Assembly: GCA_016124845.1 (NCBI GenBank)
Contig: WGMW01000021.1
Coordinates: 1 to 64,000, forward strand
Direction of reading: 5' to 3'
DNA from: Flavobacteriales bacterium
GTDB lineage: Bacteria > Bacteroidota > Bacteroidia > UBA10329
DNA: 64,000 nt
Shown: piece by piece, positions 1 through 64,000 of the stretch
Numbering within the stretch: the first letter of the stretch is position 1
Layout of the letters: the number at the start of each line of letters is the position of its first letter
Position numbers and translations under genes: made by a program
Notes under the pieces: model-generated
What the model saw: the letters and a program-made list of their open reading frames with translations, nothing else
Databases searched by the model: none
What the model was told of the DNA's origin: nothing

Positions 1-2
1 GG

Positions 3-104
3 TGTTGGAGTACAGGCAACATAACAGATGAAATGGTGAATGAATATCTGGAGCATCACAGAAGGAGTGATGACAATGGCGGAAGCAATTTCATCATTGA
101 GTGA
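3..104 (+). CDS. IS200/IS605-type transposase, C-terminal fragment (cut by window edge)
   Basis: An open frame enters from the left edge and stops with TGA at 102-104. The visible 33 residues include WSTGNITDEMVNEYLEHH and end SNFIIE. This resembles the last helix of Y1 (HUH) TnpA transposases, where a tryptophan-containing segment is followed by 'vt.e.i..Yie.h'. The inverted repeats immediately downstream (107-165) fit the structured right end of such elements. The start and catalytic HUH and Tyr residues lie outside the window, so intactness cannot be judged. It could be another small protein with a similar tail; the family call is moderate. Confidence 0.55.
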   Translation, partial: CWSTGNITDEMVNEYLEHHRRSDDNGGSNFIIE

Positions 105-106
105 AA

Positions 107-165
107 GACGACTTTCAGTCGTCAATCAAACCTATGGACTTTTAGTACATAGTCGTTTAGTCCAT
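107..165. repeat. Subterminal inverted repeats, probable IS right end
   Basis: Two inverted repeats follow the transposase stop. A perfect 7-bp stem with a 3-nt loop spans 107-123 (GACGACT, TTC, AGTCGTC). A second 7-bp stem pairs 134-140 (ATGGACT) with 159-165 (AGTCCAT). IS200/IS605 elements are recognised through imperfect subterminal hairpins, so this may be the element's right end. It could also act as a terminator, but no clear T-run follows. The exact cleavage site cannot be placed without the left end. Confidence 0.45.
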
Positions 166-253
166 CATTAGAGAATGAGAGCCGTGTCGGCCAAGGTAAA
201 TTGCGGTTCCAAGGAGTTATCTTGTATTGGAAGTTTCCTTCTGTTCCATCACA

Positions 254-838
254 TCAGGTCAGCTTCTTCTTGCGCTGCTTCCACATGTGGCCGTAAAGTT
301 TTGGGAAGAAAACGAAGTAGGAGAGGGCCACGGCCGCAAGTGCCACATTGATAAGGTTGAACTCGAACGCCCGCCATTTCCAGAAGGTGAACATCACCAT
401 GAACTCACCTGTGACACCCAGCGGATAAAGCAGAATGAAGAACGTGTAGCGCGAAAAGGTGACAAAGCCAACATTCAATTTGAATATCTCAGTGAGGTAG
501 TACAACGCGCGGAGGATCTCGGTAATGCCCCACGCGATGCTCACCAAGGCAAAGCCCGAAAGCCAACCGGTTTCATGAAGCAGATCAGCTGGAATCCAGT
601 TGAGGATGAATACGATAAGGAGGCGCGAGAAGACCTGCATGGCCGTGAGAAGCCAATTGGCGCCTGCAATACCGATCACCGCATTCATGATCTCGAAGAT
701 GGCCAACGCTTGCGCGAACGTCAGCATCAATAAACTCTGCTCATCGAATGCCAGACCATGCAATAGTACATGGAACAGAAAGAGCGACCACGCCAGCAGC
801 GTGATGATGTTGAAAGCAATGAGCCAGACCTTCTTCAT
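254..838 (-). CDS. PTPLA/HACD-family 3-hydroxyacyl-CoA dehydratase-like membrane protein
   Basis: A 194-residue polytopic membrane protein with about six hydrophobic segments. It matches the eukaryotic-type PTPLA/Phs1/HACD family, which removes water from 3-hydroxyacyl-CoA in very-long-chain fatty acid elongation. Family landmarks are QALAIFEI (43-50), TAMQVFSR (65-72), WGITEILRALYY (103-114) and RYTFFILLYPLGVTGE (130-145). The last holds the catalytic Tyr/Glu pair seven residues apart, Y138 and E145. The basic tail KQRKKKLT would face the cytoplasm. It lies 21 bp downstream of the GH97 gene on the same strand and may be cotranscribed, though no metabolic link is obvious. The substrate in a bacterium is unknown. 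The family call is strong; the activity is inferred. Confidence 0.85.
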   Translation of the reverse strand: MKKVWLIAFNIITLLAWSLFLFHVLLHGLAFDEQSLLMLTFAQALAIFEIMNAVIGIAGANWLLTAMQVFSRLLIVFILNWIPADLLHETGWLSGFALVSIAWGITEILRALYYLTEIFKLNVGFVTFSRYTFFILLYPLGVTGEFMVMFTFWKWRAFEFNLINVALAAVALSYFVFFPKLYGHMWKQRKKKLT

Positions 839-859
839 ATTATCTGGTTGATGGATGCC

Positions 860-2818
860 CTAAGTTCCTGATTTTCTGATAACCGCTACCCAACCGCCAC
901 CTTCGGCCATCGATATCACATATTTCATGGTAGGAACAATGCTTGTCTCTTTGAAGTATTCGTAGCTCGAACCGTTCTTCCGCGTGTCCTCCGCATCGCG
1001 CCAAAGCTCCATTTCATACTGTCCACTACCGAGGAATGCAAGGTCGATGCTGATGGTCTGGCCAACGGCTCCCGTCATGCCGCCAATGAACCATGTATCG
1101 CCTTTTCTTCGTGCCAATAGAATGTGTTCTCCGACCTTGGCATCAAGCACAATGGTCTCGTCCCAGGTTGTGGGTACTGCGGCCAGGAATTTCATGCACT
1201 CAGGTTCCTTTTCGTAGGCGGTGGGTGCATCGGCCAACATCTGCAATGGGCTTTCAAAAACCACATATTTGGCCAACTCGTGGCAGCGGGTGCCTATGCT
1301 TTTCGGATGCTTGAAATTGCCATGATGCTTCTTCGGGTTGCCGATATTCTCCATGGCACCGGGAGTGTAGTCCATCGGCCCGGCAAGCATGCGGGTAAAT
1401 GGAAGCGTCACATCATGCGTAGGCGTGATGGCGCTGCTCCATTTGTTCCATTCCAATCCGCGCACACCTTCAAAGGTCAGCACGTTCGGGTAGGTGCGTT
1501 GCAAACCTTTCGGGCAATGGCTTCCATGAAAATCCACCAGCATTTTGCGGGCGGCAGCTTCCTTGGCCACTTTCTCATAAAAAGCGATCATCTCCTGATC
1601 GTTCCGCATCATGAAGTCCATTTTAATGCCCGCAATTCCCCAATCGGAAAACTGCTTGAAAGCATCGTCAAACTGCGATTCGAGGGTTTTCCAAACCACC
1701 CAAAGGATCACATTCACATTCTTCTCCTTGCCGTAGCGCACCAGTTCGGGGATGTCAATTTCCTCTTTCACCTTCAGTAGATCGCCCAATTTGTACCAGC
1801 CTTCATCCAGCACGATGTATTCGAGACCGTTCTTCGAAGCAAAATCGATGTAGTATTTGTAGGTCTGCGTGTTGAGGCCGGGTTTGAAATCCACACCTTC
1901 CAGTTGTAGCGCATTCCACCAGTCCCACGCCACTTTACCGGGTTTTATCCATTCGGTATCAATCATTTCCGTTTCGGAGGCAAGCAACCAAGGCAGATTC
2001 GAGGCAAAAAGTCCTTCCTCATCATCCGCAATGGTGAACACGCGCCAAGGATAGCTTCGGTTGCCATTGGTGCGAGCGATCCAATTGTGCTTGAATGCAG
2101 CCATCTCGAAACGGTCGAAAAACTTGATCTCTGAGGCTGGGTACGGTGGATGAATGCCTTTGTAGCCACCTTCGCCATCTGTTTTCAGATACAGACCGGG
2201 ATAGTCGTGCAGATCCGTCTCCGTGAACATGATGAACGTGCCATTGTCGCGTTTCCATAATACGGGAAGGCTTGCTTTTTCACCTTTCCGCAATTGCATG
2301 CTACTGGTAGGAATGAATTTCTGCTCGTTGCTGGAGTAGAAGGACGTTTCCTTCGGATACCACACTTCGGGGTCGGTGGTCAGTTCAAAACCCATCATTT
2401 CCTCTTTGATGGTCACTTCCTGTTCGAATGAGGTGCGAAGACGATAGCTGAAGCCTTCATCATAACATCGGAAATCGATGCTCAGGCCGCTTTCAAACTC
2501 CAAGGAAAGTTCGTTGTAGCCTTCATGTATCTCGCTTGAGCGGTACGGTACAATGGGTTTCACGATTCTGTCAACCGAATTGGTGCTCGACTTGGCATCG
2601 AATTCCTTGTGCCCCAAACGGTTCTTTTTGCCGATCAGGAGTCCCATCGGCTTTCCGTACATGATCAATTTCCCACGGTAATACAACCGATAGACCGTGT
2701 TAGCGCTGACCAGGATCTCCACTTTGATGTCTCCATCTGGAGACTTGAGAAAATATTCTTGCGCCCTTCCTGTGAAAGCTGCGAGAATGATGGCAAGCAA
2801 AATGAGCGTTCGCTTCAT
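860..2818 (-). CDS. Glycoside hydrolase family 97 protein (exported alpha-glycosidase)
   Basis: A 652-residue protein. The ATG at 2818 is preferred because it begins a signal peptide (MKRTLILLAIILAAFTGRAQ); the open frame continues further upstream without a better start. The N-terminal beta-sandwich (about 20-270) is followed by a (beta/alpha)8 barrel with GH97 landmarks: WDWWNA, GLEYIVLDEGW, AGIKMDFMMRNDQ, LVDFHGSHCPKG and LTFEGVRGLEWNKW. GH97 contains inverting alpha-glucosidases such as SusB and retaining alpha-galactosidases. The Asp in KMDF (residue 401) sits where the retaining enzymes carry the nucleophile, which favours the retaining group. The enzyme probably acts in the periplasm on alpha-linked oligosaccharides. 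No SusC/D pair is adjacent, so this is not a classic polysaccharide utilisation locus. Confidence 0.93.
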   Translation of the reverse strand: MKRTLILLAIILAAFTGRAQEYFLKSPDGDIKVEILVSANTVYRLYYRGKLIMYGKPMGLLIGKKNRLGHKEFDAKSSTNSVDRIVKPIVPYRSSEIHEGYNELSLEFESGLSIDFRCYDEGFSYRLRTSFEQEVTIKEEMMGFELTTDPEVWYPKETSFYSSNEQKFIPTSSMQLRKGEKASLPVLWKRDNGTFIMFTETDLHDYPGLYLKTDGEGGYKGIHPPYPASEIKFFDRFEMAAFKHNWIARTNGNRSYPWRVFTIADDEEGLFASNLPWLLASETEMIDTEWIKPGKVAWDWWNALQLEGVDFKPGLNTQTYKYYIDFASKNGLEYIVLDEGWYKLGDLLKVKEEIDIPELVRYGKEKNVNVILWVVWKTLESQFDDAFKQFSDWGIAGIKMDFMMRNDQEMIAFYEKVAKEAAARKMLVDFHGSHCPKGLQRTYPNVLTFEGVRGLEWNKWSSAITPTHDVTLPFTRMLAGPMDYTPGAMENIGNPKKHHGNFKHPKSIGTRCHELAKYVVFESPLQMLADAPTAYEKEPECMKFLAAVPTTWDETIVLDAKVGEHILLARRKGDTWFIGGMTGAVGQTISIDLAFLGSGQYEMELWRDAEDTRKNGSSYEYFKETSIVPTMKYVISMAEGGGWVAVIRKSGT

Positions 2819-2943
2819 GCAATTCTGAATTAAGCCGCCAAGTTGCCGAATTGTTGTGAACTGCGCCAATTGCGGGCAACATTAATAATGAAGTATCTCT
2901 CATATCGGTCTTTTGACGGGTTATTCCGTTGCGAACTTTGAGT

Positions 2944-2951
2944 TACTTTCG
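2944..2951 (+). promoter_or_regulatory. Putative -7 box next to the start codon of the gene at 2957
   Basis: TACTTTCG resembles the Bacteroidota -7 consensus TAnnTTTG and lies only 5 nt before the ATG at 2957. No well-spaced TTG -33 element is visible. If used, the transcript would be leaderless or nearly so. This is inference from motif and position. Confidence 0.35.
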
Positions 2952-2956
2952 GCCGC

Positions 2957-4309
2957 ATGAAACACCTTTGCACCATTCTTTTCTGTGTAGCTGCAAATTC
3001 ACTTTTCGCGCAGGGAAGTCTGAATATCGATTCGCTTTTCAATTGGCAGGATTCGACCATCATTCCTTCCACGGCACACAATAATCGCTACAACGAGATA
3101 TGGGGCTACGCCAAGAATGGGAAGGAGTATGCCATCATTGGCAGCTCCAAGGGCACGCACATTTTTGATGTGACGGTTCCGGCCGAGTCGGAGCAGGTGG
3201 TTTTCATTGAAGGGAAAGTAACTGGCTCAACGGTGGTTCATCGCGACTTCCATGATTTTGATGATTGTCTCTACATGGTTTCCGATGAGGGAAATGCCTC
3301 CTTGCAGATAGCCGACCTTCGTTTCTTACCCGATTCGGCACCGTTGGTTTATGACAGCGGGGAGCTGTTCCCAAGGTCGCACAATATTTTCATCGATAGT
3401 TCCAGCGCACGGATGTACGTGTGCGGTGGACCACTGCTGTTTGCCGTTTTCTCGTTGGCCGATCCGACCTCACCAACGCTATTGCTCAATTGTCCGTTGG
3501 ATGTTCCGTTCTGGGGACCGATCGGTTATGTACACGACACCTACGTGCGTGGCGATACGGCCTATCTGAATGCAGGAACCAACGGACTTTTCGTGGTCGA
3601 TTTCCATGACATCAACAACCCTGTAATGATCGGTTCCATGGATGTGTACCCGCAGAGTGGCTACAACCACAGCGGTTGGCTCATGGCCGACAAACCGTAC
3701 TATGCCTTGGCCGATGAAACATTTGGGAAGGACGTAAAGATCGTGGATGTGTCCGATATGGCCGATCTGCATGTGGTGGACACCATTACCTCTGGCGTGG
3801 ATGAGAACTCCATTCCTCACAACCTTATATATAGGGGAGATCAGTTGTTCATCTCATACTACTTCGATGGACTGTACATGTTCGATTGTTCTGACCCGAC
3901 CCACCCACAGTTGGCGGGGTTTTACGATACATCCACCGAACCGCATGTCAATGGACTGTACCGTGGTTGCTGGGGCGTTTATCCGCTGTTGCCTTCGGGG
4001 CATATTCTTGCGTCCGACATGCAGACGGGGCTTTGGGTCTTCGGTTCCAACTTGGTTGCTGGCGTCAACGAGCCATCCAAAGATGCAACAAAGGACTTGA
4101 CCGTATATCCCAATCCGGTGGAGAATGTACTTCATCTTGGAAAAAACTACACCAACATCCGTTATCGTATTTCCGACATGGCGGGTAGAGAGGTGATGCA
4201 CGGGAAGAGTATTGGAACCATCGATGTGTCGGAACTTGGAACAGGTATCTACGTGATCACCGTACTTGCTGACGATGCAACTCTTCAGAGCCGCTTCTTT
4301 AAGCGTTAA
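2957..4309 (+). CDS. Choice-of-anchor B family secreted protein with T9SS type A sorting domain
   Basis: A 450-residue secreted protein with a signal peptide ending near LFAQG (about residue 20). The central 330 residues carry beta-propeller-like repeats with LVIVD-type strands such as GTHIFDVTVP, LFVVDFHDINNP, VKIVDVSD and LYMFDCSDPTHP. They also carry the family pattern VVHRDFHDFDDCLYMVSDEG. The last 75 residues form a type A T9SS C-terminal domain (VYPNPVENVLHLG ... GTGIYVITVLADD ... FFKR), which directs export through the outer membrane and surface attachment or release. The biological role of choice-of-anchor B proteins is unknown. It is a single gene, divergent from the GH97 gene with 138 bp between starts. 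Confidence 0.88.
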   Translation: MKHLCTILFCVAANSLFAQGSLNIDSLFNWQDSTIIPSTAHNNRYNEIWGYAKNGKEYAIIGSSKGTHIFDVTVPAESEQVVFIEGKVTGSTVVHRDFHDFDDCLYMVSDEGNASLQIADLRFLPDSAPLVYDSGELFPRSHNIFIDSSSARMYVCGGPLLFAVFSLADPTSPTLLLNCPLDVPFWGPIGYVHDTYVRGDTAYLNAGTNGLFVVDFHDINNPVMIGSMDVYPQSGYNHSGWLMADKPYYALADETFGKDVKIVDVSDMADLHVVDTITSGVDENSIPHNLIYRGDQLFISYYFDGLYMFDCSDPTHPQLAGFYDTSTEPHVNGLYRGCWGVYPLLPSGHILASDMQTGLWVFGSNLVAGVNEPSKDATKDLTVYPNPVENVLHLGKNYTNIRYRISDMAGREVMHGKSIGTIDVSELGTGIYVITVLADDATLQSRFFKR

Positions 4310-4425
4310 GGCCAAGCTGTTCCGCTTACAGACTTTTATCAGTTTTTTCAACGACCGAGGTCACAGTTGGTCATAGTGATGTGGGGTTACTTCGCTTCCA
4401 GAAGTTAATCATTAAAAACACCATC

Positions 4426-4821
4426 ATGACAACAACAACTGCCCCCAAAAAACACATTGACGAACTGCATTTCGAGCATCGCGTGTGGACGAATAATATG
4501 AAGTTCTATCTGGATGAGCTTCTGATCTTTGAAAACCGATTGGGTGAACTTGTTCAGAAGAACAGTAAAACGGAAGTAACGGCTCAGATAGAGCATTTTC
4601 AGAATCAGTTTATCCGTCAGCGAGAAGTAGCAGAAGAGTTGATCAGCAAATGTGGAGATCACGAGAAGTTTCTTGCCAATCAGGCAAAAGACCATCCAAT
4701 TGCCATTGATCATGTGCTGTTTGCCGACCATACCAAATTGCGTGAAGAGGTGAACACGTACGAAAAACTTTACCGCGAATTGAAGGATGAGTTCATGGCT
4801 TTCGTGGCCAAGTGGATGTAA
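4426..4821 (+). CDS. Conserved hypothetical helical protein
   Basis: A 131-residue, mostly alpha-helical cytoplasmic protein with no signal peptide or membrane segment. I chose the ATG at 4426 (MTTTTAPKKHIDELHFEHRV); the in-frame GTG at 4381 would add a 15-residue extension with no domain-like features. It has His and Glu spaced along long amphipathic helices (HIDELHFEHRVW, LREEVNTYEKLYRELKDE), suggesting a small helical bundle or coiled coil. It sits 14 bp upstream of the next gene and is surely cotranscribed with it. The function is not recognised. A hemerythrin-like or stress role is only a guess. Confidence 0.75.
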   Translation: MTTTTAPKKHIDELHFEHRVWTNNMKFYLDELLIFENRLGELVQKNSKTEVTAQIEHFQNQFIRQREVAEELISKCGDHEKFLANQAKDHPIAIDHVLFADHTKLREEVNTYEKLYRELKDEFMAFVAKWM

Positions 4822-4822
4822 T

Positions 4823-4829
4823 AAAGGAG
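4823..4829 (+). promoter_or_regulatory. Strong Shine-Dalgarno site AAAGGAG
   Basis: AAAGGAG ends 6 nt before the ATG at 4836. This decides the start of the downstream gene over the in-frame ATG at 4812. Such a strong site stands out because most genes in this window show none. Confidence 0.7.
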
Positions 4830-4835
4830 CCAGCC

Positions 4836-5207
4836 ATGAAGTTGCACATAGACGACAAGCGGATCATCTCCGCTATTCAGGAGGAATTCAGCAAAGGCTT
4901 CCCTTATCTGAAGATCGAATTCTTCAAGAAGCCGCATGAAGCAGGTGAGACTTCTGCAAAAGAAGACATGCTGCCAACCGATTCTCCGATTGGAAAGTGG
5001 AGAACTGCACACAATGAGGGAGAGCTTACCATCACAAAAGACTCAACGGTGGCTGAAGTGGAGAGCGGTTTCCAAGAGAAATTCGGGATAGCGGTTCAGG
5101 TTTTTCGCAGATCGGGAAAGGTTTGGCTGGAGACTTCTGCAACCGATGGTTGGACGCTTTCCGAGCAGAACGATCAAGCAGCATTTATGGAACAGGAAGT
5201 TGGCTAA
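4836..5207 (+). CDS. Conserved hypothetical protein (small, ubiquitin-like or ferredoxin-like fold?)
   Basis: A 123-residue soluble protein beginning MKLHIDDKRIISAIQEEF, with a start fixed by the AAAGGAG site. Visible blocks are FPYLKIEFFKKPH (about 20-32), a variable linker, GELTITKDSTVAEVESGFQEKFG and VQVFRRSGKVWLETSATDGWTLSEQN near the C-terminus. I recall similar Bacteroidota proteins of unknown function but cannot name the family. It is the second gene of a two-gene operon with the helical protein at 4426 and is followed by a terminator. No catalytic motif is visible. Confidence 0.8.
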   Translation: MKLHIDDKRIISAIQEEFSKGFPYLKIEFFKKPHEAGETSAKEDMLPTDSPIGKWRTAHNEGELTITKDSTVAEVESGFQEKFGIAVQVFRRSGKVWLETSATDGWTLSEQNDQAAFMEQEVG

Positions 5208-5251
5208 CGCCAACGGAACGCTCAAGGGTTGGATGGTGCCCTGACGTTCCC

Positions 5252-5284
5252 GCCCCTTCTCGAAAGAGGAGGGGCTTTCTTTTT
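5252..5284 (+). terminator. Rho-independent terminator
   Basis: A 10-bp stem (GCCCCTTCTC at 5252-5261, GAGGAGGGGC at 5266-5275, one G-U pair) with a GAAA loop is followed by TTTCTTTTT. It lies 44 bp past the stop at 5207 and ends the 4426-5207 operon. Confidence 0.85.
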
Positions 5285-5435
5285 GCGTGCAATCGATCAC
5301 AGTAATGATCGAGAAGATACTCGTTGGCTTATCGTAATCCACTCCAGAAAATGTACGTCCGATACTTCTCAGCGATAGAAATCAACACTTTCAAGGAGAA
5401 AGTGTGTGTGATTTTGGGAAATTCCGGAAAAGAGA

Positions 5436-6068
5436 TTATTGACAGAGGTCTGGCCAATCAGTTTTAGCCCGGGAATAACCAAGGTCCAATGATTTTCTCA
5501 GATCTTGGCAGCCACCTCCATTGTCTTCCATAAAGCGCTTAAGATGCCCCCGATGATAAAGCGCTTCTGCCAAGCGCGATTTCATGTATTCAGCCTTGCT
5601 TCCCTCGATCTTGGATCCTTCATAATCGGCCAGAACCTTTTTGATAGATGCCTTGTACTCGTGCATTTCCACCAGATTCTCCGCTATTTCCACCGCACGG
5701 TTGTAATCTTCCATGGCAGCAGGAAACTCGATCTTCTGGAATTTGATGCCACCACGTCCAACATACGCTTCTACAAAGTTCGGATCAACCTCAATGGCCT
5801 TGTCAAATTCGGCCTGCGCTTCATCATACTTGCGCTGCTCTTTCAGCGTAAGCGCCAGATCGTAGCTTTTGGCTGCTTCTTCGTATGGGGTCATGGCCGG
5901 AGGAGCATCGGTGGTATCGGAAGCAGCTTTGGCCTTGGCTTTGGCCGCAGCGATCTTCTCTTCCTTGGTCATAGACGACTCGGGCTTCTCCGAACCTGCG
6001 GTTCCAGCTTCTTGAGCGTGCAGCGATACACAACACAGGCAGAAGAGCAATAGATAAACGTATCTCAT
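5436..6068 (-). CDS. Exported TPR-repeat protein
   Basis: A 210-residue protein. The ATG at 6068 starts a signal peptide (MRYVYLLLFCLCCVSLHAQ); the longer frame back to 6143 adds a non-signal extension. A low-complexity region follows (KEEKIAAAKAKAKAASDT). Then come TPR-like helices, AKSYDLALTLKEQRKYDEA / FDKAIEVDPNFVEAYVGRG and FQKIEFPAAMEDYNRAVEIA. The end (GHLKRFMEDNGGGCQDLRK, DLGYSRAKTDWPDLCQ) is the Sel1/TPR tail common in Bacteroidota, where two Cys may form a disulphide. It probably acts as a periplasmic protein-interaction module. The partner is unknown. Confidence 0.85.
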   Translation of the reverse strand: MRYVYLLLFCLCCVSLHAQEAGTAGSEKPESSMTKEEKIAAAKAKAKAASDTTDAPPAMTPYEEAAKSYDLALTLKEQRKYDEAQAEFDKAIEVDPNFVEAYVGRGGIKFQKIEFPAAMEDYNRAVEIAENLVEMHEYKASIKKVLADYEGSKIEGSKAEYMKSRLAEALYHRGHLKRFMEDNGGGCQDLRKSLDLGYSRAKTDWPDLCQ

Positions 6069-6170
6069 CAAAACTCCAATTGCGGTGCAAGATAGTATTC
6101 TTGCCTTTAATAACGTGGATGCCGAAAATTTGGGATTACACAATTTTTAACAACCGATATTTGATAAACC

Positions 6171-6962
6171 TCAGTTGCTTTTTTCCTTCTTCGAAGCTTC
6201 AAAAGAACGTTGTTTGTTCAGAATGGCAACGGTCAGTTCGTATTCGGTGTACCGATAGATCTGATCCTCTGAAAAGTTGCAATAGTCCATGAACTCGTGC
6301 AGCTCGTCTCCTTCGTAGCCAGTTATTCGATTAACGACCTCATCGTTGAACTTCTGATAGTTGTAACGATGCTTCTCTTGCTGCGCCTCCAAACGGTGCA
6401 ATTCCTGCCGTGCCTTGGCCTCTTTGCTCAGGTTTCCGTAGATGAATGAAGCAGGGTTGAGAAGGTATTTCGCCTTTTTGATCTCCTGTGCATCTTCGGT
6501 TACGGGAATGGTTCGCGGGTCTTTCGGTGGAGCTTTGATACCCACGATCTTCACCGTTCCGTCATCGGTTTCCAGATCCATGAAGCGGTCTCGGAACTGT
6601 TCCTTGGTGCCGAATGGGTTCACTTCCACTTCCAAGAGCTGATAATCGCGCGGGGAAAGCCGTACCTCAATGTAGTCGGCCTCCATTTCCTTTTGGGTAA
6701 TGATGAGGGCTTTGCTGTGATACCCGATGGAGCTGAACACCAGACTGTCGCCCAGATCTACCGGAACTTTGAAAGCTCCTTCGGGCGAAGTGATCGTGGC
6801 GAGTGAATCGGTCAGATTGAGAACGTGCACCGCAGGAACGGGGGCGGAAGTGAGATTGTTTTTGATGATACCTCCAAGCAGAACGCGATCCACATCGCGG
6901 TTCTGCGCTTGGGCAGAGCCGAAATACAACAGCACCATTCCGAGATAAAGAAGTTTCCTCAT
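6171..6962 (-). CDS. Exported protein with CarboxypepD_reg-like domain
   Basis: A 263-residue protein from the ATG at 6962; an upstream GTG three codons earlier is less likely. A signal peptide ends at SAQAQ. Residues about 28-110 form a carboxypeptidase-regulatory-like beta-sandwich: GGIIKNNLTSAPVPAVHVLN, TSPEGAFKVPV, LVFSSIGYHSKALI. The remainder is charged and helical (LSKEAKARQELHRLEAQQEK), a layout typical of Bacteroidota envelope proteins of unknown function. It may be cotranscribed with the TPR gene 102 bp downstream. There is no catalytic signature. Confidence 0.8.
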   Translation of the reverse strand: MRKLLYLGMVLLYFGSAQAQNRDVDRVLLGGIIKNNLTSAPVPAVHVLNLTDSLATITSPEGAFKVPVDLGDSLVFSSIGYHSKALIITQKEMEADYIEVRLSPRDYQLLEVEVNPFGTKEQFRDRFMDLETDDGTVKIVGIKAPPKDPRTIPVTEDAQEIKKAKYLLNPASFIYGNLSKEAKARQELHRLEAQQEKHRYNYQKFNDEVVNRITGYEGDELHEFMDYCNFSEDQIYRYTEYELTVAILNKQRSFEASKKEKSN

Positions 6963-7080
6963 TGGTTTCACAAAGTACGGATATTCGGTTGGAAGGATAA
7001 CCGTGCCAAACCTATGGAATCCTGATAATAATTGTTAATGCTGTTGGCATTTTGCAATTTCGGGACTTCAATCCCAGAAC

Positions 7081-8097
7081 ATGCCGAACACATTATATAC
7101 TGTATCTCCCAACGGGGACGATTCGAAGGAAACGTTGGTCTCGCGCATTGCCAGCGAGAAGAATTCCCTGAAACAGGAACTGTTGAAGAACGGAGCCATC
7201 ATGTTCCGTGGGTACAATATCCGCACACCCGAAGATTTTGAGGCAGTGGCCTTGGCCTTGGAGCCTGGACTTCAGAACAATTACGCAGGGACTTCGCCAC
7301 GAAACAGTCGAACCAAGTTTGTGCATTCGGCCAGTGAGTTGCCAGGGCATTACCCCATCATGCAACATTGCGAGATGAGCTTTCTGCCAACGGCACCACG
7401 CTACCTGTTCTTCTTCTGCTACGTGGAACCAAAAGATGGAGGCGAGACGCCCATTTGTGATTTCCGCAAGGTGTATGAGCAGATGGATCCAAAAATCCGA
7501 AGAGACTTTGAGGAGAAAGGTGTGCGACTCATCCGTAACTACACGGGGCCAAACTCCAAGTCAAGGAACGATGTCTACCAACTCAAAAAGTGGGATGAGC
7601 TATTCAAGACAACCGACCACGAAAAGGTGGAAGAGGAGTGCAAGAAGAATGATCTACATCCAACATGGTTGCCGGATGACCGTCTCCGTTTGGTGAATGA
7701 CCGCCCTTCGGTACAGAAACATCCCGAAACGGGTGAGATGGTGTGGTTCAATCACCTTCAGGTCTTCCATCGCGAAGCGGCTGCCATCGAATATGAACAC
7801 ATTTATAAACGCAGAGGCGATTTCTTTTCGCTGCGCTATCTGGTAGCGCTGAAGACCATCACGTTCTTCAAGCGCATCTTCAAGAAGACAGAGGACGAGG
7901 CCATGCACATGGTCTTTGCCGATGGAAGTGAGATTCCGCGTTCGTATGTGGAGCACGTGGAAAAACTCATTTGGGACAACCTTGTGGCCACCCCATGGAA
8001 ATTGGGAGACGTGCTGATGATCGACAATTTCAGCACCTCGCACGGCCGTTTGCCATACAAAGGCCCACGCGACATTCTGGTGGCCTGGAGCGCCTGA
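7081..8097 (+). CDS. TauD/TfdA-family Fe(II)/2-oxoglutarate-dependent oxygenase
   Basis: A 338-residue soluble protein of the TauD/TfdA clavaminate-synthase-like fold. Iron ligands are visible as H96-x-E98 (QHCEMSF) and distal H321 (TSHGRLPYKGPR). The 2-oxoglutarate-binding Arg is probably R330. Other landmarks are KNGAIMFRGYNI near the N-terminus, PRYLFFFCYVEPKDGGETPICD and GDVLMIDNFSTSHGR. The length and the HxE variant match SyrP-like members that hydroxylate amino acids or natural-product intermediates rather than taurine. It stands alone, so the substrate is unknown. Family assignment is firm; substrate is not. Confidence 0.9.
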   Translation: MPNTLYTVSPNGDDSKETLVSRIASEKNSLKQELLKNGAIMFRGYNIRTPEDFEAVALALEPGLQNNYAGTSPRNSRTKFVHSASELPGHYPIMQHCEMSFLPTAPRYLFFFCYVEPKDGGETPICDFRKVYEQMDPKIRRDFEEKGVRLIRNYTGPNSKSRNDVYQLKKWDELFKTTDHEKVEEECKKNDLHPTWLPDDRLRLVNDRPSVQKHPETGEMVWFNHLQVFHREAAAIEYEHIYKRRGDFFSLRYLVALKTITFFKRIFKKTEDEAMHMVFADGSEIPRSYVEHVEKLIWDNLVATPWKLGDVLMIDNFSTSHGRLPYKGPRDILVAWSA

Positions 8098-8119
8098 TTT
8101 GGCTGTGTTCTTATCAGGG

Positions 8120-8815
8120 TCAGATGACCATCCGCTTGTTCTTAACAGAAATAAGGTAAAACCAAAGACAAACACCAATGACGGTCAACCCTACCGAGAT
8201 GTACCATTCCATTGCGGATATGCTGAGAAGCATTGGAAGAATAAGCAACGAAATAGCATCGAACAGCGGTTTATTGTAAGCAAATTTCGAGTTGGTCTTG
8301 GACCGATTGAAGTAAAAAGCTGAGACGCCCCCAATTGCCGTACCGACCCCAAGAAGAAGTGCAAGGAAAGAGTTGTCCTCATTCTGCGCAGTAGATTGTG
8401 AAACGAATACGATGTACCCGCCAATCAACAAACTTACAAGAGTGACCAAGGCCATATTCATCGAACTGAGTTTGGGCCAAGGCTTGGCTGGCTTTACAAC
8501 TTCTTTGAATTCGTTTTCGGGTAAGAGCTTCAGTTCATCACGCCTTAACGAACTGAATCCAAGTTTTCCTGTGAAACCTGCAAACAGAATAGGATTTGCT
8601 GCGGCTATCCTGCTGTCAACTTGAATGGGGGTTGACCTGTAATAGTCGGGCCACATTTTTACTTGAATGAAGTGTGTACCATCCTCCAATTCAAGGTCTA
8701 TGGTCTCGTCAATGCTTTTGATCCGCGCAGTTTCTTCACCGTCCACAAAAATCCGAAAAGCCATGGCACTACCATTCAGTTCGGGTATACGGTATATTTG
8801 AATATGGTAGGCCAT
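8120..8815 (-). CDS. Hypothetical membrane protein
   Basis: A 231-residue protein with a soluble N-terminal half of beta-strand character (FRIFVDGEETARIKSIDETI, DGTHFIQVKMWPDYYRS, about 1-90) that resembles a small Ig-like or PEGA-like sandwich. About four transmembrane helices follow (122-140, 150-167, 186-200, 206-222). It ends in a basic tail (KNKRMVI). It lies 23 bp downstream of the MORN-type gene on the same strand, so the two are probably cotranscribed. The function is not recognised. Confidence 0.7.
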   Translation of the reverse strand: MAYHIQIYRIPELNGSAMAFRIFVDGEETARIKSIDETIDLELEDGTHFIQVKMWPDYYRSTPIQVDSRIAAANPILFAGFTGKLGFSSLRRDELKLLPENEFKEVVKPAKPWPKLSSMNMALVTLVSLLIGGYIVFVSQSTAQNEDNSFLALLLGVGTAIGGVSAFYFNRSKTNSKFAYNKPLFDAISLLILPMLLSISAMEWYISVGLTVIGVCLWFYLISVKNKRMVI

Positions 8816-8838
8816 CGACTTGTGCTAATTACAGCATT

Positions 8839-9654
8839 TTATTTCTCTTCTCTCAGCGTTCCATCGGGATTCCATCTTTTCCAACCCGGCATGGCAACAC
8901 CGAAACGAAACTCGCCTTCATGTAGCTTTTGCCCGTTTGCTGACCATTCGACATTTTTTCCGTGGTACATTCCATCAAAAAAACCGTGTCCCTTGTCTTT
9001 GAAATAGATTTTTTCAGCTTCAATGTGAGCCCGTCCTTTCCAGTACCAATTTTCTGAAACGAAGAGTGTGTCCGCATCTTTTCTCATGACGGTTTTGGTT
9101 ATTGAATCGGGTTCTAAAGGTGCCTCATAATCTATCCAACCCCACTTGCCAACCTTTTGATGGAAATAATGACCTCGCTTTCCTTTTTTGTCCGTAAACC
9201 ACATCTCGTAGGTATAGGGCTGCTCTATGAATTGATGCGTGTAATCAATTTCAAGACGGATCTTCCCGTTTCTCCAATATTCTCTGTAACCGACCATTTC
9301 GCCCTTTTTCACATCATATTGCAATCCTATGGTGCCCTTTCTGTCCGACCACCTGTAAGTACCATCCATTGGAATAGGATGCCCGATTTCAAGTATCTCT
9401 CTTGAAGGTCTTTCTGCCTTGGCTCTCGGGCTCATGCCTTTTGAACTGAGAGGTATGGTGTTTGCCCCATGGTCGTAGTAGGTGTACCGATAATAAACGG
9501 CTTTGGTGCTGTCCTTCACTTCATTCCAGCGTTCATCAAGGTAAACGGTCCATTTACCGTTCTTCTTACCAAGCGTATCAAGTTGATTGATGGCTTCTTG
9601 GCACAAGGCGGAATTGGCAGCGAAAAGAAAGAGGAGAAATAGAGAACCTTTCAT
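8839..9654 (-). CDS. Exported MORN-variant repeat protein
   Basis: A 271-residue protein from the ATG at 9654 (MKGSLFLLFLFAANSALCQ, a signal peptide). The body carries MORN-like or YwqK-type repeats: KNGKWTVYLDERWNEV, KGEMVGYREYWRNGKIRLEI, GKRGHYFHQKVGKWGW, FFDGMYHGKNVEWSANGQKL and HEGEFRFGVAMPGWKRWNPD. Such repeats are frequent in secreted Bacteroidota proteins of unknown role; the database label 'antitoxin YwqK family' is not evidence of a toxin-antitoxin system here. The start faces the SBF transporter gene divergently. Confidence 0.8.
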   Translation of the reverse strand: MKGSLFLLFLFAANSALCQEAINQLDTLGKKNGKWTVYLDERWNEVKDSTKAVYYRYTYYDHGANTIPLSSKGMSPRAKAERPSREILEIGHPIPMDGTYRWSDRKGTIGLQYDVKKGEMVGYREYWRNGKIRLEIDYTHQFIEQPYTYEMWFTDKKGKRGHYFHQKVGKWGWIDYEAPLEPDSITKTVMRKDADTLFVSENWYWKGRAHIEAEKIYFKDKGHGFFDGMYHGKNVEWSANGQKLHEGEFRFGVAMPGWKRWNPDGTLREEK

Positions 9655-9779
9655 GTTGGTGGAATTTGTGTTTTTCCATGGATGCAGAAACGTTTCGTTT
9701 TCCATATACGATATCTCCGATCGTATTCATTTTCAAATCAGCTTTAATAATTCGTAATTGCGACTTCGAATTTCAGACC

Positions 9780-10673
9780 GTGCAAGAAAAAATAGCCATC
9801 AACTTTGATCCGAACAGCCAAATGGCGCTCAATTTCCTATTGGCGTTCATCATGTTCGGGGTGGCGTTGGATCTGAAATGGTCAGACATTACGCGTGCAT
9901 TCCGTAAGCCAAAATCAACGCTGCTCGGACTGTTCTCTCAGTTCATCCTGCTCCCAGCCGTCACCTTTATTCTGGCATTGGTCTGGAACCCGATTCCCGG
10001 ATTGGCATTGGGAATGTTTCTGGTAGCCGCCTGTCCGGGTGGAACCGTATCGAACTTCATGAGTTCCATGGCCAAGGCCGACCTGGGACTTTCGGTTACG
10101 CTAACGGCCATTTCCACCTTGCTTTGCGTGTTCTTCACCCCTTTCAATTTCGAACTGTGGAGTGGGCTTTACCCTGATACAGGGAATTTGCTCAAATCTG
10201 TGAGTTTGGATGCCATCGAGCTTTTCAAAACCGTTTTTCTGTTTCTCATACTGCCGGTCTTCATCGGCATGTTCGTTGGTGCTAAAAAGCCTGTGCTTAC
10301 GGGTAAGATGCTCAAACCCATCCGTTGGGTTTCCATGCTCATCTTCATTGCATTTATTGTGGTGGCATTTCTGAAGAACAAGGACAACTTCATTGCCTAT
10401 GCAGAATTGGCCTTGGCATTGGTCATCGTTCATAATTTTTTGGCCCTTGCCACAGGTTATCTGGTAGGAAAGGCAGGCAGGTTGGGCGAACCCGCCTCAC
10501 GTTCGTTGGCCATTGAAACAGGTATTCAGAACTCAGCCTTGGGGCTTATCATCTGCTTCAAATTCTTTCCGGAAATAGGGGAGATGGCCCTGCTTTGCGC
10601 CATGTGGGGCATCTGGCACATCATTTCGGGTATGACGATCTCCATCATCTGGAACAGAACCGCAACGGCCTAA
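9780..10673 (+). CDS. Bile acid:sodium symporter (SBF) family transporter
   Basis: About 297 residues from the GTG at 9780, with 9-10 transmembrane segments. The conserved opening INFDPNSQMALNFLLAFIMF lies just after this GTG. A farther ATG at 9666 would start only 12 bp from the divergent gene and add a non-conserved leader. Family motifs include AACPGGTVSNFMSSMAKAD and the late ETGIQNSALGLI segment, which forms the sodium-binding crossover in ASBT. It probably imports an organic anion with sodium; the substrate is unknown. The 3' end overlaps the stop of the opposite-strand micro-ORF by 4 bp. Confidence 0.92.
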   Translation: MQEKIAINFDPNSQMALNFLLAFIMFGVALDLKWSDITRAFRKPKSTLLGLFSQFILLPAVTFILALVWNPIPGLALGMFLVAACPGGTVSNFMSSMAKADLGLSVTLTAISTLLCVFFTPFNFELWSGLYPDTGNLLKSVSLDAIELFKTVFLFLILPVFIGMFVGAKKPVLTGKMLKPIRWVSMLIFIAFIVVAFLKNKDNFIAYAELALALVIVHNFLALATGYLVGKAGRLGEPASRSLAIETGIQNSALGLIICFKFFPEIGEMALLCAMWGIWHIISGMTISIIWNRTATA

Positions 10674-10789
10674 TCCACATCAAGGTCGAAGTATTCGAAC
10701 AGTCCGAAGAGCACGGCCAGCCAGATAAGCCCCTTCACCAAGAAGAAAAGGAAACCGAGAACACCGATGCGTCTGAGCCATTGTCTCAT
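10670..10789 (-). CDS. 39-residue membrane micro-protein downstream of yidD
   Basis: A short frame of 39 codons, [20 protein letters not shown] followed by [14 protein letters not shown], ending in TAG at 10670-10672. It has a basic N-terminus and one or two hydrophobic segments, like many small membrane proteins. Its ATG overlaps the yidD stop by 4 bp (ATGA at 10786-10789), a strong sign of translational coupling. I recall similar short sequences in other Bacteroidota genomes, but no function is known to me. A role beside YidD in membrane-protein insertion is inference from position only. Confidence 0.7.
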
Positions 10790-11028
10790 GGCTTTTCATC
10801 TCGTTTCGGCACCGGGTCGTAGCCATGCCCGCCCCACGGATGGCAGGAGGAAATGCGCCTGATGGCCAACCACAGTCCTTTTATCGGCCCCCATACCTGA
10901 ATGGCCTCCATGGCATAGGTGGAACACGTGGGCGTGTACCTACAGGTAGCCGGCAACCAAGGCGAAATGGCGCCTTTGTAGAACCTGATCGGCAGGATCA
11001 GAAGGAACGAAAAGAACTTTGTGAACAT
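10786..11028 (-). CDS. yidD: Membrane protein insertion efficiency factor YidD
   Basis: An 80-residue protein containing the YidD signature almost intact: [37 protein letters not shown], and [14 protein letters not shown] near the end. YidD is a membrane-associated helper of YidC-mediated insertion and is usually encoded between rnpA and yidC; here it is detached from that cluster. Length is typical. It overlaps the 39-codon frame by 4 bp and lies 30 bp after the TonB-C gene on the same strand. Confidence 0.97.
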
Positions 11029-11058
11029 TCGATACTTAGAGGTTGGGCACAGTAATTC

Positions 11059-11472
11059 TTATGGTTCAAACGTTACTGGAACAGTATAGAATGTGTCTAA
11101 AGGCTTTCCATTCAGATCAGTTGATGGCTTCCAGTCCAAAGAAGTCAACAGTTTTGCTACTCTAAGCGCTTCTCTATCAATGTCCTCCCTAACTCCATGG
11201 ACAACTTCAAAATCTCTTAGCTCTCCAGTCTTGGAAACAATGAATTGGACATAAACTATTCCTCCGATCTTTTCCGATTTTGCCAGTTCAGGATACTTCA
11301 GGTTTTCTGCAAGCGTTTTGAATACTTGTTTCTCAATGGCTTCGTGGTTGTCTGGCATATTAGAGACCGTCATTTCTGTGACCTCTTGTGCTGTGGTGTC
11401 TTGTCCGGCTACAGTATTAGAATACACTGTTCCAAACAGAGCGAAGAAAAAAATAATGGTCTTTCTCTGCAT
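11059..11472 (-). CDS. Exported TonB C-terminal-domain protein
   Basis: A 137-residue protein from the ATG at 11472 (MQRKTIIFFFALFGTVYS), which carries a signal peptide or N-terminal anchor. The C-terminal 80 residues form a TonB-C fold: NLKYPELAKSEKIGGIVYVQ, FIVSKTGELRDFEVVHGV, LDWKPSTDLNGKPLDTFYTV. The Pro-rich periplasm-spanning region of true TonB is missing. It is therefore likely a periplasmic TonB-like accessory or interaction module rather than the energy transducer. It precedes yidD on the same strand. Confidence 0.85.
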   Translation of the reverse strand: MQRKTIIFFFALFGTVYSNTVAGQDTTAQEVTEMTVSNMPDNHEAIEKQVFKTLAENLKYPELAKSEKIGGIVYVQFIVSKTGELRDFEVVHGVREDIDREALRVAKLLTSLDWKPSTDLNGKPLDTFYTVPVTFEP

Positions 11473-11531
11473 CTTCGATATCACTCCCAACTATCAGATA
11501 ACCCTAATAACCAATAACCCAATAACCATTT

Positions 11532-12731
11532 CTAAATCCCCAGCTTCTTCTTGATGTCCTTCGGAATGGCATCCTTGTGCAGGAAGATGTTCATGGTCTT
11601 GTAGCGGGCGTAGGCCTCTGAGGCGTAGAAATACCCATCACAATCGTTGTATTTCAACCCCCATGAGTTCTTGACAATGAAGTACTTGTTGCCCATCTGG
11701 TCCTTCACCAGCCCTGTTACGTGCATGCCATGGTCATCCGTGGTCTCGAAGTTGTCGAACGCCTCCTGACGTTCTTCCTGCGTTACCCAACACTGCTCCA
11801 CAGGCTCTTCAAACGCATTGCTGCTTTTTTCGGCACCACCATCGTTGTAATACTTGCCGTCCTTTCCTCTTTTCTTGATGGTAGTTTCATCCTTAGGCAG
11901 AATTGCCAACCCTTCGCGGAAAGCGAACCCGTCTTCCGAAACATCGGCTCCCCACGCAAAGGTGTAACCGCTGCTTACGGCATGTTCCATTACCTGCATC
12001 AGTTCATCCAACGGAACGTTGTAGCACAACCCGAATGCCCAGTTGTCGGGAATTTCGAGTACGAACTGTGAGTAGAACGGATGGTGCGTGTAAGAGGTGA
12101 TGGCCACATAATCGTCCATGTTCAGACCAAGCTCATCGGCATACGAGCGGGGCGTGTAGTTCTTGCCGTTGTAGGTGAACTCCTTCGGGTCATCGCCCAA
12201 GTAGGCGTCCAACACACCCGAAATGGCCTTCTTCCAAGCAGGCGTCAGCGTTTTTTGCGGGTTGTCTTTGATTACCTTGACCGAAGCCGTGAGAATACCG
12301 TCCAGTTCCTCATGGTTATGCGTTTCCGAACCGTATTCGAGACCCTTATATACTTCCTGCGGCACAATGCCGTAATGACGGATCACCCACGGAATATCGT
12401 GGAAGGCACCACCGGGACCGAAGTTGTGGTTGCCATGCATGCGGATGTAATTCTCGGCCTTGCCCTCGTAGGCTTTGCGCACCACATACATTTCAGAAAG
12501 CGTGTGCTCGCCCTTGCCTTTGCGCAGCAGTTCCGATTCAAAGTAGGAGAGGGTGGAGAAACTCCAGCAGGTGCCAGTGTTGTTCTGGTTCTCGATGGGC
12601 GTGGCATCGTAGCGGTTTATCAGGTCGAAAACGTACTTGCTGCCCTTCTTGTTGGTGAGGGTATCCTGTGCGAATGTCTGTCCTGCCAGCGCAGCCAGCA
12701 GAAGCAAGGAAAGGGTGCGGAAGATCTTCAT
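11532..12731 (-). CDS. Exported papain-like (C1B, bleomycin hydrolase-type) aminopeptidase
   Basis: A 399-residue protein from the ATG at 12731 with a signal peptide (LLLLAALAGQTFAQ). The catalytic triad is visible: C55 in NQNNTGTCWSFSTLSYFESE, H334 in DDHGMHVTGL and N355 in FIVKNSWG. C1B peptidases such as aminopeptidase C/bleomycin hydrolase are mostly cytosolic hexamers; in this protein a signal peptide points to the periplasm or outside. The C-terminus is extended past the KLGI-like end. A promoter-like box lies 31 bp upstream (12762-12769). It likely trims peptides; specificity is not inferable. Confidence 0.93.
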   Translation of the reverse strand: MKIFRTLSLLLLAALAGQTFAQDTLTNKKGSKYVFDLINRYDATPIENQNNTGTCWSFSTLSYFESELLRKGKGEHTLSEMYVVRKAYEGKAENYIRMHGNHNFGPGGAFHDIPWVIRHYGIVPQEVYKGLEYGSETHNHEELDGILTASVKVIKDNPQKTLTPAWKKAISGVLDAYLGDDPKEFTYNGKNYTPRSYADELGLNMDDYVAITSYTHHPFYSQFVLEIPDNWAFGLCYNVPLDELMQVMEHAVSSGYTFAWGADVSEDGFAFREGLAILPKDETTIKKRGKDGKYYNDGGAEKSSNAFEEPVEQCWVTQEERQEAFDNFETTDDHGMHVTGLVKDQMGNKYFIVKNSWGLKYNDCDGYFYASEAYARYKTMNIFLHKDAIPKDIKKKLGI

Positions 12732-12761
12732 ACGGTTACTTTGGTTCAATTAAAAGTGGCG

Positions 12762-12769
12762 CAAAGATA
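12762..12769 (-). promoter_or_regulatory. -7 box for the C1 peptidase gene
   Basis: On the minus strand this reads TATCTTTG, a perfect match to the Bacteroidota -7 consensus TAnnTTTG, 30 nt before the ATG at 12731. No TTG -33 element is visible at the expected spacing. Confidence 0.6.
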
Positions 12770-12827
12770 ATGGTGGTTTTTTGGTGGTTTGTTCTTGTGC
12801 TCAGTAGGTGTTGGAGTGTCATTAGTT

Positions 12828-13319
12828 TCATTCCTTTTTGGTTACCAGATTATTTTCGATGATCTTAAAGAAACTCGTATCCTGATGATTGCATTCTCCA
12901 AGTACAATTTCCAAATGAACTTCCTGTCCTTTCTGAATTCGAATTCCTTCGGCCACCAAGGTGGTCAGACCCATAGCTTCAACAATCAGTTCAAACTTCG
13001 ATGTGTCAGGATATGGAATGATTGTCATGTTGAATTCATTATTCAGATCCAGAAAAGCAGAATACTCCCGTTTTGTCGATTGATTGATCATTAATATGGT
13101 TGCAAACCCAATATCGGGATGTCCAGTAACATGTTTTTCTCTAACAGAACCAGAGACAATACAAATATCCCTTTCACTCTGTGTTGACACGTTTATTCTT
13201 GCCAACTGACTTTCTATTTTGAGAGAAATAGCGTTTCCACACAGAATCAGTTTTTTACTTGAGCATGATAGAATCACTGTCACGCAGAGCAAAATTGCGG
13301 TTACAAGTAAGTATTTCAT
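12828..13319 (-). CDS. Hypothetical lipoprotein
   Basis: A 163-residue protein with a lipoprotein signal: hydrophobic MKYLLVTAILLCVTVILSC with the lipobox Cys at residue 19, followed by SSKK. The mature part shows a beta-rich region (ICIVSGSVREKHVTGHPDIG, FATILMINQSTKREYSAF, IPYPDTSKFELIVEAMGL). Its order resembles a carboxypeptidase-regulatory-like sandwich. No catalytic residues can be recognised. Base composition is more A+T-rich than its neighbours, a common sign of accessory or recently acquired genes. Not assigned to a named family. Confidence 0.7.
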   Translation of the reverse strand: MKYLLVTAILLCVTVILSCSSKKLILCGNAISLKIESQLARINVSTQSERDICIVSGSVREKHVTGHPDIGFATILMINQSTKREYSAFLDLNNEFNMTIIPYPDTSKFELIVEAMGLTTLVAEGIRIQKGQEVHLEIVLGECNHQDTSFFKIIENNLVTKKE

Positions 13320-13418
13320 TTACTGACATTCCACTAAAAATAATACGTTAGTTAATCACGACCATTTCGCTTTGTACGAACAGCAAAGAGCTGGATTGAG
13401 ATTGACTGGGGTACCATC

Positions 13419-14246
13419 CTAAGCATTGAGTTTAATATTGGTCGATACGCGTTTTAACTTACCCCAAAGGTTCTTTGGAACCAATGGCTCGATGATTTGT
13501 CCAAGGTAAGAACTTGGTGATTCTTCGTTGATTCCGAATCTTTCCGGTTCGTGGTCAGGACATTTATAGGTGCCAAACATCACATCCATGATCGGTGAAA
13601 TGTTGGCGTAGTTTCCTGCCTTTCTGTCCAGATCATGATGCCAATGATGGAGTTCTGGTGCTCCGATCAAAACTCTCAAAGGTCCAATAGGTAGTCTTAC
13701 ATTTGAATGAATGTATATTGCCCATATTCCTCTAAAGGCAATGACACCTGCGATAGATTCCAGCGGAAATCCCATGATGAACGCGGGTAAGTTTATCAGT
13801 CCGATCGTATAAAGAGAGTCTATCGGATGTTCTCTATGTGCTGCCAGCCAATCAAGGTGTTCTGCACTATGATGCACCTTATGGAATCGCCAAAGAAAAT
13901 CAACCCTATGTTGTAGTCGATGTCCCCAGTATATCAAGAGATCACTGAAAAATAGTACCTCAAATACTTGAATTGGAAATGGTTGTTCTTTAATGAATGC
14001 TTGGAAAGTATCGGGAACCATCGAAGTCAGGTGCTTGCCAAATAAGTTCAGAACCCAGAAAACCAAACCCGACCAGAGCACATATTGTCCCAGAAAGAAG
14101 CAGAAATCCAAAAACCATTTGATCCTGAATACTTTTTGTCCCTGTTTTGCAGGAAAGACCTTTTCCATTGGCAGAAACACCAAGGTCAGAAAGCACAGAC
14201 TGATGGCCGTGGCCTCTATTGTATCAATGAGAGATTCCCCTGTCAT
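13419..14246 (-). CDS. Sterol desaturase/fatty acid hydroxylase superfamily protein
   Basis: A 275-residue membrane protein with three to four hydrophobic segments and the eight-histidine di-iron signature: H109RLQH113, H122KVHH126, and H200HWHH204. These enzymes use a non-heme di-iron centre to hydroxylate or desaturate lipids, sterols or carotenoids. Bacteroidota members are often of unknown substrate. Its ATG overlaps the stop of the upstream 127-codon gene by 4 bp (14243-14246), so the two are translationally coupled. No carotenoid or hopanoid gene is nearby to suggest a substrate. Confidence 0.92.
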   Translation of the reverse strand: MTGESLIDTIEATAISLCFLTLVFLPMEKVFPAKQGQKVFRIKWFLDFCFFLGQYVLWSGLVFWVLNLFGKHLTSMVPDTFQAFIKEQPFPIQVFEVLFFSDLLIYWGHRLQHRVDFLWRFHKVHHSAEHLDWLAAHREHPIDSLYTIGLINLPAFIMGFPLESIAGVIAFRGIWAIYIHSNVRLPIGPLRVLIGAPELHHWHHDLDRKAGNYANISPIMDVMFGTYKCPDHEPERFGINEESPSSYLGQIIEPLVPKNLWGKLKRVSTNIKLNA

Positions 14247-14626
14247 TTTTTGTTCAAAGAGTCCATCAGAACCGAATCCAACTTTAATTTCCGCATATCC
14301 TCCGCTTTAAAAACATAACCGGATTTTGAACTGACCATCATAGGGTCAATCATAAAGGTTGAATCTAATTTGACACCGTTGGAATCCTTGGTCTGAGACG
14401 CATGATCTGTAAGGATAATAACCTTTGATGACGACAACATTTGAATTCCACCCGGAGTTTCGGCTTTTGGAAACGTGTCTGCGTGATTGCTTAAGGCACT
14501 TCCATTGGGGCTTACCGGGTGTGATGTCCTCGGTCCACCAAAATACCCTGATCTATACGCCACGAAGGCAATGATCAGCGTTGAGAACAGAAATAATGTA
14601 ATTCCTTTGATAATGTTGCTCTTCAT
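14243..14626 (-). CDS. Hypothetical single-span membrane protein coupled to the sterol desaturase
   Basis: A 127-residue protein with one N-terminal transmembrane helix (ITLFLFSTLIIAFVAYRSGY, about 9-28) and an otherwise polar, periplasmic tail containing SSSKVIILTDHASQT and KLDSTFMIDPMMVSSKSGYV. It has no lipobox. The 4-bp overlap with the desaturase start indicates a functional pair. A box reading TATCTTTA on the minus strand at 14663-14670 could be its -7 promoter. No family recognised. Confidence 0.7.
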   Translation of the reverse strand: MKSNIIKGITLFLFSTLIIAFVAYRSGYFGGPRTSHPVSPNGSALSNHADTFPKAETPGGIQMLSSSKVIILTDHASQTKDSNGVKLDSTFMIDPMMVSSKSGYVFKAEDMRKLKLDSVLMDSLNKK

Positions 14627-14774
14627 TCGGTTGTTTTTTCAGCAGGATGAAAACGTTTCCGCTAAAGATAACGCCTTCGTACATGGCGCGGCCATTCGAT
14701 TCCGACAAGTAATGCTGCCCGTCCGCATTTCTGACAATGGCGGGATATGATAACTTTAGCCGCATAATCTCTAC

Positions 14775-16406
14775 ATGATGAAAGAATACAAAGCCGATGC
14801 GGTGATTGTAGGTGGTGGAATTGCAGGCATAGCCGCAGCCTTCGAACTGCTGAATGAAGGACAGAAAGTGCTGGTGATAGACCGCGATGTGGAGGCCGAA
14901 CTGGGTGGACTGGCCAAGTGGAGCTTCGGAGGGATGTTCTTCGTGGATTCGCCCCTACAGCGCAGAGGCGGTATCAAGGACAGTGTGGACCTTGCTTTGA
15001 GCGATTGGCATTCAGTGGCCGATTTCGGGGAGGAAGACGTTCTGCCGAAGGCGTGGGCCGAGCAGTACGTGAACATGTGCACCGACCATATTTACCGTTG
15101 GCTCACCAAGGAGCACGGCACCAAGTTCTTTCCCGTGGTGCATTGGGTGGAGCGCGGATTGTTCAAACCGGGCAATTCCTACCCACGGTTCCACATGGTG
15201 TGGGGTACGGGAAAAGGGTTGACCGATGACCTTATCAAAAGCCTGCGCAACCATTCCAAGACCGCTACGCATCTGCAAATGGTGTATCGCCACAAGGCAG
15301 AGGAACTGATAGTGGAGGGCGGTCGCGTGGTTGGCGTTACCGGAATGGACGAGGAAGCCAATGTGCCTTTTGTGGCCAAGGGCGAGAACGTGCTGGTGGC
15401 CACAGGCGGCATGGGTGGCAACATTCAGCGTGTAAAAGATACGTGGTACAAGCCGTGGGGCGAACCACCAGAGGTGATCCTGAACGGGTCGCATCCGTAC
15501 GCGTTGGGCGATATGCACGATGCCGTAGGGCGCGCCAACGGAAACGTGACGCACTTGGACTGGCATTGGCACTATGCGGCAGGGGTGCGGCACCCACGTC
15601 CGAAATGGAAAGACCACGGACTTAGCCTCGTGCCGCCCAAATCGGCCTTATGGCTGGATCATACCGGAAAGCGTTTTGGTCCGAATCCACTCATTACCGC
15701 TTATGATACCCGTTGGACGGTGGAGGAGATCTGCAAGCAGGAGAAGAAGTACAGTTGGCAGATACTGAACATGAAGATCATGATCAAGGAGTTTGCCATC
15801 AGCGGGTCCGAAAGCAATGAGTCCATCCGCGATAAGAACCTGGTGGGCTTCCTCAAAGACATCCTTCTCGGCAATACAAAACTGGTGAACGACATGATCA
15901 ACAGTCCCGATTTTGTAACGGCCAACACCTTGGAGGAACTGGTGGACAAGATGAACGCCCTACAGGGAACGGACGATGTAAAACTGGAGCACGTGAAGCA
16001 AAGTGTGCTGCCTTACGATGCCATGATCGACCGTGGCCCGACCTTCCATGATGATGAGCAGCTTCGTAGAATTGCACACGCTCGCCAATACCGTGGCGAC
16101 AAGGTGCGTACCTGCAAGTTCCAAAAGATCGTGGATCCAAAGGCGATGCCGCTGGTGGCCATCCGCGAATCCATTCTATCGCGCAAGACATTGGGAGGCA
16201 TTCAGACCGACCTCGGTGGTCGCGTCATGAGCATACCCGTCAACGGGAAGTCAGAACCTATTCCGGGGCTTTATGCCATTGGCGAAGCAGCCGGTTTCGG
16301 TGGCGGTGGGTCGCATGGCAAAGGTGCCCTGGAAGGTACATTCCTTGGTGGCTGTGTGCTCACCGCACGCATTGCGGCCAAAACGATAGCGGGGAAGAAA
16401 TTATGA
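14775..16406 (+). CDS. FAD-binding dehydrogenase (fumarate reductase/KsdD-like flavoprotein)
   Basis: A 543-residue protein with an N-terminal dinucleotide-binding motif (ADAVIVGGGIAGIAAAFELL, then VLVIDRD) and the second FAD motif near the C-terminus (PIPGLYAIGEAAGFGGGGSH). It resembles the putative FAD-binding dehydrogenases related to fumarate reductase/3-ketosteroid dehydrogenase flavoproteins. The capping domain contains WHWHYAAGVRHPRPKW and LVPPKSALWLDHTGKRF. No signal peptide, so it is cytosolic. The substrate is unknown; a steroid link is not supported by neighbours apart from the sterol-desaturase family gene, which runs divergently. Confidence 0.9.
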   Translation: MMKEYKADAVIVGGGIAGIAAAFELLNEGQKVLVIDRDVEAELGGLAKWSFGGMFFVDSPLQRRGGIKDSVDLALSDWHSVADFGEEDVLPKAWAEQYVNMCTDHIYRWLTKEHGTKFFPVVHWVERGLFKPGNSYPRFHMVWGTGKGLTDDLIKSLRNHSKTATHLQMVYRHKAEELIVEGGRVVGVTGMDEEANVPFVAKGENVLVATGGMGGNIQRVKDTWYKPWGEPPEVILNGSHPYALGDMHDAVGRANGNVTHLDWHWHYAAGVRHPRPKWKDHGLSLVPPKSALWLDHTGKRFGPNPLITAYDTRWTVEEICKQEKKYSWQILNMKIMIKEFAISGSESNESIRDKNLVGFLKDILLGNTKLVNDMINSPDFVTANTLEELVDKMNALQGTDDVKLEHVKQSVLPYDAMIDRGPTFHDDEQLRRIAHARQYRGDKVRTCKFQKIVDPKAMPLVAIRESILSRKTLGGIQTDLGGRVMSIPVNGKSEPIPGLYAIGEAAGFGGGGSHGKGALEGTFLGGCVLTARIAAKTIAGKKL

Positions 16407-16451
16407 AGTAGGGACTCCTGCGAGGTGGAGCAGCATTAAAGCATTTTGGTT

Positions 16452-16844
16452 TTACTTCAGTCGCTCAAGCACGCCTTTGCGCTTTACAATGTTCTTGTAA
16501 TCCCATTGGATGTTGCGCGATTTTTCGAGCCACCGTTGTAGGTGCTGACTTTCGATATCCTCCACAGCATTAAAGAAGACAGAAGCATCTTTGAATTTCG
16601 GTCCACGCACGTTCAACCCTTCTTCATCAAAACTTGCTCCGCTCCAGAACATGAGCCTGATGCCGGATTTTTGTTTGCTGTACCCGACTACAGGATTGCC
16701 ATCCAAGAACCAAACGGGATGCCCGTGCCATATTTTGCTCTCTGCTTCCTGTAGATGTTGGTCGATCTCTGTTGCCAACCTGTCGCAGATGGGCTTTTGT
16801 TCTGAGGCTTGGCGTTCGTTGTAGGCTTGTATCTCTGGTTTCAT
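16452..16844 (-). CDS. DUF1801 family protein
   Basis: A 130-residue cytosolic protein of the DUF1801 (YdhG/iron-chaperone-like) type: LQEAESKIWHGHPVWFLDGN, PVVGYSKQKSGIRLMFWSG and FFNAVEDIESQHLQRWLEKS. The fold is shared with the frataxin-like protein YdhG of Bacillus, but the function of most members is unproven. Its start lies 6 bp after the stop of the flavin reductase gene, so the two form an operon in the order reductase then DUF1801. Confidence 0.88.
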   Translation of the reverse strand: MKPEIQAYNERQASEQKPICDRLATEIDQHLQEAESKIWHGHPVWFLDGNPVVGYSKQKSGIRLMFWSGASFDEEGLNVRGPKFKDASVFFNAVEDIESQHLQRWLEKSRNIQWDYKNIVKRKGVLERLK

Positions 16845-16850
16845 TCAATC

Positions 16851-17363
16851 TCAAAATAAGGAAAGTGCTTCCGAAATAAGCTGCTTTATGTCTTCATCCA
16901 AGTTTATCTCGCCATTCTCAATGGGAAGTTCCGTTCTGTAGAGAGGCAACGCTGCCACGACTCTCGCTTTGCTTGCCTTGAGCGATTCTGTAAGCGATGC
17001 CATAGCATACGCACCACGTGGTTCGTGAGGCGTGAACGTGATCGGAAGAACAGGTTTGTCGGCCAATTCGCCCGAATGGGTCATCCATTCCAAGGCGTTT
17101 TTGAGAACGGCTGGAATGTTGTGCAAGTATTCCGGTGTGGAGATGATTACCGCATCTGCCTTCGCAACCCTATTCCTAAGCTTTTGTACAGAATCAGGAA
17201 TTCCTGCTTCTTCGCGTTGCGGAGTATACAGAGGCAATTCCCAAAGGCCATCAACCACCGATATTGAAAATGATTCGGAGAAAACTTTCTTCAACGTTTC
17301 AAGCAGAAGAAGATTTGCACTTTCAGCACTGGCAGATCCGTTTATGGCCAAGATGTTCTTCAT
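16851..17363 (-). CDS. NADPH-dependent FMN reductase family protein
   Basis: A 170-residue flavodoxin-like protein. The phosphate-binding loop INGSASAESANLLLLETL is at residues 6-23, and the flavin-contacting loop ISTPEYLHNIPAVLKNALEW is near the middle, as in the NADPH-dependent FMN reductase/azoreductase family. It has no signal peptide and typical length. Likely reduces quinones, chromate or azo compounds with NAD(P)H. It is cotranscribed with the DUF1801 gene. Confidence 0.92.
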   Translation of the reverse strand: MKNILAINGSASAESANLLLLETLKKVFSESFSISVVDGLWELPLYTPQREEAGIPDSVQKLRNRVAKADAVIISTPEYLHNIPAVLKNALEWMTHSGELADKPVLPITFTPHEPRGAYAMASLTESLKASKARVVAALPLYRTELPIENGEINLDEDIKQLISEALSLF

Positions 17364-17410
17364 CAGGTCAAAGGTATGTCAATGGCTTGCGTGCCAATGT
17401 AGGAAAGCCA

Positions 17411-17857
17411 TCAACGGTTTATCGCACGGTCCATTTCCCGTTTCACGTCCCGGTCTTTGATGCTGTCGCGCTTGTCGTGGATCTTCTTTCCTTTGGCCAA
17501 GGCAATGTTCAACTTGGCGTAGCCGCCATCAGAAATGAAGAGTCGGGTAGGGATGATGGTCAATCCTTTGTCTTTGAGTTTGTTCTGGAGTTTTTTCAGT
17601 TCCTGACGCTTGAGGAGCAGTTTGCGCTCCCGCTTGGGTTCGTGGTTGTTGTAGGTTCCCTGCTCGTATTCTCCGATGTGCATGTTCAGGATGTACAGTT
17701 CATCGCCATGAAAGGCGCAATAGCCTTCTGAAATGCTCACATCTTTTTGACGAATGCTCTTTATCTCGGTGCCAAAAAGTTGCAATCCGGCCGTGAACTC
17801 CTCCAAAAAGGCGTACTCGTACTTGGCGTTTCTATTGGTGGCGATCACTTCCATCAT
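17411..17857 (-). CDS. smpB: SsrA-binding protein SmpB
   Basis: A 148-residue protein with SmpB landmarks: NRNAKYEYAFLEEFTAGLQL, GTEIKSIRQKDVSISEGYC, LYILNMHIGEYEQGTYNNHE, RERKLLLKRQELKKL and the C-terminal basic tail KGKKIHDKRDSIKDRDVKRE. SmpB binds tmRNA and brings it to stalled ribosomes for trans-translation. The ATG at 17857 overlaps the RelA/SpoT stop by 4 bp, making translation probably coupled. A second ATG follows directly, so the start may be one codon later. I did not find tmRNA in this window. Confidence 0.97.
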   Translation of the reverse strand: MMEVIATNRNAKYEYAFLEEFTAGLQLFGTEIKSIRQKDVSISEGYCAFHGDELYILNMHIGEYEQGTYNNHEPKRERKLLLKRQELKKLQNKLKDKGLTIIPTRLFISDGGYAKLNIALAKGKKIHDKRDSIKDRDVKREMDRAINR

Positions 17858-20130
17858 TTTTCCAATTCGTCCTCGCGAATGATCTTCTTGATTCCGCTCA
17901 CCTTCTTAAGGTTGGCCACCAGATTGTTGAGGTGATGAATGCCCTCTACCATTACCTTGATGCGGCCTTCGAAAACCCCGTCATTGCTTTCAAATGCAAT
18001 GCTCTGCATGTTCACATTCAGGTCTTTGGAGATGACTGTTGTGATGGCATTCACCAATCCGACATCATCGATTCCCGTAATGAGAATTCCTGTTACAAAT
18101 GAAGTGTGGTCTTCCTTGCTTGCCCAACTTGCCGGTACTACGCGGTAAGCGTAATTGCTTCGGATGTTGATGGCGTTGGGGCAGTTGGTGCGGTGGATCT
18201 TGATCCCTTCATTAATGGTCACAAAGCCGAATATGTCGTCTCCTGGGATTGGAGTACAGCACTTGGCAAGCACGTAATCCATTTTTTGGCTGGCATCACC
18301 AATAACGATGGTATCGCCTTTGTCTTTCGGTTTTGGCTTTGGTGAAGGTTCCGATTTCTTGGTCTCGGTGCCAGTTCCCGTCAAACGGTTTCGAAGGACG
18401 TTATACCATCTCGAAGCGCTTTTGCTGTTCTCAATGAACTCTTTAACGTCTTTGAAATCGATGGTCTTCTTGGCAATGCCGATGAAAAAATCCTGACTCG
18501 TCTTGACCTTGAAATGCTTGTGCAGCTTATGAAGCATGTCGTGATCGAGGTTGACCTTCAGTTGCTTCATCTTGCGTTCCAGAATTTCTTTACCATCCTC
18601 TGCAATCCGTTTTTTCTCCTCTTTAAGAGATTGCTTGATCTTGGATTTGGCCTTGGCCGTTACCACAAACGTCAACCAATCCTCTTTCGGTTTCTGTTTG
18701 TTGCTCGTGAGGACCTCCACCTGATCGCCACTTTGAAGTTTGTGACTCAGTGGGTAGAGTTTTCCGTTCACCTTCGCTCCAATGCAGCGCATACCTACTT
18801 CGGTATGGATGTCAAAAGCGAAATCCAGCGAAGTGGCATCTGCAGGTAGCGTCCGCACTTCACCAGTAGGTGTAAATACGAATATCTCCTCCGCAAAAAG
18901 GTTCAGTTTGAAGTCATCAATAAAATCGATGGCGTTCGGGTCGGGACTTTCGAGCAGGTCACGGATCTTATTCAGCCACTCGTCAAAACTACTTTCAGCA
19001 TTCTGCGCCTGGTCTTCTCCCTTCTTTGTGGCCTTGTATTTCCAATGCGCGGCCAATCCTTTCTCCGCAATGTCGTCCATGCGTCTGGTACGTATCTGAA
19101 CTTCCACCCAACGACCTGTATCGCTCATTACGGTGGTGTGCAATGATTCGTAACCGTTTGATTTCGGCTTGCTCACCCAGTCTCGGAATCGGCTCGGATT
19201 CGGAACGTAGTGATCCGTAACGATGGAATAGGCCTTCCAGCAGTCCGATTTTTCCTGATCAGGCTTGCTTTCTGTAATAATGCGGATGGCAAAAAGGTCG
19301 TACACTTCCTCAAACGGTACGCCCTGCGCTTTCATCTTCCGTGCTATGGAATACACCGATTTTGTACGGCCTTTGATCTCGTATTCCAAACCTGCTTCAT
19401 TCAACGAGTTGATGATAGGAAGACTGAACTTGTTGATGAATCGCGTACGCTGCCTTTGAGATTCACGCAGGTTGTTTACGATGCTCTCATACAATTCAGG
19501 CTCAAGGTATTTGAACGAAAGATCCTCCAGTTCGGTCTTGATGGCGTAAAGCCCCAAACGGTGTGCAAGCGGGGCATACAGATACATGGTTTCTGATGCG
19601 ATCTTCAACTGCTTGTCTCTCCGCATCGAATCGAGCGTACGCATGTTATGCAGTCGGTCGGCCAGTTTGATAAGAATCACCCGAATATCGCTGCTCATCG
19701 TCAGCAACATCTTTCGGAAATTCTCAGCCTGCAGGCTCTTGTCTTCCTGAATATCGAGTACGCTGGAAAGTTTGGTCAGACCATCGATAATCTGTGCCAC
19801 CTTGTCCCCGAACATTCTGCGCATGTCCTCCACGGTCAGGTCGGTGTCCTCAACCGTATCGTGCAAAAGCGCACAGACGATTGATTTGGCACCCAGACCG
19901 ATCTCTGACGTGACGATCTCCGCCACCGCAATAGGGTGGTAGATGTACGGTTCGCCCGACTTTCTGCGCATGTCCTTGTGCGCATCCAATGCCACATCAA
20001 ACGCCTTACGGATCATCTTCAGGTCGCCCTTTGCCTCGTGGCGCTTGGTGGAGCGCAAAAGCTTTTTGTAGGCTTTCAGAATATCCTGTTTCTCCTTCTC
20101 CGGATCTATCGCTGGCATCTTATCGGACAT
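17854..20130 (-). CDS. relA: Bifunctional (p)ppGpp synthetase/hydrolase (RelA/SpoT homologue)
   Basis: A 758-residue long RSH protein. The HD hydrolase domain is intact (H65 in GEPYIYHP; H90-D91 in LLHDTVEDTD), so hydrolase activity is expected. The synthetase domain keeps GRTKSVYSIARKM (254-266), DLFAIRII, WVSKPKSNGYESLHTTV (318-334) and EVQIRT (343-348), indicating a true bifunctional enzyme. TGS (about 410-475, FVFTPTGEVRTLPADATSLD) and a C-terminal ACT domain follow. It controls the stringent response. Its stop overlaps the smpB start. The MFS gene is divergent with 132 bp between starts. Confidence 0.97.
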   Translation of the reverse strand: MSDKMPAIDPEKEKQDILKAYKKLLRSTKRHEAKGDLKMIRKAFDVALDAHKDMRRKSGEPYIYHPIAVAEIVTSEIGLGAKSIVCALLHDTVEDTDLTVEDMRRMFGDKVAQIIDGLTKLSSVLDIQEDKSLQAENFRKMLLTMSSDIRVILIKLADRLHNMRTLDSMRRDKQLKIASETMYLYAPLAHRLGLYAIKTELEDLSFKYLEPELYESIVNNLRESQRQRTRFINKFSLPIINSLNEAGLEYEIKGRTKSVYSIARKMKAQGVPFEEVYDLFAIRIITESKPDQEKSDCWKAYSIVTDHYVPNPSRFRDWVSKPKSNGYESLHTTVMSDTGRWVEVQIRTRRMDDIAEKGLAAHWKYKATKKGEDQAQNAESSFDEWLNKIRDLLESPDPNAIDFIDDFKLNLFAEEIFVFTPTGEVRTLPADATSLDFAFDIHTEVGMRCIGAKVNGKLYPLSHKLQSGDQVEVLTSNKQKPKEDWLTFVVTAKAKSKIKQSLKEEKKRIAEDGKEILERKMKQLKVNLDHDMLHKLHKHFKVKTSQDFFIGIAKKTIDFKDVKEFIENSKSASRWYNVLRNRLTGTGTETKKSEPSPKPKPKDKGDTIVIGDASQKMDYVLAKCCTPIPGDDIFGFVTINEGIKIHRTNCPNAINIRSNYAYRVVPASWASKEDHTSFVTGILITGIDDVGLVNAITTVISKDLNVNMQSIAFESNDGVFEGRIKVMVEGIHHLNNLVANLKKVSGIKKIIREDELEK

Positions 20131-20262
20131 GCTTCAAAGGTACATTTTCGAGTTCTCGTTAAAGAAACGCAATACGGCCTTTAAGTGTTTTTGTTTGCGG
20201 TTTTGGAAATATGTCGGTCATTGCCCCTAAGTGTTACATTTACACTAAGTCATTTCAAGGAT

Positions 20263-21573
20263 ATGAAGCAACAGGAAAAACCGACCCTTTCGTTCTGGCA
20301 GATATGGAATATGAGCTTCGGCTTCATGGGAATCCAATTCGGTTGGGGACTTCAAATGGCCAACATGAGCGCCATTTATGAGTACTTGGACGCAAAACCA
20401 GAAGAGATTCCGATGCTTTGGCTGGCCGCGCCCTTAACAGGACTTATCATCCAGCCCATTATCGGTTATATGAGTGACCGAACATGGACCAAATTGGGGC
20501 GCAGACGGCCGTACTTTTTGGTCGGGGCCATTCTCAGTTCCATTGCGTTGGTGCTGATGCCCAATTCATCGGCCGTTTGGATGGCTGCTGGACTTTTGTG
20601 GATACTCGATGCATCCATCAATGTGTCGATGGAACCGTTCAGAGCTTTTGTGGTGGACATGCTTCCCGAAAAACAGCACAGCAAGGGATTCGCCATGCAA
20701 AGCCTGATGATCGGTCTTGGGGCGGTTATCGCTTCGGCCTTGCCTTGGATGATGAGCAACTGGTTCGGGTTTGAGACTACGGCAGAAATGGGAAAAATTC
20801 CGGATTCGGTCAAATATTCATTTTACTTAGGAGCATTTGCGTTCATCACTGCGGTTTTGATCACCATCATCACGACTAAACCCTATCCGCCTGCCGATAT
20901 GGAGGAATTCCGCAGGAAGCAACAGGCAGAGAAAGGTATAGGAAAGGCTGCAAAAGAGATTTTTTCATCCATTGCCCACATGCCCAAGACCATGCGTCAG
21001 GTGGCGTTGGTGCAGTTCTTAACATGGCCTGGTCTGTTCCTGATGTGGTTCTACTATTCGGTAGCTGTGGCTGGAGACATTTTCGGTGGAGAACCGCGCA
21101 GTGAAGTCTATGCCGAGGGCTTGGGATTTGCAGGGCTGACCTTTGCTTGGTATAACCTCGTCACGTTTGGATTTGCATTTCTTCTGCCATATATAGCAGA
21201 CCGGATTTCCATGAAATTCACGCATGCGCTGTGCCTGACAGCGGGTGGTATCGGCCTCATCTCGGTGCGGTTCATCACCGACCCTTACATGCTCTATGCC
21301 TCCATGACAGGTGTTGGCATAGCATGGGCAAGCATTCTTTCCATGCCTTATGCCATGCTGGGCAATAGCCTCCCCAAAGACAAAGTGGGAATCTACATGG
21401 GCATTTTCAACTTCTTTATCGTCTTGCCAGAGATCATTGCCAGCCTTGGTTTCGGTTGGGTAATGGAGTCTGTGTTGCACAACGACCGCCTCTCTGCCGT
21501 AATGCTGGGTGGAGGATTGATGCTGCTTGGCGCATTGCTTACCCTGCGCATTCAGGTGGTGAAAGAAGCCTGA
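20263..21573 (+). CDS. MFS transporter, SLC45/GPH-like sugar carrier
   Basis: A 436-residue, 12-helix carrier from the ATG at 20263; the longer frame to 20185 adds a poorly conserved leader. The loop motif RTWTKLGRRRPYFLVGAI between helices 2 and 3 and the opening FWQIWNMSFGFMGIQFGWGL are typical of SLC45/sucrose-type MFS proteins, which move disaccharides or glucose with protons. The substrate is probably a sugar. It is far from the GH97 gene, so a shared pathway is only a suggestion. A TACATTTA box about 30 bp upstream may be the -7 promoter. Confidence 0.9.
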   Translation: MKQQEKPTLSFWQIWNMSFGFMGIQFGWGLQMANMSAIYEYLDAKPEEIPMLWLAAPLTGLIIQPIIGYMSDRTWTKLGRRRPYFLVGAILSSIALVLMPNSSAVWMAAGLLWILDASINVSMEPFRAFVVDMLPEKQHSKGFAMQSLMIGLGAVIASALPWMMSNWFGFETTAEMGKIPDSVKYSFYLGAFAFITAVLITIITTKPYPPADMEEFRRKQQAEKGIGKAAKEIFSSIAHMPKTMRQVALVQFLTWPGLFLMWFYYSVAVAGDIFGGEPRSEVYAEGLGFAGLTFAWYNLVTFGFAFLLPYIADRISMKFTHALCLTAGGIGLISVRFITDPYMLYASMTGVGIAWASILSMPYAMLGNSLPKDKVGIYMGIFNFFIVLPEIIASLGFGWVMESVLHNDRLSAVMLGGGLMLLGALLTLRIQVVKEA

Positions 21574-21657
21574 GCCAATTAATGTTAATCCTCACAACAT
21601 CAGTTCAATAACCGCTTTCAGGTGTGCGTTCAGTAACTGAACCAAAATCTGAAAGTC

Positions 21658-22368
21658 ATGAAAAAGTTACTGGTAATTCTCATTTCGCTGGTAGGTTTAC
21701 AAACCACAGCCCAAAACACACCGAAGCACTTGAACGTGATGGCCGTCAATGGTCTGAACATGCGTTCGCAGCCAGATGGACACTCGCGGGTGGTGACCAA
21801 AGTTCCCTTTGGCAAACAGGTTGAAATTTTGGAACAAACGGATGTGGAATTGCAACTTGGGTGGATAACAGACCATTGGTATAAGGTGCGTTTCCGTGGT
21901 CGCGAAGGTTTCATTTTCGGTGGCTATTTGAGTTCGCTACCAGCACCTTTGGCCGTTCAGGTTTCCTCGCTATCAGAAGTATTGCCTGCATACTGCAAAG
22001 ACGTACTTACGCAAGAAGGCGATGCAGTTGCTGCCACTGAGCGCACTCGAACTGGCGACACGCTTTTTTACAGCATGATGAAGTTTGCAGAAGGTGTTGA
22101 ACTGGAATCGGAGAGCCAATCGGAGCGAACTACCTCAAAATTGTTACTTCCCGTAAATGTTCAACAATCGTATGTGCTGCTCGAAGCGCTGCTCAAATCG
22201 AGTGGCAATACACCCTTGCTCGATCAACTTCGGTTTGTGAAAGGGGCTGATGGAAAACTTACGCGTATCTCAATAGCCGATGGCAGCATCTCCGTAAAAG
22301 CCGTTTCTGATGAGCTGACCGAATTGACTTTCACATCCTTTGCTGACCAAGTTTCCGCGCAACGTTAG
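21658..22368 (+). CDS. Exported SH3 domain protein
   Basis: A 236-residue protein with a signal peptide (MKKLLVILISLVGLQTTAQ). Residues about 25-90 form a bacterial SH3 domain: LNVMAVNGLNMRSQPDGHSR, VPFGKQVEILEQTD, WYKVRFRGREGFIFGGYLSS. The C-terminal 140 residues have no recognised domain. SH3b modules usually bind peptidoglycan or peptides, so a periplasmic or surface role is likely. Neighbours are unrelated hypothetical lipoproteins on the same strand. Confidence 0.85.
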   Translation: MKKLLVILISLVGLQTTAQNTPKHLNVMAVNGLNMRSQPDGHSRVVTKVPFGKQVEILEQTDVELQLGWITDHWYKVRFRGREGFIFGGYLSSLPAPLAVQVSSLSEVLPAYCKDVLTQEGDAVAATERTRTGDTLFYSMMKFAEGVELESESQSERTTSKLLLPVNVQQSYVLLEALLKSSGNTPLLDQLRFVKGADGKLTRISIADGSISVKAVSDELTELTFTSFADQVSAQR

Positions 22369-22476
22369 TTCAACGTTAAATCGCGTAGCTGTTTTTAGTC
22401 ATTTTGACGACCAAAGTTGTTATTTCATGGACGAATAGGTAGTATTGGAGCATAAACCAATAAACCTATTCGACCT

Positions 22477-23106
22477 ATGAAAAATGTATCATTCAGTTTT
22501 ATGGCTTTGGCAGCCGTGATTTTTATTGCGGGGTGTGGGCAGGAAAATCGTCTCGCAGATACTAAAAGTGCCTGCGAATCAGGGCATAAGGTTGATCTGA
22601 GTAAGTCCGGTTCGTCAATTCACATCAATAAAAAAATGATGGAAGTAACTGATAATGGGGTGACGTGCGATTGCGACTTGGCCATCGGTATCACAATCCA
22701 AGTGAAAGGCAACATTGTGACATTGAGTGAGTTTAAGAAGAAAACAACTTCTGAATCTGTTAAGATTGATACGAAAGAGGATGTCTTTATTGCCGGTATG
22801 AAAAAGTCTGGAGGTTCAAATGAACTCAGATTCATTGGTATTGATGATGTGCGTGGAGCAAGTGCTTTAATCAAGAAGGCCGCTTTGGAAGGGGATTCAT
22901 TGGATACAAAGGCATCATATGTTCCAGCAGGCCAAGAATTTATCTTTTCAACGGACAGTGCTGCTTTACAATTCGAATCTCCTGACACTTACATTGCATA
23001 TTCTAAAAGCGGTATCGGCAAAGCATATTTGCACACCGGGGATCCTAAAGACTTTCCGACTCCGAAAGATGCCGAATACCATTACATCAAGAAAGTCTTT
23101 TACTGA
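22477..23106 (+). CDS. Hypothetical lipoprotein
   Basis: A 209-residue protein with a lipobox: MALAAVIFIAGC, Cys at residue 20, then GQENRL. The mature protein includes VTCDCDLAIGITIQVKGNIV and a C-terminal region with FIFSTDSAALQFESPDTYIA. It is polar and beta-rich with two close cysteines (CDC). No family recognised. It and the next gene are more A+T-rich than the core genes of the window, which hints at an accessory region. Confidence 0.75.
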   Translation: MKNVSFSFMALAAVIFIAGCGQENRLADTKSACESGHKVDLSKSGSSIHINKKMMEVTDNGVTCDCDLAIGITIQVKGNIVTLSEFKKKTTSESVKIDTKEDVFIAGMKKSGGSNELRFIGIDDVRGASALIKKAALEGDSLDTKASYVPAGQEFIFSTDSAALQFESPDTYIAYSKSGIGKAYLHTGDPKDFPTPKDAEYHYIKKVFY

Positions 23107-23161
23107 GCCTGTAGGCTGATACGCGATTTATCCACACCACGCAGATCTTACCCGGTTAAGC

Positions 23162-24781
23162 ATGTTTAATATTCGGTTTGTATTCGTGGTAGTTGGTGTT
23201 CTAGCAATTTCATGCAACTCAAATAAAAAAGGATTTGTCAAGACCTCTGATGCGAAAGGTGAGATAAAAAGTATTCTGATAAATCTTACAGAACCAACTA
23301 CACTCAGTTCCGCATATCGGCCGAAACTATTGAACATGATCAGTGTTCTCTTAGATTCAATGGACGTGGTCATACATACATATGTTGATGCCGGTCCAAC
23401 TTATTATTCAACATAGGTGGCCAATCCGGTCTTGAGAATTCAAGAAGATTCGGTTCATCCAAAACGGACTGAAAATCAAATCTTTGATGATTACGGAAAC
23501 TGGCTCATCTCACTGAATGCTGACACAGCTTATCAGCGACTGATTCTTAGTATGATTTCAAAGCTGAAAAGTTCAAACTCGTCTTGGGAACAATTTATTC
23601 GGTTTTATGAATGCACCACGCGATCGAATGAATTACGACACCAGGGCATGACGACTCTGGAATCCACGTTGGTTGAGGTGATACAAATGAACGATTCGGT
23701 GATTGCCGAAAATTGGTTGAACGATTTAGAATTATTCCGTACTTATTTGAAGGATAGCCTATCTGATGATCAATGGAACAGGCTTACATGGCTGACATCA
23801 AAGCGAAGCGAAGCCTATGATGTTTTAAATAGGACGTGTCCAGATGCTTGCGACCCTTGTTCGAAAGTTTGCAGGATGAGGGAGGTCACTTGGGTACAGG
23901 ACAAGATCATGACAGGTCGAATCAATGGTCGCAGATTTTCATTGTTCTCTTGTAGGGGAGATCTTTCCTTGGAAAGTGCTTTGATTTCCTCCAAACTTCA
24001 GAAAAATGGACTGGTGGATACCATTATTGGATTTGAAGTGTGTTTTGATGGGGCCAATGTTTTTAGGTCAAACAGAACTATTGTTGCAAGAGATGTATTG
24101 AAATTCAGTACTAAAGTATGCCCTGACAATGGAAGATCGTTGTTGAAGTTACAAGATAGATTTGAGCGCTTGTTCGACAACCAACGCATAGATTGGTTAT
24201 CCCTTTCGTTATATCCGAATCCTCTGGATGTCGGAGGTCGGGATAGTATTAGCATCCCATTACATCACATGGATCTATTCATGAATTTCGGACTGTCTGA
24301 AAATGATGAATGGACTGCGTTCGTAGGGGAAGTTAAGATGAAATACTATAGTGGTAATTATTTGAACACGGGTTTGACACTAGAGGATTCATCTGCTTTG
24401 AGTCAACTTAATCTAAGGTTGGATAGTGTGGTTGGTATTTTGCAGTCTTGGGGCTATAAAACAATAAGGATTCCTCTTGTACCACTTCATTATCCCAGAA
24501 GCCATAAAATCAATGGTATTCTGACATTTAATAATGCTTTGGTTGAATGTTTTGAGAGAAATGGGGCTTGGGTTAAGAATATATATTTGACAGATTATGA
24601 TTACAAGGATGTCAGATACAACAATTATAGAGCGGGGTTGAACACCGCACAGCTAAGAACAGATGTTCAAAACACGTATGAAAGTTGCGGTTACAATGTG
24701 AAGTGGGTTGAGGGGCTGTATAACTCGAAGAGCTATGCCGGGATTAGGTGCTATACGCAGACATTGGTAAGATCACCTTGA
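23162..24781 (+). pseudogene. Lipoprotein gene interrupted by an in-frame amber codon
   Basis: Two frames in the same phase are separated only by TAG at 23414-23416: an 84-residue N-terminal part with a lipoprotein signal (FVVVGVLAISCNSNKKGF, Cys 18) and a 454-residue part that begins directly after the stop and lacks any signal peptide. Read through, they make one 538-residue lipoprotein. The C-terminal part includes LNRTCPDACDPCSKVCRMRE and ends ILTFNNALVECFERNGAWV, NIYLTDYDYKDVRYNNYRAG. No family recognised. A GTG directly after the stop could restart translation, but without export. A sequencing error, a nonsense mutation or true readthrough are all possible. The last 9 bp overlap the opposite-strand gene. 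Confidence 0.75.
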
Positions 24782-26281
24782 TCGAAGGAGATTGATCATT
24801 TTCTGACCTGTCAGATGGCTTTTTGCCCAAAGCTCAATTTCCTCCATACCCAAAACCGACTCATGGTTCTTTTGCATCGAAAGCTGATTGAGCTCAATGA
24901 TCAATTGCTCAAGGTTAGTGTTGAACATTTCGTGGCTCGAATTAAATGGCATTTGTTGAAAGTACTTTAGAACGATTTTCTCAAATCGGTGTAGCCTTTC
25001 TTTTTTTTGGATGAATCTATATGCAGATCTCGTGTACGATTCAACCAGATCTTCATGCCCAAGTTCGAAATGTATGATTGGTTGAAGTAAAAGCGTAACA
25101 AATTTTTGCTGTTGCTTTATTTCACTATTGTCCGCCAAAAGTGGGTTCATCCATCTGAGCGCATCTTTGAACCGATGCATGATGAAATACATTACCATGA
25201 TATTGAACTGAAAGGCCAGCACCCGTGCCTTATTGATCTTTGGCTGATAGGTGATGAGTCCGTTTTCAATAGTAGGAACGAGTGATGCCGCCTTTTCAAA
25301 TTCACCAATGTTGATGTAGTAAAAGTGCTCCTGAAAATAGACGTTCTGAAAGACCTCCCCCTCTTCATCAAATGAGGTTACGGGTACTGTCTTCATTTCT
25401 TCCAATGCCTTCAAATACCAGTCATAATTCTTAGAAGTAAGTGCTCTTGATATTAGGTTTTCCAAGCAGATCTTATAGTTTTTGGACTCTTCATCCTTCA
25501 TGAAGGAGAATTGCTGATACAATTCATATTCAGCCAAACTTGCTTCAAACGCAGCCTGTCTGTTTTTGAACAGGTGGTTGTAGTTTCCATGTGCCCTATT
25601 GAATACAGAATTGAGCCTGAAAGAAACTCCGATACGTGATCTGTAGCGTTCCACATCGTTGATGAGACTATCAGCACGATTCTTTACGGATGGGCTATTA
25701 ATGTCAGACCCAGATCGATATAACGTGAAAAGTTCACCGTTCTTAATGGTTAGATCCGTGTAGGTGTCTTCCAGAATGGCAATGGCCTTTTGTTCATTGA
25801 TAAGCTCAAGAACTGGGTTGATGATCTGTTTTTTCTCAAACTCCGTGGTATGTGCAATCTGCCTGTGAATGATCTCTTTCAGCAAATGATAACGCTCATA
25901 TTTCGTGGCCAGTTCTTTGGCCTTGAGCAGTGCTTTTTCGCGATGGTCAAACAGGCCTTTGTCCATGTAAAAAAGCTCATCCTGTAGCAGTTCGTTTATG
26001 GCGGTATCGATGGTTCTTGTTCCATGGAAACTCCGCATCTGTTTCATTATCTGCCCGCGCAACTGCTTTTTCTCCGCAGACAGATATTTAATAAAAGGCT
26101 TCTTGGCATGCTTCTTTTTAAAGGCGGCCTCATCATATTCGTCCAATCCGTCCAATGCCTCGAAAAGCTGTAGGTAGTTGCTTTTGGAATCGCCTCCTTT
26201 TGAGGCATTCACTTTGAAGTAGCGTTTCTCCGAAGGGTTGAGGCTTTGAATCAGCTGAAAGAGGTCGTCCTGAGCAGCCAT
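24773..26281 (-). CDS. Conserved Bacteroidota helical-repeat protein of unknown function
   Basis: A 502-residue cytosolic, almost all-helical protein. The N-terminus LFQLIQSLNPSEKRYFKVNA is a hallmark I recall from many Bacteroidota hypothetical proteins ('L...I.sL..sEKRyFk'). The middle and C-terminus look like TPR-like helix pairs (LISRALTSKNYDWYLKALEE, EHFYYINIGEFEKAASLVP). No catalytic motif, signal peptide or membrane span. It starts divergently from the TPR-TPR-LuxR operon and is convergent with the broken lipoprotein gene. The function is unknown; scaffolding or regulation is a guess. Confidence 0.8.
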   Translation of the reverse strand: MAAQDDLFQLIQSLNPSEKRYFKVNASKGGDSKSNYLQLFEALDGLDEYDEAAFKKKHAKKPFIKYLSAEKKQLRGQIMKQMRSFHGTRTIDTAINELLQDELFYMDKGLFDHREKALLKAKELATKYERYHLLKEIIHRQIAHTTEFEKKQIINPVLELINEQKAIAILEDTYTDLTIKNGELFTLYRSGSDINSPSVKNRADSLINDVERYRSRIGVSFRLNSVFNRAHGNYNHLFKNRQAAFEASLAEYELYQQFSFMKDEESKNYKICLENLISRALTSKNYDWYLKALEEMKTVPVTSFDEEGEVFQNVYFQEHFYYINIGEFEKAASLVPTIENGLITYQPKINKARVLAFQFNIMVMYFIMHRFKDALRWMNPLLADNSEIKQQQKFVTLLLQPIIHFELGHEDLVESYTRSAYRFIQKKERLHRFEKIVLKYFQQMPFNSSHEMFNTNLEQLIIELNQLSMQKNHESVLGMEEIELWAKSHLTGQKMINLLRSR

Positions 26282-26375
26282 AACGCATAGATTTTCTTAC
26301 AAAATACGACTTTTTAACGGCTCCAGAATTCCTTATGGAAAATTGGCCGTTTTCAATCATTAAACATGCGTAAAT

Positions 26376-26390
26376 ACTTGATAATCAAGT
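26376..26390. promoter_or_regulatory. Palindrome in the divergent intergenic region
   Basis: ACTTGAT-A-ATCAAGT is a perfect 7-bp inverted repeat centred on 26383. It lies 95 bp before the helical-repeat gene (minus strand) and about 165 bp before the TPR-TPR-LuxR operon (plus strand). Its size and symmetry fit an operator for a dimeric regulator, possibly the LuxR-type protein encoded in the operon. This is inferred from position only. Confidence 0.4.
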
Positions 26391-26553
26391 TCGTATGTCA
26401 GTTAGTTGTTTTTGGCTATTTCGATGAATGACATGGTCAGAATTCCTAAAACCGCAAAAAAGATGGTTAGGACTGAGGGAGGGTGTGCAGCAACCTTTGG
26501 TGTCGAATTCAAACAATAGGCGCCAAAAAGTCAAACCCTTTAAACCTCTAATT

Positions 26554-27213
26554 ATGAAAACTTTAAATCAAAGAAAATGGAGTGCTGACATGGTCAAGGC
26601 TCCGCTGAATGAAAAAAGGTCATCACGTCCAAGGATCGGTGATGATGATGGAATCTCTGACCGGACAATGAATGCCGTGATCGTGCTGTTCATGATCATT
26701 ACTATGGGGCTTGCTCTTTCCGCATCAGCCCAGGCTCCAGACTCCACGCAATGCCGCATTATTTTAAGACAGGCAATGCTGGATATGGAACGCGAACAGT
26801 ATGGCCAGGCTGTGACCAAGTTGCTTGAAGTAAGGGCAAACACACCCGAAAATGCAAATGTGAGCCAGATGCTCGGCAGGTGCTACCTCTACGGCTTCAA
26901 CGATGCGGAGAAAGCAGCCTTCTACCTTTCCCGAGCCGCAGATCATGTTTCGGCAGATTTCGAAGAATGGGACATGGACGAGATCCATGCACCGATTGAA
27001 ACGGCCTATCATTTGGCAAAGGCCCAAGAGTTATTGGGCAACTATGCCGAGGCTGCAGATTCTTACCAACAGTTCCTTACTTACCTGGAGCAGGGTTCAA
27101 GAAACGGAAGTAGGATGTATGCCATGATCGGGAGAAATGCTGACCGGTGCAGAGTGGCTGCTGTTCAGGAATTGGATGATATGTCCGGTCAAAACGTGGT
27201 ATTCAACAAATAA
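26554..27213 (+). CDS. Membrane-anchored or exported TPR protein (operon gene 1)
   Basis: A 219-residue protein from the ATG at 26554; the frame extending to 26428 lacks conserved sequence. An unusual 45-residue basic N-terminus precedes one hydrophobic segment (NAVIVLFMIITMGLALSASA) ending AQAP, so it is either a long signal peptide or a type II anchor. Two to three TPR units follow: QAMLDMEREQYGQAVTKLLE, NVSQMLGRCYLYGFNDAEKA, AYHLAKAQELLGNYAEAADS. Similar in plan to the next gene, which suggests an old duplication. The operon also encodes a LuxR-type regulator. Confidence 0.8.
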   Translation: MKTLNQRKWSADMVKAPLNEKRSSRPRIGDDDGISDRTMNAVIVLFMIITMGLALSASAQAPDSTQCRIILRQAMLDMEREQYGQAVTKLLEVRANTPENANVSQMLGRCYLYGFNDAEKAAFYLSRAADHVSADFEEWDMDEIHAPIETAYHLAKAQELLGNYAEAADSYQQFLTYLEQGSRNGSRMYAMIGRNADRCRVAAVQELDDMSGQNVVFNK

Positions 27214-27225
27214 GAGCAAGAAATC

Positions 27226-27774
27226 ATGGAAACGATAAAGAACAATTTCAAGATGGTAGCAGCATTTGCCCTGCTTGTACTCACTACAGAAGCTTACGCT
27301 CAGATGAGTCCATACAAGTTTGCACAGACATTCAATCAGGCTTTTGCCAATGTAGTGGCAGCTGACTACGAGGAAGCGTTGCCGCTGTTGGAGCAGCTTC
27401 ATCAAAGCGACCCGGAACACGCTCAGGTCGGATATCTACTTGCCATCTGTAGGCACAATTTGAAAATGGAAGCTGGCGGAACCCTTCCGTTGCTGCTGTC
27501 AGCTTCCAAGAGCTACAATTACTACCACGAGCATGGAAATGTGAACGATCGGTCCGTTCCAGCAAAGGCTTGGTTTCTGTTGGCAGAGGTGTATTCAGAA
27601 TTGGGTCGCCACAAGGAATCGATAGATGCTTACCGCGACTATATGAGTTGCATTCCTTTGGCTTCTTTGGAGCATAAGCGATCTGTGATTCAACTAATAG
27701 CCGTACAGCGACAACTGCTGGCAGCAAATGGCTCCAAAACCAGAGGTTCACTTACCGCAAGCTTACAGCCATGA
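27226..27774 (+). CDS. Exported TPR protein (operon gene 2)
   Basis: A 182-residue protein with a signal peptide (MVAAFALLVLTTEAYAQ) and TPR helices: FANVVAADYEEALPLLEQLH, AQVGYLLAICRHNLKMEAGG, AWFLLAEVYSELGRHKESID. It lies 12 bp after the first TPR gene and its last 4 bp (ATGA) overlap the LuxR-type gene, so all three are one translational unit. It looks like a periplasmic sensor or assembly protein; a role in sensing for the regulator is inference. Confidence 0.82.
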   Translation: METIKNNFKMVAAFALLVLTTEAYAQMSPYKFAQTFNQAFANVVAADYEEALPLLEQLHQSDPEHAQVGYLLAICRHNLKMEAGGTLPLLLSASKSYNYYHEHGNVNDRSVPAKAWFLLAEVYSELGRHKESIDAYRDYMSCIPLASLEHKRSVIQLIAVQRQLLAANGSKTRGSLTASLQP

Positions 27775-28109
27775 ACGATCCAAGAACTAAACGTCCAAGT
27801 TTGGAGGAACTCAAGGACGAAAGACACCGTAAATGGCTCCGAACGTTGAAATTGAACTCGAAGAAAGGCTCAGCGGTTGTCATCCAGATGAACGTCCCGG
27901 TCTTTGGAAAAACTGCCACGGAACTTTCTGAACGAGAGATGGAGATCCTTCAACTTATCTCCTTTGGATGCACTACCAAGGATATCGCGGAACGACTCTT
28001 TCTGAGTACCCACACGATCACCAATCATCGCAAGAACATGCTCAATCGTTCGAGGTGCGGGAATTTTGCAGAACTGGTACGCGTAGCGATCAATGAGAAC
28101 CTGCTTTAA
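27771..28109 (+). CDS. LuxR-type HTH transcription regulator (short, no receiver)
   Basis: A 112-residue protein. The C-terminal 65 residues are a complete LuxR/NarL HTH: ELSEREMEILQLISFGCTTK, DIAERLFLSTHTITNHRKNM, LNRSRCGNFAELVRVAINEN. The N-terminal 45 residues are basic and polar and do not contain a receiver or ligand-binding domain. It therefore acts without a phosphoryl-receiver domain of its own, perhaps through protein contacts. Coupled by a 4-bp overlap to the exported TPR gene. The stop lies inside the terminator hairpin (28095-28125). Candidate target: the palindrome at 26376-26390. Confidence 0.9.
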   Translation: MNDPRTKRPSLEELKDERHRKWLRTLKLNSKKGSAVVIQMNVPVFGKTATELSEREMEILQLISFGCTTKDIAERLFLSTHTITNHRKNMLNRSRCGNFAELVRVAINENLL

Positions 28110-28125
28110 GCAGGTTCTCTTTTTT
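28095..28125 (+). terminator. Rho-independent terminator overlapping the LuxR gene end
   Basis: A perfect stem (GAGAACCTGC at 28095-28104 with GCAGGTTCTC at 28110-28119, loop TTTAA) is followed by six T (28120-28125). The TAA stop of the regulator gene lies in the loop, so the hairpin also encodes the last codons. Confidence 0.88.
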
Positions 28126-28657
28126 CATATCGTTTGACCCAGGCAACGAAAAGAAGAAAGATGAAGATCACCGCAATCACGTTGAAGAAATCATGGTTAT
28201 CGATCGGTCCATCGTTACCGAATTTCACCCAGGAGAGGCAGAGACCTACAACCCTTGTAATATTGATGGCTTGGATGCCCAACAACCCCAAAGGAATGAA
28301 CCAAACACGATCGATCCACTTTCCGGGGAATGAAATGATCAGAGCTACTAACGTAAACATCATGTCTGTTCCCAAACAGTAATTTTTCACGTGTACGTTG
28401 AACTCCAGGTCATACATGTCAATATCGCGCATGTTCACCACATCAGCTCCATATCCGAGTAGATGAAGAATCCAAACACTCGGTTCCACCAAAAACTTTA
28501 ATATGTAGTGGATGAAATGACCGTAATATGTGCTGATAACTGGTAGCTGCCACACATTTGGAACGAACCACCAAAAGTAGAAGCCGCAAAGAATGCCAAG
28601 CTTCAGCAGAAACAGGACAAGTTCTTTATTGCGCTTCAGTAATTCCACGGAAACCAA
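28106..28657 (-). CDS. Exosortase/archaeosortase family transpeptidase
   Basis: A 183-residue, roughly six-span membrane protein. The exosortase triad is visible: C94 in KNYCLGTDMMFTL, R135 in INITRVVGL and H155 in IDNHDFFNV. These transpeptidases cut C-terminal sorting tails in the membrane (PEP-CTERM-type systems in Gram-negatives). The frame begins with a TTG at 28657; a GTG at 28648 is an alternative. It follows hemW by 11 bp and is the last gene of a histidine kinase-hemW-exosortase operon. No obvious substrate with a PEP-CTERM-like tail is encoded here. The subfamily (XrtF, XrtX or other) cannot be settled by eye. Confidence 0.85.
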   Translation of the reverse strand: MVSVELLKRNKELVLFLLKLGILCGFYFWWFVPNVWQLPVISTYYGHFIHYILKFLVEPSVWILHLLGYGADVVNMRDIDMYDLEFNVHVKNYCLGTDMMFTLVALIISFPGKWIDRVWFIPLGLLGIQAINITRVVGLCLSWVKFGNDGPIDNHDFFNVIAVIFIFLLFVAWVKRYEKREPA

Positions 28658-28668
28658 AGGTAAACTTG

Positions 28669-29790
28669 TTACTCGAAGAACAACTCAGCAGCAAGACCAT
28701 CCGCCAGCTGCATCCCTTTTTTTGTCAATCGAATGGCGTTGGATGCGATAATGAAATTGTCGGGTTCCAAATCATTGAGATTTGAAATCAGTTGCAGCCA
28801 ACTTCCAGTTTTTATCCGTTCCATTCGGTCTTTTTCGATTCCCCATTTGGTGCGTAGTCCGATCATGATGTTCTCGTTCAATCGATCGTTCTCTGAAAGA
28901 TGCTCTTGGAAGAAAAAGGATTCAACATTCTTTATTGTTCGGATGTAACCTGCGTTTGCGCGCATATTCCATTGCCGCGTTGTGCCAATAAAGGAATGGG
29001 CCGATGGGCCAAGTCCGAGATAAGGCGTTCCTTTCCAGTAGGATGAATTATGACGCGAGATGAACCCTTCCTTCGCGAAATTGCTGATCTCATAATGCTC
29101 GAACCCGTTCTGCGGAAGCAAGTCCATGTTCATTCTGAAAAACTCCATGGTGCGCTCATCATCAGGTGCCTTTTGCATTCCTTTCTTGATTCGGGAATTC
29201 AGCACGGTTTTCTCCTCCACGGTAAGTGCATAGCTTGAAATATGCTGAACGTTTAATTTCAAGGCTTCCGAAAGATTGAATTCCCAGTCGGAAATGGTTT
29301 GATCGGGAAGTCCGAAGATCAGATCGATGCTGATGTTGTCGAAACCAAGACCCTGAGCTTCAGAAATGGCAGTTTTGGCCTGCTCTGAGGTATGCACGCG
29401 GTTCATCCATTTCAGCTCAGCATCAATAAACGATTGTGTTCCCAAACTCAAACGGTTCACGCCAATGTTCTTCAGTTCTTTCAATTTGTTGGTTGAAAGA
29501 TCTTCTGGATTGGCCTCAACGGTCAGTTCCAGATCATTCTCCAACGGATGAAAGGTTGAGATCCGATCAATTATCCGTTCCAACTCCGATGTTGGAAGTA
29601 GGGAAGGAGTGCCACCTCCGAAATAAATGGTTGAGATGGATTCTCCGCTCAGATAATCGTTTCTGAGTTCTATTTCACGAAGTATCGCATCGACAAGTTC
29701 CTGTGCGTTCTTGAGGTTTGTAGTGAAATGAAAATCGCAGTAATGGCAAGCGCGCCTGCAGAACGGAATGTGAATGTAAATCCCTGCCAT
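28669..29790 (-). CDS. hemW: HemW, heme chaperone (coproporphyrinogen III oxidase-like radical SAM protein)
   Basis: A 373-residue radical SAM protein. The cluster-binding motif is IPFCRRACHYCDF (C11, C15, C18). Further landmarks are IYFGGGTPSLLP, ELTVEANPEDL, GVNRLSLGTQSF and, near the C-terminus, a HemW domain with NSSYWKGTPYLGLGPSAHSF. HemW is often misnamed HemN-like oxidase but lacks its activity and donates heme to membrane respiratory proteins. Its ATG overlaps the histidine kinase stop by 1 nt (TGATG), so the genes are coupled. Confidence 0.95.
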   Translation of the reverse strand: MAGIYIHIPFCRRACHYCDFHFTTNLKNAQELVDAILREIELRNDYLSGESISTIYFGGGTPSLLPTSELERIIDRISTFHPLENDLELTVEANPEDLSTNKLKELKNIGVNRLSLGTQSFIDAELKWMNRVHTSEQAKTAISEAQGLGFDNISIDLIFGLPDQTISDWEFNLSEALKLNVQHISSYALTVEEKTVLNSRIKKGMQKAPDDERTMEFFRMNMDLLPQNGFEHYEISNFAKEGFISRHNSSYWKGTPYLGLGPSAHSFIGTTRQWNMRANAGYIRTIKNVESFFFQEHLSENDRLNENIMIGLRTKWGIEKDRMERIKTGSWLQLISNLNDLEPDNFIIASNAIRLTKKGMQLADGLAAELFFE

Positions 29791-30944
29791 CAGGCCTTGT
29801 TCAGCGTAATACGGAAGGTGGTGCCTTTGCCGAGTTCGGAGCTTTTCACAATGATCTTCCCGTTGTGATATTGCTCAATGATACGCTTGGTGAGCGAAAG
29901 TCCCAAGCCCCAACCACGTTTTTTACTGGTGTAACCTGGTTGGAACACGGTTTCAAACTTCGAGCGCGGTATGCCTTTTCCTGTGTCGCTCACATCAATG
30001 GTCACTTGCGAAGTGCCATCCATGAGCGTGACGTTGATCTCTCCCGAACCTTCCATGGCATCGATCGCATTCCTGCAAAGGTTCTCGATCACCCAAGCGA
30101 ACAGCGGAATATTCAGTGGAACGCTCACATTCTCGGCACCTTCGGTATTTAATGAGAACTTGATCTTTTTGGAACTTCGCGTTTGCATGTAATCCAAGCT
30201 GTCGTGAAGTACGCTGGCCATGTTTTCAGGAACGAGTTCTGGAACGGAACCGATCTTAGAGAAGCGTTCCGTAATGGTTTCCAAGCGGGAAACATCCTTC
30301 TTCATATCATCCAAAATGGATGCATCAACCTCTTTCGTGCGCAAGTATTCGATCCACGCAATGAGCGATGAAAGTGGGGTGCCAAGTTGATGGGCTGTTT
30401 CCTTGGCCATTCCCACCCAAACCTGATCCTGCTCGGCCTTTCGAGCAAAACTGAACGCGAAATACGCCACCAGAATGAAGATGGAAATGATGCCCAAACT
30501 CACGTACGGATAGTATTTGAGCTGATAATAGAGGTCGGAATTATCGTAGAAGATGTAATTCTTGGTGCCACCGAAAAGTTCGATCTCAATCGGGTCGTTG
30601 CGACCTTTTATCTTACGTAGTTGTTCCTGCTGGTATTCGGAATCCGTGCTTCTCGCCTCGTCAAAATTTCGGAGTGAAATGATGTTTTCCTCACCATCTG
30701 TAAGGATGAGCGGGATAGTTGTATTTGACTTTACGACCTCAAAAACGAAGCTGAGATCCGTGTTCTGATCGGCCGAATTGGCCAAAAATTTCGTCCCTTT
30801 TGCCCAAAGTTCCACCTTGTGCCGTTCCTGAATGGCCAATCTGCTTACCAATTGGTTGGTGTAGAAAAGCGAACCAACGCCAATGATGAGCGCCACTACG
30901 ACCAGCAGTTGTTTCCAACGTTGTTTCTTCGAATAGATGTTCAC
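29790..30944 (-). CDS. Membrane sensor histidine kinase
   Basis: A 384-residue kinase with a GTG start. TM1 (about 11-28) and TM2 (about 147-166) enclose a 118-residue periplasmic sensor region. The H-box is KETAHQLGTPLSSLIAW with H185, the variant found in many Bacteroidota kinases. N-box NLCRNAIDAM, G1 DTGKGIP and G2 GWGLGLSL complete the ATPase domain. No HAMP is obvious. No response regulator is next to it, so the partner is elsewhere. It begins the operon with hemW and the exosortase. Confidence 0.94.
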   Translation of the reverse strand: MNIYSKKQRWKQLLVVVALIIGVGSLFYTNQLVSRLAIQERHKVELWAKGTKFLANSADQNTDLSFVFEVVKSNTTIPLILTDGEENIISLRNFDEARSTDSEYQQEQLRKIKGRNDPIEIELFGGTKNYIFYDNSDLYYQLKYYPYVSLGIISIFILVAYFAFSFARKAEQDQVWVGMAKETAHQLGTPLSSLIAWIEYLRTKEVDASILDDMKKDVSRLETITERFSKIGSVPELVPENMASVLHDSLDYMQTRSSKKIKFSLNTEGAENVSVPLNIPLFAWVIENLCRNAIDAMEGSGEINVTLMDGTSQVTIDVSDTGKGIPRSKFETVFQPGYTSKKRGWGLGLSLTKRIIEQYHNGKIIVKSSELGKGTTFRITLNKA

Positions 30945-31017
30945 TTGGACACGTGTCGGATTTGATCTTTACAAATTAAAGGAAACGCCTGTTAGGGTTT
31001 GCTGCATCAAAGCTTAA

Positions 31018-33648
31018 CTACGGGTCGAACTCAATTTCGAACGTTCCTTCGGTTTCTTCCTTCTCAGGTTCGGTGTTGAAGAATCCCTTCTTTTTCTTCG
31101 GTTTCTCGTTCGTTACAGGTTTGGTCTCTGGCTGTTCCTCGGTTTCCTTCTTGGGTGTGTTGATGCCATCATCTTCCAATCTGAACTGAACTTCTGGTTG
31201 CTCTACTTGCTGATTGCCGTTTCCGCTGAACTCATCTTGGAACAACTTTTTGATGGCCTGGCCTTCTTTTTTCAGATCATCCTTGATCTTCTGCTTCACC
31301 TCCTTTTTGTCGAAACCGACCTTCAGATCGCCTGGCCTGCCGCGTATCCAAAGGAAAAGCCGCGTTTTACCTTTCTCGTCAATGATCTCATGGCCATCGA
31401 ACGTTTCCTTCTTCTTGGCTTTTCTGCGAAGCAGGTCGTTCATCAACAGGTTCACGTGGTAATCCATTTCCTGATCGAAACCGTGCTCTCCGAAAACCAT
31501 CACGTTCAAAATGCTGCTCGAAACGGTCATTCTCGGTATGTAGATCTTGCCGTTTCGAATGCTTAGCTGATTGCGCAGCGTGTCGAATTTCACTTCGTTG
31601 AGTTCATCTACGCTGATGAAGCGCGACATGGCCAGCAGCGGCTCGAATTTGACGAGTTGACCACCGCTCACTTCGATATCTGTTTCCACACGAAGCAGAT
31701 CTTTCTGTAATTGATGGTCTTTATCGAGGTAGATGTCTGCTTCAAGAATCGCAGAAGCACGTCCTTTCAGGTTCTTGGAAGTAAGCGTGGTCTGTCCGAA
31801 CTCATTCCATTCGGCCAGCGTGCGGCTCATATCGATGTTGTGCAGTTCGCCATCCAGGCCAAGTAAGTAACCCGTTGCGGTTGGTTGGTAAGTGAGATTT
31901 GCCCGAACGTTGCCGTCCAGCGCCATGAAGCGCAGGCTCGAAACGTCCAATTTCTCATTCTCCATGTTTACGATTCCCGAAACGGAAGAAGCCGTGAAAT
32001 CATTGAAAAGTATGCGGTCGATCGTGGCGTTCACTTTTACCGAAACAGGTCTGCTCGAACCGCTTTCTGCGTTCGTTTCCGATTCGAACTGCCATTCCTT
32101 CGGTAGCTGCTGAACGTCCAATTCTTGGATGTGGATATTTCCAGCCAGTTCGATCTTAGAATCAGGTTCGGTGAGAATGTCTTTGAGCCTTGCGATCTCC
32201 ACTTCACCATCAAATTGCATGTGACCGATCTTTCCAGAACATTCGGTGATTCGCGTGCCACCCAATTTCATGTCGATGCTCGCGTTCAAATTTTCAATGG
32301 GCGGAATGCCTGAATTGAACTGTAGTTGCGCTTCAGACAGTTGCACATTTCCCGACCAGCGCATATCGCGCAGTTCATTCAGCGTGGTTTTGAATTCGTG
32401 TCCGAGCGGACCTTCAAAATCCAACGTCCACGAAATGTGTCCGTTTCCTTTCAGTTGTTCTTCTATCTGCGCTACGCGAACGATCTCTTCAATGCGCGAA
32501 CTTCCCGTGCAGTTCAGTCGCAAACGCGGATCGGAAAGATCGGTAAGCGTGCCTTTTCCTTGCACGTTTCCTTCGGGCGTTCGCAACTCAAACGAATCAA
32601 AATCGATCTGCATCGCTTTCGAACGTTTGATGTCCTTCATGTAAAGTTTGCCTTCAAAATTCAGGTCGTGAACATCCGTTTCCTGAAAGATCAGACCGCC
32701 ATCACGCATGCGAATGGTGGCATCCAACTGCGGCCCCTGTGTTTTGGTGAACGGCCCATTGAGTGAGAAAATAAGATCGGCACGGCCAGAAAGGCCGAGT
32801 TTGCGGATGTTCTCAGGCATCTGTGGCCAAACGTGCGGAAGCAGCACGAAAGGTTCAATATTGCCCGCATGCACTTTCATCTGCATGTCGGTACCATTTT
32901 CAACGCGTTTCCATTCTGCGTCCAGCACCATTTCATTGCCCGCCAGCACGGCATTTCCCATTTCGATGGTGTAAATGCCATCCTTTGAATTGATGTTGAG
33001 CACACCCGCCAAACTCAGCGGAAGCTCAACGATACGGTCATCACCCGTGGTCGTTAGCCGCTCCATAAAACCGTTCAGGCTCAATCCCAAGCGCGTGTTC
33101 TCATTCGTAAAACGTCCCTTCAATCGCGATTTCTCGGAGTAGAACTGGATGTTCAGATCGATAACGCGGTCATCATAATCCAAATGCACATTCTGTAGCG
33201 TGAGAATCTCGATGCTGAAGTCGGTTTTTGAAGGCGCATCTTTCTCCTGTTCCTTCCAAACCCGAAAATTCCAACGGTTGTTTTCGCTCCTGCGCAATCG
33301 CAGAAAACCATCCGTTACGCGGATTCCTTCAATGGTGAATCTGTTCTGGAGAAGTTTGAAAACATCAAACTGAACAAATGCTTTTTCAACTTTGAGAAGT
33401 GTGTCCTTACGGAACGAATCCTGAATCTGAATATCGTTGATCTCTACCGCCACAAGTGGAAAATCCTTCCAAAGAGAAAGCACCACATTCTCATTGAACG
33501 ACACTTCCGTTTCAATGGAATTATGCACCATCTCCAACGCATATTCCTTCATATCATCCTCATACTTGAAGACGATAATGCAAGCAAGACCTGCCAAAAG
33601 GATGAGCAGCACGAACAGGATGAAAGCTATTCTCTTGAACCAGATCAT
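31018..33648 (-). CDS. AsmA-like family protein
   Basis: An 876-residue protein with an N-terminal membrane anchor (IAFILFVLLILLAGLACIIV) followed by an AsmA-type opening (DMKEYALEMVHNSIETEVSF, VVLSLWKDFPLVAVEINDIQ). The long middle consists of repeating beta-strands, as in AsmA/TamB-like bridge proteins that span the periplasm and move lipids. The C-terminus carries a low-complexity charged tail (EEQPETKPVTNEKPKKKKGF). It is the sole gene upstream of the kinase operon, 73 bp away. Function in phospholipid transport is inferred from the family. Confidence 0.88.
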   Translation of the reverse strand: MIWFKRIAFILFVLLILLAGLACIIVFKYEDDMKEYALEMVHNSIETEVSFNENVVLSLWKDFPLVAVEINDIQIQDSFRKDTLLKVEKAFVQFDVFKLLQNRFTIEGIRVTDGFLRLRRSENNRWNFRVWKEQEKDAPSKTDFSIEILTLQNVHLDYDDRVIDLNIQFYSEKSRLKGRFTNENTRLGLSLNGFMERLTTTGDDRIVELPLSLAGVLNINSKDGIYTIEMGNAVLAGNEMVLDAEWKRVENGTDMQMKVHAGNIEPFVLLPHVWPQMPENIRKLGLSGRADLIFSLNGPFTKTQGPQLDATIRMRDGGLIFQETDVHDLNFEGKLYMKDIKRSKAMQIDFDSFELRTPEGNVQGKGTLTDLSDPRLRLNCTGSSRIEEIVRVAQIEEQLKGNGHISWTLDFEGPLGHEFKTTLNELRDMRWSGNVQLSEAQLQFNSGIPPIENLNASIDMKLGGTRITECSGKIGHMQFDGEVEIARLKDILTEPDSKIELAGNIHIQELDVQQLPKEWQFESETNAESGSSRPVSVKVNATIDRILFNDFTASSVSGIVNMENEKLDVSSLRFMALDGNVRANLTYQPTATGYLLGLDGELHNIDMSRTLAEWNEFGQTTLTSKNLKGRASAILEADIYLDKDHQLQKDLLRVETDIEVSGGQLVKFEPLLAMSRFISVDELNEVKFDTLRNQLSIRNGKIYIPRMTVSSSILNVMVFGEHGFDQEMDYHVNLLMNDLLRRKAKKKETFDGHEIIDEKGKTRLFLWIRGRPGDLKVGFDKKEVKQKIKDDLKKEGQAIKKLFQDEFSGNGNQQVEQPEVQFRLEDDGINTPKKETEEQPETKPVTNEKPKKKKGFFNTEPEKEETEGTFEIEFDP

Positions 33649-33848
33649 GAATCAAGAACAAATGTATCGGCCATGGAAGCCAGAACGCGGTATAAGCCGA
33701 AGAAGTATTCAGCCTTGACTGTTGAAAAAGGCAACAGCAATTGTTCGGGACTTTTGACCAAATCGGCTTTAGTTATTAACATTTAGAATATGGTTCGTTC
33801 ATATTTTGGTAGTTTTCGCCCTTCGATTAACCTAACCAAATCACCACG

Positions 33849-34079
33849 ATGAAAAAATCTACACTTTTCTCAAATCTTTTCCTTGCTGCTTTCTGCGCTG
33901 CATTTGTTGCTTGCGGTTCTCATGAGCCAAAAGAAGAAGCAACAGAAGAGCCAACTGAAGTAGTTGAGGAGGTAACTGAAGTTGAAGTAGTTGAGGAGCC
34001 TGCTGACAGTACTGCCATGGATATGGAAGAAGAAAGTGCTGAAGACGAGGCTGCGGAGCACGAAGCTGCAGAACACTAA
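33849..34079 (+). CDS. Small acidic lipoprotein
   Basis: A 76-residue protein with a lipobox (NLFLAAFCAAFVACGS, Cys 22). The mature 54 residues are almost entirely Glu, Val, Thr, Ala and Pro: EATEEPTEVVEEVTEVEVVE followed by AEDEAAEHEAAEH. It should be an intrinsically disordered, strongly negative envelope peptide. A TAGTTTTC box about 40 bp upstream may be a -7 element. It ends in a good terminator. No known function. Confidence 0.8.
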   Translation: MKKSTLFSNLFLAAFCAAFVACGSHEPKEEATEEPTEVVEEVTEVEVVEEPADSTAMDMEEESAEDEAAEHEAAEH

Positions 34080-34102
34080 GATCAATTCTTTCAGAATTCT
34101 TG

Positions 34103-34130
34103 AAAGGCCATCTCATTTGAGGTGGCCTTT
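34103..34130 (+). terminator. Terminator, possibly bidirectional
   Basis: AAAGGCCATCTCA (34103-34115) pairs with TGAGGTGGCCTTT (34118-34130) with one G-U pair. On the plus strand it ends in TTT followed by CTTGC, and it lies between convergent genes (33849 plus, 34138 minus). It may terminate either direction. Confidence 0.7.
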
Positions 34131-34137
34131 CTTGCTT

Positions 34138-35037
34138 TCAGTAATTCCAAACACTTACGGCAAGTATTCCAATAATACTCACGGCAAAGAAGAAGAGGTA
34201 AACCACAAAGACCCCGAATGTTCGTGTAATTGAACGGAGCCAAGAAAGGTCGAAAACCCGTTTCATGGCCAGAACGAGATAGATCGGAATCAGAACGAAG
34301 AACACCAGCGTTGTAGCCAGATGGTCGGCAAAGAAGCCGATGATCATATCCAACGAAAAGAGCAGAAATGCCACGCAATGGAAATGGATGGAGAAGATCA
34401 CCGAATTCATAAAATAAGGCGATTCCCTTTTGGAGAACAGCCAAACGATAAGTGCAAATACGGGAAGCAGCAGAAACATGCTGATTGAGAAATTGCTGAA
34501 CAGTTCGTTGGTGAAACGTTCTTCAAACTCAGGGTTCAGCGATTTCTTGGCCTGAGTTACCAAGTGCTTTTTCCATGGACTTGCATCAGCATCGTAAACC
34601 TTCGCCAAGGAATCCAAGGCCGAAGGATTGTCGGTAGATACGATGGCGGGCTGATTTTCAACGGATGATCGATCCTTGACCTCGTTCAAATGAACTTTCG
34701 GATTGTAAGAGTCATTTGGTGAGGTTTCCGTGCTTATTCCCAGCAGAAGAAAATACACGAATGAGATGAAGAAGTAGAGTTGCAGCGGCTTCACGTATCG
34801 AACGCGCTTTCCAGCAAGGAACTGTCGCGTGATCTCGCCAGGTTTCAGCAACAGGTCGCGAATGGTGTAACCGAGTTTCGTATCGAAATTGAAATTGCTC
34901 GACAGGAATTCCTTTACCAGTTCCGTAAAGCGGATCTCAAGTTCTCGGTCTTCTTGCCCGCAGTTCGGACAGAATCTGTCGTTTTCGCGAAGCGGGGCTT
35001 CACAATTGAGGCAATGAGTGTGATGCTGCATTGCCAT
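34138..35037 (-). CDS. DUF3667 membrane protein
   Basis: A 299-residue protein with an N-terminal zinc ribbon (HCLNCEAPLRENDRFCPNCG, four Cys). The DUF3667 core follows (FDTKLGYTIRDLLLKPGEIT, QFLAGKRVRYVKPLQLYFFI), and then about five transmembrane segments. DUF3667 proteins are common in Bacteroidota and have no established role. The start lies 5 bp after the fumarylacetoacetase stop, suggesting cotranscription. Confidence 0.92.
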   Translation of the reverse strand: MAMQHHTHCLNCEAPLRENDRFCPNCGQEDRELEIRFTELVKEFLSSNFNFDTKLGYTIRDLLLKPGEITRQFLAGKRVRYVKPLQLYFFISFVYFLLLGISTETSPNDSYNPKVHLNEVKDRSSVENQPAIVSTDNPSALDSLAKVYDADASPWKKHLVTQAKKSLNPEFEERFTNELFSNFSISMFLLLPVFALIVWLFSKRESPYFMNSVIFSIHFHCVAFLLFSLDMIIGFFADHLATTLVFFVLIPIYLVLAMKRVFDLSWLRSITRTFGVFVVYLFFFAVSIIGILAVSVWNY

Positions 35038-35041
35038 CAGA

Positions 35042-36289
35042 TCATTCCACCGCAGGAAGAACTTTCGTTCTCACTTCCCCGAAACCAACACGTTTTCCGT
35101 CTTTCTCGCAGTAAGCGCTCATCACCACCGAGTCGCCATCCTGAATGAACTTGCGCTCGGTTCCATCAGGCATGGCAATGGGTTTTGAACCGCGCCAGGT
35201 GATCTCCAGCATCGAACCATAACTTTCGGGTGTTGGTCCCGAAATGGTTCCAGACGCGCACATGTCGCCCACATTCATATTGCAGCCATTCACCGTGTGG
35301 TGCGCCAACTGCTGCGCCATGCTCCAGTACATGTACTTGAAGTTGCTGTTGCTAACTGTTTTGGCTACGCCCGAATTTGTTTCGATGGCAGCCTGAAGAT
35401 GGATGTCAAAACTGTGATTCTTCTGCATTTCCAAGTAGGGGAGAACGGCAGGTTCCTGTTTTGGTCCCGCTACGCGGAAAGGCTCCAACGCTTCCATGGT
35501 AATGATCCAAGGAGAGATGGACGAACCGAAGTTCTTCGCCAAAAATGGACCGAGTGGAACGTATTCCCATTTCTGAATATCGCGTGCGCTCCAATCGTTG
35601 AACACGACCATCCCGAAAATGTGGTCTTCGGCATTTTCAACCGAAACGGAGGTTCCAATTTCATTTCCTTTTCCCACGATAAAGGCCATTTCCAACTCAA
35701 AATCGAGCAAGCGACATGGGCCGAAGGTCGGTCTGTCAGCGTCATCGGCTTTTGTCTGTCCTTTCGGACGATGGAGCGGAGTTCCGCTTACCACAATAGA
35801 TGAAGCGCGGCCGTGGTAACCTACAGGAATATGCAGCCAGTTTGGAAGAAGTGCATTATTCGGGTCGCGGAACATGGTTCCAACATTGGTCGCATGCTCC
35901 TTACTGCTGTAGAAATCGGTGTAATCGCCAACCCGCACAGGCATCAACATTTGCACCTCTTCCACTTTTCGGATGGCATTGAGCCGAACAGATTCGTTGT
36001 CTCGCAATTCGCCATTGTTGGCCGCAAAAAGTTCTTGAATACGCTTGCGCGTGGCGGAAGTGACTGGCTTTCCAAGCGCAATGAAATCGTTCAGAACTGA
36101 ATTGCTGAAAATGTCGTCAGGCAAGTTGATGCCAGCGAAAAAACCAGCCTTTTGCAGCGCATCCAGGTCAATGACGTTGTCACCTAATCGCGTAGCCGCT
36201 CTCGGTTTTCCGTCCGAACTGAAAACTCCGAAAGGAATATTATCCAAACTGAAGTCGCTATCTGCTGCAATGTTTATCCAACTGCTCAT
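35042..36289 (-). CDS. fahA: Fumarylacetoacetase
   Basis: A 415-residue enzyme from the ATG at 36289 (MSSWINIAADSDFSLDNIPF). It cleaves fumarylacetoacetate to fumarate and acetoacetate, the last step of tyrosine catabolism. Landmarks: YTDFYSSKEHATNVGTMFRD, PVGYHGRASSIVVSGTPLHR, PCRLLDFELEMAFIVGKGNE (metal ligands Glu, Glu), VFNDWSARDIQKWEYVPLGP and GTISGPTPESYGSMLEITWR. Typical length. Homogentisate dioxygenase is not adjacent, so the upstream pathway steps lie elsewhere. It may be cotranscribed with the DUF3667 gene. Confidence 0.97.
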   Translation of the reverse strand: MSSWINIAADSDFSLDNIPFGVFSSDGKPRAATRLGDNVIDLDALQKAGFFAGINLPDDIFSNSVLNDFIALGKPVTSATRKRIQELFAANNGELRDNESVRLNAIRKVEEVQMLMPVRVGDYTDFYSSKEHATNVGTMFRDPNNALLPNWLHIPVGYHGRASSIVVSGTPLHRPKGQTKADDADRPTFGPCRLLDFELEMAFIVGKGNEIGTSVSVENAEDHIFGMVVFNDWSARDIQKWEYVPLGPFLAKNFGSSISPWIITMEALEPFRVAGPKQEPAVLPYLEMQKNHSFDIHLQAAIETNSGVAKTVSNSNFKYMYWSMAQQLAHHTVNGCNMNVGDMCASGTISGPTPESYGSMLEITWRGSKPIAMPDGTERKFIQDGDSVVMSAYCEKDGKRVGFGEVRTKVLPAVE

Positions 36290-36338
36290 TTGATCAAATT
36301 CTTTGGTGCATTGTTCCGTTGGTGGCAAAAGTAACCAG

Positions 36339-36366
36339 TTGAAACGGTTGGCAAATTTTAACTTCG
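36339..36366 (+). promoter_or_regulatory. Putative promoter of the C45-ligase-YceI operon
   Basis: TTG at 36339-36341 and TAACTTCG at 36359-36366 are separated by 17 nt, fitting the Bacteroidota -33/-7 layout. The box is 7 nt before the ATG at 36374, so the mRNA would be nearly leaderless. A weaker match (one mismatch in the -7 box). Confidence 0.45.
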
Positions 36367-36373
36367 GGGCGAG

Positions 36374-38047
36374 ATGATGAAGTGGCTGAGAAAGATCCTA
36401 TTTGTGCTTACCGGCTTGGTGTTGGTCGGGTGGCTGGCATTGCAGCTATCATACAGCTTGCTGGAACTTGATCCACCTCACGTGAAGGAGATTCCGATCT
36501 CGGAGAATTCCGTGACCGAGAAGAGTGGAACGCGTATTCTCAACAATAGCTGGTACCACCAGAATCAATACGGGCTTTGGGAAGCGTACATCGAAGGAAA
36601 ACCGTACGAACGCGGAAGAACTTTTGGACTACTGGCCGGAGAACAGATCGTTTCGCAGGAAGTCAGTTTTATCGCACAGATACGCAAGTTGATTCCATCA
36701 GAATGGTTCCTTAATACGTTGAAATACGGTATCGTTTTCTTCAACAGGAACTTGGATGAACACGTGACCGAGGAATACCAGAAAGAGATTTATGGTGTTT
36801 CTGAATCGTTTTCGGATGATTACGATTTCATTGGTGAAAAATACAGCCGCATTCTCAATTACCACGCGGCTCACGACATCGGTCATGCGCTTCAGGATCT
36901 GAGTATTGTAGGCTGCACCAGTTTTGCCGCTTGGGACCGTTACAGTGCAGATTCTTCGCTTGTCATCGGGCGGAATTTCGATTTCTACATGGGCGATGAT
37001 TTTGCCAAGGACAAGATCATTCTGTTTATAAAACCTGATAGCGGTTACGCATTCGCCAGCATTACGTGGGCGGGTTTTATGGGCGTGGTTTCGGGTATGA
37101 ATGAACATGGTCTGACTGTGACCCTGAACGCAGCAAAGAGTTCAATTCCGAACGGAGCGAAAACACCTATTTCGCTTTTGGCAAGGGAGATTCTGCAATA
37201 TGCAAGAACCATTGACGAAGCCTATGAGATTGCGAAATCGCGCAACACGTTTGTTTCCGAATCCATTCTGGTTGGTTCTGCTGCAGATCATGCGGCAGCC
37301 ATCATTGAGAAATCACCTGACCGAATTGACATCTATCGACCAAATGACACGCGTTTGGTGTGTGCCAATCACTACCAAAGTGAGGCGTTCCGAAATGACC
37401 CCGTCAACCTGAAAAACATAGAGGATTCAGACTCGGAATACCGATTCAAACGGATGAATCAGCTGATTGATAGCACATACCCGATGAACCCAGAAAAATC
37501 GGTTCAAATCCTTCGCAATCAGAAAGGACTTGATGGTGCTGAACTTGGAATGGGAAATCCGAAAGCGATCAATCAACTGTTGGCGCATCACGGAGTTGTT
37601 TTTCAGCCAGAGAAACGATTGATGTGGGTGAGCACGAACCCGTTTCAGTTGGGTGAATTCCTTTGTTACGACCTTAATAAAGTTTTTTGGAAAAAGGAAA
37701 AAGAAAAAAGATCGGAAGTTTCGTTTGTTGATTCACTCACAATTCCCGCAGATGAATTTCTTCAATCGAAAGATTTCCAACGCTTTCTTCGCTACAAGCA
37801 ATTGAAAAACCGATTGTTCGATAAAGTGGCATTGGGCAAAGACATCGAATGGAATGATGAGCTTGAGCAGGAATTCATAAATAGCAATCCTGAAAGTTAC
37901 ATTACGTATTCTATGCTCGGTGATTACTATCTTGAGCAGGGCGATTTGCCTAAGGCCAAAACGTATTATGAAATGAGTTTGAGCAAAGAAGTGGCCTCAA
38001 AACAGGAAAGGGAGAAAATTGAACAGAACTTGAAAGAATGCCTCTAA
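36374..38047 (+). CDS. C45-type autoproteolytic Ntn hydrolase/acyltransferase
   Basis: A 557-residue protein with an N-terminal membrane anchor (ILFVLTGLVLVGWLALQLSY, 8-27). It carries the C45/penicillin V acylase-like fold: GKPYERGRTFGLLAGEQI, the nucleophile in SIVGCTSFAAWD (C181, exposed by autoproteolysis in the family), VIGRNFDFYMGD, and GFMGVVSGMNEHGLTVTLN. A C-terminal TPR-like region (YITYSMLGDYYLEQGDLPKA) is appended. Family members transfer or hydrolyse acyl amides, including bile-acid and beta-lactam-type bonds. It overlaps the next gene by 10 bp and leads a three-gene operon. The acyl substrate is unknown. Confidence 0.85.
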   Translation: MMKWLRKILFVLTGLVLVGWLALQLSYSLLELDPPHVKEIPISENSVTEKSGTRILNNSWYHQNQYGLWEAYIEGKPYERGRTFGLLAGEQIVSQEVSFIAQIRKLIPSEWFLNTLKYGIVFFNRNLDEHVTEEYQKEIYGVSESFSDDYDFIGEKYSRILNYHAAHDIGHALQDLSIVGCTSFAAWDRYSADSSLVIGRNFDFYMGDDFAKDKIILFIKPDSGYAFASITWAGFMGVVSGMNEHGLTVTLNAAKSSIPNGAKTPISLLAREILQYARTIDEAYEIAKSRNTFVSESILVGSAADHAAAIIEKSPDRIDIYRPNDTRLVCANHYQSEAFRNDPVNLKNIEDSDSEYRFKRMNQLIDSTYPMNPEKSVQILRNQKGLDGAELGMGNPKAINQLLAHHGVVFQPEKRLMWVSTNPFQLGEFLCYDLNKVFWKKEKEKRSEVSFVDSLTIPADEFLQSKDFQRFLRYKQLKNRLFDKVALGKDIEWNDELEQEFINSNPESYITYSMLGDYYLEQGDLPKAKTYYEMSLSKEVASKQEREKIEQNLKECL

Positions 38048-39339
38048 ACCAATTGGAAACCAGCGCATTGGCGCGAGAGAATTACTGGCTGAAAGCGCTG
38101 AATGAGCATATTGCTTATCTGCGAAAGAACAGTTGGTACTATAAAGACCAATTGGTTTGGGCTGGGCCAGAGGCAAGTGAGCTGGAGGAACTTTCCGACA
38201 TCAAGAATTTCCCGTTTACGGAGAAGGATGATATTGCCAGCCGCAATCAGGATTTTCTGTGCGTGCCCATGCAAAAGGTGCGAGATATCGTCACCACATC
38301 TGGAACGTTGGGCGGTTCGGTTGCCAGTTTTCTGACCGAGAAAGACCTTAACAGACTCGGTGAAAATGAAGCGGGTTCGTACCGTTTGGCAGGCTGCACA
38401 AGCGAAGACACATTCCAATTGCTGACCACCATCGATAAGCGTTTTATGGCGGGTTTGGCCTATTTTCTTGGTTCAAACACACTTGGTGCGCGGATGATCC
38501 GTTCGGGACCTGGCGCGTTGCAGTTGCAATGGGAAAGCATCCAGCGTTTTGAGCCAACCGTGCTAATTGCGGTGCCGAGTTTCATTCCACGATTGATCAA
38601 GTATGCACTCGATAACGGCATTGACCCGAACAAGAGCTCGGTAAAGAAGATCATCTGTATCGGTGAAGCCATCCGTGACGAGAAACTTCAACCGAACTTC
38701 TTGGCCAAGCGCATTACGGATCAGTGGAATATGCAGTTGTTTTCAACGTATGCGAGTACCGAAATGGCCACGGCTTTCACAGAATGCGAGGCGGGGAATG
38801 GCGTTCATCTTCAGCCAGAACTCATGTTTGCCGAAGTGCTGAATGAGGATGGCGAGCAGGTGAAAAATGGTGAGAGCGGGGAGGTAGTGGTTACGCCTTT
38901 GGGCGTGGAAGGAAGTCCTGTGCTTCGTTTCCGAACGGGAGACATCTGTCATTATTACGATGATCCATGTTCTTGCGGAAGAAACACGCCACGCTTAGGA
39001 CCTGTGATCGGGCGCAAGCAACAGATGATCAAACTGAAAGGAACTTCACTTTACCCGAATGCCATCATTGACGAACTGAATGCCATGAAGGAAGTGGTGA
39101 ATTTCGTGGTTGAGTTGCAAAGTGATGAACTTGGTTTGGATGAAGTGGTGATTCGGGCATTGCTGCAAGGCGAGAACGCCCAAACCAATGTTTTGGAACA
39201 TTTGAGTGGTAAATTGCGTGTAAAACCAAGGTTGATCCTCGCCACAAATGAGGAGATCAATTACTTGAAATTCGATGAGAACGAGCGGAAGCCGCGGATT
39301 CTGATTGACAAAAGGTCAACGAAAACCGATGATGAATGA
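38038..39339 (+). CDS. Phenylacetate-CoA ligase-like adenylate-forming enzyme
   Basis: A 433-residue PaaK-like enzyme. Adenylate-forming motifs are VTTSGTLGGSVASF (phosphate-binding loop), STYASTEMATAF (A5), and RFRTGDICHYYDDPCSCGRN through GRKQQMIKLKGTSLYP (A7-A8, with the paired Cys typical of PaaK). It activates an acid as an acyl-adenylate and probably forms a CoA thioester. The substrate need not be phenylacetate. It overlaps the C45 gene by 10 bp and the YceI-like gene by 4 bp, so the three are translationally linked. Confidence 0.9.
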   Translation: MPLNQLETSALARENYWLKALNEHIAYLRKNSWYYKDQLVWAGPEASELEELSDIKNFPFTEKDDIASRNQDFLCVPMQKVRDIVTTSGTLGGSVASFLTEKDLNRLGENEAGSYRLAGCTSEDTFQLLTTIDKRFMAGLAYFLGSNTLGARMIRSGPGALQLQWESIQRFEPTVLIAVPSFIPRLIKYALDNGIDPNKSSVKKIICIGEAIRDEKLQPNFLAKRITDQWNMQLFSTYASTEMATAFTECEAGNGVHLQPELMFAEVLNEDGEQVKNGESGEVVVTPLGVEGSPVLRFRTGDICHYYDDPCSCGRNTPRLGPVIGRKQQMIKLKGTSLYPNAIIDELNAMKEVVNFVVELQSDELGLDEVVIRALLQGENAQTNVLEHLSGKLRVKPRLILATNEEINYLKFDENERKPRILIDKRSTKTDDE

Positions 39340-39884
39340 GAACACTTCTACTTGTTTTATTGACGTCCGTAGTATTTAGCGCAGCCGCTCAGAACACCGA
39401 AGGGTACGAGATTCGCGATGGTCGCATCGGCATCAGCGTTTACGTTCAAGACACGTTGCTCGATTTCGGAAGCAACAAACTGTGGCTGTTCATCGATTAT
39501 CACTCCAAACGCATCAAGATAAAAGTGGATCCGACCACGTTCCATTGTGGTGTCGATTCGCTTGATGAGAAACTGGAAAACGGAAATTTCCGGTCGGTAA
39601 CCTTCGATGGTGTTCTGGACATCGACCGACTTTCGGTTCAGGCCAAGGCACCGCAACATTTTGAGATAGAGGGAGACCTTGAATTGAATGGTGTGACACA
39701 GCAGATCATCATGATGGCCACGTTGAGCGATTTCCGACAGGGACCGAACATTGAGTGCCTGCTTTACATCCATTACGACATGCTTCTGAGGGATTTCTAT
39801 TTGGATGAGACGCTACCGAATTTCGGAGAATCGGCCTGTATTGAAATGTTGCAGACCTTGAAATTGCCTACCGAGCGCGATTAA
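39336..39884 (+). CDS. Exported YceI-like lipid-binding protein
   Basis: A 182-residue protein with a signal peptide (LLVLLTSVVFSAAAQ). The beta-barrel pattern of YceI is recognisable: YEIRDGRIGISVYVQDTLLD, LWLFIDYHSKRIKIKVDPTT, FRSVTFDGVLDI and HFEIEGDLELNGVTQQIIMM. YceI-fold proteins bind long hydrophobic chains. Coupled by 4 bp to the ligase. Its last 4 bp overlap the convergent receptor gene. A role as carrier for the lipid made or broken by the operon is inference. Confidence 0.78.
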   Translation: MRTLLLVLLTSVVFSAAAQNTEGYEIRDGRIGISVYVQDTLLDFGSNKLWLFIDYHSKRIKIKVDPTTFHCGVDSLDEKLENGNFRSVTFDGVLDIDRLSVQAKAPQHFEIEGDLELNGVTQQIIMMATLSDFRQGPNIECLLYIHYDMLLRDFYLDETLPNFGESACIEMLQTLKLPTERD

Positions 39885-42304
39885 TAGCCATCGTCCATTT
39901 CGCCACCGCCAGCATTGCCTCGGTCGCCTCGGTCGCGCTTCTTTTTCTGATTAAGACGATAGGTGAAACTGAGAACGAACTGGCGTTTTCGCCATTGAAA
40001 ATCGTTGGTGGAGTAGAGCGTGGGCGTATCAATTTCCCAACGTCTTTTACGCGAATTCAGAATGTCCTTCACGCTGAACGTAATGGTGGCATTGCCTTTC
40101 AGCACGTCCATGGTCAATCCCGCGTCCCACCAGGTCATGCTCAGTGTTTTTCCCTGCGGTGTGTTCTGCGGAGCCTGATACATGACAGCCGTTTGCAGAT
40201 CCAGTTTTTTCAGGATCGTCCATTTGCTTGTAAAGCGGCCGTTGGCGCTGAAGGTTTGGGCATAGAAGGATTGATCCTCATACTTACCATCGGTCACCGA
40301 GTAAAAAATGTTGGCGTTGAGCGTGGTGCGCCACCACTTAAAGAGGCCGTAAGAGAAATTGAACTCGAAGCCAGCTGAATTCTGCTTGCTCAGGTTGATC
40401 GGATACGTGACAATAAGACCCGTAGAATCAGCTTGCGAAATACGCTGAACCACGCCATCGCTGTGGCGGTAATAGATGCTGGAAAGCAGCGTGCCTTTCT
40501 CCCATGTTTTCAGATGGCCGAGTTCCACAGAATGTGTGAATACAGGTTGAATGTTAGGGTTTCCTGAACGGAAATTCCGATTGTCCGACAAACTGAAGAA
40601 CGGAAGCAGATCGCGGAAACGCGGACGACTGATCCTTCGGCTGTAGCTCAGTTGCAGCGAGTTGTTTGAACCGAACTCATAGCTCAGATGTGCGGAAGGG
40701 AAGAAGCTGATGTAACGCCAATGGTGCTGTTCAGCTGTTTTGATCAATTGGGTGGTGATGTCCGAATATTCAGCACGCAATCCTCCTTGGAGTGAGAACC
40801 GTTTGATCTTGCCGCTGGCCATCAGGTAGCCGGCATACACGTTCTCATCAAAGATGAAATTGTTGTCGTACTTGTTCAGAATTTCCCACGCGCCTGTGGA
40901 ATCATTTTTTTGGTCCACCTGATACTTGTTGTCAATGCGCCTGAGCGTGGCCTTGGCGCCCGTTTCCAGTTTCACTTTCTCCCCGAAAGGGTGAACATAA
41001 TCGGTCTGGAAAAGCCAGTTGCGTTGGTTTTCCGTATTGGCAGTTCGCTGATCGAGCCTATAATCCGGGCCGACCTCGGCCAGATCGGCATTGTCGATGT
41101 CATCACTTACGAACCAGCGGACGTCCGCGGTCAGCAGTTGGTCTTCGGTTTTGAAGGTGCGCCTGAAATTGAGATTGGCTTCAATGTTCTGTTCCTTTTC
41201 AGATTCATCCTCGGTGCGGTCAACCGTTCGCGACACGATTCCATTCTCATCAATGTCGGTGTATTTCAATGCGCTGTGATTGTCGTTCCACGAACGGTTG
41301 TACATGCCCGAAGTCGTGAGCGTGGTTTTCTTATCGATGAAATAATCAATGCCGAAGCGGCCGTTGGCCGAAAGTCCGCCACGCATCTGGTTCCGCGTGC
41401 GGTCGTAGGCAAACGTGGTGTCTGTCTGAAAAAACTTCTGATACGAATCCCCAACTCCAGGGCTTTTTCGGTATTGGATTCCCGCACTTCCGAAGAAGTT
41501 CACTTTTCCCGTTCGGTAGTTGAGATTGGCAGAACCACCGTAGTTGTGCGGATAACCGACATTCACATCGAACGAGCCGTTCAGCCCCGCTCGTTTGTCT
41601 TTTTTAAGAACGATGTTCAAGATGCCTGCATCGCCTTCCGCATCGAATTTTGCAGAAGCGTTGGTCACCACTTCAATGCGTTCGATCATGTTGCCTGGCA
41701 GTTGCCGCAGCGCATCCTGTGTGCTGATGCCCGTCAATCCCGAAGGTTTGCCATCGATGAGAATACGGACGTTGGAACTTCCGCGCAGACTTACGGTTCC
41801 ATCCACATCTACCGTTACACTCGGAACGGTCTGGAGAATTTCCTGCGCATTGCTTCCTGCATTGTTCGGATCCTTGCTCACGTTATACACCCTGCGATCG
41901 AGTTTCATTTCCATGTAACTCTTCTCGGCATTCACCACCACCTCATCAATGAGTTCGGATTTGGGCTCCATGCTGAGTTTTCCAAGATCGACATCCGCTT
42001 GGCGCAGATCCACATCCATGGTCTTATTGGCGTACGAAATGAAAGAAGCGGTCAGTTCGTACACGCCAGGCCGTACCTGTAGTTCAAAATGGCCTTCGAG
42101 GTCGGTTGCCGTTCCGCGCAGGAACGTGGAATCGCGCTTCGAGCGCAACGCCACCGAAGCATACGGGATCGGATTGTCCTTCTCATCCAGCACAATTCCC
42201 GAAACGGTCCGTCCCATTGGGCGTTCTCCATCACCTCGGCCCGGTTGTTGCGCAAATGCGCGATGCAGGCCAAGCATCATCAATACGAAAAGGAAAACGC
42301 GCAT
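39881..42304 (-). CDS. TonB-type outer membrane beta-barrel receptor
   Basis: An 807-residue protein from the ATG at 42304 (signal peptide MRVFLFVLMMLGLHRAFA). A CarboxypepD_reg domain (GRTVSGIVLDEKDNPIPYAS, to about 110) is followed by a plug (PNNAGSNAQEILQTVPSVTV, NVRILIDGKPSGLTGI, EVVTNASAKFDAEGDAG) and a long beta-barrel of the OMP_b-brl_3 type. The C-terminus is basic and acidic (KKKRDRGDRGNAGGGEMDDG) rather than ending in the usual aromatic residue. It is not paired with a SusD gene. The ligand is unknown. Confidence 0.93.
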   Translation of the reverse strand: MRVFLFVLMMLGLHRAFAQQPGRGDGERPMGRTVSGIVLDEKDNPIPYASVALRSKRDSTFLRGTATDLEGHFELQVRPGVYELTASFISYANKTMDVDLRQADVDLGKLSMEPKSELIDEVVVNAEKSYMEMKLDRRVYNVSKDPNNAGSNAQEILQTVPSVTVDVDGTVSLRGSSNVRILIDGKPSGLTGISTQDALRQLPGNMIERIEVVTNASAKFDAEGDAGILNIVLKKDKRAGLNGSFDVNVGYPHNYGGSANLNYRTGKVNFFGSAGIQYRKSPGVGDSYQKFFQTDTTFAYDRTRNQMRGGLSANGRFGIDYFIDKKTTLTTSGMYNRSWNDNHSALKYTDIDENGIVSRTVDRTEDESEKEQNIEANLNFRRTFKTEDQLLTADVRWFVSDDIDNADLAEVGPDYRLDQRTANTENQRNWLFQTDYVHPFGEKVKLETGAKATLRRIDNKYQVDQKNDSTGAWEILNKYDNNFIFDENVYAGYLMASGKIKRFSLQGGLRAEYSDITTQLIKTAEQHHWRYISFFPSAHLSYEFGSNNSLQLSYSRRISRPRFRDLLPFFSLSDNRNFRSGNPNIQPVFTHSVELGHLKTWEKGTLLSSIYYRHSDGVVQRISQADSTGLIVTYPINLSKQNSAGFEFNFSYGLFKWWRTTLNANIFYSVTDGKYEDQSFYAQTFSANGRFTSKWTILKKLDLQTAVMYQAPQNTPQGKTLSMTWWDAGLTMDVLKGNATITFSVKDILNSRKRRWEIDTPTLYSTNDFQWRKRQFVLSFTYRLNQKKKRDRGDRGNAGGGEMDDGY

Positions 42305-42460
42305 ACTTCTTGGAAACATAAGCCGTTACGACTATGGCGGAGGTCGATGGTTTAAAATGAAAATCCGCGCAAGATTACTTGATCGGATGATCGATTGAAC
42401 GGCAGCCAAAACATAAAAATGAATCGTTGTACTTTCGTGCAGACCCTAATGAATAACAGT

Positions 42461-43084
42461 ATGAAACGAATTGTATTTCTGGCATTGATAGCGAGTCCGT
42501 TGATCTCTTTCGGTCAGCGTACCATGAAGGATTTTATGAACGAAAATTGCGATGTGGTCTGGTTCGGTTTGGATTTCACCAAAGCGAGGATGATCGGAGA
42601 AGAGGGGTTCCACGATCCTGTGGCCATCAAAGAGGACTATTTCCGCAAGTGGAATCATCTGATGATATCTGAAGGTGACAAGTACGAATGGGGAAAAGCG
42701 CTTCTGATCGCAGACCTGAAATACGATTATGGCGTAGTGGATGTGGTCAACGACCAAGTGAAAGTGAAATCGTTGGTCATCAATAAATCTTACAGTATTT
42801 CGGAAGATGACATCAAATCCGCGGTGAAAGCCTACACCATCGAAGATTACAAGGACGGCATTGGTATTGTGATCTTGGTGGAATCGTTCGATAAGATCAA
42901 GGAGCAGGGTTTCGGATATCTCACATTCTTCGATATTGGCACCAAACAGGTGTTGTACACGCACAAATTGATCGGAGATGCAAGTGGTTTCGGATTCAGA
43001 AATTATTGGGCGGGTGCCATTTACAACTGGCTCAAGTATACCCGAGGAAGAGTTATGAAGGACATCAAGAAGGAATTCAAGTAA
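42461..43084 (+). CDS. Exported hypothetical protein
   Basis: A 207-residue protein from the ATG at 42461 with signal peptide MKRIVFLALIASPLISFGQ. It contains FMNENCDVVWFGLDFTKARM, ADLKYDYGVVDVVNDQVKVK and VKAYTIEDYKDGIGIVILVE. Mixed alpha/beta composition with no recognised family; I recall comparable unnamed Bacteroidota secreted proteins. A TACTTTCG box (-7-like) lies about 20 nt upstream of the ATG. The DUF2461 gene follows 28 bp later. Confidence 0.75.
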   Translation: MKRIVFLALIASPLISFGQRTMKDFMNENCDVVWFGLDFTKARMIGEEGFHDPVAIKEDYFRKWNHLMISEGDKYEWGKALLIADLKYDYGVVDVVNDQVKVKSLVINKSYSISEDDIKSAVKAYTIEDYKDGIGIVILVESFDKIKEQGFGYLTFFDIGTKQVLYTHKLIGDASGFGFRNYWAGAIYNWLKYTRGRVMKDIKKEFK

Positions 43085-43112
43085 TTTTCAGCCGAATTTC
43101 TATCTGACAAAA

Positions 43113-43781
43113 ATGCCCTATTTCACTCCCGATTTCCTCGATTTCTTTAAAGAACTTGCTGCGAATAATAACCGAGATTGGTTTACCGAAAACAAGAAAC
43201 GCTACGAACGATCGGTAAAAGAACCGTTCAATGTCTTTGTGCAAGACGTCATTGATCGAGCAGCCAAGACCGATGACCGTTTTGCGGGACTTGCGAAAGA
43301 TGCCGTCTTCCGAATTTACAAGGACGTACGTTTCAGTAAGGACAAAACACCTTACAAGTTGCAGATGGGAGCGGTGATCGCGCCCGGAGGCAAAAAGGAT
43401 GTCACCTCACCCGGAATGTATTTGGAGTTGGGACCGGAGCATTTCCGTTTTTACAGCGGGGTTTACTTGCCCGACAAGGACGTTCTTCAACGCATCCGGG
43501 AGTATATTCTCAAGAATCTCACGGAGTTGGACAAACTGCTTTCAGACAAGAAGTTCGTGGAGAATTTCGGTGAGTTGAGAGGGGAGAAGAATAAGATCCT
43601 CCCGAAAGAATTCAAGGCTGCGGCCGAGAAACAACCATACCTTTTCAACAAGCAGTTCTACTTCTTCGCAACCTTGCCACCGGAAACCATTCTGGAAGAA
43701 AACCTTGCAGATGTGGTGATGAATTACTTCAGCGCCAGCGAACCGATGCGGAATTACCTTTCTAAAGCCATTGGTTCTTAA
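43113..43781 (+). CDS. DUF2461 domain protein
   Basis: A 222-residue cytosolic protein with DUF2461 landmarks: FFKELAANNNRDWFTENKKR, VFRIYKDVRFSKDKTPYKLQ, GMYLELGPEHFRFYSGVYLP and RIREYILKNLTELDKLL. Family members are widespread with no known function. The 3' end overlaps the convergent five-heme cytochrome gene by 4 bp. Confidence 0.94.
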   Translation: MPYFTPDFLDFFKELAANNNRDWFTENKKRYERSVKEPFNVFVQDVIDRAAKTDDRFAGLAKDAVFRIYKDVRFSKDKTPYKLQMGAVIAPGGKKDVTSPGMYLELGPEHFRFYSGVYLPDKDVLQRIREYILKNLTELDKLLSDKKFVENFGELRGEKNKILPKEFKAAAEKQPYLFNKQFYFFATLPPETILEENLADVVMNYFSASEPMRNYLSKAIGS

Positions 43782-45724
43782 TTGCGTAGAACGCGGAAGG
43801 TCTTTTCCGCAGTTTCACCTTCCACTTTGATCAGATAAATACCAGCTCTCTCAGGAAGAGTTATTCCACCGTTCGGATAGCGGTTGAAAGATGCAATGAG
43901 CTTTCCGTGCATGTCGAACACTTCAATGTTTTTCACGTTTGGCACGTGATCTCCGCGTAGCCGAACCACCCCATTTTCGGTAGGATTGGGATATGCGGTT
44001 ATGCTCCATTCCTGTGCTTCGATGACATTGGTGACCACCGACATGTTTACAATGGAATCCGCAGCAACCAACACAGGCATGCGATCGGCATTGGAATACA
44101 TGTTCTCAAATGCATCAATGGTCGGTGTGGAAACTGCAAACATCTCTTGCATCCATTTAGGTGGTGCCGACTGATAGAAAACCTTGGCCGAAACTCTGAT
44201 CGAGCCGTTGTATCCGTTCAGTGGAACGTGATAACGTACCACGTCCGTTCCTGAACCTTCAAATCCATCGAAGTTGAAATCGGTATCATTGAGAACCGTC
44301 CCGTAAACAGCGGTCGTATCGTAAACGCTGTGCGAAGTAGTAAAACCTATCGGCACCAGCCGATTGTCCTTAATGGTGCTGTAAGCGCGCTCCAGCACGG
44401 TTGTCACATCTCCGTTCACATCGCCCATCACCATTTCATAGATCTGAACCTGCTGTTCATCGGTAATGACGTTGTAATGCGGTTCGTAGGTAGCGTTCTG
44501 TCCAAAAACCTCGTAATCGGGTTGCAGAACACCGGATTGGAAGAGTGTGTCTTCATTCTCCTTCACTACCAAAAACTCAATATACGCTCTGCGCGAAGGG
44601 TAACCCGATGGGAATTTGTGTCCGGCCAAATTCTCCAACCGGACCTCAAAATATCCGGTGTCATGGTCGAAGGTGTTGAACTGCAGGTCGAGGTTCATGG
44701 TCTGATGTTGGAGTTTGTGCTCGGTGCGCGCAATGGTGGAGTCCATTATGTCATCCGATGCCGCAATACTGAGCACTCCAGCGTTCTGTTTCATCAATTT
44801 CAGCATGAAGCTGTTGCCGCCCACCAGTTCGTGCTTAGAGAAAGGCGAACGCCCGAACAGTTCGGCATAGTTGGCAGAGATCACCACTTCCTCTGCAACA
44901 GTTGGCATGTGGCAGCCTTGGCATGTGGTGGCATTGGCCTGGCCATCGTTGTAAGATGAGTTGAGCCATTCGTGGTAGGTTGCCTGCTCAATGAAGGTCT
45001 GTCCGGTAAAATTCCCATCCAGGTCAACGCTTTCGGTAAGCAATGTGTGGCATCCCGCACAGAGACCACCATCCAAAATGTGGCTGCTGTAAACAGGAAG
45101 GAGACCGACCAGATCCTGCATAGGCGGTTCAAACGGTTTTTCAAACGGTCCGTAGGCGAGCGGCTGCGGAGCAAAGTTGAGGTTTCCGGAGTTCAGACTG
45201 CCCAACTGATGTGACGACTGTTTGTGGCATGCGAGGCACGAAACCCCGTCCAACCCCAACGAGTCGGTTTCGAGGTCGGCAATGCCGTACGGTCCAAGGT
45301 TGAATTCCTGGTACGAATATCTACCAAGAGGTGCATGGCACGAGGTGCATTTGTCTTCCAACGCCTCTTGGTGTTGCGGGTTTACCGTCACTTCATGGCT
45401 TACTTTGGCACGCCAGAACGGGTCCTTGGCCGAGTTGGCCATCATGGTGCCGCGCCACATGCTTACCGGGCTGATGTCATGTCCCATTTCATTGACGTTG
45501 GCATGCATCGTTTCATCCATTCCATGGCAGCCATCGCAATTTCCCGAACCTTTGAAATACCCGTTATCGCTAAGCGGAAGACTTACACCATTGTCCCGGA
45601 AAAAATCCAACTCATTTGGACCGTGGTAAGCCTGTGCATCTGTCCATTGGTAGTTGGCGATGGCCGCGAGATAGGCCACTCCGCAGATGACAAGTATAAT
45701 GGTAGGTTTAAGCAAACGCTGCAT
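43778..45724 (-). CDS. Five-heme cytochrome c with T9SS type A sorting domain
   Basis: A 648-residue protein with an N-terminal hydrophobic leader (TIILVICGVAYLAAIANYQ). It has five CxxCH heme sites: NCDGCH, KCTSCH, SCLACH, LCAGCH and TCQGCH. The C-terminus is a T9SS type A domain (TAYPNPTENGVVRLRG ... GIYLIKVEG). It should therefore be matured in the periplasm and sorted to the outside of the cell. A surface electron-transfer or nitrogen/oxyanion-reducing role is possible; no partner gene is next to it. Confidence 0.93.
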   Translation of the reverse strand: MQRLLKPTIILVICGVAYLAAIANYQWTDAQAYHGPNELDFFRDNGVSLPLSDNGYFKGSGNCDGCHGMDETMHANVNEMGHDISPVSMWRGTMMANSAKDPFWRAKVSHEVTVNPQHQEALEDKCTSCHAPLGRYSYQEFNLGPYGIADLETDSLGLDGVSCLACHKQSSHQLGSLNSGNLNFAPQPLAYGPFEKPFEPPMQDLVGLLPVYSSHILDGGLCAGCHTLLTESVDLDGNFTGQTFIEQATYHEWLNSSYNDGQANATTCQGCHMPTVAEEVVISANYAELFGRSPFSKHELVGGNSFMLKLMKQNAGVLSIAASDDIMDSTIARTEHKLQHQTMNLDLQFNTFDHDTGYFEVRLENLAGHKFPSGYPSRRAYIEFLVVKENEDTLFQSGVLQPDYEVFGQNATYEPHYNVITDEQQVQIYEMVMGDVNGDVTTVLERAYSTIKDNRLVPIGFTTSHSVYDTTAVYGTVLNDTDFNFDGFEGSGTDVVRYHVPLNGYNGSIRVSAKVFYQSAPPKWMQEMFAVSTPTIDAFENMYSNADRMPVLVAADSIVNMSVVTNVIEAQEWSITAYPNPTENGVVRLRGDHVPNVKNIEVFDMHGKLIASFNRYPNGGITLPERAGIYLIKVEGETAEKTFRVLRN

Positions 45725-45850
45725 ACAAAACAGTTACGAGGGCTCTAAAATACCTGTTTTGAGCAGAGCCTATTTGACCGACCTAATACTGATACTCGGT
45801 AAGTTGAATAATCGGAAAGTTAATAACCGATTTTACCAAAAGACGATCAT

Positions 45851-46378
45851 TTACTGATGACAGAACTCAGTCATAAATCTGTCCAAGGCATCCCAATCGG
45901 TGTATTCGTGATCTTGAGTAGTATCCGTTGATTCTCCTGTGCTCTTAGCGATCTGCTTCATCACCTGCCGTTTCAGCCAATTGTATTCCACGTACTTCAA
46001 AGCTCCGGCCACGTGCTCAATTCGCTGTGGTCCCCAGCCGGTTTCCTCTTCAAACTCCCCAACCCATTCTTGCAGTTCGCTGGCACTCTCTTCGGTCAGG
46101 TGTGCTGCCGCCATGCTTACAGAAACGAACGCGTTGGGTCGCTCGCTCAGAGCCTTGGCATTTTCTGTGGCATAATGGACCAGGGCCGACTGATATTTCA
46201 TCATATGCACCGAGCCTGCGAGTATTACCATATCGAAACCGTGAGGAGATGGGGGGTATTCTATGGCGTTATAAGCGGTAACCTCCACACCATTGGCTAT
46301 GGCGCATTTTTCCAAATGACGCACCACCTTGGCGGTCTGACCCTCTGTGGTGGTATAGATGATCAATAGTTTCTTCAT
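45851..46378 (-). CDS. Flavodoxin-fold protein, HemG-like menaquinone-dependent protoporphyrinogen oxidase
   Basis: A 175-residue protein from the ATG at 46378 (MKKLLIIYTTTEGQTAKVVR). It has the flavodoxin phosphate loop (TTTEGQT) and the FMN loop VILAGSVHMMKYQSALVHY. The late LKRQVMKQIAKSTGES and the terminal EYTDWDALDRFM match HemG, which oxidises protoporphyrinogen IX with a quinone acceptor. The longer frame to 46423 is not conserved. Its ATG overlaps the stop of the upstream small membrane protein by 4 bp. HemG versus generic flavodoxin is the main uncertainty. Confidence 0.75.
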   Translation of the reverse strand: MKKLLIIYTTTEGQTAKVVRHLEKCAIANGVEVTAYNAIEYPPSPHGFDMVILAGSVHMMKYQSALVHYATENAKALSERPNAFVSVSMAAAHLTEESASELQEWVGEFEEETGWGPQRIEHVAGALKYVEYNWLKRQVMKQIAKSTGESTDTTQDHEYTDWDALDRFMTEFCHQ

Positions 46379-46557
46379 GATAATAGATATTGGAATGAGT
46401 GGTAAACCAAGAATGCAGGCCATACCATGGCTTTCAAAAAACCGACCACGCCCATCCAGAATCCAACCGAATGCGAAATGAAATAAACGGCCGCACCAAT
46501 GAAACCGAGGCCATATACCGCTCCGCCAGATGCATGATTTTGATAGTGTTGTTTCAT
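46375..46557 (-). CDS. Small two-span membrane protein coupled to the HemG-like gene
   Basis: A 60-residue protein from the ATG at 46557: MKQHYQNHASGGAVYGLGFI, then two hydrophobic spans (GAAVYFISHSVGFWMGVVGF, AMVWPAFLVYHSFQYLLS). I recall similar small Bacteroidota membrane proteins. It overlaps the HemG-like start by 4 bp and is therefore likely to work with it, perhaps anchoring or supplying quinone. No known function. Confidence 0.75.
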   Translation of the reverse strand: MKQHYQNHASGGAVYGLGFIGAAVYFISHSVGFWMGVVGFLKAMVWPAFLVYHSFQYLLS

Positions 46558-46716
46558 AGGTTCAATGAAATTCGATTCGAAGGTGAACACCAATTACGTT
46601 GGCTGTTCTGATGTTCGTCAGATACAGGTGTGATTTAACGCAATGGTCATTTTTAAACGCTTCTCGCAAGATCGGTCCGTGGAATTGTCGTTCATCAGAT
46701 AATCGTGAAATGTTTG

Positions 46717-46745
46717 TTGCAGCGGGCTTGCGCTCCCTACCTTTG
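46717..46745 (+). promoter_or_regulatory. Complete -33/-7 promoter, near-leaderless
   Basis: TTG at 46717-46719, an 18-nt spacer and TACCTTTG at 46738-46745 match the Bacteroidota sigma-A type promoter exactly. The ATG at 46753 follows the box by 7 nt, so the transcript should start at or next to the start codon. This also fixes the gene start over the upstream ATG at 46705, which lies before the promoter. Confidence 0.75.
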
Positions 46746-46752
46746 GGGCGGT

Positions 46753-47934
46753 ATGCGGTTTCTTCTGATCACCTGTTTTATGGGAATCGGACTGCTCGTC
46801 AAGGGACAGTCAGAAGCGTTGTATCTGTCAGAGGCAGACATTCAACGCATTATTCGTGTTCCCGAAAAAGTGGATCAGACCATCCGCCAATTGGAACAGC
46901 GTTCAGATACTACCTCATCCCTTGCCGAAAAGGTTTCGCTTTTACATACGGCCGTGCTGCTCGAATCCTATTCGCGTAATGCCAATTGCGAATTGAGCTT
47001 GGTGTATGATAGGATCTCGGAATTATTGATGCAGATCAATTCTGCCGATGCGGCCATCCGATCTACACACAAAGCTATGCAGCTGGCCGATCTCTGTGGC
47101 AGCTTCAATGAGGCCGAAGAATACAATCATCTGGGCAAACTCGGTAGCTTTTTCCTAATCAGCGATCAGTTGGACAGCGCATTGTATTACTTCCGAAGGG
47201 CTGAGAACTATGCCGACACCATAGCCAATCCGATATGGCATGCTTCGTCATACAACAACTTAGGAATGGTATGGACCCGATTGGGAAACGCGGACTCTGC
47301 ATTCACCTGTTTCAATAATGCCATTTTCGGGTTGAATGCTGCAGAGCCGGAACACCAGCGGTTGCTCGGAAACATTACCGACAATCTTGCGCAATGGCAT
47401 CAGGTAAATGAAGATGCCAACGTTGCATTACAGTTGTATAACGAGAACATCAAGCGTTATCTGGCCTTCCACGATTCGCTACAACTGGTGAAATCCTACC
47501 TGGGGAAGGCCCGATCGTTAATGTTGCTCGGGTCCATGCAGGAAGCAAAGACACAGTTCGATTCCGTATATCCATTGCTTTTCGGAAAGGAAACTTTGGA
47601 CATCGATGAGCTGGAGCAGGCCATTACCTATTGGAAGTTGTTCCGAAAATTGAATGTTGGATTGAATGATTCGGAAGAACAGCTTCGAGCAGCAGACAGC
47701 ACCAATGCATGGCAGCAGCGATATTTTCTTCGTAAACAGGAAACCCAACGTTTGATGATAACCACCCTGATTGAAGCGGAATTTGCCCGTGTTCAAAGAG
47801 AATGGGACATTCGAAAAGAACTGAGAAAGGAGCAGCGCAATGCAAAAAGATGGTTTCGCATCGTGATTGTCGTGTCCATAATGCTTCTTCTACTTTCTGT
47901 GTGGTTGGGGTATTGTCTGTATCGGAAAAAATAG
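46753..47934 (+). CDS. TPR membrane protein with truncated signalling architecture
   Basis: A 393-residue protein from the ATG at 46753 (MRFLLITCFMGIGLLVKGQ signal peptide). TPR units follow (AIRSTHKAMQLADLCGSFNE, SALYYFRRAENYADTIANPI, SSYNNLGMVWTRLGNADSAF). A coiled coil (REWDIRKELRKEQRNAKRWF) and one transmembrane helix (IVIVVSIMLLLLSVWLGYCL) come last. This is the layout of Bacteroidota TPR-transmembrane kinases or LuxR regulators, but the protein stops at the membrane with only RKK behind. The signalling output is missing or encoded separately. It is convergent with the T9SS type B gene. Confidence 0.85.
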   Translation: MRFLLITCFMGIGLLVKGQSEALYLSEADIQRIIRVPEKVDQTIRQLEQRSDTTSSLAEKVSLLHTAVLLESYSRNANCELSLVYDRISELLMQINSADAAIRSTHKAMQLADLCGSFNEAEEYNHLGKLGSFFLISDQLDSALYYFRRAENYADTIANPIWHASSYNNLGMVWTRLGNADSAFTCFNNAIFGLNAAEPEHQRLLGNITDNLAQWHQVNEDANVALQLYNENIKRYLAFHDSLQLVKSYLGKARSLMLLGSMQEAKTQFDSVYPLLFGKETLDIDELEQAITYWKLFRKLNVGLNDSEEQLRAADSTNAWQQRYFLRKQETQRLMITTLIEAEFARVQREWDIRKELRKEQRNAKRWFRIVIVVSIMLLLLSVWLGYCLYRKK

Positions 47935-47940
47935 AACAGG

Positions 47941-50900
47941 TCAGCGCAAAACATTCACATTTCCAGTAAAGCGCCTTTCGTTTCCTTCCCAATCAGTTAC
48001 GAGGAAGACATAGATGTAAACACCTACTTCCACAGGTGCACCTCGGTAGTTGCCGTCCCAACCAGCACCATTGTCAACTCCGTAAAAGATTCGTTCGCCC
48101 CATCTATCAAAGATGGACATGGACACGGAGGTATAACCTTCTCCATAACCTTTGAACACATCATTTCTGCCATTCTGATTTGGGGTGAACGTGTTCGGGA
48201 TGAAGAATGAGAAGTATGGCTCCACAATTACTTTACCCATGGTTGCGTCAGTACAGCCATAAGCAGTTTCCACATGAAGGTTCACCGAATAACTTCCCGT
48301 GTCTGAATACGTGTAAGTAGGGTTGGTGAGAGATGAGATCTGCCCATCTCCGAACATCCAGTTGTAGAGGACAACATTGAGCGTGGACTGGTCGGTAAAG
48401 TCCACGGTTGGATCGACCATGTTCACAGTAGATGGCTCACTTTGAAAAGCTGCTGTTGGCAGCGGATATACAACAATGGTCGCTTCGGCCGTGTCCTCAC
48501 TTGCACAACCTTTGGACGAAACAGTATTCAAACTGACATCCAATGTATCTGGCGTAATGCCATCGGCACCTTGGTAATTGTGGGTGAATGATGGATTCGA
48601 TTCAGAGCTTGTCTCACCGTGCCCCAATTGCCAGTTCCATTGTGCAATACTGTAAGGCGAAGAGATGGAACTCTCATCGTTGTAGTCAACGGTCAGCGGC
48701 TCGCAACCTTCAGTTTTGGAAAGAGATAGGGCAACCTGAGGTCTGTCATAGACCTCTACCGTTGCGGTTGTCATATCCGTGCAGCCGTTTGCTGTTTCAA
48801 CAGATAATTGCACCGAATGCATGCCACTTGTTGTGAAAACATGGGTAGGTTCTTGATCTGAGCTTGAGACGCTTGGCTCTATCAACCAATCCCAAGAAAC
48901 GATAGAATCTCCCCAAGTGTTGTCGATGGTGGATGATTCGAGCAGCTGGATTTCATCATTTAGGCAATGACCGGAAAGAGGGTCGATGACAGCAACCGGA
49001 TTCGGGTAAACCAGCGCGGAACCCAAACTCGTATCGGCTTTACATCCCACCGAAGTGGTCACGGTCAGCGTGGCGTCATAAGTTCCTGGTTGATTGAAGG
49101 TTATGGTCGGATTCTGTAACGTAGAAGTTTGTCCTGAACTGAAGACCCAAGACCATTGTGTAAGCGGATACGAACCAACAGCCGTTGAAAGGTCGGTGAA
49201 CTGATTGGCTGCTTGATGACACACGCTGTCCCATGTAAATAGTGCAATTGGCAACGGATATATTTCCACGTTCTCTTGGGTTGAATCGATACATCCATTG
49301 TCAGAGGTAACGATCAGCGAGACAGTATAATTTCCAGCCGCAGGATAGGATTGTGGAAGAGGTTGCTGCAAAGACGAAACGTTTCCGTTCCCCAAATTCC
49401 AACTCCAACCCGCAATAGAGCCAGATGGAATGGTTGAAGCATCAGATACGGTCAATGGGTCATCCAAACAACTATTGGAAAGGCTGATGCCCGAAGCAGG
49501 TTGCGCGTAGAAGCTCAGATTTGTTACCAAAAGGCTGTCGCATCCGTTAGGCGTGACCAACGAATCATTGTAGCTGCCAACCTGCGACTTCCAGGTTCCT
49601 CCGGTCAGGATGGAATCACCCACACATACGGCCGTGTCAATGATATGAACGATCAATGGCAGAACCGTCAGGTCGGTGATGATGACGCTGTCGCAACCGA
49701 AAGAAGTTGAAAGCGTGTCATGGTAGATTCCCGTCTGTGTCTGTTGCGAACCTTCTGCCAAATAGCTCTGCCCAGAACAAATACTCGCACTCAAATTGAC
49801 GACAGGCGAAGGATTTACAGTAAGATCCGTGTTGATGATGCTGTCACATCCCAATGTTGTCTGTAACGTATCGGAATAGGTGCCACCAGTACTTACCGCC
49901 ATCCCGCCAGGTAAGGTGTAGGTCGTTCCATCACAAATAGAAACAGACTGGTTGCTGCTGAACACAGGATTCACGGTCAATTGGGTAGTGACGACACTAT
50001 CGCAGCCATAGATCGTGCTAAGTGTGTCTACATAGGTTCCAGCGCTGCTTACGGAAATTCCACTCGGCAAGACAAATTGCTCTCCCTGACAGATGGTTTC
50101 TGTTGAAGATGATTGCTCTTCCGAATGCTGAGTGGTGAGGGAAACCACATCTGTGTATTCGCAGCCATAAAGATCGGTGATGTGGTAGGTGTATTGTCCT
50201 TCTGCAAGATCGGTAACAGAAGTGGTCGTAGCGTTCAATGGCGCATCCCAAGAGATGGAATAGGGTGGTGTGCCGCCACTGATGGTGACATCTATTTGGC
50301 CATCAGAAAGCATGCTACAGCTTGGGTCTGTCACCGTCTCATTGACAACCAGTTGCGGCATGGTGATGGAAATGTCATCCAAGAAATTTCCTACGCCTTG
50401 ACTGCCACCAGCGGCCGAAACGGAATTGAACCTTAACGAATAATTGACCTGCGGGATGGGAGGGAAGGTGTAGCTGACCGTATAATATTGCCAGGCCGTA
50501 TTTCCAGTTGAGAACGTTCCGAGATTGACATACGGGCCACCGATGGGACCAACGCTCACGCTCATCACATCGGTTCCTGCGCGGCCACGATGTGCAAACG
50601 AAATATCGACAGTACTTCCAGGCAACGCCTGAAAATCCTGATAGAGAGTAGAAACAAGGTTGGCGTTCAGCTCAATGAACTGGTTTCCTGAATAGGCAGG
50701 CACGCCATTGAACCCCGTTCCCCAAACTTCTACCATTTGGTCGGATGCGGTGGTGTTCCAACACGGAACGTTGCTTTGGTTGAGAATGGTGTAGCTTCCT
50801 GGAGAGGTTACCTGTTGGTCTTCAAAATCGGTATTGCAAAGTAGGTTGCAGGAAAGGTTCGGAGTGCAATCTACTATGGTGACATTTACACTCACAGGGT

Positions 50901-51690
50901 CGCCCGTACAACTTCCATCTGTTACGGTCAGCGTGTATTGGCCATCATCGGCCAAGGTCGAATTGGAGATGAGCAGGTTCTCATCGGTACTTGAAAAACC
51001 GTTGGGACCTGTCCATTGAAAAGTAGCGTTAGCGGAGTAGTTCCCGCTTGGATTTATTGCAATGTCATCGCCTTCACAGAGTGTTTGATCCTGAAGCGGG
51101 TCAACGAATGCCAATTGGTCGGTAACCACAATATTGTCGATTCCGAAATACGTGTATGTACCCGCATTATTGATGCAAGGCACGAAGTTCAGATACGTGT
51201 AATTCTGCGATGGATTCAGTTGAATGGAGAGCGTTTGCCACGTATTTATATTGGTGATGAGTGGCGATTGCCAAAGAAGTTCCTGATTGTCGCAATTGGT
51301 GTAGCCACCATAAATGCAGATGTATCCGTCATTCACGCCCTGGTTGTTGTCCACCCAAAATTGATTGCCCGGCAGATTCAACGGGACAATGCTCACGTCC
51401 ATATTGAAATTCAGCTGACTGCACGCACCCAATCCATTGGTGAAATTGGCCGATACCGATTCTGTGTGATGAAACCCCAAATAGGTATTCCCATCAGATG
51501 GTGTCTGTGTAGTGCCCCAAAAACCTGGTTGAATATCGGGCGAACCAGAACACATGAACCAGTTCGGGGGTACGGCTCCGCTTGCAGGAGTCCCCTCAAA
51601 CGAAGGGTTCTGGAAAACGGGTTGCGCTTGGAGTGTGAGAACGCTCCAAACGGTTGTCAGGAAAATGAAATATGTCTTTAGGAAAGACAC
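47941..51690 (-). CDS. Large PKD-repeat T9SS type B (gliding-type) surface protein
   Basis: A 1249-residue secreted protein with a signal peptide. The N-terminal half has jelly-roll-like modules (NPSFEGTPASGAVPPNWFMC; LDDISITMPQ). Residues about 530-730 contain four repeats of the pattern 'G.Y.DTL.T..GCDS', for example GTYVDTLSTIYGCDSVVTTQ. Residues about 730-1150 are a series of PKD domains (NYTVSLIVTSDNGCIDSTQE). The C-terminus is a type B sorting domain (PNTFTPNQNGRNDVFKGYGE, FDRWGERIFYG, VGVYIYVFLVTDWEG). It is a probable adhesin or surface filament like other gliding-type proteins. The mechanism is inferred from the family. Confidence 0.93.
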   Translation of the reverse strand: MSFLKTYFIFLTTVWSVLTLQAQPVFQNPSFEGTPASGAVPPNWFMCSGSPDIQPGFWGTTQTPSDGNTYLGFHHTESVSANFTNGLGACSQLNFNMDVSIVPLNLPGNQFWVDNNQGVNDGYICIYGGYTNCDNQELLWQSPLITNINTWQTLSIQLNPSQNYTYLNFVPCINNAGTYTYFGIDNIVVTDQLAFVDPLQDQTLCEGDDIAINPSGNYSANATFQWTGPNGFSSTDENLLISNSTLADDGQYTLTVTDGSCTGDPVSVNVTIVDCTPNLSCNLLCNTDFEDQQVTSPGSYTILNQSNVPCWNTTASDQMVEVWGTGFNGVPAYSGNQFIELNANLVSTLYQDFQALPGSTVDISFAHRGRAGTDVMSVSVGPIGGPYVNLGTFSTGNTAWQYYTVSYTFPPIPQVNYSLRFNSVSAAGGSQGVGNFLDDISITMPQLVVNETVTDPSCSMLSDGQIDVTISGGTPPYSISWDAPLNATTTSVTDLAEGQYTYHITDLYGCEYTDVVSLTTQHSEEQSSSTETICQGEQFVLPSGISVSSAGTYVDTLSTIYGCDSVVTTQLTVNPVFSSNQSVSICDGTTYTLPGGMAVSTGGTYSDTLQTTLGCDSIINTDLTVNPSPVVNLSASICSGQSYLAEGSQQTQTGIYHDTLSTSFGCDSVIITDLTVLPLIVHIIDTAVCVGDSILTGGTWKSQVGSYNDSLVTPNGCDSLLVTNLSFYAQPASGISLSNSCLDDPLTVSDASTIPSGSIAGWSWNLGNGNVSSLQQPLPQSYPAAGNYTVSLIVTSDNGCIDSTQENVEIYPLPIALFTWDSVCHQAANQFTDLSTAVGSYPLTQWSWVFSSGQTSTLQNPTITFNQPGTYDATLTVTTSVGCKADTSLGSALVYPNPVAVIDPLSGHCLNDEIQLLESSTIDNTWGDSIVSWDWLIEPSVSSSDQEPTHVFTTSGMHSVQLSVETANGCTDMTTATVEVYDRPQVALSLSKTEGCEPLTVDYNDESSISSPYSIAQWNWQLGHGETSSESNPSFTHNYQGADGITPDTLDVSLNTVSSKGCASEDTAEATIVVYPLPTAAFQSEPSTVNMVDPTVDFTDQSTLNVVLYNWMFGDGQISSLTNPTYTYSDTGSYSVNLHVETAYGCTDATMGKVIVEPYFSFFIPNTFTPNQNGRNDVFKGYGEGYTSVSMSIFDRWGERIFYGVDNGAGWDGNYRGAPVEVGVYIYVFLVTDWEGNERRFTGNVNVLR

Positions 51691-51769
51691 GTAAGGGGTT
51701 CAGATTCAGGGGTTATGCTGCTTTAACGAAAAAAGTGGGTTTAGGTTGGCTTGACCCAAACCGGCCAAA

Positions 51770-52804
51770 TCATTTCAAAGTTACGCTAACCAACGACATT
51801 TCTCCCTTGCCTTTCAGGTCGGCTTTACCGAGCGGTTCAAGATGAAACCGATCAGAAGATAGGAGAGAGGCCGTGTCTTCCGTAATGGTTACGCGCATCG
51901 GGTGTCCATTGCTCTCAACCCGCGATGCAATGTTCACATTATCTCCCATGATGTCGAACTGACAACGGGATTTACCAACCACCCCAGAAATGATCGGTCC
52001 TGAGTGGATGCCGATACGGCATTCCCATTTCAATTCGTTCTCTTGATTGCGCCTGTTCAGGTAGTCGATCATTTCCAACGCGGCCGTTACCAGTTTTTCG
52101 GCATGGGCATTATCCGTTTTTGACCCGAGTCCTGCCGCTGCCATGTAGCCGTCTCCCAAGGTTTTTATGCGCAGCCCACCATTGGTGGTCACGATCTCAT
52201 CGAACTCGGTGAATAGTTCGGTCAGTTCGTTTACAAGATGGGTCGGGTCCAAACGCGATGCGATGGTGGTGAAGTCCACCAGATCGCAGAACATGATGCT
52301 GGTATGCTGGTGAATGACAGGCGTGTAACTGCCTGTGGTTTTCAGTTCCTGAATGACCGTATTGGGCAGGAGGTAGCGAAGCAGTGCATCGGCCTTTTTC
52401 CGTTCTTCCTGAAGGTCTAAGTGTGTTTTGATGCGCGCACGCACCACCTGCGCGTTGAATGGTTTGGATATGAAGTCGGCACCACCGATGGCAAACCCTT
52501 TGGTCTCGTCCGAAGCCTCATTCAGTGAAGTGAGGAAGATGATCGGTACAGGCTCGGTCAGTTCGTTTTCCTTCAGGATCTTACAGGCAGTATACCCGTC
52601 CATTTCGGGCATCATCACATCCATCAGCACGAGGTCAATGGTGGCATCGCGCGTCACAATGTCAACCGCCTTCTGTCCGTTCTTGGCCACTTTGATGCGG
52701 TAATCGTCTTTAAGCAGGGCGGTGAGAAGCTGTAGATTCTCAACCGAATCATCCACGATCAGAATCGTCTTCCTGTCGGAAATGGCCAACCCGAAATTGC
52801 TCAT
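51770..52804 (-). CDS. Receiver-adenylate cyclase (REC + class III cyclase)
   Basis: A 344-residue response regulator with an enzyme output. The receiver (about 13-130) has phosphoacceptor D62 ([13 protein letters not shown]) and KP at FISKPFN. The class III cyclase (about 165-344) has metal Asp 174 (FCDLVDFT) and 218 (TLGDGY). The purine-specifying pair K214/D284 indicates ATP, and N291 and R295 (NVNIASR) complete the active site. All catalytic residues are present. It makes cAMP under phosphorelay control. Its start overlaps the hybrid kinase stop by 4 bp. Confidence 0.93.
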
Positions 52805-55428
52805 TTCTTTACCGTTTCGAGTTTCTCGGCAGCTTCGTCAAACTCCATCTCCTCCAAAAGCTCGCGCACTTCGTTCATGGTCGCGGCATTCGAACCGAAA
52901 TCGTGTTTACCCATGGCTTCGTTCAGCACGTCAACTGCTGAAGGATCATTATCAGCAATTCGCTTTTTTATGGATTCAAGCAGCGCTTCAAGCGCTTCCG
53001 ATGCGATGATGGGAAGTTCAGCATCTTCACTGGTTTCATCTGCTATTTTCCCTTTTATGACCGTGCTGAGTTTTGAAACGGTCGTTCCCAGATCTGTTGC
53101 TTCCACGTAAAGCATGTCAACATCCAGATCTTCGGGAGAATGGAATGAATGCGACAATGAGCGCGCCCGTTTTCCCAGATCGTGCGCTCCTATGTTGCCG
53201 ACAACCCCCGCCAACGCATGCATGTAAGAACCCAATTCGTCTGCATTTCCTTCTTCCACAAGTTGCAACACCTGTTTGTTCGCGTCTGCATACTTGTTTG
53301 CGAAAAGCAGAAGGATCCTGTTGTAAAATTCTACTTTGTTGCCACAGCGGCTAAGACCATCCTTCACGTCAATGCCATCAATTGTGGGGAAAATGGTCGG
53401 CCTCTTGCTTTCCGTTTCCTCTGTAGGCTGGTTGATCTCATCCTCTTCAATTTCAGAGAAAACCTGTTTGTCCGAAAGAAAATTGACCAGCACCTGGTAG
53501 AGTTTCTTTGGGTTGATCGGCTTGGAGATATGTTCGTTCATACCTGCCGCAAGGCTTTTCTCGCGCTCGCCAGCCATGGCATGGGCCGTCATTGCAATAA
53601 TTGGTTTGCTGTCGTGGATTCGCATCTCGCGGATCTTCCGTGTGGCACTCAATCCGTCCAATACGGGCATTTGAATATCCATCAGCACGCAGTCAAAATC
53701 ATCTTCCTGCAACATGTCTATGGCCAATTGCCCATTGGCCGCGTGGGTTGTTTCAATACCCACGTCCTTCAATAGCTCGATGGCGAGTTCGGTATTGATC
53801 TCATTGTCTTCAACCAAAAGCACGCGTTTGCCTTTCAGCAATTTATTGAAGTGGTCAATGTCGCCAGACTCAGCACTCCCGCTAAGTGTAGCAAATTTGT
53901 TTTTGTAGAGCGCCTTCTGAATGGCATCGAAAAGAACAGATGGGCTGATCGGTTTCACCAGAAATTCATCCACCAGATCCTTGTTATGAGCCGCAATACC
54001 AATATTATCCGCGCCATAGGCAGACACCATCAGCACGCTCGGACTCGTCTTCACTTTTTCCCTGTGCAGCAGTTCAAGCATTTCAATTCCATCGAGGTCG
54101 GGCATCGACCAGTCGGTTACGATAAGCGAGATCGGTTCTTTCTCCGATTCCCTGCGGTAAAGTTCAATGGCATCGTTGCCATTTTCTGCTTCCAGCACAT
54201 CAAATCCGAAGGAGAGCAACATGTCCTTCAGCACTTTGCGGGCAGTATCAGAATCATCCACCAGCAACACGCGGATGCCATCCAGACTTTTAGGACGTTT
54301 TGCTTTTGCCACATGTTCGGCATCTGCGTATGCGAGGAATGCATCGAAATAGAACTCACTTCCATTTCCAGCCTCGCTTCGCACTTTGAGTTTTCCGTCC
54401 ATCATTTCCACCAAACTGCTGCTGATGGTAAGTCCTAAACCAGTTCCTCCGAACTTACGCGTGGTGGAAATATCTGCCTGCTGAAAGGCCGAGAAGAGCA
54501 ATTGCTGTTGTTCGGGGCTTATTCCAATACCACTGTCAGATACCGAGAAATGCAACCAGATGCCTTCGTCTTCTGCTTTCTTGGTGCGACAAATAAGTTT
54601 CACATCTCCCTTTTCGGTGAATTTCACCGCATTGTCCAAGAGGTTGAGCAATACCTGACGGATGCGCAGCGGGTCGCTTTTCAGCTCGTGAGGAATGCTT
54701 CTGTCAAACTCGATGATGAATTCGATGTCGCGTTTCTTGCGGAGCTTTACGTTGACCAGTTCGGCCACATCATTCACCAACGATTCCAAGTTGAAATTGA
54801 CCGAGTCGAAAGACAACTTTCCTGCTTCGATCTTCGAGAAGTCGAGAATGTCGTTGATGATCTGCATCAGCGACTCGCTGCTACGTTGGATCTTCAGCAG
54901 GTTCTCACGTTGCTTTGGTTCCAATGCGGTCTTGAGTGTCAGATAACTCAATCCGATTATGGCATTCATCGGAGTTCGTATCTCGTGGCTCATGTTGGCC
55001 AGAAAATCACTTTTGGCACGATTGGCCGCTTCAGCCATCTCGCGCAGGGCGTTCATCTGGTCGTACTTCTCCTCCAAAATGTCATTCTGAAATTTGACCA
55101 CGTCCAATTGTCTTCCACCGAACGAGGCGAACAGACCGAGGAAGACAGGCGCGGTGTCAATGATCCACAGAAGGGGCGCCATGCGCTGGCTTTCGATCAG
55201 GTGTTGCCAACTGGTGTCTCCAAATGTGGCATAGCTCTGAATGAGTGTTCCGATAATGGGAAAACAGCAACCGAAAAGGGCACCGTACAGCGCAAACTTC
55301 ACCAGTTCTGAAGTCTCCTTCTTGGATTTTCTAAGGTCGGTCAATTCGGTGGTGCGGATAGCACCGAAAGTTAAGGAACAATCTGCTGTTAGCGTTCCGA
55401 ACCGTTTAGAATATCTGACAAAAGTCAA
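52801..55428 (-). CDS. Hybrid sensor kinase with two receivers and an HPt domain
   Basis: An 875-residue protein with two N-terminal transmembrane helices (about 44-65 and 84-102). The start may lie further inside. The H-box is [20 protein letters not shown] (H148). N, G1 and G2 boxes ([22 protein letters not shown]) are intact. Two receivers have D439 ([11 protein letters not shown]) and D584 ([11 protein letters not shown]). The HPt domain has H737 in [16 protein letters not shown]-terminal helical extension follows. It forms a full phosphorelay that can deliver phosphate to the adjacent receiver-cyclase. The ligand is unknown because the periplasmic part is tiny. Confidence 0.94.
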
Positions 55429-55547
55429 CCATTAGGTAGTTCAACATCATCTTCTCTGCGAATTTCTTGGAAGATCTTTATCGAGAATCACGTAGCACGA
55501 TCAAACAAACGCACTTCATCGTTGTTTCACAGACTAAACATGGCATC

Positions 55548-56405
55548 ATGAGACAGTTTAAAAGATTTCTATTGCTGATGGTATTCGTTTTGCCTCTCGG
55601 TGCAATAGCACAGGAAGGAATGCAGGATGCGATCTACCTGAAAGATGGCAGCATTTACAGAGGAATCATCATTGAGCAGGTTCCGAACGTGAGTTATAAG
55701 ATCAAGTCCCGCGATGGAAACGTTTATGCTGTGAAGGTGGGAGATGTGGAGAAAATCACCAAAGAGAAGATGGAACACCCACCACATCCTTCCTATGGTC
55801 CATGGGGGCATTGGAATCACATGCCGAAAGACACGATGATGTATGACCCCAACAGACGTGGGTATTTCAATGAACTTCAGGTACTGGTTGAGAATGTGCA
55901 GGGAGGTGTCCGTTTTGTGAACGGATATAAATTCGGCCGCTATGGCTATTTGGGAGTTGGAGTAGGTGTTGACCGTGTTTTCTCCAATCCGTTCAATCCG
56001 AAGGTGAATGGTTTGGCCAGGAAGGCGCTTGCAGGCGTTTACATGCCGCTTTATCTGTATCATGCTGGCGATGGCCCGATGAAAGGGCGCATTTCTCCGT
56101 TCTATGCAGTAGAGGCCGGTTATGCCATGGCCTTTAAAGGTTGGGGAAATAAGAATTTGAACGTGGATGATTACGGCAATCGCCTGCAAGGTGGGGTCAT
56201 TGCAGGTATGGGTCTCGGTTTCAAAGTGCATTCACGCAGACACCGTGGGCATTTCAGTCTGCTTTTCAATGTGAATTACAAGCAGGTGAAATATGAAACA
56301 GACAATATCATTCTGGACAACAATGGCCAGATAACAGGTGTTGTAACGCAGCATAAGGTCGGACACCTGATCATACCAGGTATTCGACTTGGAATCGGTT
56401 TTTAG
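55548..56405 (+). CDS. Outer membrane protein, beta-rich, unknown
   Basis: A 285-residue protein from the ATG at 55548; the longer frame back to 55467 lacks a signal peptide. The signal peptide is MRQFKRFLLLMVFVLPLGAI, ending AQE. The mature part contains DAIYLKDGSIYRGIIIEQVP, an N-terminal domain common in Bacteroidota porin-like proteins. It is followed by alternating hydrophobic strands (YGYLGVGVGVDRVF, ISPFYAVEAGYAMAFK, GHFSLLFNVNYKQV, LIIPGIRLGIGF). The C-terminal Phe fits an outer-membrane beta-barrel. Function unknown. Confidence 0.82.
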   Translation: MRQFKRFLLLMVFVLPLGAIAQEGMQDAIYLKDGSIYRGIIIEQVPNVSYKIKSRDGNVYAVKVGDVEKITKEKMEHPPHPSYGPWGHWNHMPKDTMMYDPNRRGYFNELQVLVENVQGGVRFVNGYKFGRYGYLGVGVGVDRVFSNPFNPKVNGLARKALAGVYMPLYLYHAGDGPMKGRISPFYAVEAGYAMAFKGWGNKNLNVDDYGNRLQGGVIAGMGLGFKVHSRRHRGHFSLLFNVNYKQVKYETDNIILDNNGQITGVVTQHKVGHLIIPGIRLGIGF

Positions 56406-56414
56406 GTAGGTTGG

Positions 56415-56435
56415 AGTCCTCCGCTCTGGAGGACT
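56415..56435 (+). terminator. Hairpin after the barrel gene, weak terminator
   Basis: A perfect 8-bp stem (AGTCCTCC / GGAGGACT) with a 5-nt GCTCT loop, 10 bp after the stop of the barrel gene. It is not followed by a T-run, so it may be a Rho-independent terminator variant or only a repeat element. Confidence 0.45.
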
Positions 56436-56498
56436 TAGGTTGATGAGAGGGTCGGCTGTCGCAAGATGGTCGGCCCTTTCTCTTTCGCTTCGCTCATG

Positions 56499-57189
56499 GA
56501 TGGCTCTCGCAAAGGCGCTAAGGCGCAAAGTGTTTTTTGCACAGAGGAGAATGGAGAAGGAGAGATGCACAGAGGATTCGCTTCGCTCAGTTTGGTTTCA
56601 CACAGAGCCGCAGAGAAGTGGAGTTTGTTTGCTCCGCTCACTGATGGCTCTCGCAAAGCCGCAAAGGCGCAAAGTGTTTTTTACACCGAGAGAATAGAGA
56701 AGGAGAGATGTACGGAGGGTTCGCTTCGCTCAGTTTGGTTTCACACAGAGCCGCAGAGAAGTGGAGTTTGTTTGCTTCGCTCGCGGATGGCTCTCGCAAA
56801 GACGCAAAGGCGCAAAGCCTTTTTTACACAGAGGAGAATGGAGAAGGAGAGACGCACAGAGGATTCGCTTCGCTCAGTTTGGTTTCACACAGAGCCGCAG
56901 AGAAGTGGAGTTTGTTCGCTACGCTCACAGTTGGTTCTCGCCAAGACGCCAAGACGCCAAAGTTTTCAAGCATTCAGTTTCGAGCAATGGTCTGATGTTG
57001 CAGCTTCCCCTCTTGAGAGGGGATTGAGGGGTGTGTTTTTATTCACACAGAGCCGCAGAAAAGCGGAGTTTGTTCGTTTCGCTCACGGATGGCTCTCGCC
57101 AAGACGCAAAGGCGCCAAGGATTCCGTATTTCGCTAACGGCTAACGGCCGAAAGCTAATGGCTACTTGCACACAGAGCCACTGAGACAC
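56499..57189. repeat. Degenerate tandem repeats of about 144 bp (non-coding)
   Basis: The unit starts at GATGGCTCTCGCAAAG and recurs at 56499, 56643, 56786, 56930 and 57088 (spacings 144, 143, 144 and 158 bp). Each copy contains a CGCAAAGGCGCAAAG-type block and CACACAGAGCCGCAGAGAAG; the first three units also carry TTCGCTTCGCTCAGTTTGGT. Copies 1-3 are well kept; 4 and 5 are altered by an insert and drift. All phases are open in parts, giving repetitive translations that look like proteins but are artefacts of the repeat. The region has no gene of its own and lies between two genes that face it. Similar 'cacagagccacagag' and 'ggcgcaaagacgc' motifs are known to me as dispersed intergenic repeats in many environmental genomes. 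Confidence 0.85.
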
Positions 57190-57228
57190 AGAGAGATATT
57201 CGCTAATTCACGTATTCCTAACCGCTAT

Positions 57229-58788
57229 CTAACGCCTTATCACAAACTTCCGTGTGGCAATGCCACCGCTGGAGGCTATCTGTAGCATGTAAATGCCATC
57301 TGAAAGCGAAGAGACATCCAAGTTTCTGTCTGTAGAACTGAAGTTGAGAACCGTTTTACCTTGAATATCCGTTACCGAGATCTGCTCATATTCCTGAACC
57401 GGGAGTTGCAAGTAAAGTCTGTCGGTGGTCGGATTCGGGTAAACGGTAAGGTGTTCCATATCAAGCTCCTGCTGACCTACGCTGAGTGGTTCGCAAACAT
57501 GCGATGGATGAACCGTGACCGTGTCAACAACCATGTTCTCATCACCTGGGAAATAAAGCGCATAAGAGAAATAGATAAGCATCATTTCATCCGTGGTGGC
57601 CTCACCGGCCGTTACCAATTGCGGAGGGTTGTTCGGGTTATTGAGATTGTTGGTGGTGTTGTCGTAGGTGGCCGAACTGTGCAGCACGCTTCCCGCGGGG
57701 ATCTTTATCGGCTGGCGGAACTCATAGAATCCCTGCCAATGGAAATCCCAGTTCTCTATTTCGATCAACGGTATTGTCTGGTTTGTCGGGGTGGTAGCCC
57801 AGGCGCTTATCGATTTTCCGATCAGGTGCATGTGTGGCGCCACATCCAAAATAGTAACATCAAACTGGTTGGGAACTTGATAATCGCACGTGAATGTTCG
57901 GGTCTGATTTGCAGGGACGATCAGCGCTCCTTCATTGAGTGTGGCGTGGTTCAATGGTGGATTGATGTATACCTCGCGTGTCACATTCGAACTGTATCTG
58001 ATATTGACCTTTGTCTGATCTGACTGGCCATTGGCCGTGGTAGGATAGTGCACCTGCATAATGATATTGGATCCCGCAGGAAGCCGAACACCGAAGTTGG
58101 CCGGATATATTTTTGCCGACTGTCCGGGTACCCAACCACCGATCAATTCCGAATCATTGCTACCGGTTCCACCGAAACTGGTGTAGCCCGGCCCCGGGTC
58201 CTGAGCATCCAGTTGGGCCGGTACATTGGTGCCATCGCGGAACAGCAATACGTGGTGCACCGCTTCAAAATTGCCCGGTATCACCTCGATCTCAGTAATG
58301 AACACATCCTGAGCAAGACCGGTAGGAAGCACAAAGCAGCGATAGACGTCATTGTTCTGGCTGCTTACAGTGTACTGCGGCATGGTCACCACCAGATCGG
58401 GGTTCTGTATCACCTCAGAGCTGCCATAGTAGGGTGCTTGGGGCGGAGTGCCTGTTCCCTCTGGGAAGCCACCGTTCACCCAGTTGGCAACGATGTCTAT
58501 TTCTTCCTGTGTCAGCAATCGCTCGTGCGCCAAGCTGTTGTAGTCAGGGTTGGGTGGCCATGGCGGCATGATGCGTGACGTGACCGACCCGAGCATGCCG
58601 TATGCCGCTGCAGAGGCATCGCCATAGGTCATTAACGAAAAGGGTGCAATGCCACCATCGTGATGGCAAGTGGTACAATGCTCAAATAGAATGCACGAAA
58701 CCTGTTGATTGTAGGTAGGAACGGTCTGCGAAATGGCAGAAAGACCAATAAGTGCAGTAAGCGTGGCTGAGAGTAAAAACCTTTTCAT
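57229..58788 (-). CDS. T9SS-sorted heme c plus copper type II monooxygenase-like protein
   Basis: A 519-residue protein with a signal peptide (LLSATLTALIGLSAISQ). One heme c site is EHCTTCHH (C38, C41, H42), with M74 in RIMPPWPP a possible axial ligand. A PHM/DBH-like copper domain follows with both metal sites complete: H178, H179 and H247 (EAVHHVLLF, MQVHYP), and H319, H321 and M402 (PHMHLIGK, DEMMLIYF). The C-terminus is a T9SS type A domain (VYPNPTTDRLYLQL). It is likely a surface copper oxygenase reduced through its own heme. Substrate unknown. Confidence 0.92.
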   Translation of the reverse strand: MKRFLLSATLTALIGLSAISQTVPTYNQQVSCILFEHCTTCHHDGGIAPFSLMTYGDASAAAYGMLGSVTSRIMPPWPPNPDYNSLAHERLLTQEEIDIVANWVNGGFPEGTGTPPQAPYYGSSEVIQNPDLVVTMPQYTVSSQNNDVYRCFVLPTGLAQDVFITEIEVIPGNFEAVHHVLLFRDGTNVPAQLDAQDPGPGYTSFGGTGSNDSELIGGWVPGQSAKIYPANFGVRLPAGSNIIMQVHYPTTANGQSDQTKVNIRYSSNVTREVYINPPLNHATLNEGALIVPANQTRTFTCDYQVPNQFDVTILDVAPHMHLIGKSISAWATTPTNQTIPLIEIENWDFHWQGFYEFRQPIKIPAGSVLHSSATYDNTTNNLNNPNNPPQLVTAGEATTDEMMLIYFSYALYFPGDENMVVDTVTVHPSHVCEPLSVGQQELDMEHLTVYPNPTTDRLYLQLPVQEYEQISVTDIQGKTVLNFSSTDRNLDVSSLSDGIYMLQIASSGGIATRKFVIRR

Positions 58789-58946
58789 GGAATATGATAT
58801 GTGCCTAAGACGTATGTTTTGTCAATTGGTTTACCAATAGCTTAAAAGTAGCCTGAAAAAATGGATCGGCACAATAATTGGCTTTCAGTTGGTGTTAACA
58901 ATAGTAGATGAAATACAGCTACTTAACCATTTAAAACCCAACGATC

Positions 58947-59285
58947 ATGAAAACGACAGAAAAAAACACGTTCGGACAAGGATTGGAGCAATTGATTCAT
59001 CTCATCGCTCAGCCAGAAAATGCAGGTTCAGAAAAGGCCATTTTCAAAGGAAAAGTGGTGAGCTCCAAAACGGGTGCCCGGGTATTCGGCTGTGTGGTAG
59101 AACTGCTCGGAACAGGCAAAACGTACATCACTTCGCCTACAGGCTACTTTAAAATGACCGATCTGCCAGAAGGCATTTACTTGGCACGGTTCTCTTTCCC
59201 AGGCTTCAAAGAGGTTACGGAAGTGGTGGCCATCCTCAATGGCGAGCCGCTTGACATGACCCTCGAATTGGAAGTGGTGGAGTAG
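58947..59285 (+). CDS. Cytosolic CarboxypepD_reg-like domain protein
   Basis: A 112-residue protein with a regulatory-like beta-sandwich: IFKGKVVSSKTGARVFGCVV, TSPTGYFKMTDLPEGIYLAR, FSFPGFKEVTEVVAILNGEP. Most relatives are exported; here there is no signal peptide (starts MKTTEKNTFGQGLEQLIHLI), so the domain is cytosolic or part of an incomplete gene. Not recognised further. Confidence 0.75.
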   Translation: MKTTEKNTFGQGLEQLIHLIAQPENAGSEKAIFKGKVVSSKTGARVFGCVVELLGTGKTYITSPTGYFKMTDLPEGIYLARFSFPGFKEVTEVVAILNGEPLDMTLELEVVE

Positions 59286-59290
59286 GGGAT

Positions 59291-59548
59291 TCAATCGAAA
59301 AACGCTGACTCCAACGAAAAGTCGGAAACTCCGATATTCTTTACCCCCTCCATCAATCCGCGCTCTTGGAAGGTCATTTTTCGCAACGCACTTCCCTTCT
59401 CTCTTCCGTATTGTAGGGCCTGTTCGAAATCCAACCCTTTGGTTGTGGCCGTTGCCACCATTTCTCCTGTTACGGAGTTGAAAAGCGGACTTCCATCACC
59501 ATCTCCCTCTATCCAATTTCCTGCTATGTAGTTCTGAAGTTTCATCAT
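59291..59548 (-). pseudogene. paaZ: Truncated phenylacetic acid degradation aldehyde dehydrogenase (paaZ N-terminus)
   Basis: An 85-residue frame. Residues 1-66 match the N-terminus of PaaZ/MaoC-type aldehyde dehydrogenase (KLQNYIAGNWIEGDGDGSPL, VTGEMVATATTKGLDF, SALRKMTFQERGLM). Then it runs into unrelated codons (EGVKNIGVSDFSLESAFFD) and stops; the rest of the roughly 500-700-residue protein is absent from this region. It is a broken remnant without catalytic residues. The gene may have been lost by deletion. Confidence 0.8.
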
Positions 59549-59595
59549 CAAAATGTTTGACCGTAAATATAGGCGTGTACTATTTGAAGCAAAAA

Positions 59596-59625
59596 GAAAG
59601 CCCTGCCGAAATGGACAGGGCTTTC
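59596..59625 (-). terminator. Terminator of the Bax inhibitor-1 family gene
   Basis: GAAAGCCCTG (59596-59605) and CAGGGCTTTC (59616-59625) form a perfect 10-bp stem with a 10-nt loop. On the minus strand, the hairpin is followed by five T (complement of 59591-59595), so it ends the gene at 59647. Confidence 0.9.
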
Positions 59626-59646
59626 AAAATTTTTCCAGCGATCAGG

Positions 59647-60357
59647 TCAATCGCGGCTCATGAAAATGCGAATGATGTACCACAACAACAGCATAAAAGA
59701 AGCGAACAGGCCAAGTGAAGCCGCCACATACTGCGATGGATGATAGCGATATATGAGGTTCGAAGTCTGGTACAGGATGGATCCTGCAGCCAACATCACC
59801 ATGGCAATGGAAAACCCAAGTCCGAGGTCGAACCCGAACAGCATTCCAGCAGCAATGGCACCTAAAGCAACAATACTAACGATCATAATTGCGCTTCGCA
59901 GAAACGAGAAATCCTTTTTGGTAACGAAAACCACAGCGCTCAGTCCAACGAACAAGGCCACGGTCACACTCAACGCTTTCCAAAGCAGCGAACCATCCTC
60001 CGAAATGGACATGGCGATGTAAAGCATCGGGATGAAAATGAACGCCTCTGCCAGAATGTATAGTCCGAAACCTGCATACTGCATTGAACGGTTGTCCGTT
60101 CTGATGGCCCAATTCTCAGCCATGTTGGTCACGAACATGAAACCGAGCAGCACAATCATCCACGTCCAACCTTGCGTCATGGCAAGACCGATATTGACAA
60201 TGGCAGGAGTTGAAAGGAAAACGGCCTCTACCCCAATGAACGCCAAAAAAGCCAACGCCAAGTGGAAATATGTTTTGCGATAAAATTCTGCGCGCACTTC
60301 GGCAGATGCATCGGCCACCAATTGTCCTTGGCCGAAATTAAAATTCTGATCTTCCAT
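59647..60357 (-). CDS. Bax inhibitor-1/YccA family membrane protein
   Basis: A 236-residue protein from the ATG at 60357 (MEDQNFNFGQGQLVADASAE), with seven hydrophobic segments. Family landmarks are RKTYFHLALAFLAFIGVEAV, MAENWAIRTDNRSMQYAGFG, LSAVVFVTKKDFSFLRSAIM and AGSILYQTSNLIYRYHPSQY with the terminal Asp pattern replaced by SRD. Members are calcium-leak channels or stress-related membrane proteins in bacteria (YetJ/YccA). Function here is inferred. Confidence 0.95.
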   Translation of the reverse strand: MEDQNFNFGQGQLVADASAEVRAEFYRKTYFHLALAFLAFIGVEAVFLSTPAIVNIGLAMTQGWTWMIVLLGFMFVTNMAENWAIRTDNRSMQYAGFGLYILAEAFIFIPMLYIAMSISEDGSLLWKALSVTVALFVGLSAVVFVTKKDFSFLRSAIMIVSIVALGAIAAGMLFGFDLGLGFSIAMVMLAAGSILYQTSNLIYRYHPSQYVAASLGLFASFMLLLWYIIRIFMSRD

Positions 60358-60471
60358 GAATGTTAGGTTAAATGTTCTTGTAATGTTAGTCAAATCGCAT
60401 CAAAAACGAACAATCGGGTAAAACAAAAGCGAGATGATACCACCTCGCTTTCGCAATCCGTTCTCAACAAA

Positions 60472-61431
60472 TCAATAACTGAATACTGCGCTGTTCGCGT
60501 GATTATTGACGTCCCAACTCACTTCAAAACCGTAAGCACAGGAAGTTGAAGCGTGATCACCGTTCTGATCGACACCCAAGGTCAATGTGTACTGATCACC
60601 ATCAACCTCGTGTACCAATTGCCCGGAGTTGAATCTCCACAGGCCGCAGTACGTGTTGGAAACGATCGGTTGCGTGTAGTACGTGATGAAATCGCTTCCG
60701 TAGCGGTTCACTCCCCAAGAATCTACCGTTGCCGTACCGTTCAAAGTAGTGTCTCCATTGGCTGTAAAACCAATGTAGGCGTAAGGAACATTCGGGTCAG
60801 AACCTGCTGGCGAATAACTCCAAGTAACTGTTCGCGCATGGTTCCAAGCAGCACTTGCGCCATTATCAAAAGATACCAGCATGTCGTTGGATCTTGCCTG
60901 GTATGTGAAATCAGCATTTCCGAGAAGGAACTGCCACCAATCGTGTCCATTCACATTCTTCAAGGTTTTGGTGCCGTTGAACTTAATGGAATGACCACTA
61001 CTTAAATGCGTGACCTTGAAATCGGTGAAGGTCTCTTCAAGAACAGCCCCGGCATCTGCCCAAGCACTTCCGTGTATCAACTGAACTTTGATCTGTCCGG
61101 AACGCGTTCGCGAAGGAGAGAAACATGGCGTCACACCATCAAAATTGAAATACAGAATTCCTTGAGCGGCATCCGTACAATCGATGGTTACGCCACACAG
61201 CGGACTTGAAAAGACCTCATCGTGATAATCGGTCTTTCCAAAACCATCAATATCAGAAAGGGCATTATTGATGTCGTCATCGGCCTGGTCCAACTCGGCC
61301 TTGTATGTATTGGAATCCTGATTGAACTGCTGGATCTTGGCATCAAGAAGTTTCTTGAATATGCCGCATCCGGTAATAAGTGAAGCGGCAACAACAGCAA
61401 TGGTCGCCACCTTAAATATTGACTTTTTCAT
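60472..61431 (-). CDS. Hypothetical lipoprotein
   Basis: A 319-residue protein from the ATG at 61431 with a lipobox (FKVATIAVVAASLITGCG, Cys about 22) and a polar mature part. It contains FNFDGVTPCFSPSRTRSGQI, SAWADAGAVLEETFTDFKVT, VNGHDWWQFLLGNADFTYQA and CGLWRFNSGQLVHEVDGDQY. It looks like a secreted beta-rich surface lipoprotein. I did not recognise a family. The promoter box is at 61479-61486. Confidence 0.82.
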   Translation of the reverse strand: MKKSIFKVATIAVVAASLITGCGIFKKLLDAKIQQFNQDSNTYKAELDQADDDINNALSDIDGFGKTDYHDEVFSSPLCGVTIDCTDAAQGILYFNFDGVTPCFSPSRTRSGQIKVQLIHGSAWADAGAVLEETFTDFKVTHLSSGHSIKFNGTKTLKNVNGHDWWQFLLGNADFTYQARSNDMLVSFDNGASAAWNHARTVTWSYSPAGSDPNVPYAYIGFTANGDTTLNGTATVDSWGVNRYGSDFITYYTQPIVSNTYCGLWRFNSGQLVHEVDGDQYTLTLGVDQNGDHASTSCAYGFEVSWDVNNHANSAVFSY

Positions 61432-61462
61432 AATAGTTATTTGGGTTTGATTCGATATTGAA

Positions 61463-61486
61463 GCAAACAATTCGTTTGCAAAGTTA
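61463..61486 (-). promoter_or_regulatory. -7 promoter box with overlapping inverted repeat
   Basis: On the minus strand CAAAGTTA at 61479-61486 reads TAACTTTG, an exact TAnnTTTG match, 47 nt before the ATG at 61431. GCAAAC (61463-61468) and GTTTGC (61474-61479) form an inverted repeat that begins at its end, which could be an operator or a 5' UTR hairpin. Confidence 0.55.
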
Positions 61487-61634
61487 AGGGTTGATCAACA
61501 AGCAAATATTAAACCAAAGTTAGTTCTGAAAATTGCCTGTTTGAATGATAATTGTCAAAGACTGATACGAATCTTATAAAACCTACTTGGAAACCTGTAA
61601 ATCACACACCAAACAAGCTGACTAAACTTGTACC

Positions 61635-62114
61635 ATGAGATTCGCAGCAATCATATTCTTACTGGTCGCAACCCTTCAAGCGTTCGGTCATGAAGGACAT
61701 CAGGCTTTCTATCGGATAACGGAAGAAAATGGCGAGTTGGTGTTGACCGTAAAAATGGACATGCCCGATGTGGAGGTTTGTCTTCAACAGGAAAATGTCT
61801 GTGGCACAGATCAAGAATTGAAATGGTGTGCCGCCAAGTGGACAAGCGGTCTGCTTGCTGTGAAAATTGATGGAAAGGAAATTACAAAGGAGTTTGAAAG
61901 CTCTTACACCGAAATGGGTCATCTGATTCTCAGATACACATTGGGGACAGCGCCCAAAGAAGGCAAAACACTTGAGGTCTCAAACACATGCTTTCTCGGA
62001 AGTTTCGACACCTACGATAATATCGTTCAGATATCGGTTGGCAGCGTTGACCAAGGCTATATGATGAACGAATTACGGACCAATATCAAAATCGAATTGA
62101 CAAACAGATCATGA
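61635..62114 (+). CDS. DUF6702-like exported protein
   Basis: A 159-residue protein with a signal peptide (MRFAAIIFLLVATLQAFG) followed by HEGHQAF. The pattern ITEENGELVLTVKMDMPDVE and the C-terminal SNTCFLGSFDTYDNIVQISV, GYMMNELRTNIKIE resembles DUF6702. The HEGH motif and several Cys could bind a metal. It overlaps the YHYH gene by 4 bp, which marks them as a pair. A TAAACTTG box (-7-like) lies just before the ATG, possibly giving a leaderless mRNA. Confidence 0.65.
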   Translation: MRFAAIIFLLVATLQAFGHEGHQAFYRITEENGELVLTVKMDMPDVEVCLQQENVCGTDQELKWCAAKWTSGLLAVKIDGKEITKEFESSYTEMGHLILRYTLGTAPKEGKTLEVSNTCFLGSFDTYDNIVQISVGSVDQGYMMNELRTNIKIELTNRS

Positions 62115-63325
62115 AATCGCAACTGACATTCCTATTCACATTATGTGCTTTTGGTGCTTGGGCGCAATGCAATACAACTACCATCTGGAACAACACTACT
62201 ACCAACGAGGTGTGTTCTGAAGTTAGCGGTGTGGTAAAACATTGGTATTCGAACAGCATTCCCGATCATGTTACAGGAAACTTTCCCAACCCCTCAAACC
62301 CAAATACCATCTCGGCCCAGCAGACCGATCTGGCCATGTGCGCCTACCCTGTTCAGGCGGGGCAGTTCACGGACCTGATCATTGCGGGTTTCAATGCGAT
62401 GGGTAGCTGCCCGACCTTTGAGTTCGGCATTGCCACCAACGGGATCGAGTTCGACCCGATAGCCGCAGAATTCTTCTCCAACCCGAACAACGGCCAGTTG
62501 AATTACGACTGGAACAAGAATCCGCTCAGCCCGAATGTTAATCTTGGAACAGACATGAACGATGCGCACGTGCAACCAACCGGCAAGTATCATTATCATG
62601 GCGACCCTGCCAATTTCATTACCAATCTTGGCATCACTTCCAGTCAGCATTCGCCCATCATTGGCTGGGCCGCTGATGGTTTCCCGCTCTACTACAAATA
62701 TGTGTATGCTGATGCCATGGACGCAAACAGTGGAATTATTGAAGCCAACAGTTGTTTCCAACTGAAAAGCGGCACGCGCCCGGGTGACGGAACCACGGCA
62801 CCCGATGGGGCTTACGATGGCACGTATGTGGAGGATTACGAATACAACGGTTCGATGGGAGGCTGCATTTTGGACGAATGCAACGGCCGCTATGGTGTAA
62901 CGCCCGATTTCCCGAACGGCACTTACTATTACGTGCTTACAACGGATTTCCCTGTGGTTCCAAGATGCTTTGCAGGAACACCCGACATGTCGTTTGCTGT
63001 TGGCCCTCCCTTTGCCGGCTGCGGAGTTTCAGATGCAGAATCCTATTGCTCGGCTCTGACGGTGGATGTATCGGCCGAGGAACTCAGCGACCGATTGGTC
63101 ATCTTTCCGATTCCCACGAACAGCGATTTCTTGAATGTTCAGTTCAATGGAAAGCAGGAACTGCACCCAACAGAAGTGACCTTATTGGACAGCATGGGAC
63201 GAACCATTCGGGTTGAACCATACAACCACCAACAGGTGAACCTGAAAGGCTTGGCGGCCGGAACTTATTTCATCAAATTCTCATTCGAGAAAACCGAGAT
63301 AACGAAACGTTTTGTGAAGCAGTAA
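62111..63325 (+). CDS. YHYH domain protein with T9SS type A sorting domain
   Basis: A 404-residue secreted protein with signal peptide (LTFLFTLCAFGAWAQ). The YHYH core is visible: HWYSNSIPDHVTGNFPNPSN, TGKYHYHGDPANF, SPIIGWAADGFPLYYKYVYA, and a Cys-rich segment (GGCILDECNGRYGVTPDFPN). The C-terminal 80 residues are a T9SS type A domain (IFPIPTNSDFLNVQFNGKQE ... GTYFIKFSFEK). YHYH proteins are secreted with unknown roles, possibly metal-binding. Coupled to the DUF6702-like gene. Confidence 0.9.
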   Translation: MKSQLTFLFTLCAFGAWAQCNTTTIWNNTTTNEVCSEVSGVVKHWYSNSIPDHVTGNFPNPSNPNTISAQQTDLAMCAYPVQAGQFTDLIIAGFNAMGSCPTFEFGIATNGIEFDPIAAEFFSNPNNGQLNYDWNKNPLSPNVNLGTDMNDAHVQPTGKYHYHGDPANFITNLGITSSQHSPIIGWAADGFPLYYKYVYADAMDANSGIIEANSCFQLKSGTRPGDGTTAPDGAYDGTYVEDYEYNGSMGGCILDECNGRYGVTPDFPNGTYYYVLTTDFPVVPRCFAGTPDMSFAVGPPFAGCGVSDAESYCSALTVDVSAEELSDRLVIFPIPTNSDFLNVQFNGKQELHPTEVTLLDSMGRTIRVEPYNHQQVNLKGLAAGTYFIKFSFEKTEITKRFVKQ

Positions 63326-63347
63326 ATGGGGTCTGTTTTCACACGTG

Positions 63348-63382
63348 GCCCGCTTGTTCTCCATGGCAAGCGGGCTTTTTTC
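63348..63382 (+). terminator. Rho-independent terminator
   Basis: GCCCGCTTG (63348-63356) and CAAGCGGGC (63367-63375) form a perfect 9-bp stem with a 10-nt loop and seven T (63376-63382). It ends the DUF6702-YHYH operon, and its T-run touches the 3' end of the convergent lipoprotein gene. Confidence 0.93.
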
Positions 63383-63956
63383 ATTCTATATGCAACCAGA
63401 CATATTCTGTCCCATTCCAATACAAGATTCCCCCACCGCAGACTTCTTTTTGTCGAAAAGATATTGCTGGATTATCCAGGATTGTACAACGTGATTCATC
63501 AGGTCCAAGAATATTTCCAGAATGCTGGTCAACCAGCGTGGGCGCAATTGTGTCTCCAACAGGAATAACATTCATAATCTCAATCCAACTCAAATCTGTC
63601 ATTCCATCAACTTCATTGCCCGCTCCAAAAACAACAACATTATTGGAATCTTTCCCGTCCAAAACTCGAACTCCAATTTGTTTATTCGTTAACCCTGAAA
63701 CCAACGAGACAACTTCTGGATAGCCATCACCGTCCAAATCTTCAACCAATATTTCATCTGAAATTTGGCCGTATTCTATTTTACCCGAATTCGGTTTTGG
63801 TAAGGGTTTTACGACCTCTTTGACCTCAGGAAACTCCTTGATGACCGAATCCGATTTTTCATTGCTGAGACTGTTCTTGTCCGAAAACTGACCGTTACGA
63901 CATGAAACCGCTGAAACCATCAGTCCGAAAAAGTAAAATACTCGAATCAATCTCAT
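63381..63956 (-). CDS. Hypothetical lipoprotein
   Basis: A 191-residue protein from the ATG at 63956 (a TTG four codons earlier is less likely). Lipobox: VFYFFGLMVSAVSC, Cys at 19, then RNGQFSDKNS. The mature part contains LVEDLDGDGYPEVVSLVSGL (a calcium-binding-like DxDxDG loop as in FG-GAP repeats) and VCGGGILYWNGTEYVWLHIE. It is probably a periplasm-facing lipoprotein. Function unknown. Confidence 0.8.
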   Translation of the reverse strand: MRLIRVFYFFGLMVSAVSCRNGQFSDKNSLSNEKSDSVIKEFPEVKEVVKPLPKPNSGKIEYGQISDEILVEDLDGDGYPEVVSLVSGLTNKQIGVRVLDGKDSNNVVVFGAGNEVDGMTDLSWIEIMNVIPVGDTIAPTLVDQHSGNILGPDESRCTILDNPAISFRQKEVCGGGILYWNGTEYVWLHIE

Positions 63957-64000
63957 CAATTCCGTCAACTTTCACCCGTTTTCTTCCAAGTCTCAAAAAG

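Follow-up and report, generated by a model that had tools for sequence, protein, structure and literature searches.

Flexirubin pigments have long served in the chemotaxonomy of Bacteroidota, and their gene clusters are described from Chitinophaga pinensis and Flavobacterium johnsoniae, with genes lettered flxA to flxY together with darA and darB. The first step of flexirubin synthesis is carried out by FlxY, a 4-coumarate:CoA ligase. The purified C. pinensis protein makes 4-coumaroyl-CoA, and FlxW, described as 'ligase-like', was proposed in 2014 to join the aryl polyene to its partner, a dialkylresorcinol (PMC3992019). Among families of biosynthetic clusters, that of the aryl polyenes has been described as the most abundant, and for those of E. 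coli attachment to a lipid, RND-type export and Lol-type transport have been proposed (PMC8253772). In the aryl-polyene (APE) gene list of Kumagai et al. 2018 (PMC5932025), the orthologue groups of a phenylacetate-CoA ligase and of an acyl-CoA:6-APA acyltransferase appear together. We found no demonstration of the enzyme that joins the polyene to its partner in the literature searched, in which no paper linked flexirubin to esterification and an acyltransferase and FlxW was named only in PMC3992019.

The window, by which we mean the whole 64,000-nucleotide stretch analysed here (contig WGMW01000021.1 of assembly GCA_016124845.1), carries three consecutive open reading frames that bear on this question (Table 1). 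All three lie on the plus strand where the first-pass annotation had placed them, and they overlap as it had described, by 10 bp between the C45 gene and the ligase gene and by 4 bp between the ligase gene and the YceI-like gene. The 10 bp overlap recurs in the genus mates L025, L027 and L029. As for the single promoter that had been assumed for the three genes, a scan of the upstream region for sigma-70 promoters, which does not cover Bacteroidota promoters, gave no match. Divergent from the C45 gene, at 35042-36328, is a gene that by eye is fumarylacetoacetase-like and whose position is kept across the genus; this would put tyrosine catabolism beside genes for a tyrosine-derived pigment, perhaps by mere shared synteny. 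Farther away, at 28106-28657, the window encodes a small multi-pass membrane protein that by eye resembles exosortases or archaeosortases.

Table 1. Features of the C45/FlxY locus, in window coordinates.
Feature	Coordinates	Strand	Description and basis
C45-family (Ntn) acyltransferase/hydrolase, FlxW position	36374..38047	+	557 aa; family scores, gene order, model, fold
C45 protein layout			N-terminal membrane anchor; Ntn domain ~56-450; C-terminal helical/TPR-like part ~461-555
N-terminal hydrophobic helix (residues 2-30), inner-membrane anchor	36377..36463	+	model helix; hydrophobic N-terminus in homologues
Cys181 codon, predicted Ntn nucleophile, residue 1 of mature beta chain (V-G-C-[TS]-S)	36914..36916	+	NAAA alignment; invariance
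FlxY, predicted 4-coumarate:CoA ligase (aryl polyene starter unit)	38038..39339	+	433 aa; NF053551 score, motifs
YceI-like exported protein, probably bystander	39336..39884	+	182 aa; overlaps flxY; without co-conservation
Exported protein of unnamed family, often near flexirubin genes elsewhere	42461..43084	+	neighbourhoods of named loci

The second gene had been read as encoding a PaaK-like ligase. The protein does match models of the PaaK type, but the FlxY model NF053551 ('flexirubin biosynthesis putative acyl-CoA ligase') fits it far better, with 553 bits against a cut-off of 520, whereas the next-best models gave 165-170 bits. The motifs of adenylate-forming enzymes are present (TSGT, YASTE, TGD and GRKQ), and the protein is 46-50% identical to the FlxY of Chitinophaga species. 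The ligase in the window is thus a predicted 4-coumarate:CoA ligase, an activity proven for the C. pinensis enzyme only.

The protein encoded by the first gene scored 232.9 bits against the C45_proenzyme model NF040521 (cut-off 85) and 87.7 bits against Pfam AAT (cut-off 23.2). The substrates of C45 proteins are mostly amides. Cys181, Arg200, Asp203 and Asn332 are invariant across 31 C45 homologues. In an alignment with the beta subunit of N-acylethanolamine acid amidase (NAAA), Cys181 falls on the first residue, and Arg200, Asp203 and the GRNxD motif line up too. The Ntn-hydrolase active site is intact in sequence, with self-cleavage predicted before Cys181. An AlphaFold2 model (pLDDT 88.6) has the Ntn-hydrolase fold and a helix at residues 2-30, and the closest solved fold is that of isopenicillin N acyltransferase (IAT, 2x1c; Z 37.2, 3.0 A over 340 residues, 21% identity), followed by acid ceramidase (Z 30.2) and NAAA (Z 29.4). 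TPR proteins also came up as a structural match of the C45 profile, a match explained by the C-terminal part only.

The N-terminal membrane anchor claimed for this protein is supported, both by the helix in the model and by the homologues, 96 of 99 of which begin with a hydrophobic segment. A lipobox-like motif was seen in three homologues and is convincing in two of them (L044 and L023). Because the N-terminus is hydrophobic, and carries a lipobox in some homologues, the catalytic domain is expected on the periplasmic side, out of reach of CoA and ACP thioesters. The earlier proposal that the chemistry is divided by the membrane, with the CoA ligase in the cytosol and the C45 protein facing the periplasm, still stands.

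The C45 protein is a regular partner of FlxY, and in whole flexirubin/aryl-polyene clusters of other Bacteroidota it takes the FlxW position, between FlxV and FlxX/FlxY. When 99 related genomes were searched for a C45 orthologue, one with a strong score was found in 23, mostly adjoining FlxY, and three genomes (G037, G071 and G079) carry the whole pigment cluster, with the FlxU exporter, FlxV, C45, in some a PPTase, and FlxY. We also compared 80 named loci from GTDB genomes, a set to which C. pinensis itself does not belong; among the 79 over which counts are given, FlxY adjoins C45 or lies at most two genes away in 52. In Chitinophaga species the order is PS deacetylase, LolA, LolB2, dehydratase (DH), GT2, FlxU, FlxV, C45, PPTase and FlxY, and by this order C45 occupies the letter W of flxA to flxY. 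The putative identity of FlxW with the C45 protein rests on gene order in Chitinophaga species other than C. pinensis. The pair of C45 and ligase is itself already known from the published aryl-polyene gene list (PMC5932025). At five loci from uncultured-bacterium genomes, Bacteroidales and others (L154, L157, L162, L163 and L167), the gene after C45 encodes a protein of 421-424 aa instead of FlxY. In the copy at L154, B12-binding and radical-SAM domains were matched, and the other copies share a similar start.

We then compared the occurrence of C45, FlxY, DarB and DarH across the same 246 Bacteroidia genomes; absences from draft assemblies may be gaps. C45 was present in 39 genomes, and FlxY in all 39 of them (Fisher p 2e-43, a value that ignores phylogeny). 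A strong FlxY was found in 41 genomes, these 39 together with G117 and G161. Strong DarB hits were also found in 39 genomes, 37 of them with C45 and the remaining two being G031 and G117, and DarH exceeded its cut-off in 37 (35 with C45, and again G031 and G117). Two genomes, G202 and G220, have C45 within whole aryl-polyene clusters and neither DarB nor DarH; G031 and G117 have both DarB and DarH and no C45, and G117 also has FlxY. In G079, DarB and C45 are present and DarH is absent. With caution, the distribution of C45 is closer to that of the starter ligase for aryl polyenes than to that of the dialkylresorcinol (DAR) genes. In G161 an exported alpha/beta hydrolase of the feruloyl-esterase-like BD-FAE family (C1; L175:10506-11417) lies between FlxV and FlxY, where C45 is normally found, possibly as its non-orthologous replacement. 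This single case points to an exported ester as the substrate of C45.

The pigment genes of the source genome are spread over at least three contigs, that of the window included. Contig C58 carries DarA adjoining DarB (575.2 bits, cut-off 550), a dehydratase (DH) and an ACP, and contig C54 carries a ketosynthase, a KS-like protein, an ABC transporter pair, DarH and a small conserved protein. In the window itself, only the gene at 42461-43084 accompanies the C45/FlxY pair. Elsewhere, homologues of its product often adjoin FlxY or other flexirubin genes, and they occur in 23 of the named flexirubin loci; the protein matched no Pfam or NCBIfam model, and its structure, modelled with confidence, gave weak matches to CsgG/PelC/TolB-N-like folds (best Z 7.5). 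The FlxA lyase and the FlxU exporter were sought across the incomplete draft assembly of the source genome and not found, so that completion of the pigment by this species is not certain. A lyase match on contig C40 (36% identical) is more likely a histidine ammonia-lyase than FlxA. FlxU is present in eight of eight genus mates, which makes a gap in the assembly as likely as a loss. On the evidence of gene content, the locus in the window appears to be a detached piece of a pigment pathway of the flexirubin type (aryl polyene-dialkylresorcinol); the genus that carries it is an uncultured one within Flavobacteriales.

We give slightly better than even credence to the following account as a whole: that the locus is such a detached piece, that C45 (FlxW) acts in the periplasm to move the aryl-polyenoyl group from an exported ester to an acceptor, and that the YceI-like gene is local. 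FlxY in the cytosol would make 4-coumaroyl-CoA, which, as expected from orthology, would prime a type II polyene synthase. The completed aryl-polyenoyl group would be attached to a carrier lipid, and FlxU, a fusion of an MMPL exporter with PlsC-like acyltransferase and methyltransferase domains, would export it. C45, held in the inner membrane with its catalytic domain on the periplasmic side, would cleave itself before Cys181, and this residue would take the aryl-polyenoyl group off the exported ester and hand it to an acceptor. The acceptor would be dialkylresorcinol in organisms that make it, and water or a different alcohol in the rest. The product would then be brought to the outer membrane by LolA and LolB2. 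Because C45 is kept in two aryl-polyene genomes without DAR genes and is absent from two genomes with them, we favour an enzyme that transfers or hydrolyses aryl-polyenoyl esters in the periplasm over a dedicated dialkylresorcinol ester synthase. Transfer and hydrolysis are both compatible with the sequence, and both the reaction and its substrate are putative. Against the account stand the preference of C45 proteins for amides, the failure to find FlxA and FlxU in the source assembly, and G117, which has FlxY, DarB and DarH and no C45. The wider proposal, that FlxW-type C45 proteins at large are periplasmic aryl-polyenoyl transacylases, which take the acyl group of the pigment off an exported lipid and pass it to the last acceptor, with or without dialkylresorcinol, is put forward tentatively and at clearly less than even confidence. 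If it is true, a Cys-Ntn enzyme outside the cytoplasm performs the final acylation of a large pigment family, and C45 has been swapped for a feruloyl-esterase-like hydrolase in some lineages.

The alternative that C45 is a dedicated ester synthase joining the aryl polyene to dialkylresorcinol is rather doubtful, although it agrees with the published proposal for FlxW (PMC3992019) and with the position of C45 in the Chitinophaga clusters. The closest fold is that of an acyltransferase, 37 of the 39 C45 genomes have DarB, and G079 combines DarB with C45 while lacking DarH. An enzyme dedicated to this bond is, however, not what one would expect from the retention of C45 in G202 and G220 or from its absence in G031 and G117. 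CoA and ACP thioesters are also not directly accessible to a periplasm-facing enzyme, and DarH, which NCBIfam describes as a BtrH-related acyltransferase, is another, serious candidate for the polyene-DAR ester bond. The gene survey thus uncouples C45 from the dialkylresorcinol genes and brings out DarH as a competing candidate, and the genomes G202, G220, G031, G117, G079 and G161 make the question of how the polyene is joined testable.

It is unlikely that C45 forms no bond at all and serves in the periplasm as a hydrolase for trimming or recycling wrongly acylated pigment or lipid carrier. The exported esterase in the equivalent slot of G161 would fit such a role, as would the fold relatives acid ceramidase and NAAA, both hydrolases; the top fold match, however, is a transferase, and the constant pairing with FlxY suggests a role beyond housekeeping.

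The YceI-like gene does not share this pattern. Its product scored 22.6 bits against Pfam YceI (E 1.5e-4), below the cut-off of 23.7. No homologue adjoining C45/FlxY was found in neighbour loci by tblastn or phmmer, and none was found by blastp in the named loci (0 of 79). The conservation expected for all three genes thus extends to the C45/FlxY pair and not to the third gene, which is probably a local addition and a bystander rather than a conserved partner. It may be co-expressed with flxY here. That its product is a periplasmic carrier recruited in one lineage for the hydrophobic pigment seems improbable: the overlap with flxY suggests translational coupling, the protein weakly matches the lipocalin-like YceI family, and its N-terminus resembles a signal peptide by eye, but none of the genus mates and relatives that were compared has the gene at this site, the score is under the Pfam cut-off, and the pathway elsewhere already has LolA/LolB2-type carriers.

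The first-pass annotation was right that C45 and the ligase form a real functional pair, but the pathway to which it assigned them, an undescribed one for N-acyl amide or N-acyl amino-acid lipids, is contradicted by the FlxY score and by the pigment-cluster context of the pair in other genomes, and with a YceI-like gene that is not conserved it is extremely unlikely, even though the three genes overlap and lipid amides are the substrates of the C45 relatives NAAA and acid ceramidase.

The locus resembles the described flexirubin clusters in its FlxY orthologue, in the DarA, DarB, DarH and polyene ketosynthase found in the source genome, and in having C45 at the FlxW position before FlxX/FlxY, as in the Chitinophaga relatives; the source genome differs in that its genes are dispersed, its assembly yielded neither FlxA nor FlxU, and an extra YceI-like gene follows flxY. 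In the list of Kumagai et al. 2018 (PMC5932025), both gene types stand together in the aryl-polyene set, separate from the DAR genes, and the C45 protein is listed without an assigned function. The E. coli APE pathway (ApeD/J/M/L/N), for which lipid attachment, export and Lol transport were proposed, has a gene list without a C45 protein. IAT, the closest solved fold, is a fungal penicillin enzyme; the C45 protein differs from it in having a membrane anchor and, at the C-terminus, an additional helical region. NAAA and acid ceramidase have the Ntn fold in common with the C45 protein (Z 29-30), and Cys181 and GRNxD match the NAAA beta chain; these two enzymes hydrolyse lipid amides in lysosomes, whereas the C45 gene described here belongs to pigment synthesis.
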